This document shows, piece by piece, positions 1-39,460 of a stretch of 39,460 nucleotides of DNA (positions within the stretch are counted from its first letter, which is position 1; every line of letters starts with the position of its first letter). The notes beneath the pieces were generated by a model. That model worked only from the letters and a program-made list of their open reading frames with translations. It was not told where the DNA came from and did not search any database. The translations under genes and the position numbers were made by a program. This DNA is from Vulcanimicrobiota bacterium (GTDB lineage: Bacteria > Vulcanimicrobiota > Vulcanimicrobiia > Vulcanimicrobiales > Vulcanimicrobiaceae), in the NCBI GenBank assembly GCA_003136355.1, contig PLED01000002.1, positions 40,230 through 79,689 of the forward strand. The letters are read 5' to 3'.

Positions 1-1
1 G

Positions 2-496
2 AATCAAAACATTGATTATGTTCGCGCGGTCCATGCGGAGGCAGCCGCGATTATCGACGCTGCACGTTTTGGCGTGAATACTCTTGGCGCAGCAATGTAC
101 ACCACCACCTTTCCTTGCCACGAGTGCGCTCGACATATCGTTGCAGCAGGAATAGCAGAGGTCATCTACCTTGAGCCTTATCCAAAGAGCGGCATAAAAT
201 ATCTTTTCCATGACTCGATTGATGTCGATCCTACCGCAATTGACGACAAGCGTGTGGCTTTTCACACATTTGTGGGCGTGGCGCCGCCGCGCTATCTGGA
301 ATTCTTTACAGTAGGAACCCGTGACCGAAAAAATGACGAAGGCTATCTAGAAAAAGTCGACGTCAAGATTCAGCCTCCATCGCTACCTTACTACACACCC
401 ACTCCCAAACTGGCAATCGCAGCTGAAACGGCGCAGCTCGGGCTGTTTAGTGAATTCGTCGAACACTTACTTGCAGAAAGGCCAAACCACCAATGA
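2..496 (+). CDS. C-terminal part of an AvcD-like (anti-phage dCTP/dCMP) cytidine deaminase, truncated by window start
   Basis: Reading frame 2 is open from the window edge: NQNIDYVRAVHAEAAAIIDAARFG..YTTTFPCHECARHIVAAGIAEVIYLEPYPKS; HAE and PCxxC zinc motifs of the deoxycytidylate deaminase family. The track ORF starts at an internal GTG (74). Confidence 0.8.
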   Translation, partial: NQNIDYVRAVHAEAAAIIDAARFGVNTLGAAMYTTTFPCHECARHIVAAGIAEVIYLEPYPKSGIKYLFHDSIDVDPTAIDDKRVAFHTFVGVAPPRYLEFFTVGTRDRKNDEGYLEKVDVKIQPPSLPYYTPTPKLAIAAETAQLGLFSEFVEHLLAERPNHQ

Positions 497-633
497 GCGA
501 TAGGAAACTGTTCAGGGACTTTGTCGAGCGCCAGAAACGCATCAGCGCCGGAATTCCGTCCTGGATGTTGGAAACGAAGTCGGCGCAAGCAACAGAGCAA
601 TCAACCAACGCAAAGAAAGGAAAGAACAAGTAG
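493..633 (+). CDS. 46-aa micro-protein, ATGA-coupled to the deaminase gene
   Basis: MSDRKLFRDFVERQKRISAGIPSWMLETKSAQATEQSTNAKKGKNK; start overlaps upstream stop; a paralogous sequence follows at 741-875. Confidence 0.6.
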   Translation: MSDRKLFRDFVERQKRISAGIPSWMLETKSAQATEQSTNAKKGKNK

Positions 634-740
634 CGTCATAGTTCGTTATCCGCAACCATCTCGTACTGCGGCCAGGGGTTTAACGGCTCCCCGGACGTCT
701 CACTCAAAAGATCAGAATAAGCCAACCATATAACCGAAAT

Positions 741-875
741 CTGCTAATCGAGTTCGTAGAGCGCCAAAAAAGACTCAGCGCAGATCTTCCTTCATGGATG
801 TTCGATACGAGAGCTCCTCAAAACGAAGCCGAGAAAAACACGGGGCGCCGGAGAAAGCGCTATACCGCAAGTTGA
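741..875 (+). pseudogene. Diverged second copy of the 493-633 micro-ORF, lacking a canonical start codon
   Basis: Frame reads LLIEFVERQKRLSADLPSWMFDTRAPQNEAEKNTGRRRKRYTAS*; shares FVERQKR-SA-PSWM with the upstream ORF; no in-frame ATG/GTG/TTG after the preceding stop (only ATA 717 or CTG 741). Confidence 0.5.
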
Positions 876-888
876 CGCTTCTCGAAAT

Positions 889-1473
889 TCAGCCGTTTTC
901 CGGAAGCCCCTCGATCGATTCTATCGCCCAGCCCCAAAAATCGTAATGCGAACCGTCGCTCTCCATCCGCAGTTGGCCCGTATCAGGATTGAGGCGGAGA
1001 ATTCCCACCAACTCGCGTTGATCCGTCAAACGGACTCTGGCGCGGCGACCCAGGTTTGCATTGATCTGGTCGAGTCGCAAGCCATAATTAGATCGAAAAC
1101 GCGGCAGCATCGCAGACGCCTTGAGATCGTCGGTGAGAAAGGGACTGGAGTTGACGGCTGTATCTAGGCTCGCAAACAATATCTCACCGCTCGCGCTTAT
1201 GAGTATCCCCGCGATATGAAGCACAACCCAAACCGCGCCAGCAAAAAATATGACGAAAATCGCGCTGACCGTTGTAAACGGATTCGGCGCCTGGCCGAAC
1301 GGCGAGCTATTGTAGTTGTTTGAGTTGTTCGCAAGTGAGAGGAACAGCAACCCGACGATAATCACCGCGGTCACCCAGCCCGCCGTTTTGCATGCACGCC
1401 CGAACGCGACGATCGTGCGCCCCACCAAATAGGCGTCTCTGTATCGTTGAACCATAGTGCCCGCTACATCCAT
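889..1473 (-). CDS. Hypothetical membrane protein (two TM segments)
   Basis: MDVAGTMVQRYRDAYLVGRTIVAFG..TAVIIVGLLFLSL..FVIFFAGAVWVVLHIAGILI. Confidence 0.55.
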   Translation of the reverse strand: MDVAGTMVQRYRDAYLVGRTIVAFGRACKTAGWVTAVIIVGLLFLSLANNSNNYNSSPFGQAPNPFTTVSAIFVIFFAGAVWVVLHIAGILISASGEILFASLDTAVNSSPFLTDDLKASAMLPRFRSNYGLRLDQINANLGRRARVRLTDQRELVGILRLNPDTGQLRMESDGSHYDFWGWAIESIEGLPENG

Positions 1474-1595
1474 TGATGTTGAACCCTTTCTGTTCGTTGC
1501 GTTACCGGCCGGCCGGCATTTCACCGGCGACAGTCACCCATAGCGCCACTGGCATAAAGTGCACGCTACAGCCTTCGGCACCGAATCCCGCCCAG

Positions 1596-1856
1596 TTAGT
1601 TTTCAAAGTATAAGAATGCCGCAGTCGTCGGCGGCACGACGAACCACACGCATAACATCAAGAGATGGCCGAGTCCGAACGAGGCAAAGCCGATCATGAG
1701 CAGCATCCAAAAGACCATCCACCAGCCGATCAGCATGGCTATACCGACGCCATAGCGGCGTTGCATCACGTAGCCGATTCCGAGGAAGCCGAACCAACCG
1801 AACAGTTGAAGCAGCGCAGGTGCCAAAGGATTCCTGGGACTCTGTTGCTCTATCAT
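1596..1856 (-). CDS. Small TM2-like membrane protein
   Basis: 86 aa; LFGWFGFLGIGYVMQRRYGVGIAMLIGWWMVFW. Confidence 0.5.
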   Translation of the reverse strand: MIEQQSPRNPLAPALLQLFGWFGFLGIGYVMQRRYGVGIAMLIGWWMVFWMLLMIGFASFGLGHLLMLCVWFVVPPTTAAFLYFEN

Positions 1857-2263
1857 TCATTTCTCGTGGCCGCTGACAGGAGGAGTGCCACGGCTAATAA
1901 GAGAGAGCCCCGGGCCACATGAAGAAGCATACGCACCCCTTGAATGACGCTTAAGCCGACAGTTGGGGGTTCCTCGGCTTGCCGCAAAAACCTAGCGAAT
2001 GTAGCCGGAATCGGCCACTCCAACACGTTCACGAACGAGGGCGGGCTCAAAAAAGCAAAGCAAGGGCAGGCGTCGGCTTCTCACGTGACTGCGCGCCCTA
2101 AAAAATCCCTCAGAGAACTGAGCAGGAGCTGGACGTTACTAGCTCAGATAAGCTACGGCAAGAACGTAAGGCCTCGCCCGGAACGCACGTTCGATGGGGA
2201 CCTGATTCCGGCGATCCGGGCGCGTCGCGCGTTCGGCGCGAGGCAGAAGGGACAAGCACCGCG

Positions 2264-2719
2264 ATGCATTCATGGCTTGATGTGATGGGCGGCTTAATCG
2301 TGCCGGTTCTGGTGGCGCTCCTCGTCTACGTCGCGGAGCGAACAGTCGAGCGGCGGACGATCACGCGAGCGATATTGGCCGAGATAGGAACATTGCTCGA
2401 GATCACCTCGGGTCATCACCGATGGTGGCGCAAGGTCCAGGGCGATCGCGAGAAGTTCCATGCGCTCATTCCGTTTTCAACGCCGATGTACGATGCGCAG
2501 ACATCGCACATCGGCATGCTCAAGGGCGGTCGCGTGGCCGATGTCGTCGCCTTCTACAGCTGGATCAAATTCCTCAACTCGCTGCAGCAAACAAGGACCG
2601 CATACACCGACCGCAACGATCCGGCCTTCGCGAAATCCTACGAGAGCGCTCTGTTCAAGTTCCTCAACAGGTTCAGCGCAAAATTTACAGACGCCGCCAA
2701 GCGCACGAGCCCTGATTGA
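2264..2719 (+). CDS. Hypothetical protein with N-terminal TM helix
   Basis: MGGLIVPVLVALLVYVAERTVERR then a soluble helical region. Confidence 0.5.
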   Translation: MHSWLDVMGGLIVPVLVALLVYVAERTVERRTITRAILAEIGTLLEITSGHHRWWRKVQGDREKFHALIPFSTPMYDAQTSHIGMLKGGRVADVVAFYSWIKFLNSLQQTRTAYTDRNDPAFAKSYESALFKFLNRFSAKFTDAAKRTSPD

Positions 2720-3012
2720 GAGTCCCGAGGCGTTCCATTGGATCGTGAAGCAAGCATCGTTTTTATGCGATAACTATGAAAGATAGAGTGGACCCCTTGC
2801 GCTACCATGAGAGGGTTCATATGCCATTAGCGCGACCAAAATGATCCGAAATTTAACTCGAAGCGGCCAGGCGCTAGATTGTTTTCCCAAACGGCAGGGC
2901 GTAATGTTAGGGAACGGGATGCGGCACCTTTTCGCCAGGCGAGTCTGGGACGAACCGCAGCCGTGATCTGCTCACTAGAGCAGGTCTTTAACAATGGGTG
3001 CTGGGTGAGACA

Positions 3013-4044
3013 ATGAGAAAAACTTTGTGCAGTTGCGCGGCGGTATTTGCCGTCGCGCTTTTGGCTATAACGCTCTCTGGTTGCGCGGGAAGCCCGAGTT
3101 CGATCGCCGGTTCGACTGGCGTTATTCCCGCTGGTAACAATTCGTCCACGGCTAGATCCGGAAGTCAAGCATCGAGTTCCGGAATTCACACGTTGGATTT
3201 AGCTCTTGGCGACAACACTTACGCGCAACATTCCGCAAGAGATTTGGATTCGTATGATGATTCGGAATGGTGGACTAACGGCGGAAGCTATGGCCTCGTT
3301 GGCGGCGACCCGACCAATACTTGCCGAACCAGAGTTTGCCCCCAATCAGTTATTTCGACGCCAATAGAAATCATTACGGGCGGCCAGCACAGCCGGGCCG
3401 TCGCCAATTGCGGGACGAGGGCGTGCGTCGGCACCAATGAGGGTCCTGGCAGCGATCTATTCTCAAATGGCCGCAGCAAGCCAGCTTCGAAAAATAGCGG
3501 CGTGCAGACAATGTCCCTCTCCTTCGGGCAGCCTCACATGGATATAACATGTTATTACCTTGAGGTGACCCCGGGTGTCATGGACCCAGCGCATGACACG
3601 CCACTCGGGTGCGATTATATTGATTTTGGCGGCAATGAGGTAACGGGGCCCGGTGGAGGTCCCGGCTTCGATCAGGGCGTGCACGGTGGTGTGGGCCTGC
3701 CTGGGTCCACATGCGGCGACAACACTTCGATGTCTATAGGCCAACAGTTTATCCCATACAATTCCAACCAAGTCATCACCGTTACGGGGATCAGCTCTGT
3801 TTGGTCAAATGGCACGCTGGTTGGCTGGATCTATAATGGCTCTGATGGTAATCGGTACGCTGGCACGAACCCTGTTGCGGAGCCTAGCCCAGTAGAACCA
3901 TGGAACGGTCCTTTGATGTCAAAATACTTTGGCTTCGGCGCGATCAATCCACCTCCGGATACGTCGATAGCGCAAATGGCGTCCGGACAGCAGCCAAGTG
4001 GCGGCGCCAAAGCGCTTAAATGCCATACGCGCACACAAGGGTAA
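3013..4044 (+). CDS. Secreted lipoprotein of unknown function
   Basis: MRKTLCSCAAVFAVALLAITLSGCAG lipobox (LSGC); C-terminal domain shared with the next ORF. Confidence 0.7.
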   Translation: MRKTLCSCAAVFAVALLAITLSGCAGSPSSIAGSTGVIPAGNNSSTARSGSQASSSGIHTLDLALGDNTYAQHSARDLDSYDDSEWWTNGGSYGLVGGDPTNTCRTRVCPQSVISTPIEIITGGQHSRAVANCGTRACVGTNEGPGSDLFSNGRSKPASKNSGVQTMSLSFGQPHMDITCYYLEVTPGVMDPAHDTPLGCDYIDFGGNEVTGPGGGPGFDQGVHGGVGLPGSTCGDNTSMSIGQQFIPYNSNQVITVTGISSVWSNGTLVGWIYNGSDGNRYAGTNPVAEPSPVEPWNGPLMSKYFGFGAINPPPDTSIAQMASGQQPSGGAKALKCHTRTQG

Positions 4045-4049
4045 CGGCC

Positions 4050-4418
4050 ATGATAACACCTCTTGTCTTGATGCTAGCAGTCACGGGGACACTTTCACCT
4101 TCGCCGAGGCTGCCCAGCAACTGCAATGGCGCGCCTTTGTCAATCGGTGCACGATTCATTCCGACGGGCGGCAAAACCGAAACCGTGAAGTCAGTCGCTA
4201 CGGTGAAGTACGGCCCGGATACAGTAGGCTTCTTATATCGCTCATCCGCGAATAAATTGTACGCCCAAGCTCGTTCGGGCATGTCACTTAACGATCAACG
4301 GCTAGCTGGCATTACCCGCCTCTTGCCCGATCACAAAACCGGGAAAGCGTACATTTACTCAGCAATCGTGCCGATAAGAGTCAATCCGTGGCGGGATCTA
4401 ATGGTAACAATCTGTTAA
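4050..4418 (+). CDS. Secreted protein with the same C-terminal domain as the upstream lipoprotein
   Basis: MITPLVLMLAVTGTLSPSPR signal-like; C-x4-LSIGARFIP..VKSVATV..TVGFLYRSSANKLYA. Confidence 0.6.
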   Translation: MITPLVLMLAVTGTLSPSPRLPSNCNGAPLSIGARFIPTGGKTETVKSVATVKYGPDTVGFLYRSSANKLYAQARSGMSLNDQRLAGITRLLPDHKTGKAYIYSAIVPIRVNPWRDLMVTIC

Positions 4419-4451
4419 AGCGCTCAAGGTCTTCGATCTAAGGTAAAAGGG

Positions 4452-4478
4452 GGCTGCACACGGTGCGGCCTTTTTTTT
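4452..4478 (+). terminator. Rho-independent terminator
   Basis: GGCTGCAC-ACG-GTGCGGCC stem-loop (8 bp, one G.U) followed by T8. Confidence 0.85.
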
Positions 4479-4554
4479 GCCGTGCTCTGCCCGGTTGGGT
4501 GTATGAGGCTCAGAAGATCGCTCATCAAATTCACGAACCTAGCCCGCGCGATCC

Positions 4555-5469
4555 TCAATAAAGCTTGCTTGCGAAAGCGCGATAGCCGGGGACCCAGCGT
4601 CCAATGGGAATCCTGACGCCGTCTATCCGCCAGCACGCGGCCCTTATGCCAGCGATTATCGCCCGGTTCTTGAGCGTCCCGTTTGCCATTAGGTGCGCGC
4701 GGCGGAAATACGCGCCCCTGACGGCGGTCCTGAGATCCGCCCGCTTGCGTCCTATGCCCCGAAGCAGCGCAGCAAGTTCGGACGCTGCGGCGTAGGCGGG
4801 ATCGATAGAGTACAGCTTCGCGCCCTTGAGAACTCTCGCACGCAGGACGCCCTCCGCGACCAAATCGGAAAAGCGATCCGACAGAATCCTCGACAATATC
4901 GTCAGGACATTCTGCACCTCGAACGAGTACGTTTCCCCGATCATCGCGACGAAGGCAAGTATGTCGGCTCGTGACCGCGTCCAAAAGAGATCGCGCGGCA
5001 GCTTCGCATGCACCGGTACATTCGGACGAGCGTACCGCCGCCGGCGCGGAGCGGATGCCGGCATCCCATAGTGCCCGCCCAAGACGCACAAGAGTTGGAT
5101 GAGATACCACTTCCCTTCTAAGCCGGGATTGATCTCGTACTGCCAGTTCCCGATCACCAGGCCCATGGCGCGCAAACGTTGGATGTCGTACTGGAACGCG
5201 GCGCCGCTCATCTCCAAGTACGCCCTAGCCTCACGACACTCGCACCGCGGGTTCATGGCTATGTACATCAGCAGTTTCGTGGCGGCCGGCCCGAACAGGA
5301 CAGGCCACTGGCGGCCAGAGGCTTTCGGCGGCGTGAGCCGGCAGCCGCGCGAATCCACCATCCGGCGCAGCGCGGCGACAGGTTTGCGTTTGCGCTTTCG
5401 GTTCATAAAGGTCCGCTTTATTTTGCGCGCCGGCAATACCGTTGGCAGCGGCTTTTTTCTGGCACCCAT
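4555..5469 (-). CDS. Hypothetical protein with two winged-helix-like segments
   Basis: FGPAATKLLMYIAMNPRCECREARAYLEMSGAAFQYDIQRLRAMGLV and SRADILAFVAMIGETYSFEVQNVLTILSRILSDRFSDLVAEGVL resemble paired wHTH repeats; very basic N-terminus. Confidence 0.5.
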   Translation of the reverse strand: MGARKKPLPTVLPARKIKRTFMNRKRKRKPVAALRRMVDSRGCRLTPPKASGRQWPVLFGPAATKLLMYIAMNPRCECREARAYLEMSGAAFQYDIQRLRAMGLVIGNWQYEINPGLEGKWYLIQLLCVLGGHYGMPASAPRRRRYARPNVPVHAKLPRDLFWTRSRADILAFVAMIGETYSFEVQNVLTILSRILSDRFSDLVAEGVLRARVLKGAKLYSIDPAYAAASELAALLRGIGRKRADLRTAVRGAYFRRAHLMANGTLKNRAIIAGIRAACWRIDGVRIPIGRWVPGYRAFASKLY

Positions 5470-5667
5470 GCCACTAGGATACTCGTGAAATGTTCGTGAT
5501 GCAATTCATTGCGCATCAGCATGCTTGCGAAGATCCGGCGAAGTGGTGACTCTAACGCGCCTGATAAATCAGCTCGCGAAATCGCATGTTGTCAGCGTAA
5601 TCTGGGGGGTGAGACTTGCATCCGTCAGAGAGCAGCGCCAGGAACTCCGTGACCAGGTCAGGCCACC

Positions 5668-6852
5668 TTAAAGCGCGCGCAACGGCTCGTCAATCTGATT
5701 CGAAGACGTCGGCTCGAAAGCATGCAGAATATCGCGCGCGCTCAGATCGTCGGTCTGCAAGTAGTGAGCCGCATCACCTTCGGTCAGAGTACCCCTCCGC
5801 AGGAGCAATGAGAGTAGGTACAGGTATCGCGCAGGATAAGGAGGGAGCGATTCGGTTCGCCTGTCGATTCCGAGCGCGCGCTCCGCTTCGACCGGCCGCA
5901 GTCCTTTAGCCATCGCGTGATCATACGTGTTTCGCGGTATTCGCCCGAGCGACTCAAGGCGATTACACATCGCTTGAAAGGACACGTGGAATTGATCCGC
6001 CAGCAAAATTATGTGAGCAAGCGTCGTATGCTGCGCATGACCGGCAATCTTAGCGAACCGCCGCGAGACGCCACTCGCCGGCATCAAGAAATTTGTCGCA
6101 AATATCTCTGCGAATTGCTCTTGTCGGCTGCGGCTTCGGCGATTTTCTGTTACATAAGTTATCTCTGGATCGTAACGATTCGTTAGGTAATGGGCGTACT
6201 CATGTGCAAGCGTCCAGCGCTGCCTTCTCGGATCAGATTGTTGAACGTTGAACCCTATTAAAGGCAGATCGTTCGCGTACATGAAAATGCCTGCGATTTT
6301 CGCCGATTGCAACTCCCTTAACCCAAAGACGAGCATCCCAATGTCTTGTTCCAAAACCGCACGCAGATCGAGCAAGGGACCGTCTCCCAAACTCAGTCTC
6401 GCGCGTTCAGCAGCAGCAAGATCCTCCGCTGCGTGTTCTACGTCCGAAGCTTCTTCGATCGAAATCGCAATCACCGAGGGTTGCTGGAAACTCTTACCGG
6501 CAACATCTTGCATCAAGACATAGTAACGCGCGAAGTCGCTTAGCGCCTGAACAGCTCCTGCTGCGGTCTTGTCATCGCGTATCGGACTTCGGAACCTTAT
6601 CTCAGCCTGCGAATCGTATTTGGGCAGCATTGCTAGGTCGCGGACTCGAGTTTCCAATTCAGCGGCAATTGTTGTGAGCATCTCCGGGCCAGGCGACCGT
6701 TGGCCAGCCTCGAAGGCGATCAGTGTCGGTCTCGAAACTCCAACCCTTTTCGCAAGATCAGCCTGACTTAAGGAGCGGCGACGTCGGGCAGCGGCAATGT
6801 TCGGACCTATGACGCCAGGATTCAGCTCAAGGCCGTCAAGCGGCATGATCAA
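5668..6852 (-). CDS. XRE-family HTH fused to ImmA/IrrE metallo-endopeptidase
   Basis: N-terminal HTH (LSQADLAKRVGVSRPTLIAFEAGQRSP) and LAHEYAHYLTNRY (HExxH) with downstream AEIFATNFLMP. Confidence 0.88.
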   Translation of the reverse strand: MIMPLDGLELNPGVIGPNIAAARRRRSLSQADLAKRVGVSRPTLIAFEAGQRSPGPEMLTTIAAELETRVRDLAMLPKYDSQAEIRFRSPIRDDKTAAGAVQALSDFARYYVLMQDVAGKSFQQPSVIAISIEEASDVEHAAEDLAAAERARLSLGDGPLLDLRAVLEQDIGMLVFGLRELQSAKIAGIFMYANDLPLIGFNVQQSDPRRQRWTLAHEYAHYLTNRYDPEITYVTENRRSRSRQEQFAEIFATNFLMPASGVSRRFAKIAGHAQHTTLAHIILLADQFHVSFQAMCNRLESLGRIPRNTYDHAMAKGLRPVEAERALGIDRRTESLPPYPARYLYLLSLLLRRGTLTEGDAAHYLQTDDLSARDILHAFEPTSSNQIDEPLRAL

Positions 6853-8176
6853 GCGGTCTCCACGTATTCAACTCGGCCACGTGCCGTCGAAGCAACTCAA
6901 GTGTCTGCAGTTGCAAGAACTCCCGATGATGCTGAATATCTTGTGATGCTCGAGCCGCCACTCTCAGGTCGTCGGAATGCGGGACTATCGCAATGCTCGA
7001 TTGGAGCCTGTTGAGGGCAAGCCACGGGTCCTCTGACCGCAGCGCCGCGTCGAGAAGCCCTGCATGGTAACGCAACAGAGCAGCATATTCCAACGCGTCG
7101 CCCTTCCTAGAAACATACGCATAGTGCGCATCAAAGGACTCTATGCGGGCACTCGCTATGGAAAGCTGCCGGATCCGACACGAACCACAAGTGCCGCAAT
7201 GGAACACGCGGCGTTTGGCTTGCCGATAGCCAGCATCGCAAGAAAACGTCTCTCTGACGAGAGCCAGGGCCGCTGGGGACAGACTCTTGAGCATTTCTCC
7301 CTTTGTGCGAAACCGGTTCGGGTAGCGGACCTCTATGGTGCGCCCGAAGAAAGCGCGCGAGATCTGATCCCATAATGGAAGATGCCCGGGCTGCAGCACC
7401 TGAGACGACATTCCCCCGTATTGCAAATCTGGAACGGGAAGATTCAGCAGTCCAAATCCATTCTCATAACATTCCACCGTATCGGATCCCAGTGCATGCG
7501 CCAGAGTCATGCCCATCGCGACCGCGAGAACCGTGCGAGATCTTTGAGTCTTTTCTTTGGCCTTGTTTCCGCGCTTGAGGCGCAAGCGGATCATGTAATG
7601 ATCGATCGCCGCGATCTCGCTTTCGCTGCCCAGTTCCATCATCGCGCTGATGCGCTTGCGTCTATGGCCGGATATCACCGATACCCAGGCCATACGTCGA
7701 GACTCCTGTAGCGCCGCATCAAGCCCGCACAGCGAATCAAGCCCATCGCTGAGCAAACCGACGGCTTCGACGGGCTCAGTCAGAGATAGGCTCTGCATCC
7801 TGTCGTGGTGATCGCCGGCGTCCCGCCATGGAACGGGAACCACCTCGACATCATCGTCCGTCAAAGCCAACAGCCACTGTCGCACAAGAGGGACGTTCCG
7901 ACGCCAGAGTTCAGGACTTCGCACAGGATAGCGCAGCACGAATGTACGCCCGAACCCGTTCATCGGACGCTTCACAAACCGGTCCAGCGCGTAGTAGGCG
8001 ACGCAGAGATCCAAGAGCTCAAAAAGAGTCGGATCGCTTGCCTCCGTCGTGAACGGGTGAAGTTGGCGCGCGTCGAATCTGGCTATTATTGAGGGCGAAC
8101 CGAAATCGTCGCGATCGACGTCGACCGCTATAAAGTGCCCGTCAAACCGAATGCGCCCGGCTACAGACGGATTCAT
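6836..8176 (-). CDS. QueC-like PP-loop ATPase (7-cyano-7-deazaguanine synthase-like, QatC/Cap9-type)
   Basis: PP-loop LLSDGLDSLCGL (SxGxDS), Cys4 zinc site C-x13-CGTCGSC; long N-terminal extension. Confidence 0.75.
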   Translation of the reverse strand: MNPSVAGRIRFDGHFIAVDVDRDDFGSPSIIARFDARQLHPFTTEASDPTLFELLDLCVAYYALDRFVKRPMNGFGRTFVLRYPVRSPELWRRNVPLVRQWLLALTDDDVEVVPVPWRDAGDHHDRMQSLSLTEPVEAVGLLSDGLDSLCGLDAALQESRRMAWVSVISGHRRKRISAMMELGSESEIAAIDHYMIRLRLKRGNKAKEKTQRSRTVLAVAMGMTLAHALGSDTVECYENGFGLLNLPVPDLQYGGMSSQVLQPGHLPLWDQISRAFFGRTIEVRYPNRFRTKGEMLKSLSPAALALVRETFSCDAGYRQAKRRVFHCGTCGSCRIRQLSIASARIESFDAHYAYVSRKGDALEYAALLRYHAGLLDAALRSEDPWLALNRLQSSIAIVPHSDDLRVAARASQDIQHHREFLQLQTLELLRRHVAELNTWRPLDHAA

Positions 8177-8721
8177 GGGCGATTTACGGGGATAGGCTCG
8201 CCAACAATCTGCGACTGGTCTCGAACCGTTGGCGTCGGACGAGGCGCTGGCTGCATTTCCAGATAGCGGCTCCGGTGCCGAGCGGCTAACTCGTCGATAA
8301 CAGCAGATTTTAATTTTCTAAGGGGAACGCGCGCATCGGGCCAGTCGCGCTGCCCCTCGAGGCATCCCTCCATCCATCGAACTTGCCGCTGGGCGTAGGC
8401 TACGCAAAGATCGTCCCCGTATTGCTGCGCCTCACTGAATGCCTCCGCAAGACGCATGGCCGGGTGCGACTGCCGCGCCCGTTCTCTGATCGCGTCGACC
8501 TCCGCGTCGTTGCCCGCGAACAAAGGCTGCATTTGGCGCGTGAGCACGCGATGCACTTGCCGAAAGAAGGCAGGCAAATCCCCATCCGCCTCGTGATCGC
8601 GCATCGCGATATGATCGCAAATCTCGGCAACGACCGATTCCGCACCCACCTGGAGCTGGTACGATAGCGCCCCGAAGCGCTTATCGAGCACCCGGGCAAA
8701 GCGATCACGGTCGGTGGCCAT
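8173..8721 (-). CDS. Uncharacterised helical protein, coupled to the QueC-like gene
   Basis: 182 aa; ATGA-type overlap with the downstream start at 8176. Confidence 0.6.
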   Translation of the reverse strand: MATDRDRFARVLDKRFGALSYQLQVGAESVVAEICDHIAMRDHEADGDLPAFFRQVHRVLTRQMQPLFAGNDAEVDAIRERARQSHPAMRLAEAFSEAQQYGDDLCVAYAQRQVRWMEGCLEGQRDWPDARVPLRKLKSAVIDELAARHRSRYLEMQPAPRPTPTVRDQSQIVGEPIPVNRP

Positions 8722-8770
8722 AAACCAAGCCTAGCGCGCGGCTGTTACAATGTCAAGTAGCTTCTGCGTT

Positions 8771-9100
8771 TTATGCGCCGTTTAATTGACTTAGTCTAGA
8801 CCGGCGCAGTGCCAATGCGATCGCCCCAACCAGGCTCTCAGGCGAGTATCCGTGACCACGCTGACGCCAGAAGAGGCTCTCGTACCGGGCCCACAAGGGC
8901 CCGGGGAGAAGTTCGACCAGACGGGCGTCGGGGTCGCCGATCGCCGCCGTGAGCCCGACATAGTCGCCCACTTCCAGCAGCGTCCGGACGTCTTCCGGCA
9001 GCTGCGCCCAACACCGCCGTCTCAGATCGGCCAGCGCCCGAACATACGCCTCCAACCCTCGAGGCGCAAACAACTCGGCCGGCGCAGCTTCTTCACTCAT
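8771..9100 (-). CDS. Uncharacterised protein, first gene of the QueC-like cassette
   Basis: 109 aa; 49 nt upstream of 8721; start codon abuts the operator repeats. Confidence 0.5.
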   Translation of the reverse strand: MSEEAAPAELFAPRGLEAYVRALADLRRRCWAQLPEDVRTLLEVGDYVGLTAAIGDPDARLVELLPGPLWARYESLFWRQRGHGYSPESLVGAIALALRRSRLSQLNGA

Positions 9101-9135
9101 TTAGTAAATTTACTAAATTTACTAAATTTAGTAAA
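9100..9135. promoter_or_regulatory. Four-unit palindromic operator
   Basis: TTTAGTAAA-TTTACTAAA-TTTACTAAA-TTTAGTAAA: two abutting perfect 18-bp palindromes between divergent genes. Confidence 0.75.
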
Positions 9136-9169
9136 GGTTCGAGATTGGCCGAGATTAGAATATCGTAGC

Positions 9170-9649
9170 GTGCCGCGAACAAGAACCGCATTCGATCCCG
9201 CCGGTCTCGACTACGGCGATCTTCAGTTGTATCTGTGCTGCAGGGACCTAGCAGCATCGCGCGGGCATTCGGATCCCGACTCGATTCTAGCGCGCGTCCA
9301 AACTGCGTTCAAGGGCGGCCACTTTCCCGACGCGATAGTATTACTGAAAAGACACCTCGCGATCGCTGGCATATCGCCCGAGCAAGACGACGTCGACCAC
9401 AAGCGTTTCGCCTCTCTTAGACGGCTGCGCGAGCTCACACAGGCGGAAATGGCCCGATCGCTTGGGTTATCGCCGTCAACCATCTGCAACTTCGAGAACG
9501 GCAGCGGCACGCTCAGCTTTGTAAGCGTCTTGCTAGCAGCGGATCGCCTTGGCGTGTCGGCCGACCAGCTGTTTCCCGGTTCCGCAATGAGAATGGCGGC
9601 GGCAGATGAGCTCTCCCGAAAACGTCGGCACAGAAAAGAATCCGCCTAG
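9170..9649 (+). CDS. XRE-type regulator with C-terminal HTH
   Basis: GTG start just after the operator; LRRLRELTQAEMARSLGLSPSTICNFENGSGTLSFVSVLLAADRLGVSADQLFP; the upstream track extension crosses the operator and is unlikely to be translated. Confidence 0.75.
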   Translation: MPRTRTAFDPAGLDYGDLQLYLCCRDLAASRGHSDPDSILARVQTAFKGGHFPDAIVLLKRHLAIAGISPEQDDVDHKRFASLRRLRELTQAEMARSLGLSPSTICNFENGSGTLSFVSVLLAADRLGVSADQLFPGSAMRMAAADELSRKRRHRKESA

Positions 9650-9692
9650 AATCGTGGCACAATCGGCGGCGCGTGAAACTTTCTCAGAATTG

Positions 9693-9965
9693 TTAAACAA
9701 GCTGAGGAGAAAACGGGAAACTAGCGTCCACGAGACTCATGATTATCTGCCGGCTCCACTCCTCGCCGATTTTCTTATTGTCAACGTCTCGAGCAAGCTC
9801 GTCGATTGCTATGAATTTGCCGCTTAGCGAATTGCCGCGGCGCTCGAAAAACTCCGCGCCGCTAAGTGCGACCGCAACGTCGTCGGTCTCGGCACGCCAT
9901 TCATACACAATCGCTAGATGTTTCGAAGTTCGTTCTTCGCGGTCGATATATACAGCCCCGAGCAA
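9693..9965 (-). pseudogene. Possible C-terminal remnant of a Nudix-like/unknown protein
   Basis: The frame continues upstream of the TTG start (..ISIQEDLHLSIEPDQLKLLGAVYIDREERTSKHLAIVYEW..) without a canonical start codon in the part read and runs toward/into the neighbouring ORF. Confidence 0.3.
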
Positions 9966-10029
9966 TTTCAGCTGATCGGGCTCAATGCTCAGGTGGAGAT
10001 CTTCCTGGATGGAGATCCGCGATGACGAA

Positions 10030-10563
10030 TCACCAGCGAATGTTGCTCTTGGGTTGCAAGCCGAACGCCGCAGCGGCGCCGAAGGGGACCCCTTGGCTCA
10101 TCGCCTCGTGAACCGAGATCTTACCCTTGCGGACGATCAGAGGTCTGTAATGCCTGACGCTGAGGGCGCGGCTCTGCCGTAGGATGACCTGTCCCGATTG
10201 CCCGGTCGACGCGATCCAGTTCACCAAAATGTACGTTTCGTGGCTAGTTCCATAGCTGCGGACCTCGGCTGCATTCGCACCGGAGATTCCAAATTGATGC
10301 GCGACGACTGCTCCTGTGGTAAAAGCCAAGCCATGTAGAATGGGAGAAGCGTCGTCGCACGATGCGGTTCCAACGATTTTATCAGGGGGCATCTGTATCG
10401 GTATTCGAACCTCGGAACAGGTTAGGAATATTCCCGAGGAAATCTTATGCCCCGTCCACTCATTGCCGTTAGCCTGTCGCAATACTTGCCCGGCGTTAGC
10501 CGCGAACGCCGAACCAGAAGCTAGGGTCATGAAAAGAGCGAACGAAAAGAATCGTCGAATCAT
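10030..10563 (-). CDS. Secreted hypothetical protein
   Basis: Signal peptide MIRRFFSFALFMTLASGSAFAA. Confidence 0.6.
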   Translation of the reverse strand: MIRRFFSFALFMTLASGSAFAANAGQVLRQANGNEWTGHKISSGIFLTCSEVRIPIQMPPDKIVGTASCDDASPILHGLAFTTGAVVAHQFGISGANAAEVRSYGTSHETYILVNWIASTGQSGQVILRQSRALSVRHYRPLIVRKGKISVHEAMSQGVPFGAAAAFGLQPKSNIRW

Positions 10564-10574
10564 TTGAAGTCTCC

Positions 10575-11231
10575 CTATGGGACCGCAAAATCAGGTATAG
10601 AACTCCTGATCGCGCTTACATCATCGCGATTGAGTTCGAGTAGGCTCCCGCGCGGGACGGCCGTCTTGCCGCCGACTTGGATGGGCGAGGGTTGAAGGAA
10701 TAGGAAAATCACGCGATCAGTTTCAAGCGCAACGGTTATCCTCGTATCGGACTTGATGCGGAGAAGCTCGTCGGATACTGTTTTTGTTGAACTGGAGTTT
10801 CTCATCGTGATTTCCTCGACGAAAGAGCCGCTTTCGCCCATTCGTACCGCGTGTGCTCGCGCTCGCCCGGTATCGATCGCCAGAAAGTAGAGACCGGCGA
10901 ATATCGCCGCCACGAATGCGATCTGCACAGGACGCTCGTTGGCGAGATGACTTTTGCGCCACCATAGAACAGTCAGCGCGATGCCAACCACGATGCCGAC
11001 GAATACAATCAACGCAAGATTATTTTTCATGACAACCGCTGACATCATTAAGATGGTTGCGGGATCAGCAGATGTCCTCGCGTCTATTCCAAACTCATGC
11101 AAGTAGGAAAAGTACTCGGCTGTACCGGTAAAAGTTAAGGCCGAAACTGCCACGAGGCCGACATCTCGTGCGTTACCCCAGAAACTCGGTCCCGGTACGG
11201 TCTCGGATGTGGTCGCGGGCTCATTTGCCAT
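10575..11231 (-). CDS. Hypothetical multi-TM membrane protein
   Basis: MANEPATTSETV.. with TM segments LALIVFVGIVVGIALTVLWW and VQIAFVAAIFAGLYFLAI; the track start at 11375 looks too far upstream. Confidence 0.55.
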   Translation of the reverse strand: MANEPATTSETVPGPSFWGNARDVGLVAVSALTFTGTAEYFSYLHEFGIDARTSADPATILMMSAVVMKNNLALIVFVGIVVGIALTVLWWRKSHLANERPVQIAFVAAIFAGLYFLAIDTGRARAHAVRMGESGSFVEEITMRNSSSTKTVSDELLRIKSDTRITVALETDRVIFLFLQPSPIQVGGKTAVPRGSLLELNRDDVSAIRSSIPDFAVP

Positions 11232-11723
11232 CACTTCACCTCTTCCTCGCCATGCAGTCGGACTTTTGCCGCTTTGTTTTAGCGACTTTGCCAAGTAAAA
11301 GCCAAAAACCAGTGCTTCCTGAGTTCGGAACAGAGGACCAAAAGTTCTTGGCTTACGCCATTCTCCCTGACGCATACCGGAGTGCCGTTTTCAGAGCTAC
11401 AGTTACCCTCCCGTGCAGTTTTGCGAACTGGTTTTGAATGCGCTGGCTTTGTACTCGTAAGAGCATGCGCGCTGTTTAACCTTTCCGATCCCTTGTTCAG
11501 GGCGGTGCCCGCCTTTAGCGTCGTAGTAGCTCAAAAGGGCTAATTTCCACCTCGTTCGAACGACCGCTAATTACCTGGGCTCCGAACGGCCCGACTCAGG
11601 AAGCGACCCGAACCTACCACAAAACAAGATTTGAAGGCAACAGCGTGCGCATGCGATGGTGTGATACGCAAAATACTGGATGTAAGGTGTGGTGTGAATC
11701 ATCTTGTTCCTATTTCTAGAGGC

Positions 11724-12137
11724 ATGAATGAATCGGCAGGGCTTCCATTGACGTTGCTGTCGCCATCCGTAACGACACGGCTTTTGTACTATGCCAGGGC
11801 AAACCAGGCAGCGATATATGTGCGCGAGCATATCAGCGAGCACATTCAGCTACAGGCTATTGCGACACTAGTATGCATGCATAAGGCGGCCTTTTCGCGG
11901 TATTTTGCAGATAAGATCGGCGTTACGTTTAGCAGCTTCGTTCGCACCCTCAAGGTCGAATATGCGATGAAACAGCTCGAATGCAGTGACCTCCAAGTTT
12001 CTGAGCTAGCGAACGAGCTCGGTTATACAAATCTCTGCAGCTTTACAAGAGTGTTCAAAGCAGTATCAGGACAAACTCCCTCCGAGTACAGGCGCAATCG
12101 GCTCGCGGCGAGATGTGCATCGCAAAACCGGTCATGA
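11724..12137 (+). CDS. AraC-family transcriptional regulator (DNA-binding domain only)
   Basis: IYVREHISEHIQLQAIATLVCMHKAAFSRYFADKIGVTFSSFVRTLKVEYAMKQL..SELANELGYTNLCSFTRVFKAVSGQTPSEYR. Confidence 0.9.
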   Translation: MNESAGLPLTLLSPSVTTRLLYYARANQAAIYVREHISEHIQLQAIATLVCMHKAAFSRYFADKIGVTFSSFVRTLKVEYAMKQLECSDLQVSELANELGYTNLCSFTRVFKAVSGQTPSEYRRNRLAARCASQNRS

Positions 12138-13309
12138 CGGCCGCACGGCGTCCCATGCTTTCACGGGAAGTGTCCGATGCAGCTATCGACATCGCCGAGC
12201 TCGTCGCCCGTCGCCTCTCGACTGCTCGGTCATTGGGCCGAGGATTGTGCGGCCCTGCCGGCATATCGATGCTCTACGCTGCGCTTGCGGAGGCAACAAA
12301 CGATGTTGAGTACGCTCGACTGGCGCATCACTTTCTCTCGCAAGCTGCTTCAAGCGGCGAGCCACCAATTCGGCGGCTCTTCTCAGGCGTGGATGGTCTG
12401 CTCGCTGCGGCGACATATGCCTCTCGGATCGATCCACTCTATGCCCGCTTGGCAAATCGGTGCGAAGTCGCGGTGGAACAAAGCCCTTCGCCAGAACTCG
12501 GGAAGCCATTAAGCTTTGACGTATATGATATCGTCTCGGGATGGGCTGGTGATTGCCTTGCATTTTACATGCGACCACCATCCGTAGCAAAAAGACAATC
12601 GCTCAACTACCTAATTTGGCTGACCGCTGGAGAACGCGACCGATGGAGTTGTCCCCATCCGCTTGATCGCCTCGGTGCACCACGCAATGATCTCGGCATG
12701 GCGCACGGAATCGCCGGCGTCCTAAGTGCGCTGACTCTGATCTCGCCCGAGGGATCTCCCGTTCATGACGCGGCGATAAAGCAGATAGCAGCATGGATAG
12801 CGGCAAATACGATCGACGCTTCTTCGCCGTGTTGGGGCGGATATATCGATCCGCGCGGGCAGCAACCGGCGCGTGCCGCTTGGTGCTATGGTACTCCAGG
12901 AGTGGCAGCGGCGTTGTTCCAGGCCGCAGTTCGGATAAATGACATTCCTCTGCAACAACTGGCGATTGATGCCCTGGAGAGGCAATCCGAAGCGCCGATC
13001 GATACCTGGGGCATGAAGGACCACGCCATATGTCACGGATCGATGGGAAACGCGCTTATCTTTGCGAGCGTGGGCGTGGCAAGCGGAAATCTAGCACTGC
13101 TTAATATCGCGGAGCAGTTAGTTACGAGAGTGGTCGATTCTTTTAACAAAAATTACCCCTATGGTTATTTGGGAGCTTCTTTAGATGAGGCTGAAGGGGC
13201 GGCCAATCTACTGGAGGGTGCCAGCGGCATCGCGCTGAGCCTGCTCACTCTGGCGTGTCGAGCCGACCCTTCTTGGATGGTGTATTTTGGCCTTGCGCCA
13301 GCATTTTGA
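12134..13309 (+). CDS. lanC: LanC-like lanthionine synthetase (cyclase)
   Basis: LGMAHGIAGVLS, RAAWCYGTPGVAAALF and AICHGSMGNALIF: His and CYG/CHG zinc-site motifs of LanC; ATGA overlap with the AraC gene. Confidence 0.9.
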   Translation: MTAARRPMLSREVSDAAIDIAELVARRLSTARSLGRGLCGPAGISMLYAALAEATNDVEYARLAHHFLSQAASSGEPPIRRLFSGVDGLLAAATYASRIDPLYARLANRCEVAVEQSPSPELGKPLSFDVYDIVSGWAGDCLAFYMRPPSVAKRQSLNYLIWLTAGERDRWSCPHPLDRLGAPRNDLGMAHGIAGVLSALTLISPEGSPVHDAAIKQIAAWIAANTIDASSPCWGGYIDPRGQQPARAAWCYGTPGVAAALFQAAVRINDIPLQQLAIDALERQSEAPIDTWGMKDHAICHGSMGNALIFASVGVASGNLALLNIAEQLVTRVVDSFNKNYPYGYLGASLDEAEGAANLLEGASGIALSLLTLACRADPSWMVYFGLAPAF

Positions 13310-13316
13310 ACGCAAA

Positions 13317-15044
13317 ATGACGGTTCGCCAGCTTTGGGAGGTATGCAGGGCATCGCCGGCCGTCGCCAGCGGCATTTTGGCGACATTTGTTCTGGGCGCG
13401 GCATTAAGCCCTCTAGCGCCGTTTCTGACAGGGCGAATCGTTGACGCACTGCAACACGGCAACTTCTGGCAGTCAATGCGCCAGCTTTATTGGATGGCAG
13501 GCGTGGTTCTCGCTTCCGCGCTCATTGCACTTGCCAACAATTACTTAGCGACGCTCTTCCGCGAAACACTTGCCCGCGATTTGAGGGTGCAAATAATTAG
13601 CAAGATCCATCGCGCTAAATTCGATTCCGCGCTAAAATTTACTGCGGGGGAGGCGATAAACCGTTTGTCCGGCGACATTGACGCGGTGACCATCCAGATG
13701 CAGTTCACTCTGTTCCCAACTATTTCGGCGTTTCTGGCGGTCATAGTGACGGTAGCGTTCATGTTCCAACTAAATAGCACGCTCGCCACCATCGCCTGCT
13801 GCGCAACACTAGCTTTATCCGTCCCCCAACACTTTGCTAAACGCCGATTCGCGACGTTTCGTCGGGAACTCAGCGAAGCTAGGGACCGATTGCAAACCAA
13901 GGCTCAGGAAACATTGACCCCCGGCGCGCTGGCGTTGCTCAAAGGAGCGAACGCGTTCAACCGGGAGAGCGTTCGCTTCGGAACGCATGCCAACAACGTG
14001 AGGTCCGTCAACTTGAGACAGGCGATGTTTGGCGGATGGATATCGGTGTGGTCATCGTTCCTGCAGATACTCGGCCCCGTCGCGCTGCTCGCTTTTGGAT
14101 CCTATTTGGTAAGCCAGCGCGCACTGTCCTTAGGTACTTTGGTTGCTTTTCTCGCATATCAGCGAAATCTGTCGTCGCCTTTCAGTGCAATTTCGAACCT
14201 GCAGGTTCAATTGGCAATTATGGCAGTCATCTTCCGAAGGCTTTTCGATCTTTTTGACTTGCCTGACGAGACTTCGGGAACGCATCCGCTTGGAGTCGGA
14301 CCGATCGAATTCTGCGATGTTTGGGTTACTCGAGCTCAAAGGCCAATTCTCAAATCTCTCAATCTGCGTATTGAGCGCGGAGCGCACCTGGCTATCGTCG
14401 GGCCGAGCGGATCTGGAAAATCAACTATCGCCGCGGTACTAATGCGTTTCATTGACGGCGAACGCGGGTCGGTTATCTTGGCGGAGACTCCCCTGTGTGA
14501 CATCTTGCTTTCGGAATTGCGCTCAAAGATCGCGCTGGTTCCACAGGACGCCTTTATTTTCAGCGAGACGCTTGATTATAACATTCGTTACGGCAAGCCG
14601 GGTGTAAGTCAGGCCGAGTTCGACAACGTAGCAGAACTTTGTGAAGTCAATGCAATGGCTCGACTGATGCCTCGAGGGTATGCTACCGAGCTTGGAGCGC
14701 ACGGATTCAATCTCTCCGGCGGCGAGCGTCAGCGCGTAAGCTTGGCACGCGCCCTGCTGCAACGGCCCGAGATATTGATCCTTGACGAGGCACTTACCGG
14801 CGTAGACTTAGAAAGCGAACGAGCGATACTGGGATCCGTGCGTCGACGAATGAAAAACCGGACGCTGATCGTGATCACTCACCGCCTTCACTCCATAGCG
14901 GAATTCGACATGATCGTCATCGTCGCCGATGGCCGGGTAGTAGTCACCGGGTCGCATGCTACTTTGATGCGCGATAACGCCTGGTACCGCGCAATGCTCG
15001 TCCGTGACCGGGAACCATCGACCGAGGTGCTTTCCTATAAATAG
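13317..15044 (+). CDS. ABC transporter, fused permease/ATPase, likely lanthipeptide exporter without C39 peptidase domain
   Basis: Six-TM N-terminal region; GPSGSGKST, LSGGERQRVSLARALL, ILILDEALTGVD. Confidence 0.9.
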   Translation: MTVRQLWEVCRASPAVASGILATFVLGAALSPLAPFLTGRIVDALQHGNFWQSMRQLYWMAGVVLASALIALANNYLATLFRETLARDLRVQIISKIHRAKFDSALKFTAGEAINRLSGDIDAVTIQMQFTLFPTISAFLAVIVTVAFMFQLNSTLATIACCATLALSVPQHFAKRRFATFRRELSEARDRLQTKAQETLTPGALALLKGANAFNRESVRFGTHANNVRSVNLRQAMFGGWISVWSSFLQILGPVALLAFGSYLVSQRALSLGTLVAFLAYQRNLSSPFSAISNLQVQLAIMAVIFRRLFDLFDLPDETSGTHPLGVGPIEFCDVWVTRAQRPILKSLNLRIERGAHLAIVGPSGSGKSTIAAVLMRFIDGERGSVILAETPLCDILLSELRSKIALVPQDAFIFSETLDYNIRYGKPGVSQAEFDNVAELCEVNAMARLMPRGYATELGAHGFNLSGGERQRVSLARALLQRPEILILDEALTGVDLESERAILGSVRRRMKNRTLIVITHRLHSIAEFDMIVIVADGRVVVTGSHATLMRDNAWYRAMLVRDREPSTEVLSYK

Positions 15045-15072
15045 CTTTCAAGATCGTTACGCATTAGGATCA

Positions 15073-18000
15073 ATGCCGCTGATCGTCGGGCGTACTCCCT
15101 TGCTCCCCTTTTCGACCATTTTTGATGTATGCTCGGCAGATGATCCCTACGAAGAGCTGCGGGCGCTCCTGCGTCGCCACCCTGCGGTGCTCACTGCCAT
15201 TTGCGCTGCTTCTCCGTCGCTATGTGAAGCCGCACATCAGTGGCTGTCGGATAAACCATACAAAAATAAGAAGATGCCGCTTCGTATTCTAGCCTATGTC
15301 GCGCGCATGTCAACTCGTACCACCCCGTTCGGTCTCTTCGCAAGCCTCGGAGAGGTTCACGCAGGAGCGAAAACAACGCTTCGATTGGCAGGCGGGGAAA
15401 CGCTGCGCACGTTTACTCGGCCGGACATGGGCTGGCTCTTCACACGTATTGACGAAATTGAAAAGGATGCTTCCACGCGGCTTCGGTTACATGTGTTCAC
15501 CAACGAAGCCGTCTTGAAGCGCGGTGGCCGGCTATATGTGCTGAACCCAAATCTCACCAGGGCGACGCAGTCCCGATCAGAGTATCTTCACGAGCAAACA
15601 CCCGTTTCGCTCAAACACACAGAGTCCGTCGAATTTCTCAGAACTTTCGCGCGCGACGGCGCCCTCGTCGCCGACTGCATAAACGCGCTTGCCGAGCGAT
15701 ACGCGGCAAGTCATGAGAAAGCAGAGCGTCTATTCGGACAACTCTGGGACGCTGGAATCGTGCTTTCCGAATTGCGCCCATCACCCTTATTGGATCCTTC
15801 CACTTATGTCTTTCAGTGCATGACTAGGGCCGGCTTACCGTTTGCGGATGTACTTGCCGAAGCGATCAAGGCGAGCGCAATCTTCGACCGAAAGCCCGTT
15901 CTCAAACGATGCACAGCGGATCTTACATCGGCGATGGAGCCATTACGTAATACTACAGCCGCGGCGGACAATGTCTTACAGATCGACATGCGGCATGATT
16001 TCGTCGGAATGCTCGGCAACTCTATCATGGATGACGTTTCTGTGCTGGGCGAGTCCCTGTTTCGGAGCGCGCCGATCTTGGAACTCAAACGCTATCGCGA
16101 GCGCTTCATGGAACGCTACGAAGGCACTGATCGAATCGTGCCCTTGTTGGAACTCGTCGATGCTGATTTCGGATTGGGTCCACCCGAGGGGCTGACTGAG
16201 GTCCGCCCTGAACCGCAAAACTCTCGCGATTTTGCAATCACGAGCCTTGCGGCGCGCGCCGCCCGAGAACATCTGCTCGAGATTGCGCTCACAGAAGACG
16301 AATTCAATCAATATCTGCCGGCCATCTCTTTCGAAGATTCTGTGTTCCCTGATTCGATCGAAATCGCATTTACCGTTGCGGCGCGCTCTCTGTCAGCGCT
16401 CGAGAAAGGTGAATATAGAGTGGCTCCGGCCGCGTTCAGCGCGTCCGAAAGCGCTGGGAAAAGCCTCGGTAGGTTTGGACACGTCCTGCGCAACCAAACA
16501 ATGCAACGCTTCAGAACGCTGGCCAGTAACGCGAACGAGGACGAAATAACTGCAGAGCTCGTCTATGCGCCCGGCGCACGCGGATACAATGTCGCAGTAC
16601 GGGAACGCTTGTACGCCTATGAAATCAATTTCGGAACCTTTGGCCACTCTGGCGCGGTTCGATTGCCCTTCGACGACCTGTGGGTTGGACTCGACATAGA
16701 CCGTTTTTACATCTGGTCGCAGTCGCTCCAACGCCGGGTCCAAGTTCGCGAGGGCCACGCCTTCAACACATACGGCTTAGCGCCAAACGTATGCCGGTTC
16801 CTATCGGTGGTCGGCCGCGACAGAAGGCGCGGCTTGCGCGAGTTCAATTGGGGACCGGCAGCTAATTTTCCGTGCTTGCCACGCTTGCGCCACGGACGGA
16901 CTGTTCTTTCCCTAGCAGCATGGAAAATGGATAAATCGGCGCTCGATGCTTCAATCCAAGAATCTCGTGAGCGCATTGCCAAATGGCGCGAGAGATGGGC
17001 CGTTTCCCGGCACGTCTACCTTTGCGAAGCTGATCGATGGTTGCCGATCGATTTGGAGTCCGACGTTTCGCTTGCGCTCCTGTGCGATCAGAGCCGCCAA
17101 GCCGCGAGCTCGACGTTGCTGTTCAAAGAAATTTATCCCGGCGTCGACGAAATGTGGGTCACCCGGGGTTTAGACCGGCACGCCACGGAGTTCATCGCCA
17201 GCTATGCTTCTCGCCCGATTGAGCGCGCAGCTGCAAGCGTCAGCTCACCAACTCAACGCGTACGTTACGGTCCCGGGTCAGAGTGGCTCTACGTCAAACT
17301 GTACGTCGGCGCAAATCGAACGGAAACGTTGCTGACATCGAGCATCGCCCCACTTGTCGAGTCGCTCAAAGCCAAGCGGATGGTACAAAAGTGGTTCTTT
17401 CTCCGATATGCCGACCCGCTACCTCATGTCAGGCTTCGCTTCCATGCTGAGGAGGGCTCTGATACCGCCGTTCGAGACTGCGCAATTGGCGCTTTTGAAG
17501 CATGGCTCTGCGACGAGCAAATCGACCGATACTCCCTCGACACATATGATCCAGAATTGGAGCGTTATGGCGGCGTCGGAGCGATCACCGCCGCAGAGCA
17601 GCTCTTTTGGATCGACAGTGAGATCTGTCTAAACGTCCTAGCGACCGACAACGGCGAGCCGACTGAGCTTCGGATTAGATCTGCCGCCCGAAGCTTCGAC
17701 GGAATCTTTTCGGCTTTCTACGCGCAACCCGGAGTTAAGGAAGCACTTGATGAAGAGCCCGGCGTTAAGTTGAAAGCACAGGATTGGACGCTGGTCAAGG
17801 AGCTGCAGTGCAAAACACCCACTACGCCATTCGGCGACGCTTTTCATGCCGCCCTGACTGCGCTCGCACAACAGTCGATTTCTCGGAATCCCCTCACACG
17901 AACGGTCAGTAACCTACACCATATGCACTGCAATCGTCTTGGGCTAGATGCCAAGGCGGAGCGTCGCACAATGAACATACTTCGACGCCTTTGTTTGTCA

Positions 18001-18075
18001 CGCATCGCCATGGCCAAAGCAAAAGAGCTCAAAGCAGACGCTCCGAGCCCTTACGCAACTACTAAGAATGCCTAG
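15073..18075 (+). CDS. lanB: Full-length class I lanthipeptide dehydratase (LanB)
   Basis: N-terminal YVARMSTRTTPFGLFASLG; C-terminal WFFLRYADPLPHVRLRFHAE (SpaB_C/thiopeptide-type domain). Confidence 0.92.
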   Translation: MPLIVGRTPLLPFSTIFDVCSADDPYEELRALLRRHPAVLTAICAASPSLCEAAHQWLSDKPYKNKKMPLRILAYVARMSTRTTPFGLFASLGEVHAGAKTTLRLAGGETLRTFTRPDMGWLFTRIDEIEKDASTRLRLHVFTNEAVLKRGGRLYVLNPNLTRATQSRSEYLHEQTPVSLKHTESVEFLRTFARDGALVADCINALAERYAASHEKAERLFGQLWDAGIVLSELRPSPLLDPSTYVFQCMTRAGLPFADVLAEAIKASAIFDRKPVLKRCTADLTSAMEPLRNTTAAADNVLQIDMRHDFVGMLGNSIMDDVSVLGESLFRSAPILELKRYRERFMERYEGTDRIVPLLELVDADFGLGPPEGLTEVRPEPQNSRDFAITSLAARAAREHLLEIALTEDEFNQYLPAISFEDSVFPDSIEIAFTVAARSLSALEKGEYRVAPAAFSASESAGKSLGRFGHVLRNQTMQRFRTLASNANEDEITAELVYAPGARGYNVAVRERLYAYEINFGTFGHSGAVRLPFDDLWVGLDIDRFYIWSQSLQRRVQVREGHAFNTYGLAPNVCRFLSVVGRDRRRGLREFNWGPAANFPCLPRLRHGRTVLSLAAWKMDKSALDASIQESRERIAKWRERWAVSRHVYLCEADRWLPIDLESDVSLALLCDQSRQAASSTLLFKEIYPGVDEMWVTRGLDRHATEFIASYASRPIERAAASVSSPTQRVRYGPGSEWLYVKLYVGANRTETLLTSSIAPLVESLKAKRMVQKWFFLRYADPLPHVRLRFHAEEGSDTAVRDCAIGAFEAWLCDEQIDRYSLDTYDPELERYGGVGAITAAEQLFWIDSEICLNVLATDNGEPTELRIRSAARSFDGIFSAFYAQPGVKEALDEEPGVKLKAQDWTLVKELQCKTPTTPFGDAFHAALTALAQQSISRNPLTRTVSNLHHMHCNRLGLDAKAERRTMNILRRLCLSRIAMAKAKELKADAPSPYATTKNA

Positions 18076-18218
18076 CAGACAGCCGTGCAGCACGCATCGG
18101 TATTCGGCACCGTGCATTGAATGAATTTCGAGCAATCATTGGTCATAATCGTGTTCTCCTGTACGGTACCCGCCTGCGCAGTGTTATCGCCGATTTTCAA
18201 GTCTATATCTTCGAACAT
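18072..18218 (-). CDS. lanA: Candidate class I lanthipeptide precursor (LanA)
   Basis: MFEDIDLKIGDNTAQAGTVQENTIM-TNDCSKFIQCTVPNTDACCTAVC*; FEDIDL resembles the FNLD-type leader box; C-terminal 23 aa have 5 Ser/Thr and 5 Cys; SD AGGAG 6 nt upstream; adjacent to lanB. Confidence 0.88.
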   Translation of the reverse strand: MFEDIDLKIGDNTAQAGTVQENTIMTNDCSKFIQCTVPNTDACCTAVC

Positions 18219-18224
18219 CGGAGT

Positions 18225-18229
18225 CTCCT
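18225..18229 (-). promoter_or_regulatory. Shine-Dalgarno of the precursor peptide
   Basis: AGGAG on the minus strand, 6 nt before ATG 18218; identifies this Met rather than 18302 as start. Confidence 0.75.
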
Positions 18230-18349
18230 TCAGCATATTTATGCGAAATTTTAAGAACAATGGAGCTAGAATCTCCATCGAGCTTACCTTATAGGGGCCC
18301 ATCAGTACAGCATAGCAAAAACCCGAATTTTAACATTGATTAGCCGTTT

Positions 18350-18529
18350 TTATACAAAAAGAAGCTCCGGGCCATGCTCGACGTTGGTTAGCCACCCTTC
18401 GGAGTCGATTAGTTTGGCTACAATCGTTGGGAGACCGTCTCCTCGACGTCGATCTGGGGTGAATGTAGCTGTGCATACCGGCGTGTCGAGCCGCACTTCG
18501 TGCGCCCGGGCCAGATCACAAATTGGCAC
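18350..18529 (-). CDS. Possible 59-aa ORF upstream of the precursor (not in track)
   Basis: GTG start; VPICDLARAHEVRLDTPVCTATFTPDRRRGDGLPTIVAKLIDSEGWLTNVEHGPELLFV*. Confidence 0.3.
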   Translation of the reverse strand: MPICDLARAHEVRLDTPVCTATFTPDRRRGDGLPTIVAKLIDSEGWLTNVEHGPELLFV

Positions 18530-18621
18530 GGCTCGAATTTTGTGCCTGTTGCAAATCGCCGTACGTTAGTGCGCCTATGAATGCACGGCGATTCGTTAAC
18601 GCTGCCAGTCTGCTTTAAAAA

Positions 18622-19386
18622 TCAAAGGCGATTCGATTTTTGCTTTTTTATTCCGCAGGAAAACTGATTTATAAAGTTGGGCCCGATGCGCATCATCTCG
18701 TCGGCGGCCTGCACGCCCTTGGCGTTGGCTTCGTACGCGCGCTGGGCGGCCAGAATCTGCATCATCGCCTCGACGATGGTGACGTTAGAGCGCTCGAGCA
18801 TGCCGAACTTCAGCTCGGGACCGCCGTGCTTTCCGGGATAAACGAACCGCGCTTTTCCCGAGGCTTTGGTTTCGAAGAACAGCGTACCGCCGGCCGATTC
18901 CAAATACTCCGGCGATGCAAACTCCGCTAAGCGGATGCGGCCGCACTTTTTCTCTCCAGCCGCCGTCTGCGCGGTCACGGCGCCGTCCGAAGCGACGTTC
19001 ACCGACATCGCGTCGGCCGGAATACGCGCACCGAGCAGACGGCGTCCTTGCGCATTTCGCAGCGAGCCGTCGGAGGCGCGCGAGAACTCGCCGTTGCGCG
19101 TGAACGCGAATCGTCCGGCGCCATCGGCCACGGCAAAAAATCCGGCTCCCTGGATAGCCAGATCGAAGGGACCGCCGCTGCGTTCGAGTTTGCCCTGCGT
19201 GAACATCACGTGAGAGCCGGCCGGAGCGGTTCCCAGCGTTCCGCGGCGCGTCGCGATGTCGGTAAAGGTTTCGGCCGCGCCTTTGAATCCGGCGACGTCG
19301 GCGTTAGCCAAATTGTCCGCGACGATCTCCAGGTTCTTTTGCTGCGCCGCCATTCCGGTGGCGGCCGCATAGAGCGCGCGGTTCAC
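18622..19386 (-). CDS. flgG: Flagellar basal-body rod protein, FlgG-like
   Basis: GTG start overlapping the flgF stop; MNRALYAAATGMAAQQKNLEIVADNLANADVAGFKG..; C-terminal EAMMQILAAQRAYEANAKGVQAADEMM. Confidence 0.85.
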   Translation of the reverse strand: MNRALYAAATGMAAQQKNLEIVADNLANADVAGFKGAAETFTDIATRRGTLGTAPAGSHVMFTQGKLERSGGPFDLAIQGAGFFAVADGAGRFAFTRNGEFSRASDGSLRNAQGRRLLGARIPADAMSVNVASDGAVTAQTAAGEKKCGRIRLAEFASPEYLESAGGTLFFETKASGKARFVYPGKHGGPELKFGMLERSNVTIVEAMMQILAAQRAYEANAKGVQAADEMMRIGPNFINQFSCGIKKQKSNRL

Positions 19387-19901
19387 TTGAACTCCGACAT
19401 CTTGGAATTTGCTTGCTGCGCCGTCTGATCGATCGCGCTCAAAACCTTTTGCGCAGCCTCGAACGAACGCTCGGCTTCGAGCACGTTCACCATCTCGCCG
19501 ACTGCGTCGACGTTGGAGCTTTCCAGAAAACCGCCGCGCACATACGAGCCGCGCGCCAGTGAGGTGCCGACGAGCGTCCGGCCGAGGTCGTCGCGCAGCG
19601 CTCCGAAACGGTCGCGCGTGAATGCGCCGCTGCGTGTGCGGATCGTGCGTCCGCCGGCTCCGCGCAACACGAAAGCGCCTTCGCCGACGATGGCGCGGTC
19701 GAGCGCTCTGCCCGTGCGGCGCAAAGCGCCCTGGCCGTCGTCGCGAACCGGACTCACGCGGACGCCGCGCGCCTGCAGCCATCCGCGCGCGAGGCTTCTC
19801 CGGAAACCGTCGGTCGATCCGTTGGCGAGGTTCTGCGCGGCTATCTCCAGCCGGGTTTGCGCGGCGGACATTGCGCTCGCCGCCCATGCTATGCCATCCA
19901 T
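19383..19901 (-). CDS. Flagellar rod protein FlgF-like (short)
   Basis: AMSAAQTRLEIAAQNLANGSTDGFRR..EMVNVLEAERSFEAAQKVLSAIDQTAQ. Confidence 0.75.
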   Translation of the reverse strand: MDGIAWAASAMSAAQTRLEIAAQNLANGSTDGFRRSLARGWLQARGVRVSPVRDDGQGALRRTGRALDRAIVGEGAFVLRGAGGRTIRTRSGAFTRDRFGALRDDLGRTLVGTSLARGSYVRGGFLESSNVDAVGEMVNVLEAERSFEAAQKVLSAIDQTAQQANSKMSEFK

Positions 19902-19945
19902 GCCCGCATGGTAGACCGCGTCCGTGAACGAAAGATGACCGGAAG

Positions 19946-20305
19946 ATGAAAGCCGCTCGCGCGATCCTCGCGCTGCTGATGCTGGCCGGATGTTCGCAGC
20001 CGGCGCCCCAAGGCGCCGCCGATACCGCCGCCGCGCGGGAACTTCGCGCGATCGAGCCGCTCAAAGCGCAGTACAAGCCCGTCATCACCGGCTTCGACAT
20101 AAAAGGCACGACCCTCGACGTCTTCGTCGATGCCGAAGCGATGAGCGAGATGGACGCGCCGGTCGAGGCGCAGATGGAAACGGGCGCACTCAAGCGCTGG
20201 CACGACGCGTGGAAGTCCAACAACGCCGGCAAGCACGCGACGCTGCACGTGCGTCTGCGCAACTACTTCGGCGAAGTCGTCTTCAGCGAATCAGCAAAAG
20301 TCTAA
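19946..20305 (+). CDS. Lipoprotein of unknown function
   Basis: MKAARAILALLMLAGCSQ lipobox. Confidence 0.7.
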   Translation: MKAARAILALLMLAGCSQPAPQGAADTAAARELRAIEPLKAQYKPVITGFDIKGTTLDVFVDAEAMSEMDAPVEAQMETGALKRWHDAWKSNNAGKHATLHVRLRNYFGEVVFSESAKV

Positions 20306-21487
20306 TCACAGCTGCCGGTACGCCACCAGCGTTTGGTACACCGTCGTGAGCAACTGTCCGATCTGGTCGTCGGTGGGCTGACTGTTCAATCCGATGACGA
20401 GGACCGCATCTTGCGCCGGAAAATACAGATGCACCATGCGATACCCAAGTGTCTCGCCTTCGTAAAACCACACAGCGCCGCCAACCGCGGGTTGGAAGAC
20501 TTGCGCCACGCCAAGCCCGAACCCGCGCGGATTGCTCGCCGAGACTTGCGCGATTGGCGCACCGGTTGACTGCGAGACCAAACTCGTCAGCTCGCTGCGC
20601 TGCGCGGAGGCCAACACAGGACCCAAGTAGAGCGCGCGCACCCAGCGGGTAAGGTCGCTCGGCGAACAGACGATGCCGCCCGCAGCCTGTGCCCAGGATG
20701 CGCTGAGCGGTTTCTGGTCGCGTCCCAACAACGGAGCCAAACCCGCACTGTCGGGATCCGAGTTAAAAAAGTACCCCGAGACCATTTGGTCCTGAACGCT
20801 CGCCGGATAAATGTGCGCGTCGTAATATGTGCTGTGTAGGCCAAGCGGACCGATTAGCCGATTCTGCAGCTCGGTGGCATAGCTGTTTCCGGTTATCTTT
20901 TCAATGATCAGTTGAGCGAGCTCGTATCCCGTATTCGAGTAGAGCCAGCCGGGCTGAAGCGGCGTGCTCTGACTCACGTACGCGATCAACTGCGGCGCAC
21001 TATAAAATGCCGTCGGAGCCGATGAGTAATCGTGCTCCCACGCCGGGGTGGCATCATAGGTCGCAATGCCGCTGGTCATGCTCAGCAGCTGCTTGATCGT
21101 TACATCCTTCCACGAAGGGTACTGCGGGAGCCACTGCCCGACGGTTTGATTGACGTTCAGTTTGTTCTCGGCTTCGAGTTGCAACAGGATGACGGCGGTG
21201 AAGGCCTTCGTGTTGCTCCCGATTTCAAACAGATTTGCGGGCGTGACCGGCGTGCTGCCGCCGAACGTGGTCGTTCCCGCAGCGACGTCGATAGTTGACG
21301 GTTGTCCGTGCAAGCTCAGGCTCAGTGAAACGGCGGAGATGTGCTCGGCCGTTCCGCGGTCCGCTAAGTATCCTCGCAGGTCCTGCGCGAGTGCGTCCGA
21401 CAGCGATGTTTGCGGCGCCAAATTCGCGCGCGTGCATCCAACCAATGCGGTCATGCAGATGAAAAATATCGCACGCGATAGGGTCAT
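20306..21487 (-). CDS. Serine hydrolase, beta-lactamase class C/DD-peptidase family, lipoprotein
   Basis: Signal MTLSRAIFFICMTALVGC; IGSNTKAFTAVIL (SxxK), YSNTGYELAQ (YxN). Confidence 0.85.
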   Translation of the reverse strand: MTLSRAIFFICMTALVGCTRANLAPQTSLSDALAQDLRGYLADRGTAEHISAVSLSLSLHGQPSTIDVAAGTTTFGGSTPVTPANLFEIGSNTKAFTAVILLQLEAENKLNVNQTVGQWLPQYPSWKDVTIKQLLSMTSGIATYDATPAWEHDYSSAPTAFYSAPQLIAYVSQSTPLQPGWLYSNTGYELAQLIIEKITGNSYATELQNRLIGPLGLHSTYYDAHIYPASVQDQMVSGYFFNSDPDSAGLAPLLGRDQKPLSASWAQAAGGIVCSPSDLTRWVRALYLGPVLASAQRSELTSLVSQSTGAPIAQVSASNPRGFGLGVAQVFQPAVGGAVWFYEGETLGYRMVHLYFPAQDAVLVIGLNSQPTDDQIGQLLTTVYQTLVAYRQL

Positions 21488-21490
21488 CGT

Positions 21491-22564
21491 TCAGAGATTC
21501 GCTAACACCCGTTCGGTGAACTCCGCGCTCGATAGAGCCTTTTCGTTCGCGGTCGCCAGATCCGCCGTGCGCGCGCCATCCGCAAACGTCCGCTCGACGG
21601 CGTTCTCGATTTTCGTGGCGCCGGTTTCATCGGCAAAACTGTGCCGCAGCAGCATCGCCGCCGACAGAATCGCCGCGGTGGGATTGGCGATGCCGCGCCC
21701 GGCGATATCCGGCGCGGTGCCGCTGATCGGCTCGTAGAGGCCGAACTGCTTCCCAGGCTCGCCCTTCGTGCCGAGGCTCGCGCTCGGCAAGTTGCCAATC
21801 GATCCGGTCAGCATCGCCGCTTCGTCGGAAAGAATATCGCCGAACATGTTTTCGGTGAGCAGCACGTCAAATTCGGCCGGCCGCCGCACCAGCTGCATCG
21901 CCGCGTTATCCACCAGCAAGTGCGCGACGCGGACGCCGGGATACTCCGGTGCGATGCGGTCGACCACGCGCCGCCACAAACGTGAGGTCTCCAAAATGTT
22001 TTGTTTGTCGACCGAGGTGACGAGGTTGCGCCGGTTGCCCGCCAGTTCGAATGCGACGCGCGCGATGCGCTCGATCTCCGGCGCGCGGTAGAACATCGTG
22101 TCGACGGCTTCTTCGATGCCGTCGCTGGCAATACGCTGTTCCTTCGGCGTTCCAAAATAAATGCCGCCGGTCAATTCGCGCACGACGATCAGATCGAGAC
22201 CTTCGAGCAGCTCGGGCTTCAGACTCGACGCCGACTCGAGTCCGCGCAAAAGCCGCACCGGACGCAGGTTCGCGTAGAGTTCGTAATCGCGCCGCAGCAA
22301 GAAGAGCGCGTATTCCGGGCGTTCGACCAGCGGTTTGCCGTCGTATTCGGGCAATCCGACCGAACCGAAAAGGATCGCGTCGGAGCGGTCGCAGAGTGCG
22401 CGCGTCTCTTCGGGCAGCGCCGGCTTGCTCGCGCGCAGCGCCGCGCCGCCGACATCGGCTTGGACGCACTCGACATCGGGGCGCACTTTTTGAAGAACCC
22501 GCACCGCGGCGCCGGTCACTTCGGGACCGATGCCGTCGCCGGGCAGTACCGCGATCGTGCTAAT
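21491..22564 (-). CDS. leuB: 3-isopropylmalate dehydrogenase, probable ATT start
   Basis: STIAVLPGDGIGPEVTG..FGSVGLPEYDGKP..YANLRPVRLL..TENMFGDILSDEAAMLTGSIGNLPSASL; no ATG/GTG/TTG upstream of the conserved N-terminus. Confidence 0.85.
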   Translation of the reverse strand: MSTIAVLPGDGIGPEVTGAAVRVLQKVRPDVECVQADVGGAALRASKPALPEETRALCDRSDAILFGSVGLPEYDGKPLVERPEYALFLLRRDYELYANLRPVRLLRGLESASSLKPELLEGLDLIVVRELTGGIYFGTPKEQRIASDGIEEAVDTMFYRAPEIERIARVAFELAGNRRNLVTSVDKQNILETSRLWRRVVDRIAPEYPGVRVAHLLVDNAAMQLVRRPAEFDVLLTENMFGDILSDEAAMLTGSIGNLPSASLGTKGEPGKQFGLYEPISGTAPDIAGRGIANPTAAILSAAMLLRHSFADETGATKIENAVERTFADGARTADLATANEKALSSAEFTERVLANL

Positions 22565-23114
22565 AGACCGTGATGCGGTTGGTATCGCTCAGATCTGTTT
22601 CCGAGCTTTCGCCGGACGCCTTGGGCGGTTCGGCCGCCTGCGGCGTTTCGCCGTTACTTTGCGGAGGCGTTCTTTCCAACAGCGCGATGTGCGTCATCAG
22701 CAGGCTGCGTAGCTCGCTGCGGGCTTTCTCGGCGGCTTCGTTGGCGCGCTGGTGCTCGCGGCGCGCGTCGGCGGCCGCGTCGGTGAACGTCGAAATCTCG
22801 CGCTCGGCCGAAATGCGCGCCTGCTCTTTGATCAGATCCGCCTCTTTATGCGCCGAAGCTTTGACTTCATCGGCCGTGCGCTGTGCCAGCAGCAGCGTGT
22901 TTTGCAGCGACTCTTCCATCGCTTTGAAATGGCTGATCCGTTCTTTGAGGTCGGCGATTTCAGCTTCTAACGCTGCGCGGTGCTGCGCATCGTCTTCGAG
23001 CGTCTCGATCACCTCGTCCAAAAACTGATCGACTTCCGCGCGGTCGTAACCCTGCAGCGCCTTTTTGAAGGTCTTATGCTGGATGTCGACAGGCGTGATT
23101 CTTTGCATGCTCAT
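22560..23114 (-). CDS. DivIVA-domain protein
   Basis: ITPVDIQHKTFKKALQGYDRAEVDQFLDEV plus coiled coil. Confidence 0.85.
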   Translation of the reverse strand: MSMQRITPVDIQHKTFKKALQGYDRAEVDQFLDEVIETLEDDAQHRAALEAEIADLKERISHFKAMEESLQNTLLLAQRTADEVKASAHKEADLIKEQARISAEREISTFTDAAADARREHQRANEAAEKARSELRSLLMTHIALLERTPPQSNGETPQAAEPPKASGESSETDLSDTNRITVY

Positions 23115-23521
23115 CCTCTATTGGAAAGAAAGTCGAGGGAACCGTCGGCCATCATGGATTCGCGCAAGCCTTGCGAGTTGACCACAACGCCCGCAGGAAC
23201 GATCAGGTAAATCGCTTCGGCGAGTTTTTGGATCTTGCCGTCGATCGTGTATGCGACGCCGGAGGTAAAGTCGACAACGCGCTGCAGCAGCGAGCGGTCC
23301 GCGTTTTGGAGATTGACGATCACGACTTGGCGATTGCGCAAAGCATCGGCGATTTCGGTGACGTCGCCGAATGCGCGCGGCGCGTAGACGCTGACTTCGG
23401 TGCCGCCGCGGCGCGAGACGCCGCTCAGCGGGACGACGTTGCGCGAGCCTTCTTCCGCATACAGTTCGTCACCTTCGTCGCTCATCGAAAAGAACGAGCC
23501 GATCCTGGTAAACATGCTCAT
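23111..23521 (-). CDS. sepF: Cell division protein SepF
   Basis: ADALRNRQVVIVNLQNADRSLLQRVVDFTSGVAYTIDGKIQKLAEAIYLIVP. Confidence 0.88.
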   Translation of the reverse strand: MSMFTRIGSFFSMSDEGDELYAEEGSRNVVPLSGVSRRGGTEVSVYAPRAFGDVTEIADALRNRQVVIVNLQNADRSLLQRVVDFTSGVAYTIDGKIQKLAEAIYLIVPAGVVVNSQGLRESMMADGSLDFLSNRG

Positions 23522-23562
23522 GTCAGCCTCACTTTAGCTCTGAAACTTCGACGGCCCGGCGG

Positions 23563-24228
23563 CTAGACCCGCGCGGGCGCCGCTCGCGGGCCGAATAAAA
23601 CGCTGCCCAGCCGCACCATCGTCGAGCCGGCGCGCAACGCCTCGCGCCAGTCGCCGGACATTCCGAGCGAGAGCACCGTTCCGCCAACCGCCCCGAAGAC
23701 GCCGGCCGCGACTTCGAATGCGCGCGCCGTCTCCGAACTCGATGCGCCCAGCGGACCGATTGCCATCACGCCGTCCACGGTCAGGCTCGCCTCTTGCCGC
23801 AGCGCGCGCGCGAGCTCGGGCGCCTCCTCGGGGCGCACGCCGTACCGCTCGTTAGGTGAAATGTTCAGCTGGATGAGGACCCGGAGCCGCTTGCCCGCTG
23901 CAGCCGCGGCCTTCGCAAGCGCCAGTCCCGCCTCGATGCGGTCCACGCTCTGCACCACGTCGAACGTCTCAACGATCGCTTTGGCTTTGTTGCTCTGCAC
24001 GCGTCCGATGAAGTGCTTGGTGAACGCCCCTTCGACAAGCTCAGGACTTCGGCCGCAAAGGAAATCGAATTTCGCGCGCGCTTCCTGCAGATAGTTTTCG
24101 CCGACATCCCGGACGCCCGCCGCGATAGCTTCTTCGAGCGCTTCGGCCGGCTGCGATTTCGTTACGGCGACGATCGCTACGTGCGCCGGAATTTCCGCGC
24201 GCAGCTGCGCCCAGCGCTCCGCGATCAT
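23563..24228 (-). CDS. YggS-family PLP homeostasis protein
   Basis: IVAVTKSQPAEALEEAIAAGVRDVGENYLQEARAKF..HFIGRVQSNKAKAI; start overlaps lgt stop. Confidence 0.88.
   Translation of the reverse strand: MIAERWAQLRAEIPAHVAIVAVTKSQPAEALEEAIAAGVRDVGENYLQEARAKFDFLCGRSPELVEGAFTKHFIGRVQSNKAKAIVETFDVVQSVDRIEAGLALAKAAAAAGKRLRVLIQLNISPNERYGVRPEEAPELARALRQEASLTVDGVMAIGPLGASSSETARAFEVAAGVFGAVGGTVLSLGMSGDWREALRAGSTMVRLGSVLFGPRAAPARV
24028..24046 (-). repeat. Repeat-family fragment inside yggS
   Basis: CCTTCGACAAGCTCAGGA core; encodes SPELVEG in the yggS frame. Confidence 0.7.
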
Positions 24229-25067
24229 GCGGCGGGCGCCGCGTCCGTACGCCCCCCTCTGCGCGCGCACACATATACCATGATTGCGCCGATTGCAATC
24301 ATTGGGAGCGCGTAGAGCTGGCCGCCGGTAATGCCGTGCCACGAAAAATCGGCTTGCCGCCAAATTTCGGCGATCGAACGGGTAATACCGTAGAGCGTGA
24401 ACCAACTCCAGGCCACAACGCCGTCGGGCGGACGCCGCTTATAGATGAAGAGCAAAATCGGCAGCGTCAACGCATCGAGGATCGCTTCGTAGAGCTGCGA
24501 GGGGTGCAGCGGCAGCCCGCGGTTTTGCGGCGGTATGTCGGCGTTGGCGCCGGGCACCATGCACCACGGCCGATCCGGTTTGCAGACATCACCCCAGAGT
24601 TCGTCGTTGATGAAATTGACGAAACGCGTGAGCGCGATTCCGACCGGCAAGAGCATGACCATCTCGTCGCCCAGCACGCTGAACGTCAAACCAGGATGTT
24701 TGCGCAGAAAAAGAATCGTCGCAACGATGGTCGCGATCATCGCGCCATGGAAGGCCATGCCGCCATTCCAAATCGCGATGAAATTGATCGGATTGCTTAA
24801 GTACGACGACAGGTTGTGCTTGCTGATGATGTCGTTGATCACGAAGAACGTCCGGCCGCCGACAAGCACGCCGACCAGCGCGTAGACGAGAAAATCTTGA
24901 ATCTGATCGCGCGTCAACCCGAGGCGGCGCATGCCTGCCGGACGGCTCATCCAGAAGTAGACGGCCGCAAATCCGATCAAATAGGATATGCCGTACCAAT
25001 GAATGCTGATGCGCCAGATATGAATGGCGATCGGATCGATGTTGGGATACGTGAACCAATGATTCAA
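24225..25067 (-). CDS. lgt: Prolipoprotein diacylglyceryl transferase
   Basis: WRISIHWYGISYLIGFAAVY; FVNFINDELWGDVCKPDRPWCMV; HPSQLYEAI; TTG start chosen from family length. Confidence 0.88.
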   Translation of the reverse strand: MNHWFTYPNIDPIAIHIWRISIHWYGISYLIGFAAVYFWMSRPAGMRRLGLTRDQIQDFLVYALVGVLVGGRTFFVINDIISKHNLSSYLSNPINFIAIWNGGMAFHGAMIATIVATILFLRKHPGLTFSVLGDEMVMLLPVGIALTRFVNFINDELWGDVCKPDRPWCMVPGANADIPPQNRGLPLHPSQLYEAILDALTLPILLFIYKRRPPDGVVAWSWFTLYGITRSIAEIWRQADFSWHGITGGQLYALPMIAIGAIMVYVCARRGGRTDAAPAA

Positions 25068-25093
25068 GAGCAGTCCTGTCAAATGAAGCTGGC

Positions 25094-25822
25094 GTGACCA
25101 CGCACGTCGGGGCCGGGATTGCGTTCCTGGCGGGGCTCGTTTCCTTCGTTTCTCCCTGCGTCCTTCCGCTGGTGCCGGCGTATCTTTCATTTCTGACGGG
25201 TTCAACGATAGAGGAGTTGCAAAACAGCACGGCCGCCCCCGCGCGAGTGCGCGTTCTCGCGCATGCCGTCGCGTTTATCATCGGCTTCACGATCGTATTC
25301 GTGGCGTTGGGAGCATCTGCCAGCGCGGTCGGAATGTTGCTCAAAACGAACCGGCATATCATCGCGCAAATCGGCGGCGCGATCATTATCATCTTGGGCC
25401 TGCAGATGATCGGCGTCTTCCGTCTGAAGTTTTTGGCTATGGACAAACGCCTGCATCTGCAGCCGGGAAACCGCTCCTTTTTTATGTCCGGCGTCGTCGG
25501 CGTTGCGTTCGCGGCTGGATGGTCGCCATGCATCGGACCGATTCTCGCGGCGATCCTTGCGATCGCATCGCAAGCGGGCGGAGCGGCTCAGGGCGCGTGG
25601 CTGCTGTTCATCTACTCGATGGGTTTAGCGGTGCCGTTCATTATCTTAGCACTGGCGTTCGGCGCGGTGCTGCCGGTTCTCAACCGCATGAAGCGTTCTT
25701 TGCGGATCGTCGAGATTGTGGCCGGGGTTTTCATGATCTTCGTGGGTATCGTGCTGCTAACAGATAAATTCCTCATCATCGCGGGCAAGTTGTATCAATA
25801 TGTTCCGACGCCAAAGATCTGA
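25094..25822 (+). CDS. Cytochrome c biogenesis protein CcdA family
   Basis: FLAGLVSFVSPCVLPLVPAYLSFLTG; AFAAGWSPCIGPILAAIL. Confidence 0.9.
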   Translation: MTTHVGAGIAFLAGLVSFVSPCVLPLVPAYLSFLTGSTIEELQNSTAAPARVRVLAHAVAFIIGFTIVFVALGASASAVGMLLKTNRHIIAQIGGAIIIILGLQMIGVFRLKFLAMDKRLHLQPGNRSFFMSGVVGVAFAAGWSPCIGPILAAILAIASQAGGAAQGAWLLFIYSMGLAVPFIILALAFGAVLPVLNRMKRSLRIVEIVAGVFMIFVGIVLLTDKFLIIAGKLYQYVPTPKI

Positions 25823-26250
25823 CACGCTGCAGCTGTTCCTAGTCGCGGCGCTTGTCGTCGTGGCGGATCAGCTCAGCAAACGCTATATCGCAACGCACTT
25901 TATGCCCGGTGAAAGCCGGCTTGTCGTCCCCGGCTTGCTGCGCTGGACGTACGAGCAAAATCAGCATGGCGCGTTCGGACTTTTCGGCGATTCGCCCGTG
26001 CTGCTCATCGCGATGGCCGCCGTCGTGCTCGCGATCTTTTGGTTTTCGTTTCGCGATCAGGCGCGCACCTCGCGGACCGTGCGCATCGCCTTCGGCATGA
26101 TCCTCGGCGGCGCGATCGGCAACATCGTCGATCGCCTGCATTACCGCTACGTGATCGACTTCATCGATTTTTACAAGATTTGGCCGAACATCTTCGACGT
26201 CGCCGACACGTGCATCACGATCGGCGTCATTTTGCTGATCCTTTCAAGCC

Positions 26251-26273
<23 letters not shown>
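25800..26273 (+). CDS. lspA: Signal peptidase II
   Basis: VVADQLSKRYI; NQHGAFGLF; GGAIGNIVDRLHYRYVIDFIDF. Confidence 0.92.
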
Positions 26274-29085
<2,812 letters not shown>

Positions 29086-29088
29086 ACT

Positions 29089-29142
29089 GTCATCCTAAGC
29101 CGGCGTTTGTCACTCGTCATCGTAAGCCGGCGTTTGTCACTC
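29089..29142 (+). repeat. Two tandem 27-bp repeats
   Basis: GTCATC[C/G]TAAGCCGGCGTTTGTCACTC x2, followed by GTCATCCTGAGCTTGTCGAAGT. Confidence 0.85.
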
Positions 29143-29164
29143 GTCATCCTGAGCTTGTCGAAGT

Positions 29165-29225
29165 GTCATCCTGAGCCTGTCGAAGGACCCCGAGCGGCGC
29201 GTCGATAGACGCGCAAGCCGAGGGG
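29165..29225 (+). repeat. Left 61-bp inverted repeat with internal hairpin
   Basis: GTCATCCTGAGCCTGTCGAAGGACCCCGAGCGGCGCGTCGATAGACGCGCAAGCCGAGGGG. Confidence 0.9.
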
Positions 29226-29234
29226 AGTGCTAGC

Positions 29235-29525
29235 TCACAGGATTTTTCGCCGAGAAAGCTCTTGTATTTTCATCCAGTTGTCGTCGACCAGCGCTTGTTT
29301 CTTTTTACGTGACCAGCCTTTGAGTTTCTTCTCCCAAGATATGGCGCTGTTCGGATCGTCAAACTCGGTGGCATAAACCAGCGTGGCGGGACGCCTCAGA
29401 TACGTATAACAGTGCGTGTCAATACCTTCGTTATGCTGCCAAACCCGTAAGTCCAGATTGTTCGTTATCCCGACATAGAAGCTGCCATCGGCGCATTGCA
29501 GCATGTAGACGTGATATTTTCGCAC
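29235..29525 (-). CDS. GIY-YIG nuclease superfamily protein
   Basis: YHVYMLQCADGSFYVGITNNLDLRVWQHN..RRPATLVYATEFDDPNSAISWEKKLKGWSRKKKQAL. Confidence 0.9.
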   Translation of the reverse strand: MRKYHVYMLQCADGSFYVGITNNLDLRVWQHNEGIDTHCYTYLRRPATLVYATEFDDPNSAISWEKKLKGWSRKKKQALVDDNWMKIQELSRRKIL

Positions 29526-29565
29526 GCCTCTCTTCTGCGACGACCTTTGAATTTTGAAAGGGCCG

Positions 29566-29626
29566 CCCCTCGATTAGCGCGTCTATCGACGCGCCACTCG
29601 GGGTCCTTCGACAGGCTCAGGATGAC
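29566..29626 (-). repeat. Right 61-bp inverted repeat
   Basis: Reverse complement: GTCATCCTGAGCCTGTCGAAGGACCCCGAGTGGCGCGTCGATAGACGCGCTAATCGAGGGG. Confidence 0.9.
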
Positions 29627-29693
29627 ATTTATCCAGGCTCAGGATGACATTTATCCAGGCTCAGGATGACATTTATAAAGGCTCAGGATGACA
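29612..29693 (+). repeat. 22-bp tandem repeat array, ~3.7 units
   Basis: CAGGCTCAGGATGACATTTATC x3 then AAGGCTCAGGATGACAT. Confidence 0.9.
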
Positions 29694-29696
29694 TCG

Positions 29697-30134
29697 TTAG
29701 CGGAGCGTCTGGACAAACTCCGCAACGTCGTGAAGATCGCGCGATGTTATCTTCCAGCGCGGCATGACCGGATTGAGCGTCTTTCCTTGATTATCGACGC
29801 CCGTTGAAATGGCGCGCTCCAAGCTTTGGAGTGTATAGGCAGGCTTGACGGCCGCCAGCGCTTTCTGCCGCAGGTCGGCGCTGACGGCGCCGCCGAGCAA
29901 GTGCACGCCACCCGCGCCGTTTGCACCATGGCACGCCGCGCACGATGTGCGAAGCGGCGGATGCTGCGCGTTGATGCGAAAACCTTGACTGTCTTTGCCG
30001 GTAAGGAAAATCAACCGCCCGTTGCCGGTAGCGCTGAGTTTCGCTGCGGTTGCCGCGCGCTGCGTGCTTGCCGAATTGTTCGCGCACGCGCTCAGCGCCG
30101 CTAAAGCTAGAAGCAGGGGTATCAATTTTCGCAC
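29697..30134 (-). CDS. c-type cytochrome lipoprotein
   Basis: Lipobox LSAC; SCAACHGANGAGG (CxxCH); NPVMPRWKIT distal Met. Confidence 0.82.
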   Translation of the reverse strand: MRKLIPLLLALAALSACANNSASTQRAATAAKLSATGNGRLIFLTGKDSQGFRINAQHPPLRTSCAACHGANGAGGVHLLGGAVSADLRQKALAAVKPAYTLQSLERAISTGVDNQGKTLNPVMPRWKITSRDLHDVAEFVQTLR

Positions 30135-30177
30135 GATGCACCTCCGAACTGAATGATGCTTATACCCTACGGCGAGG

Positions 30178-30227
30178 CCCCTCGCCCTTCGACACGCGCA
30201 TCGAAGATGCGCCTACTCAGGATGACA
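30178..30227 (-). repeat. Variant repeat copy with relocated hairpin
   Basis: Minus strand GTCATCCTGAGTAG-GCGCATC-TTC-GATGCGC-GTGTCGAAGGGCGAGGGG. Confidence 0.8.
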
Positions 30228-30255
30228 ACGCTAGCGCTCAGGATGGCAACGCTCG

Positions 30256-33021
30256 CTAGAGCGCGTTGACCGTCGTAGCGCACGGAGCGCAGAGCGTCGG
30301 GTGTTGCGGATCGGAACCAAGCGGTAGGTATTTCCAACAGCGCTTGCACTTCGCGCCTTTAGCAGGCTGTAAATAGACGCGGCGCTCATCGCCGTCACCC
30401 GAGACGCGCTCGATAGCTGAAACCACGAGCGCTTCGCGCAGCCCGTCGCCCAGCGCGGTTACATCGTTCAGCATCGATGCGGGAACGACGACACTGCCCG
30501 CGTCGGTTTCAAAATCGCGCGGCGATTCGTTGGCGGCCACTTGCTGACGCAACTCTTTGAGCAGCTGCCACAGCGCTGCGGATCTCTCATTGGCCGGATG
30601 ACGCGACTCAAAGGAGAGCTCGAAAACGCTGTCGCCGTCGCGCAACTCCGCCGGCACCGCTTGCCATGCCTCTTCCGCCGTAAACGAAAGAAGCGGCGCC
30701 AGCACCGCCAGTACGCGCTGTAAGATGTAGAAAAGCGCGCTTTGCGCGCTGCGCCGGCGCGACGATCCGGCGGCGCTCGAATACAGCCGGTCTTTCAGCG
30801 CGTCGAAATAGAAACTCGACAGATCGTCGCCTTCAAAGCGCACGATCTCCAAATACGCGCCGTGTAAATCGTAGTCGCGCAACGACTCAAGAACGGTTAC
30901 GGTCCAGCGGTCGACTTGCTCGCACGCCAGCGCATCGAACGGTTCCATGTTCTCGCGCGCGATCAGTTCGGCCGGAGCCACATCGCCGATATTGCTGACC
31001 ATGAAACGCAGCCGGTTACGGATATTGCGGTAGACGCGGCTGACCTGTTCGATGACGTGCGGCCCGAAACGCACGTCGTCGACAAACTCCACTGAAGCAG
31101 CCCACAAGCGCAGTACGTCCGCGCCCCATTTTTGCATCGCTTCCTGCGCGTCGATGCCGGTGCCGAGCGATTTGCTCATCGGCCGGCCGCTCTCGTCGTT
31201 GACCCAGCCGTTCTTCACCACGTGTTTATAGGGCGCCGCGCCCTTTATGGCGGTCGCGGTCACGATCGAGCTGCGGAACCAGCCGCGATACTGATCGCCG
31301 CCTTCAAGAACGAGGTCGGACGGCCAAGGCAGTCCGTTCTTCCCGAGCACGGCCAGATGCGTCACGCCGGATTCGAACCAGATGTCAACGATGTTCTTTT
31401 CTTTTTCGAAGCTCGTGCCGCGGCATTTGGGGCACGCGAAATCCGGCGGCAGAAAACGCTCGACCGGATCGACCCACCACGCGTTCGCGCCGCGTTCCCG
31501 AAATATGCCGGCGGTCACGCGCGCGATTTCGGGACCGAGGATCGACTCGCCGCACGCTGTGCAAACCACCGCCGGAATCGGCGTTCCCCACGTGCGCTGG
31601 CGCGAGATGCACCATTCGGGGTGCGTTTCAAGCATTTGCGCGATGCGTTCTTGCCCCCACGCGGGCGTCCACTGCACGCCGCGGATGTTTTCAATCGTGC
31701 GCGCGCGCAGCCGGTTTTGGTCCATCGCGATGAACCACTGCGCGGTAGCGCGGAAAATTACCGGATTGTGGCAGCGCCAGCAATGCGGATAGCTGTGTTC
31801 GAAGTCGGCGTCATCCCAAAGCGCGCCGCTCGCGCGCAAATCGTCGACGATCTTTGGGTTGGCTTTCCAAATGTGCATGCCGGCGTACGGGCCGGCATCG
31901 GACGTAAACACACCACGCGAATCGACCGGATTCACGATTGGCAGATTGTACTTCACGCCGGTTTCGAAGTCGTCGGCGCCGTGGCCGGGCGCCGTGTGCA
32001 CCGCGCCGGTTCCGGTTTCCATGTCGACGTAATCGGCGAGCACGATCGGCGAATCGCGATCCATAAACGGATGGCGGACCGCGAGGCCTTCCAGCGCGCT
32101 CCCTTTCGCGCCGCCGATTCTGTGCGCGCCTGCAAAGCGCTCGCCCAACGCTTTCTCCGCCAGCGCATCCGCGACGATCACGGCTTCATCGCCCACCGCG
32201 TATAAACCGTACTCCGCATCCGGGCGCAGCGCGATGGCAGCATTCGCGGGCAGCGTCCACGGCGTCGTGGTCCAGATGAGGATGCTGAGTGGCCCGCGGC
32301 CCTCGCCATCAGCCGCCACCATGACACTTAGTAGCGCCGCTCGTTGGGCGGCGTTGGCCGTGAAGCGTACCGTGACCGACGGCGAGACGCGCGGCTTGTA
32401 CTCGATTTCGGCTTCGGCGAGCGCCGTTTCGTCGTGAATGCACCACAGCGTCGAGCGCAGGCCTTTGTAGATTTGGTTTTGTGCTGCGAGCGCCCCGAGC
32501 GTTTCGACGATCGTCGCCTCAAACTCGGGATCGATCGTGCGGTACGGATGCTGCCAGTCGCCGAAGTTGCCCATGCGCATGCGCACCGAGCGTTGGCGAT
32601 CCAGCCAATGCAGCGCGCGCTCTTTGCATTTCTCCCGGAACTCGATCGGGTCGACGTCGTGAAAATCTTTGATCTTCAGATGCTTGAGCGTGTCGAGCTC
32701 GATCGGTAAGCCGTGCATGTCCCAGCCCGGCACGAACTTCGCCCAGCGCGAATCGATCAGCGCGATCTTCACGAAGATGTCTTTGAGGACCATGTTCAGG
32801 AAATGGCCCATGTGCAGCTCGCCGTTGGCGTACGGCGGGCCGTCGTGCAAGATCCACGGCGCGTTGCGCGCGTTGCGTTCGAGACGCCGTTCGTAGGTGC
32901 GCCGTTCTTCCCACCAGGCGACCCGGTCGGGCTCGCGCTTGGGCAAATCCGCCTTCATCGGGAAATCGGTCTTCGGCAGGTTGAGCGTGTCGCGATAATC
33001 GCGTTCGGGCGGATTACTCAT
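30256..33021 (-). CDS. ileS: Isoleucyl-tRNA synthetase
   Basis: HDGPPYANGELHMGHFLN; GRPMSKSLGTG; C-terminal zinc motif CKRCWKY..CAPC. Confidence 0.95.
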   Translation of the reverse strand: MSNPPERDYRDTLNLPKTDFPMKADLPKREPDRVAWWEERRTYERRLERNARNAPWILHDGPPYANGELHMGHFLNMVLKDIFVKIALIDSRWAKFVPGWDMHGLPIELDTLKHLKIKDFHDVDPIEFREKCKERALHWLDRQRSVRMRMGNFGDWQHPYRTIDPEFEATIVETLGALAAQNQIYKGLRSTLWCIHDETALAEAEIEYKPRVSPSVTVRFTANAAQRAALLSVMVAADGEGRGPLSILIWTTTPWTLPANAAIALRPDAEYGLYAVGDEAVIVADALAEKALGERFAGAHRIGGAKGSALEGLAVRHPFMDRDSPIVLADYVDMETGTGAVHTAPGHGADDFETGVKYNLPIVNPVDSRGVFTSDAGPYAGMHIWKANPKIVDDLRASGALWDDADFEHSYPHCWRCHNPVIFRATAQWFIAMDQNRLRARTIENIRGVQWTPAWGQERIAQMLETHPEWCISRQRTWGTPIPAVVCTACGESILGPEIARVTAGIFRERGANAWWVDPVERFLPPDFACPKCRGTSFEKEKNIVDIWFESGVTHLAVLGKNGLPWPSDLVLEGGDQYRGWFRSSIVTATAIKGAAPYKHVVKNGWVNDESGRPMSKSLGTGIDAQEAMQKWGADVLRLWAASVEFVDDVRFGPHVIEQVSRVYRNIRNRLRFMVSNIGDVAPAELIARENMEPFDALACEQVDRWTVTVLESLRDYDLHGAYLEIVRFEGDDLSSFYFDALKDRLYSSAAGSSRRRSAQSALFYILQRVLAVLAPLLSFTAEEAWQAVPAELRDGDSVFELSFESRHPANERSAALWQLLKELRQQVAANESPRDFETDAGSVVVPASMLNDVTALGDGLREALVVSAIERVSGDGDERRVYLQPAKGAKCKRCWKYLPLGSDPQHPTLCAPCATTVNAL

Positions 33022-34141
33022 GCGAAGGCCCTCGCGCAATCAATTCGTCGAGGACTTCGAAGTTGCGCAGCGCCAGCCGTTCGAGCGGTTCGCGCGCGGC
33101 GAGCAAATACTCGCGCAGCGAATCGCGCGTGTTCCACAGATCGTCGATCGCCGAATCGATCGCCTCGGGAGCCGGTTTCGGCTCCGGCGTTTCTAGCGAA
33201 AAAAGCGGCGGCAGCGGATAGGCCAGATCGGCGCAAAAAGCCGTGACCTTCGGATCGTAGGGAATCGCGAGAAACGGTACGCCCTGGCGCGCCGCCAGAA
33301 TGAGCGAGTGCAGCCGCATACCGATCAAGACTTTGGCGCGGCCGATAATGTTTGCAGCACGCTCGAGCGACGCTTCGGGCAGCAGCACCGCGGGCGTGCG
33401 GCACTTGCGAATGATCGTGGTCGAAACTTCGGCGTCGGATGCGCCGCCCAGCGGCAGGAAAGCAACGCGCAACCCATGCTGTTCGCTCAAGCGATCGACG
33501 GCGCGCGCCAGCACGTCGATGCGATCTTTCAAACCGTTGGCTTTGCGCACGCTGATAATCGCCAGCGGATCGCTTTGCGGCCCCAAGCCCTCGGCTGAAA
33601 AATCGTCCGCTTCGCCGGACGCTTCGAACAAGAACGCCGGATCGGCGGTCCGTTCCACGCGCACATCCGGCAGCAGCGAGCCGAGTAACTCGCGCGATCG
33701 ATCGTCACGGACGGTCGCGCCCGCGATGCCTTTGCACGTTTCGCGCACGACGGTTCTTCCCCAGAAGTCGAGTGGACCGATCGACTGCGCGAAGATCATC
33801 GTGGTCCGCCGCGCGCGCACCGCCGCGCGAATGATGCCGGTATAATAGATGAGGCTGCGCAAGCTGGTTGCGTTTTGGAGCAATCCCCCGCCGCCCGAGA
33901 GCACCACGTCCGCGCGCTCGATCGAGGCGCGCACCGCCTTGGAATCCCAGCGCGGCGTCGCGTCGACGCGCAATTCGTGCGCCGTCATCTCGGGCTTGGC
34001 GCTCAAGACGTCGATCTCGGCATACGGATGGCGCGTGCGCAGCTGCGCGACGATGACCGCGAGCAGCGCTTCGTCGCCGAGGTTTCCAAACCCATAGTAT
34101 CCGCTCAGTAACAGCCGCACGAGCTTAGCGGCGGGATGCAA
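33014..34141 (-). CDS. csaB: Polysaccharide pyruvyl transferase CsaB
   Basis: LLSGYYGFGNLGDEALLAVIV; VVLSGGGGLLQNATSLRSLIYYTGII. Confidence 0.88.
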   Translation of the reverse strand: MHPAAKLVRLLLSGYYGFGNLGDEALLAVIVAQLRTRHPYAEIDVLSAKPEMTAHELRVDATPRWDSKAVRASIERADVVLSGGGGLLQNATSLRSLIYYTGIIRAAVRARRTTMIFAQSIGPLDFWGRTVVRETCKGIAGATVRDDRSRELLGSLLPDVRVERTADPAFLFEASGEADDFSAEGLGPQSDPLAIISVRKANGLKDRIDVLARAVDRLSEQHGLRVAFLPLGGASDAEVSTTIIRKCRTPAVLLPEASLERAANIIGRAKVLIGMRLHSLILAARQGVPFLAIPYDPKVTAFCADLAYPLPPLFSLETPEPKPAPEAIDSAIDDLWNTRDSLREYLLAAREPLERLALRNFEVLDELIARGPSHE

Positions 34142-36137
34142 ACGCGCGATAGATGAGGATGGCGACGATGCCGATGACCGCGCCGATCACCAATCCATAC
34201 AAAACGCGGAGGACCGAGACCAGCAGTTCGGTGTGCAGATGTGAGAACGTATCGATAACGTCGCCCAGGCCGATGCCGATGGCGAGTGCGAGCAAAACGC
34301 CGAGCCAGCGCCGGTGCGGAATGCGCAGCGCGGGCATCAGCATGAGCGCCGGAAACCCGATCAGGAATTCCTTGAAGCGCGGCCGCACCGTCAGCAGCGA
34401 CGTTAGGTGATGCCGCAGCGCCAGCTCAAATGCCGATGGCGAGATATCGCTTTGGTTGCCGCTGCGCAGCAGCACGAGCGCGCCGGCTCCCAGCACGACC
34501 GCGGCAGCCGCGAGCTGATAGATGCGGATCGGCTCCAATAGCGTTTCGCGCCCGTCGCGCCGCTGCGGATCGAATTTGTCGGTGAAGAGATAGAGCGCCA
34601 GCGCGATCAGCGGCGGCAACGCGAGCAACAGCTTCACGCCGCGGAACGGTTCGACTTCTTCCATGATCAGCGGCGAGCTCATCACGCCGATCACGACGAG
34701 CGCGCCCAGCAGCGTGATGCCCGTTGCGACCAGCGTCCACGCCACGCTGCGGCGGATCTGGCGTCCCACCGCGGCAGCGGGCGCTTGCAAAAACGCGCGG
34801 CTCAAAACCGAGAATCCAGCGGTCGCGAAGAGCAGGCCGCCGCTCAGCGCGATGATCGAACGCGCGAGCAGGTCGTGATGTGAAACGATACCGCCGAGAT
34901 ACAGCAACACCGTGGCGCTATACGCCAGGATGGCCCAGAGCGGTCGATACCAGCCGTAAAATCCGAGCAGCAGTAAGAAAATCGACGGCACGGCGAGCGC
35001 GGCCAGTCCGACCAAGATGCGGCTATTCCCGCGATACAGCGGAATCGGGGCCGCGCGACCCGGCCTGAAGCCGCGCGCGGCGAGATCGCTTGCAATCTCG
35101 CGAACCATTTCGACGTTGGTTTTTTCGATCGAGAGACCGTTGTATTGATGAGCGAACGGCCGCAAATACACGACGCGCACGTTGCGTTCGCGCACGCCGA
35201 GTTCGTAACGCGCGACGATTTCAGGCAGCGCGAGTTTGTCGAGTTCGACTTTGTTGATCGCCTCGACCCGCACGGTACGGCCCGGGATGAGCGACGCGAG
35301 TTCGCTGCTCCCCTTCTGCACTTGGCTGGAGTCGTAGGTTTCGATCTCGCCGAAATTGAGCGCGCGGTACGGTTTCTCCGAAAAGAGTTGCGCCATGTCT
35401 TTGACATGGTCGGGGAACCCCATCACTTGATTGCGCAGTCCGAAGAAGACGACCGTCGCCAAGCGGCTGCCGGCGCCGGTGTAGGCAAACTCGCGCTGAA
35501 TCTGCGGCAAACTAAACCGCTCGTCGTTTTGAAAACGCGGATCGACCAGCAGATGTAAGTGGCGCGCGAGCGCGACCTGATCCGACGGAATGCCGAGCCC
35601 GGACGTGTTGAAGTAGTCGATCTGCGAACGCAGCGCGATGACGTAGGGTTTGACGGCGTGCAAGACGCGGATGCTTTTCGCTTCGAAATGCAGCGGCAGC
35701 TGCAGCCGGTACCGCAGGTACGTCGGCGTGTCGAAAACGAGCAGGTAGACTTCATCGGCGCGGACCGCCCCGGCGCGCACCAGCGCCAGCAGCGTCGGGT
35801 CCGCGATTCCGCCCACATGGGCCTGGGCCGCGAGAGCCGGCCCCGGAAGCGCGATGGCGTTATTGGAACTGACGACATTCGATCCGAGCTCTTCGGTTAG
35901 GGCGAGCGAGGTCAAGCCCGCGCGGCGCATCTCGACCAAGAAATCCGCCGGATTGTAATTGTACGAGCGCGCCAGCGACAGAAAGTCGTTGTAATCCATC
36001 GTCAGCTCGACGCGGCGCGTCGCCGACTCGACGCGGGCGCGTTCGAACGCCACGACCGCGCAAGCGAGCAGAGCAATCAAAAGGATCAAGGCCGCAAAGC
36101 GCGTCCGCGGATCGAGCCGGTTCACGATTGCGCGCAT
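34125..36137 (-). CDS. DUF5693-like membrane protein
   Basis: Long N-terminal soluble region (DYNDFLSLARSYNYNPADFLVEMRRAGLTSLALTEELGSNV) and multiple C-terminal TM helices; next to csaB. Confidence 0.7.
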   Translation of the reverse strand: MRAIVNRLDPRTRFAALILLIALLACAVVAFERARVESATRRVELTMDYNDFLSLARSYNYNPADFLVEMRRAGLTSLALTEELGSNVVSSNNAIALPGPALAAQAHVGGIADPTLLALVRAGAVRADEVYLLVFDTPTYLRYRLQLPLHFEAKSIRVLHAVKPYVIALRSQIDYFNTSGLGIPSDQVALARHLHLLVDPRFQNDERFSLPQIQREFAYTGAGSRLATVVFFGLRNQVMGFPDHVKDMAQLFSEKPYRALNFGEIETYDSSQVQKGSSELASLIPGRTVRVEAINKVELDKLALPEIVARYELGVRERNVRVVYLRPFAHQYNGLSIEKTNVEMVREIASDLAARGFRPGRAAPIPLYRGNSRILVGLAALAVPSIFLLLLGFYGWYRPLWAILAYSATVLLYLGGIVSHHDLLARSIIALSGGLLFATAGFSVLSRAFLQAPAAAVGRQIRRSVAWTLVATGITLLGALVVIGVMSSPLIMEEVEPFRGVKLLLALPPLIALALYLFTDKFDPQRRDGRETLLEPIRIYQLAAAAVVLGAGALVLLRSGNQSDISPSAFELALRHHLTSLLTVRPRFKEFLIGFPALMLMPALRIPHRRWLGVLLALAIGIGLGDVIDTFSHLHTELLVSVLRVLYGLVIGAVIGIVAILIYRAFASRR

Positions 36138-36144
36138 TCGCTTC

Positions 36145-36178
36145 AAAAAACAGGAAGGCCCGCCAGAAGCGAGCCCTC
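36145..36178 (-). terminator. Intrinsic terminator/attenuator between hydratase and DUF5693 genes
   Basis: GAGGGCTCGC-TTCTG-GCGGGCCTTC (10 bp with two G.U) then CTGTTTTTT. Confidence 0.7.
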
Positions 36179-36183
36179 ACTGT

Positions 36184-36224
36184 CGTCGCGTATGCGGTTG
36201 CCCGCATACCGGGTGTGGGCGACG
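36184..36224 (-). ncRNA. Candidate structured leader element
   Basis: CGTCGC-[CCACACCCG]-GTATGCGG-GCAA-CCGCATAC-GCGACG: two stacked perfect stems, GNRA-type loop, 5' bulge. Confidence 0.35.
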
Positions 36225-36273
36225 CTTTTACATTCTGCACCGGCGGGGCCCACTAGCCCGCCCGGGAGAGCAT

Positions 36274-37110
36274 TCACGATTCCGCGCGGGCGGTATCCTC
36301 CCTGCCGTCGTCCACAGATTTTTTTTCGGGCGAATACCCCCAGCGCGGCGGCCGTCTTTCCAGGAACGCCGCCATCCCTTCCTGAGCGTCGGCTGCCAAC
36401 GCGTTCATGGTCATGACTTCCTTGGCGTAACCGTACGCGTCGTGCTGGTCCAAGCCGTACTGCGCGTAGAAGGCTGTCTTGCCGAGAGCGATCACCGCGC
36501 GGCTCGACTCGCAAATCTTTGCTGCCAGCGCCATCGTCTCGGCGCGCAGGCCGTCCGCGGGCACAGCGCGGTTCACCAGCCCCCACTCCGCAGCCGTCGC
36601 CGCGTCGATGAAGTCGCCCGTCAGCAGCATCTCCATCGCTCGCTTGCGTCCGATCGCGCGGGTCAGCGCCACCATCGGCGTCGTGCAGAACAGTCCGATG
36701 CGCACGCCCGGCGTCGCGAACTTTGCATCCGTGGACGCGACCGCCAGGTCGCACGACGCGACCAACTGGCAGCCGGCGGCCGTCGCGATCGTCGCCACCT
36801 CGGCAATCACCGGCTGCGGAATGCGCTGAATCGCTTCCATCAGCTCGACGCAGGCGTCGAATATTTCGCGGTACGCCGCCACGTCGCGTTCGCGGAGCTC
36901 GCGCAGATCGTGTCCGGCGCTAAATGCCGGGCCGTCGCCGGCCAAGATGACCGCGCCGACATCGCTGTTTTCGCCAATCGCCGAAAACGCGCGCAGCAAC
37001 TCGCGCATCACCTCGAGCGAAAGCGCGTTGCGCTTCTCGGGGCGGCGCATCGTCACGGTCGCGATTCCATCCGCGATCTCGGTCGTTACCAACGCTTTTG
37101 CTTGCAGCAT
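36274..37110 (-). CDS. Enoyl-CoA hydratase/isomerase family protein
   Basis: RRPEKRNALSLEVMREL; AGDGPAFSAGHDLREL; PQPVIAEVATIATAAGCQLVASCDLAVAS. Confidence 0.9.
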   Translation of the reverse strand: MLQAKALVTTEIADGIATVTMRRPEKRNALSLEVMRELLRAFSAIGENSDVGAVILAGDGPAFSAGHDLRELRERDVAAYREIFDACVELMEAIQRIPQPVIAEVATIATAAGCQLVASCDLAVASTDAKFATPGVRIGLFCTTPMVALTRAIGRKRAMEMLLTGDFIDAATAAEWGLVNRAVPADGLRAETMALAAKICESSRAVIALGKTAFYAQYGLDQHDAYGYAKEVMTMNALAADAQEGMAAFLERRPPRWGYSPEKKSVDDGREDTARAES

Positions 37111-37119
37111 AAAATCATT

Positions 37120-37192
37120 TGGGCGATGACGGGCTCGAACCGCCGACATCCTCCTTGTAAGGGAGGCGCTCTACCAGCTGAGCTAATCGCCC
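37120..37192 (-). tRNA. tRNA-Val (anticodon TAC)
   Basis: GGGCGATTAGCTCAGCTGGTAGAGCGCCTCCCTTACAAGGAGGATGTCGGCGGTTCGAGCCCGTCATCGCCCA; full cloverleaf, loop CTTACAA. Confidence 0.95.
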
Positions 37193-37496
37193 GTGGCCCA
37201 GTCCTGACTGACTTTTTCGTTTAGCATCGTTTAATCCCGTCGCGCCGGTGCATCACGGATAGGTGCCTCGACGAGAGTGTCACCGGCAGGGGAGGCCAGC
37301 TGCCGCTCAAGATCGGTGAACGCATCCACAATCTCTGTGGCCTGAAAGACCTGCCCTCGTTGGCGCCCAACCGCCATGGGCGCGATGATAGCCGGTCTTG
37401 CGCTGGAGTCCAAAAGGACTGCCCGAACTTAGCCATATGCTAATTATGACTTTATCATAAAAGCCGGCCCTAAACGCCAGCGCGCGACGCGGTTCT

Positions 37497-38819
37497 CTAG
37501 TTAGTCGCGGCTATTTTTTTGGTGAGGATCGCGATGGCGGCTTGCAGCTGCGCGTCGTTGGTCGCATCGCCGAAGCGCGCACCCTGGTTTTCGGTCACCG
37601 CAAAGTCCGGCACGATGCCCTTGAGGTTGATGTCGCGATTTTTCGGCGTAAGGTAGTGCGCGATCGTGATTTTGATCGCGGCGCCGTCGGGCAGCTGCGT
37701 CAGCTGCTGCATGACGCCCTTGCCGAAGGTTTTCTCGCCGACCAGTACGCCGACGCCGTCGTCTTGCAATGCACCGGCGGTAATTTCGGAGGCCGACGCG
37801 GTGTAACGGTTAACGAGAATCGTCATCGGTTTGAGCGGCACTGCTATTTGGGGTGCCTGATAGGTGTAGACGCGCGAGCCGCGTTCTTCGACGGTGAGCA
37901 GCCGATCGTTATTGATGAACTTCGAGCTGATGTCGATTGCCGAGTCCACGTAGCCGCCGCCGTTGTTGCGCAAATCGAGCACGTAGCCGCGCACGCCTTG
38001 GTCGTTCAAACGGTTAAGCGCCATTCCGAACTGTTCGGGAGTGTCGCGGCCGAACGTCAACAGCGCGATGTAGCCGATGTGATCGGCCAGCATTTTGTAG
38101 ATGACGGTCGGCGGCTGCACGTCGCTGCGCGTTACCGCTAGCGTTCCGAGCGAAGCGCCGTTGCGCTGCACTTGCAAGCGCACGACCGTACCCGAGGCGC
38201 CGCGCAGCAATTTGACGGCGTCTTCTTGTTTCACACCTTGCGTCGACGTGCCGTTGACGGTAAGGAAATCGTCGCCGGATTGGATGCCCGCGCGGTCGGC
38301 CGGCGTTCCCGGGACGACGTAAAACGCGCGGACATATTTCGTCGCCGGATCGGGCTCGATCAGAACGCCGATGCCGGAGATTTTCTCGGGGTCGAGCGCC
38401 TGGTTAAACTTTTGGTATTCGTCGGGCGTGAAGAACGCCGTATATTGGTCGCCCAGAGCTCCGGCCATGCCGCGAATGGCGGCGTAAGTGAGGGCCGTTT
38501 CAGGCTGGTGCGTCGCGTCCTGCGCGCGCACGATCTCGGCCGCGATTTGCGCCACGTTTTCGCCGGCGCCGTTTTTCGCGCGCATCGCGGGGAGGAACGG
38601 GTCGGCGCCGCCGCGCTGCAGCTCGGCGTTGAGCGCTTTGCGCGCGCCGTCGAGCATTGCCTGGACGTCGACCTTCGAATAGTAGGTCGTCGTCAGCAGC
38701 TCGTAACTCTGCAGCAGGTCGCCCGAGGCGAGGCCCTGCGGAGCCGCCCATAGGCCGCCCGGTACTGCGAAAAGGAGGGCTGCGACAAAGGCCGCGCGCC
38801 TCATGAGGCCGTGTTTCAT
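37497..38819 (-). CDS. S41-family C-terminal processing peptidase with PDZ domain
   Basis: Signal peptide; PDZ GTPADRAGIQSGDDFLTVNG; YVLDLRNNGGG; NRYTASASEITAGALQD; GEKTFGKGVMQ. Confidence 0.9.
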   Translation of the reverse strand: MKHGLMRRAAFVAALLFAVPGGLWAAPQGLASGDLLQSYELLTTTYYSKVDVQAMLDGARKALNAELQRGGADPFLPAMRAKNGAGENVAQIAAEIVRAQDATHQPETALTYAAIRGMAGALGDQYTAFFTPDEYQKFNQALDPEKISGIGVLIEPDPATKYVRAFYVVPGTPADRAGIQSGDDFLTVNGTSTQGVKQEDAVKLLRGASGTVVRLQVQRNGASLGTLAVTRSDVQPPTVIYKMLADHIGYIALLTFGRDTPEQFGMALNRLNDQGVRGYVLDLRNNGGGYVDSAIDISSKFINNDRLLTVEERGSRVYTYQAPQIAVPLKPMTILVNRYTASASEITAGALQDDGVGVLVGEKTFGKGVMQQLTQLPDGAAIKITIAHYLTPKNRDINLKGIVPDFAVTENQGARFGDATNDAQLQAAIAILTKKIAATN

Positions 38820-38885
38820 GCACCCATAACGTTCGCCGTGCTCCGGGCGTTTGCATAGCAAGCGGCCGTACGCGTTAGAGTAACG

Positions 38886-39460
38886 TTAGCGTAAACTCGC
38901 GATGGCTTCCATGGCCTGCCGCTCGATTGAGGACAGGTAATGCCCGACCGTTTCGCGGGCCGGCCCGTCGAAGGCGACGCGACCGTTTTCCAGCCAGATC
39001 GCGCGGTCGCACGCTTGGCGGATGAACTCGAGTTCGTGCGAGACGACGATGACCGTCACGTGCTCGTGCCAAAACTGATCGAGCCGCCGCCGGCACTTCT
39101 GTTTGAAGTGCTCGTCGCCGATGGAGAGCACTTCGTCGAGAATCAGGATGTCGGGTTGCATGTCGGTAGCGATCGCGAACCCCAGCCGCGCGGCCATGCC
39201 GGATGAGAGCACCTTCACCGGCACCGAAGCGTAATTTTGAAGCTCCGCGAACTGCAGAACGCTCGGCACCTTTTCGATCATCGCCTTGCGCGATGAGCCG
39301 AGCAGCACGCCGTAAAGCAATATGTTCTCGACCACGGGCAGCTCGGGATCGAAACCCGCACCGAGTTCCAGAAGCGGAACGATGTTGCCGGTGGTGCTTA
39401 CCTCGCCACTCGTCGGATAGAGAATGCCGCAGATTGTCTTGAGCAGCGTCGACTTACCCG
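38886..39460 (-). CDS. Polysaccharide-type ABC transporter ATPase (Wzt/TagH-like), truncated at window end
   Basis: Frame open to the edge: GKSTLLKTICGILYPTSGEVSTTGNIVPLLELGAGFDPELPVVENI..SSGMAARLGFAIATDMQPDILILDEVLSIGDEHF. Confidence 0.88.
   Translation of the reverse strand, partial: GKSTLLKTICGILYPTSGEVSTTGNIVPLLELGAGFDPELPVVENILLYGVLLGSSRKAMIEKVPSVLQFAELQNYASVPVKVLSSGMAARLGFAIATDMQPDILILDEVLSIGDEHFKQKCRRRLDQFWHEHVTVIVVSHELEFIRQACDRAIWLENGRVAFDGPARETVGHYLSSIERQAMEAIASLR

Follow-up and report, generated by a model that had tools for sequence, protein, structure and literature searches.

The window, i.e., the whole 39,460-nucleotide stretch of DNA that was analysed, carries a small gene cassette in which a QueC-family enzyme looks as if it marks its own partner protein chemically within an immune or self-killing module. 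The reading favoured here, with a probability of roughly 0.55, is that of an unnamed immune or abortive-infection module that moves horizontally, has a QatBC-like pair at its base, and is placed under RosmerTA-type repressor-peptidase control. As far as sequence comparison reaches, the cassette matches no named defence system found in PADLOC, NCBIfam, and the papers searched, which agrees with the unusual composition claimed in an earlier note on this DNA. No description of the cassette was found in papers on QueC together with ImmA or PIN.

Anatomy of the locus

ORF inspection of the window recovered, between 9100 and 5668, all of the minus-strand genes that the earlier note had described as four tightly spaced or overlapping genes (Table 1). 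The spacing holds with one exception: the 109-aa and 182-aa genes are separated by 49 bp, and a promoter is located in this gap. The proposed four-gene cassette with a divergent XRE regulator had to be narrowed to a core of the 182-aa protein, the QatC-like enzyme, and the XRE-ImmA protein, and the 109-aa/divergent-XRE pair, present at three of the four Eremiobacterota loci, is accessory. The divergent regulator most likely starts at about 9170 and not at 8852 as first proposed, because the latter start lies in an antisense overlap with the 109-aa gene and because the alignment of the homologues (found at the equivalent position in loci L007 and L002) begins at about 9170. The XRE-ImmA ORF 6852-5668 encodes 394 aa from a TTG codon or 392 aa from the ATG at 6846, a start that is kept in two of three homologues.

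The promoter of the 182-aa gene ends 6 nt upstream of the ATG and is thus predicted to be leaderless, a layout common to all four Eremiobacterota loci. The operator-like array between the divergent XRE and 109-aa genes consists of four 9-bp half-sites (TTTA[GC]TAAA) and was matched by no shuffled sequence; a degenerate 4 x 9-bp array is also present in L007. In domain searches neither the 182-aa nor the 109-aa protein received a family assignment, as anticipated for two proteins of no known type, and their models gave no significant structural match among viral models or in a PDB library that may lack QatB.

Table 1. Features of the cassette locus, in window coordinates
Feature	Position	Strand	Evidence
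XRE HTH-ImmA/IrrE (Peptidase_M78) fusion, 392 aa, RmrA-like	5668..6846	-	HMM, HEYAH
QatC-like (QueC-family PP-loop) enzyme, 446 aa	6836..8176	-	HMM, profile, tree, motifs
182-aa all-helical partner	8173..8721	-	alignment, model; position is that of QatB
Conserved promoter TTGACA-N17-TAGGCT of the 182-aa gene	8719..8756	-	
109-aa helical protein, accessory	8771..9100	-	
Operator-like array, 36 bp	9100..9135		
Divergent XRE regulator, ~159 aa, accessory	9170..9649	+	XRE HTH match

Distribution and mobility

Among 149 genomes of Ca. Eremiobacterota, the three core genes share one set of four genomes, where they adjoin each other in one order, and they never occur separately. The set was thus found as a unit in three other genomes (25-59% identity), and its recurrence rules out a chance arrangement. 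Co-occurrence of the homologues, which the earlier note had proposed as a check, extends to plasmids: of the best 12 XRE-ImmA matches among 72,556 plasmids, all 12 lie directly behind a QatC-like gene. At 16 alphaproteobacterial plasmid loci, a protein of ~190 aa is followed by the QatC-like enzyme, the XRE-ImmA protein, and usually a PIN-like protein, an assignment based on a Pfam match below threshold (16.7 bits against a cut-off of 23.6 bits), on weak similarity to PDC-S70, and on a single NCBI label; this fourth protein had no sequence match in the PDB. The Eremiobacterota loci showed no PIN gene following XRE-ImmA. The cassette extends beyond the lineage of the window, to distant bacteria and to plasmids.

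The cassette is horizontally mobile. The copy from the same genus (G104) is the most divergent with 33% identity, whereas copies from other genera share 48-50%; an integrase adjoins L007 (the G099 copy), and the plasmids carrying cassettes include conjugative ones. Defence genes lie in part of the neighbourhoods, namely a type IV restriction enzyme at L008, a dCTP deaminase fragment at 74-496 of the window, Shedu at L060, and AbiEi/AbiEii/AbiJ at L066. Many of the genes neighbouring cassettes are ordinary. From this neighbourhood and from homology we infer a putative role in anti-phage defence.

Many plasmid copies are annotated as '7-cyano-7-deazaguanine synthase', the queuosine enzyme, a label that conceals them. 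It was reported that qatA accompanies only ~34% of the QatC-like cluster (PMC13329287), so that numerous QatC-like genes must lie outside qatABCD, and the cassette may therefore sit unnoticed in QatC-like sets.

The QatC-like enzyme and its partner protein

The QueC-like enzyme and the XRE-ImmA/IrrE protein named in the earlier note were both recovered in PADLOC, NCBIfam, and Pfam searches, with QatC/QueC matches for the former and XRE HTH and Peptidase_M78 matches for the latter. The placement of the enzyme outside queuosine synthesis stood and could be refined, as it is specifically a relative of QatC (PADLOC QatC, 2.8e-31; Pfam QueC, 25.7 bits), although its NCBIfam QatC score of 131.9 bits stays below the equivalog cut-off of 280 bits (NF041925). 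A profile comparison with QatC gave 99.9% probability (E 3.7e-37) in an alignment of 315 columns that starts in the N-terminal extension and reaches the zinc site (CGTCGSC). The enzyme has the core of QatC and is extended at both termini, the C-terminal extension being judged from length only. In the tree, the enzyme clade (support 100/99) stands apart from canonical QueC, and a single clade of Eremiobacterota and plasmid enzymes was neither demonstrated nor rejected (AU p 0.199).

The P-loop sequence is SDGLDS, in agreement with the earlier note. Across the family it takes the form S[DNEK]GxDS, in which Asp, Glu, Asn, or Lys replaces a Gly of the SGGxDS found in QatC, and the invariant active-site Thr-x-Thr of QatC (STRT) is replaced by SSQV, STQV, or SSQA. 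These replacements could point to altered or lost catalysis. When genome and viral collections were scanned with patterns from the single protein, no match for the enzyme emerged; such scans rely on short peptide patterns, which divergent relatives escape, as the plasmid group did. An alignment scan returned two already known Eremiobacterota records and two haloarchaeal relatives, with zero matches in viral contigs, and the plasmid QatC-like enzyme had no match among phages.

The extreme N-terminus is the most conserved part of the small protein. Eremiobacterota partners start with M(A)TDxDR, where T, D, D, and R are invariant within the first seven residues, and the stretch is MSDGPHKSLP in the plasmid partner. 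In 11 non-redundant alphaproteobacterial proteins, the mean pairwise identity is 0.52 over 13 N-terminal residues vs 0.23 elsewhere. The 182-aa protein is likely the counterpart of QatB, although profile comparison detected no homology to QatB (probability 1.7%) or between the 182-aa and the plasmid ~190-aa families (5.7%), and tblastn gave no match to it in plasmids. Its model predicts disorder in the C-terminal tail (163-182) and lacks a long disordered N-terminal tail of the QatB kind, and the N-terminus may therefore fall short of the active site.

Proposed mechanism and alternative explanations

In the proposed mechanism, the PP-loop of the QatC-like enzyme would bind ATP and activate a small acid, which would then be joined to the 182-aa partner at the N-terminus that removal of the methionine leaves free. 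The acceptor residue would be Ala/Thr in this cassette, Ser/Thr in the majority of its plasmid relatives, and Gly in QatB. The XRE-ImmA/IrrE protein may repress the pair or keep it inactive until, by analogy with RosmerTA, ImmA/ImmR, and CapP/CapH, infection or DNA damage leads its peptidase to activate the module. In plasmid relatives the toxic output probably comes from the PIN-like nuclease, and in Eremiobacterota either the partner, once modified, or a target in the host may serve as output. Modification of QatB by QatC is itself putative at the in vitro level (PMC13279940), and the reaction proposed for the cassette therefore stands at two removes of inference.

The XRE-ImmA protein has an intact zinc-peptidase motif (HEYAH) and matches the RmrA model with 100 bits (2.4e-29), the plasmid form with 83 bits; by these scores it would qualify as the XRE-ImmA (RmrA) antitoxin gene of RosmerTA. 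The matches also suit a rather unlikely alternative, a RosmerTA/COG2856-Xre toxin-antitoxin module in which XRE-ImmA is antitoxin and peptidase, the toxin is the enzyme together with the 182-aa protein (or is the plasmid PIN), and something in the cell, e.g., tRNA or a nucleotide, is attacked with no N-terminal tagging. RmrA is a proven antitoxin of toxin pairs in phage defence (PMC10440598), XRE-COG2856 proteins adjoining PIN toxins were predicted as a TA type (PMC2701414), and the cassette is patchily distributed and occurs on plasmids. However, known RosmerTA systems are pairs and the RmrA-like gene here has two extra genes, a plain toxin would not predict that conservation of the small protein peaks at its extreme N-terminus, and in the Eremiobacterota loci no PIN gene came to light behind XRE-ImmA.

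It is improbable that the cassette instead serves plasmid or island maintenance, with XRE-ImmA and the divergent XRE controlling a mobile element for which the enzyme pair would act (e.g., in entry, transfer, or anti-restriction). The adjoining integrase, the conjugative plasmids, and the control of ICEBs1 in Bacillus by ImmA/ImmR (PMC2701414) would fit, but the flanking genes vary between most loci, so that the cassette moves independently of any single element, and the nearest characterised relative of the enzyme is an immunity protein.

QueD and QueE together make CDG. The genome encodes both (on another contig than the cassette) as well as tgt, and it has no canonical QueC. The presence of QueD and QueE without canonical QueC counts in favour of the QatBC-like reading and would also suit a small-molecule role; weak PF06508 matches elsewhere in the genome turned out to be MnmA and NadE on inspection. 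A small-molecule role, be it housekeeping preQ0/queuosine synthesis, other 7-deazapurine chemistry, or tailoring of lanthipeptide-like products of the neighbouring LanC-, ABC-, and LanB-like genes (12113-18075), is nevertheless largely refuted and very improbable, given that the enzyme lacks the canonical QueC motifs YxQxHxxE, VPxRN, and YPDC, that the cassette occurs in just 4 of 149 phylum genomes while canonical QueC is missing from the greater part of the family regardless, and that Lan genes were not noted beside other loci; the set is not part of a housekeeping preQ0 pathway, the outcome that the earlier note had asked to be checked.

The data also allow, at slightly less than even odds, for a third QueC-based immune family besides QatABCD and type IV CBASS, in which a QatC-like enzyme whose P-loop and substrate pocket are remodelled would put a new N-terminal modification on a dedicated small protein with a conserved [ST]-D motif at its N-terminus, and the repressor-peptidase, with the PIN-like nuclease on plasmids, would couple this modification to infection. 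Immune protein-tagging enzymes of the QueC family were, to our knowledge, described only in 2025-2026. The cassette suggests that protein tagging by the QueC fold extends beyond two systems, and with its other partner motif, other pocket, and built-in protease switch, its enzyme is a natural comparison for finding out what QueC-family enzymes attach.

Comparison with known systems

By its gene content, model score, and motifs, the cassette falls outside QatABCD. It shares with that system a QatC-like enzyme (by HMM and profile), mobility, and a small helical partner whose gene lies immediately upstream and whose extreme N-terminus is conserved, and QatBC alone can suffice for defence (PMC13279940). 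However, the KAP ATPase QatA and the TatD nuclease QatD are absent from the window and were not seen beside the related cassettes read, and a cyclase partner is likewise missing from the cassette genes, as the earlier note had stated. The partner motifs differ from the MGTS start of QatB, XRE-ImmA is always added, and the cassette P-loop and S/T-Q-V/A motif depart from those of QatC. True QatABCD occurs separately within the same bacterial family.

Type IV CBASS resembles the cassette in having a QueC-family enzyme in an immune-type operon and a conserved, processed N-terminus as the presumed substrate. Two papers describe essential conserved N-terminal motifs of QatB and type IV CBASS substrates that enter the QueC-family active site (PMC13279940, PMC11996544). 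Cap9 of type IV CBASS retains the canonical motifs (PMC13329287), whereas the cassette enzyme does not, and comparison of the cassette genes with PADLOC and Pfam found no CD-NTase, Cap10, or OGG.

RosmerTA and XRE-COG2856 modules share the RmrA-matching XRE-ImmA fusion and, on plasmids, the PIN-like partner, but in the papers searched this family comes without the QatC-like enzyme and dedicated small protein that the cassette has. Finally, CapH/CapP and ImmR/ImmA follow the same logic of an XRE repressor with an ImmA/IrrE peptidase, and the separate XRE regulator with its clear operator-like array recalls them, whereas the cassette fuses the peptidase to an HTH and places it behind the enzyme gene.

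Composition and setting of the cassette

The four minus-strand open reading frames described in the earlier note are present in the window sequence. Library scans group the 446-aa protein with QatC inside the QueC family (PADLOC QatC, 2.8e-31; Pfam QueC, 25.7 bits), although its 131.9 bits against NCBIfam QatC fall below that model's cut-off of 280 bits. QatC chains are its nearest solved structures. The last cassette protein combines an XRE HTH with Peptidase_M78 and has RmrA, the XRE-ImmA antitoxin of RosmerTA, as its top PADLOC model; the same scans (PADLOC, NCBIfam, Pfam) assigned no family to the 182-aa and 109-aa proteins.

The window lies within a 2.5 Mb assembly, and loci related to the cassette carry the name Candidatus Eremiobacterota. 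G+C content is 51-61% at 1-19 kb versus about 56-66% in the remainder, consistent with a region acquired from elsewhere. LanC-like, ABC transporter, and LanB-like genes adjoin the cassette, apparently forming a RiPP (lanthipeptide-type) cluster. The window opens at a gap in the assembly, and it is this gap, not a mutation, that truncates a dCTP deaminase gene.

Coordinates of the features discussed
Feature	Location	Remark
109-aa gene	9100-8771 (-)	
182-aa gene	8721-8173 (-)	
QatC-like gene, 446 aa	8176-6836 (-)	
XRE-ImmA/IrrE gene	6852-5668 (-)	or ATG 6846
Array of four 9-bp half-sites	9100-9135	36 bp; common to 109-aa gene and divergent XRE gene
Anti-phage dCTP deaminase, C-terminal part	74-496; also fetched locus L033, around 15730	PADLOC dCTPase, 115 bits
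Apparent RiPP cluster	12113-18075	
tgt	27134-28315	
Haloarchaeal operon, Halosimplex	L009, 4105-9209	
QatC-like fusion, Leptospira noguchii plasmid	L057, 2592-5236	

Conservation within the phylum

Profile searches of 149 phylum genomes bear out the co-occurrence expected of one cassette, as close homologues of the QatC-like, 182-aa, and XRE-ImmA proteins are found in an identical set of four genomes, always side by side and in constant order. Identities of the three relatives to the window copy are 50, 48, and 33% (QatC-like), 40, 36, and 25% (182-aa), and 59, 59, and 47% (XRE-ImmA). Two other genomes of the bacterial family provide an internal contrast: they carry true QatABCD, in which QatB bears MGTS and a TatD gene is present. 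Because the same-genus copy (G104) is the most divergent one, the cassette has probably been transferred horizontally. The G099 copy has an integrase nearby, and the G104 copy has a type IV restriction enzyme as its neighbour. In the G104 locus neither the 109-aa gene nor the divergent XRE gene was found, the former being replaced by an ASCH-like gene (under the Pfam cut-off).

A promoter pattern, TTGAC[AT]-N17-TA[GA][GC][CA]T, ends exactly 6 bases 5' of the 182-aa start codon in 4/4 loci, a recurrence that arises by construction, the pattern having been derived from these loci. It matches once in the window (0 matches in 100 shuffles) and once per fetched locus containing that start. The notable feature is the common spacing to the start codon despite diverged surrounding sequence, which implies a leaderless transcript and fixes the N-terminus of the 182-aa protein.

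Plasmid relatives

A tblastn search of 72,556 plasmids with the XRE-ImmA protein returned 49 records, and at all 12 of the best places listed a QatC-like gene lies immediately ahead. The 16 plasmid loci looked at are all alphaproteobacterial (Roseomonas, Agrobacterium, Ensifer, Rhizobium, Sinorhizobium, Shinella, Methylocystis, Bosea, Labrenzia, Mesorhizobium, Sphingobium, and NT-25). QatC-like is followed by XRE-ImmA in all 16; one QatC-like gene (Mesorhizobium L075) is broken into two frames. A ~190-aa gene precedes them in 15; in S. fredii L061 it was missing among frames of at least 140 codons. In 15 loci (unresolved in Sphingobium L067) they are followed by a ~200-aa gene, whose product may be PIN-like, as conserved acidic motifs and weak models tentatively suggest. 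Shedu adjoins the cassette in L060, and AbiEi/AbiEii and AbiJ in L066. In plasmid records H45-H69 the enzyme is often annotated, misleadingly, as 7-cyano-7-deazaguanine synthase.

The QatC-like enzyme

The cassette enzyme retains the zinc motif and none of the canonical QueC motifs; its P-loop reads S[DNEK]G[LM]DS across cassette enzymes instead of SGGxDS. Other residues stand in place of Thr-x-Thr, a pair that is both essential and invariant in QatC (PMC13279940). The four Eremiobacterota enzymes form a clade (100/99) separate from QatC (99/98) and the plasmid group (94/93). Forcing Eremiobacterota and plasmid enzymes together carries a penalty of 4.4 log units, and the AU test does not reject that topology (p-AU 0.199), so the gene order that they share could stem from a common ancestor or from association on more than one occasion.

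Elsewhere, a haloarchaeal operon (Halosimplex; Halorhabdus L010) encodes, in turn, an AAA ATPase, DUF6414, two proteins of 158 aa (N-terminus MGSATS) and 143 aa, and a QatC-like enzyme with SDGLDS, and looks like an archaeal Qat-type system. On the L. noguchii plasmid, a QatC-like enzyme and a restriction endonuclease domain of the DpnII/MboI type form a fusion; a partner beginning MGHERL lies upstream.

Membership of a housekeeping preQ0 pathway was the alternative raised earlier. The genes for QueD and QueE are neighbours (L044) on a contig other than the cassette's, and canonical QueC was not found in the source genome; weak PF06508 matches were rejected on inspection as MnmA and NadE. Since most genomes of the family (G000 included) lack canonical QueC and the cassette occurs in 4/149 phylum genomes, it lies outside that pathway and is not a QueC replacement. 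With QueE encoded, the cell probably makes CDG, which is the nucleobase that Cap9 uses.

The small partner and known systems

The 182-aa model is confident (pLDDT 82.9) and all-helical with a disordered C-terminal tail, and matched no solved fold; in this family M(A)TDxDR is invariant and the tail ends in a hydrophobic stretch. Among 11 non-redundant plasmid ~190-aa proteins, mean pairwise identity is 0.52 over the 13 residues that follow Met versus 0.23 elsewhere, the top-conserved windows all begin at the N-terminus, and all except Roseomonas start M[ST]DGP[HF][KR]. Their C-terminus (L062-L075) is conserved too, roughly [DN]xG[VP]. Sequence homology of the 182-aa family to the plasmid proteins or to QatB is undetectable.

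Defence, modification, and trigger are proposed roles. The main ground for proposing N-terminal modification is likeness to QatB and type IV CBASS substrates. The conserved N-termini of those proteins, exposed after Met removal and essential for defence, reach into the active site of the partnering QueC-family enzyme or have been placed there by modelling (PMC13279940). The cassette is conserved, mobile, and unnamed, joining a QatBC-like pair to a RosmerTA-type XRE-ImmA protein.

Follow-up and report, generated by a model that had tools for sequence, protein, structure and literature searches.

A probable class I lanthipeptide precursor with a lengthened leader box, encoded tail-to-tail with lanB in an Eremiobacterota bacterium

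The leaders of known class I lanthipeptide precursors carry a short box in which a Phe lies three residues ahead of an Asp (FNLD, FDLD), and the corresponding box of microbisporicin reads LDLD (PMC3930743, Table 2). A survey of recognition elements published in 2025 (PMC12710340) describes conserved frameworks whose variation is chiefly at the residue level (FxLD to LxLD). Two of the described systems closest to the locus presented here are the following. The nisin system (NisA/NisB/NisC/NisT, FNLD; PMC3930743, PMC7296275) is alike in having a separate full-length LanB and LanC, a peptidase-free ABC exporter and a hydrophobic/acidic leader box. The actinobacterial FxLD/FDLD precursors (TIGR04363, NF038155; e.g. 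those of Nocardia, locus L115) likewise have a short acidic leader with an N-terminal hydrophobic-x-[LIV]-D box, a Cys/Ser/Thr core and a neighbouring lanB, and their leader FDLDIRIGD resembles the FEDIDLKIGD of the peptide studied here. In the same phylum as our locus, 'Ca. Eudoremicrobium' (Eremiobacterota) produces two RiPPs that are not class I lanthipeptides: phospeptin, a poly-phosphorylated peptide whose maturase is homologous to the dehydration domain of lanthipeptide synthetases, and the proteusin pythonamide (PMC9259500). No class I LanB peptide was found among the retrieved papers joining Eremiobacterota/WPS-2 with lanthipeptides.

The window, i.e. the whole stretch of 39,460 nt that was analysed, comes from a member of the phylum Candidatus Eremiobacterota, as do the related LanB loci L050 and L051, with the window genome in the same family. 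It holds a compact biosynthetic cluster whose features are the following.

11631..12137, plus strand: AraC-type HTH regulator of 168 aa (family models); it adjoins lanC in locus L036 too
12113..13309, plus strand: lanC, cyclase with the zinc-site motifs AHG, WCYG and CHG (Pfam, alignment)
13287..15044, plus strand: ABC transporter with membrane and ATPase domains and without a C39 peptidase, LanT-like by position (family models)
15004..18075, plus strand: lanB, full-length class I dehydratase, Lant_dehydr_N plus Lant_dehydr_C (Pfam, alignments)
18023..18052, minus strand: terminator-like hairpin, a 13-pair stem followed by TTTTGCTTT (fold z = -2.97; chance expectation in the region, one)
18072..18075, both strands: CTAG common to the stop codons of lanA and lanB, tail-to-tail with a 4-nt overlap
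18072..18218, minus strand: lanA, putative precursor of 48 aa, MFEDIDLKIGDNTAQAGTVQENTIMTNDCSKFIQCTVPNTDACCTAVC (ORF translation, box and Shine-Dalgarno scan, family profile)
18075..18143, minus strand: assumed core T26-C48, TNDCSKFIQCTVPNTDACCTAVC, its N-terminal edge being a guess (sequence and inference)
18198..18215, minus strand: leader recognition box FEDIDL, Phe-to-Asp offset 4 (box scans)
18225..18230, minus strand: Shine-Dalgarno sequence AAGGAG, 6 nt upstream of the lanA ATG (sequence)

A first-pass annotation of this DNA had proposed a 48-aa ORF, preceded by a strong Shine-Dalgarno sequence and convergent to lanB. All three points hold: the translation is identical to the one quoted then, AAGGAG lies at 18230-18225 with the spacing given above, and the stop codons of lanA (TAG, 18074-18072) and lanB (TAG, 18073-18075) overlap in a single CTAG. 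A second in-frame ATG lies upstream at 18302 and would give a 76-aa product; this start was dropped and the 48-aa form is favoured because of the placement of the Shine-Dalgarno sequence and the start positions in relatives, which fall shortly before the box. The terminator-like hairpin on the lanA strand begins 20 nt past the lanA stop, within the 3' end of lanB, and is suggestive of a transcript end, its meaning being limited by the regional chance expectation of one such site.

LanB and LanC both look functional and keep their catalytic and zinc residues. LanB combines PF04738 and PF14028 in one protein of 1023 aa (E 3.4e-134 and 5.8e-50), and its alignment to NisB reveals equivalents of R83, R87, T89, D121, R784, R786 and R826, most of the catalytic equivalents being invariant in ten Eremiobacterota LanBs. 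In NisB, R786 and R826 have a role in elimination. A further NisB residue, His961, aligns weakly in the window LanB. R87, T89 and D121 are among the residues whose change abolishes dehydration by NisB (review, PMC7296275). LanC matches its Pfam model with E 1.7e-39, and the zinc ligands (Cys, Cys-His) and the active His are present in the aligned AHG, WCYG and CHG motifs. The closest solved relatives of this LanB family are PDB 5ehk (profile E 4.1e-150), which we take to be the microbisporicin dehydratase MibB, and PDB 9g04 (3.3e-135); substrate core and box spacing differ from those of the window. The signature of class II systems is absent, with LanB and a stand-alone LanC in place of a LanM with PF13575 and a C39-containing LanT. 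No leader protease or immunity gene (LanP, LanFEG/LanI) was recognised among the tested genes of the window and the neighbours of five related clusters.

The cluster looks like a variable island, because GC content is 0.51-0.58 across about 9-19 kb (~0.55) against 0.61-0.66 immediately to the right (19-22 kb), with the edge at flagellar genes, and because the flagellar gene beside it matches same-genus genomes that lack the window lanB. Elsewhere in the window, 5668-8176 (minus strand) encodes a QueC-like, QatC-related protein scoring below the NCBIfam cut-off, which adjoins an XRE/M78-peptidase protein resembling RmrA models; the two possibly form a defence-type cassette.

The lanA peptide matched no curated lantibiotic precursor family in Pfam or NCBIfam, and as a single sequence it found no convincing homologue among 20 relatives (weak matches, E 0.02 to 0.6). 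The family became apparent from a scan of 251 kb (15 Eremiobacterota lanB stretches in addition to the window) for Shine-Dalgarno-preceded ORFs of 35-90 aa with a FEDIDL-like box and a Cys/Ser/Thr-rich tail. Fourteen distinct ORFs were recovered, namely lanA and 13 others from related LanB loci that share its box and have tails rich in Cys and Thr; the count was zero in all 20 simulations with a second-order Markov model. Such small ORFs accompany most intact Eremiobacterota lanB genes; no clear precursor was seen at the LanB loci L037, L038, L045 and L046, in some of which lanB lies near a contig end. A profile built from twelve of the scanned precursors found more members in the phylum, including one genus with precursors on several contigs. 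In the window's own genome a profile of the family hit lanA (E = 1.8e-12; the profile contains lanA, so this serves as a check of specificity only) and no second member, the next match having E 0.41. The window LanB used as a single-sequence query against the genome contigs found no relatives, but an alignment query did, and in a tree of 71 LanB sequences (omitting L045, which has one very long LanB) the ten long Eremiobacterota LanBs form one clade (support 0.926) within which the window groups with L036, L040, L041 and L042 (0.944). Homologous loci keeping lanB and lanC without this ORF had been named at the outset as evidence against a precursor; this applies only in so far as the core varies, for relatives retain the box and, frequently, the place of the gene as well. 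Two further observations were made at these loci: L035 holds two same-genus precursors with very dense Cys repeats (8332-8526 and 8573-8773; CTGCTNCSACTGCTGCSNC...), and L037 1-4870 holds a tandem lanB pair, with no lanC or recognised precursor on that stretch.

What sets the family apart is the spacing of its box. When Phe-to-Asp offsets of 2 to 5 were allowed, the Eremiobacterota box took the form F-x-x-[LIV]-D-[LV], with Phe four residues before Asp, in 19/19 precursors (the majority from one genus; eight LanB lineages if L036 and L042 are included), against offset 3 (FxLD) in 47/47 precursors encoded at LanB loci outside the phylum. The FEDIDL box reported in the first-pass annotation is thus present, in a form one residue longer than the standard FxLD. 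The actinobacterial FxLD/FDLD box is shorter by that one residue, and lanA, with its offset of 4, was matched by neither TIGR04363 nor NF038155. More generally, NCBIfam lanthipeptide models matched 0/6 Eremiobacterota precursors, whereas actinobacterial controls were matched, two above the cut-off (1e-16, 2.9e-13) and two below.

Gene order is less constant. Tail-to-tail lanA and lanB are found in the window (4-nt overlap), L036 (13-nt gap) and L041 (51-nt overlap), and L036 also has the araC-lanC-lanB order of the window; at other loci lanA and lanB are on the same strand. Convergent order is therefore recurrent, not fixed. At L043, 8054-8200 (minus strand) encodes MFEPVDLIIAKKTSDESPKDFPPADGGITSIYTPTGPICGPVTNAYDL, a candidate precursor whose box has offset 4 and which contains one Cys, on a contig where no lanC was found; it lies tail-to-tail with a LuxR-like gene that follows lanB. 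Compared with nisin, the window lanA is convergent instead of heading the operon, the regulator is of the AraC type, the core is unrelated, and homologues of NisP, NisFEG and NisRK were not recognised in the cluster.

Five Ser/Thr (T26, S30, T36, T40, T45) and five Cys (C29, C35, C43, C44, C48) were counted correctly in the 23-residue segment that had been chosen, but the balance depends on an assumed cleavage site, and further Thr lie outside the segment at positions 13, 18 and 23. The 23-residue core is arbitrary; counted over its full length, the peptide contains five Cys and a total of eight Ser/Thr, so at most five rings and eight dehydrations are possible. Cores are hypervariable among Eremiobacterota precursors sharing the leader box, and none of the homologues shows clear conservation of the core. 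The window core resembles that of L036 (CSKFIQC and CTKFVNC), marginally so in comparison with shuffled sequences (p = 0.0135), and that of L049 more weakly (shuffle p = 0.058); a common core scaffold TxxC[ST]xxxxC... was given up since it was marginal against shuffled cores.

A scheme for maturation can be proposed, its dehydration step being transferred from NisB, whose residues are conserved here. The FEDIDL box would dock on LanB, which, with glutamyl-tRNA as donor, would glutamylate Ser/Thr towards the C-terminus and then split off the glutamate, leaving Dha/Dhb. Addition of the five Cys to these by LanC would close at most five (methyl)lanthionine rings. Export would fall to the ABC transporter and removal of the leader to a protease presumably encoded elsewhere, and the product may act as an antibiotic or a signal. 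Transcribed toward araC, lanC, the ABC transporter gene and lanB, lanA probably has its own promoter, and with the opposed transcription this would set the dose of lanA apart from that of the enzymes.

That lanA encodes a class I lanthipeptide precursor of an Eremiobacterota bacterium, as first suggested, is very probable, in view of the LanB and LanC beside it and of box-sharing small ORFs at other Eremiobacterota LanB loci. Small ORFs are common and this one has no database family match, which would fit a chance reading frame with the true substrate encoded elsewhere in the genome; this is highly improbable, as the Shine-Dalgarno sequence, the box, a tail rich in Cys and Thr and the position are all met again in other members of the phylum while simulations yield none, and as the genome has no other family member. 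A different view accepts a genuine precursor and disputes its modification: the Cys might stay mostly free or in disulphides, or only some Thr be dehydrated, giving a partly ringed or linear dehydropeptide. The adjacent C43 and C44 together with eight Ser/Thr do leave several ring plans for lanA, and the L043 candidate has a single Cys, but the same operon holds a LanC with an intact zinc site and many Cys are kept in the precursors of relatives, which makes such an outcome unlikely.

How the extra residue of the box is to be understood is a separate matter. A clade-specific docking box, one residue longer, is the most economical reading. A stronger proposal, to which we give an even chance, is that F-x-x-[LIV]-D-[LV] constitutes a code of its own, accommodated in the leader-binding domain of LanB by a beta-bulge or an altered pocket and orthogonal to FxLD, and that in one genus a single LanB may act in trans on precursors spread over the genome. 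A simple comparison of the columns of the LanB leader-binding region between offset-4 and offset-3 users yielded no clear signature. It is also conceivable that the additional residue has no mechanistic meaning, real contact being made through the actinobacterial motif [LIV]-D-[LV]-x-I, with an idle Phe. The stretch DIDLKIGD does resemble actinobacterial leaders such as the one quoted above, and Phe is replaced at offset 4 by Leu in L036 (LQELDL) and by Trp in L042 (WEELDV). Nevertheless, each LanB lineage for which a clear precursor is known shows a large hydrophobic or aromatic side chain at offset 4, and none of the scanned Eremiobacterota precursors has Phe at offset 3; an idle Phe is possible, if doubtful.

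Precursors with near-identical leaders were also seen on lanB-free stretches of one Eremiobacterota genus (G122/G123/G125): L177 5100-5252, L178 5025-5192, L179 5660-6156, L180 5740-5892, L181 5724-5876, L182 3713-3874, L183 1878-2015 and L184 5045-5179, with lanC adjoining the precursor on two of these stretches. This suggests that in that genus one LanB acts in trans on scattered precursors.

The kind of system is already known; what is new is how its docking box is spaced and, to a smaller degree, that lanA and lanB converge. A change of spacing would stand out against the residue-level variation of the survey cited above (PMC12710340), and if LanB reads F-x-x-L-D but ignores F-x-L-D, the box would represent an orthogonal docking tag for hybrid ringed peptides. 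For the organisms themselves, an uncultured phylum gains a recognisable class I lanthipeptide set that had gone unseen by the NCBIfam models tested.
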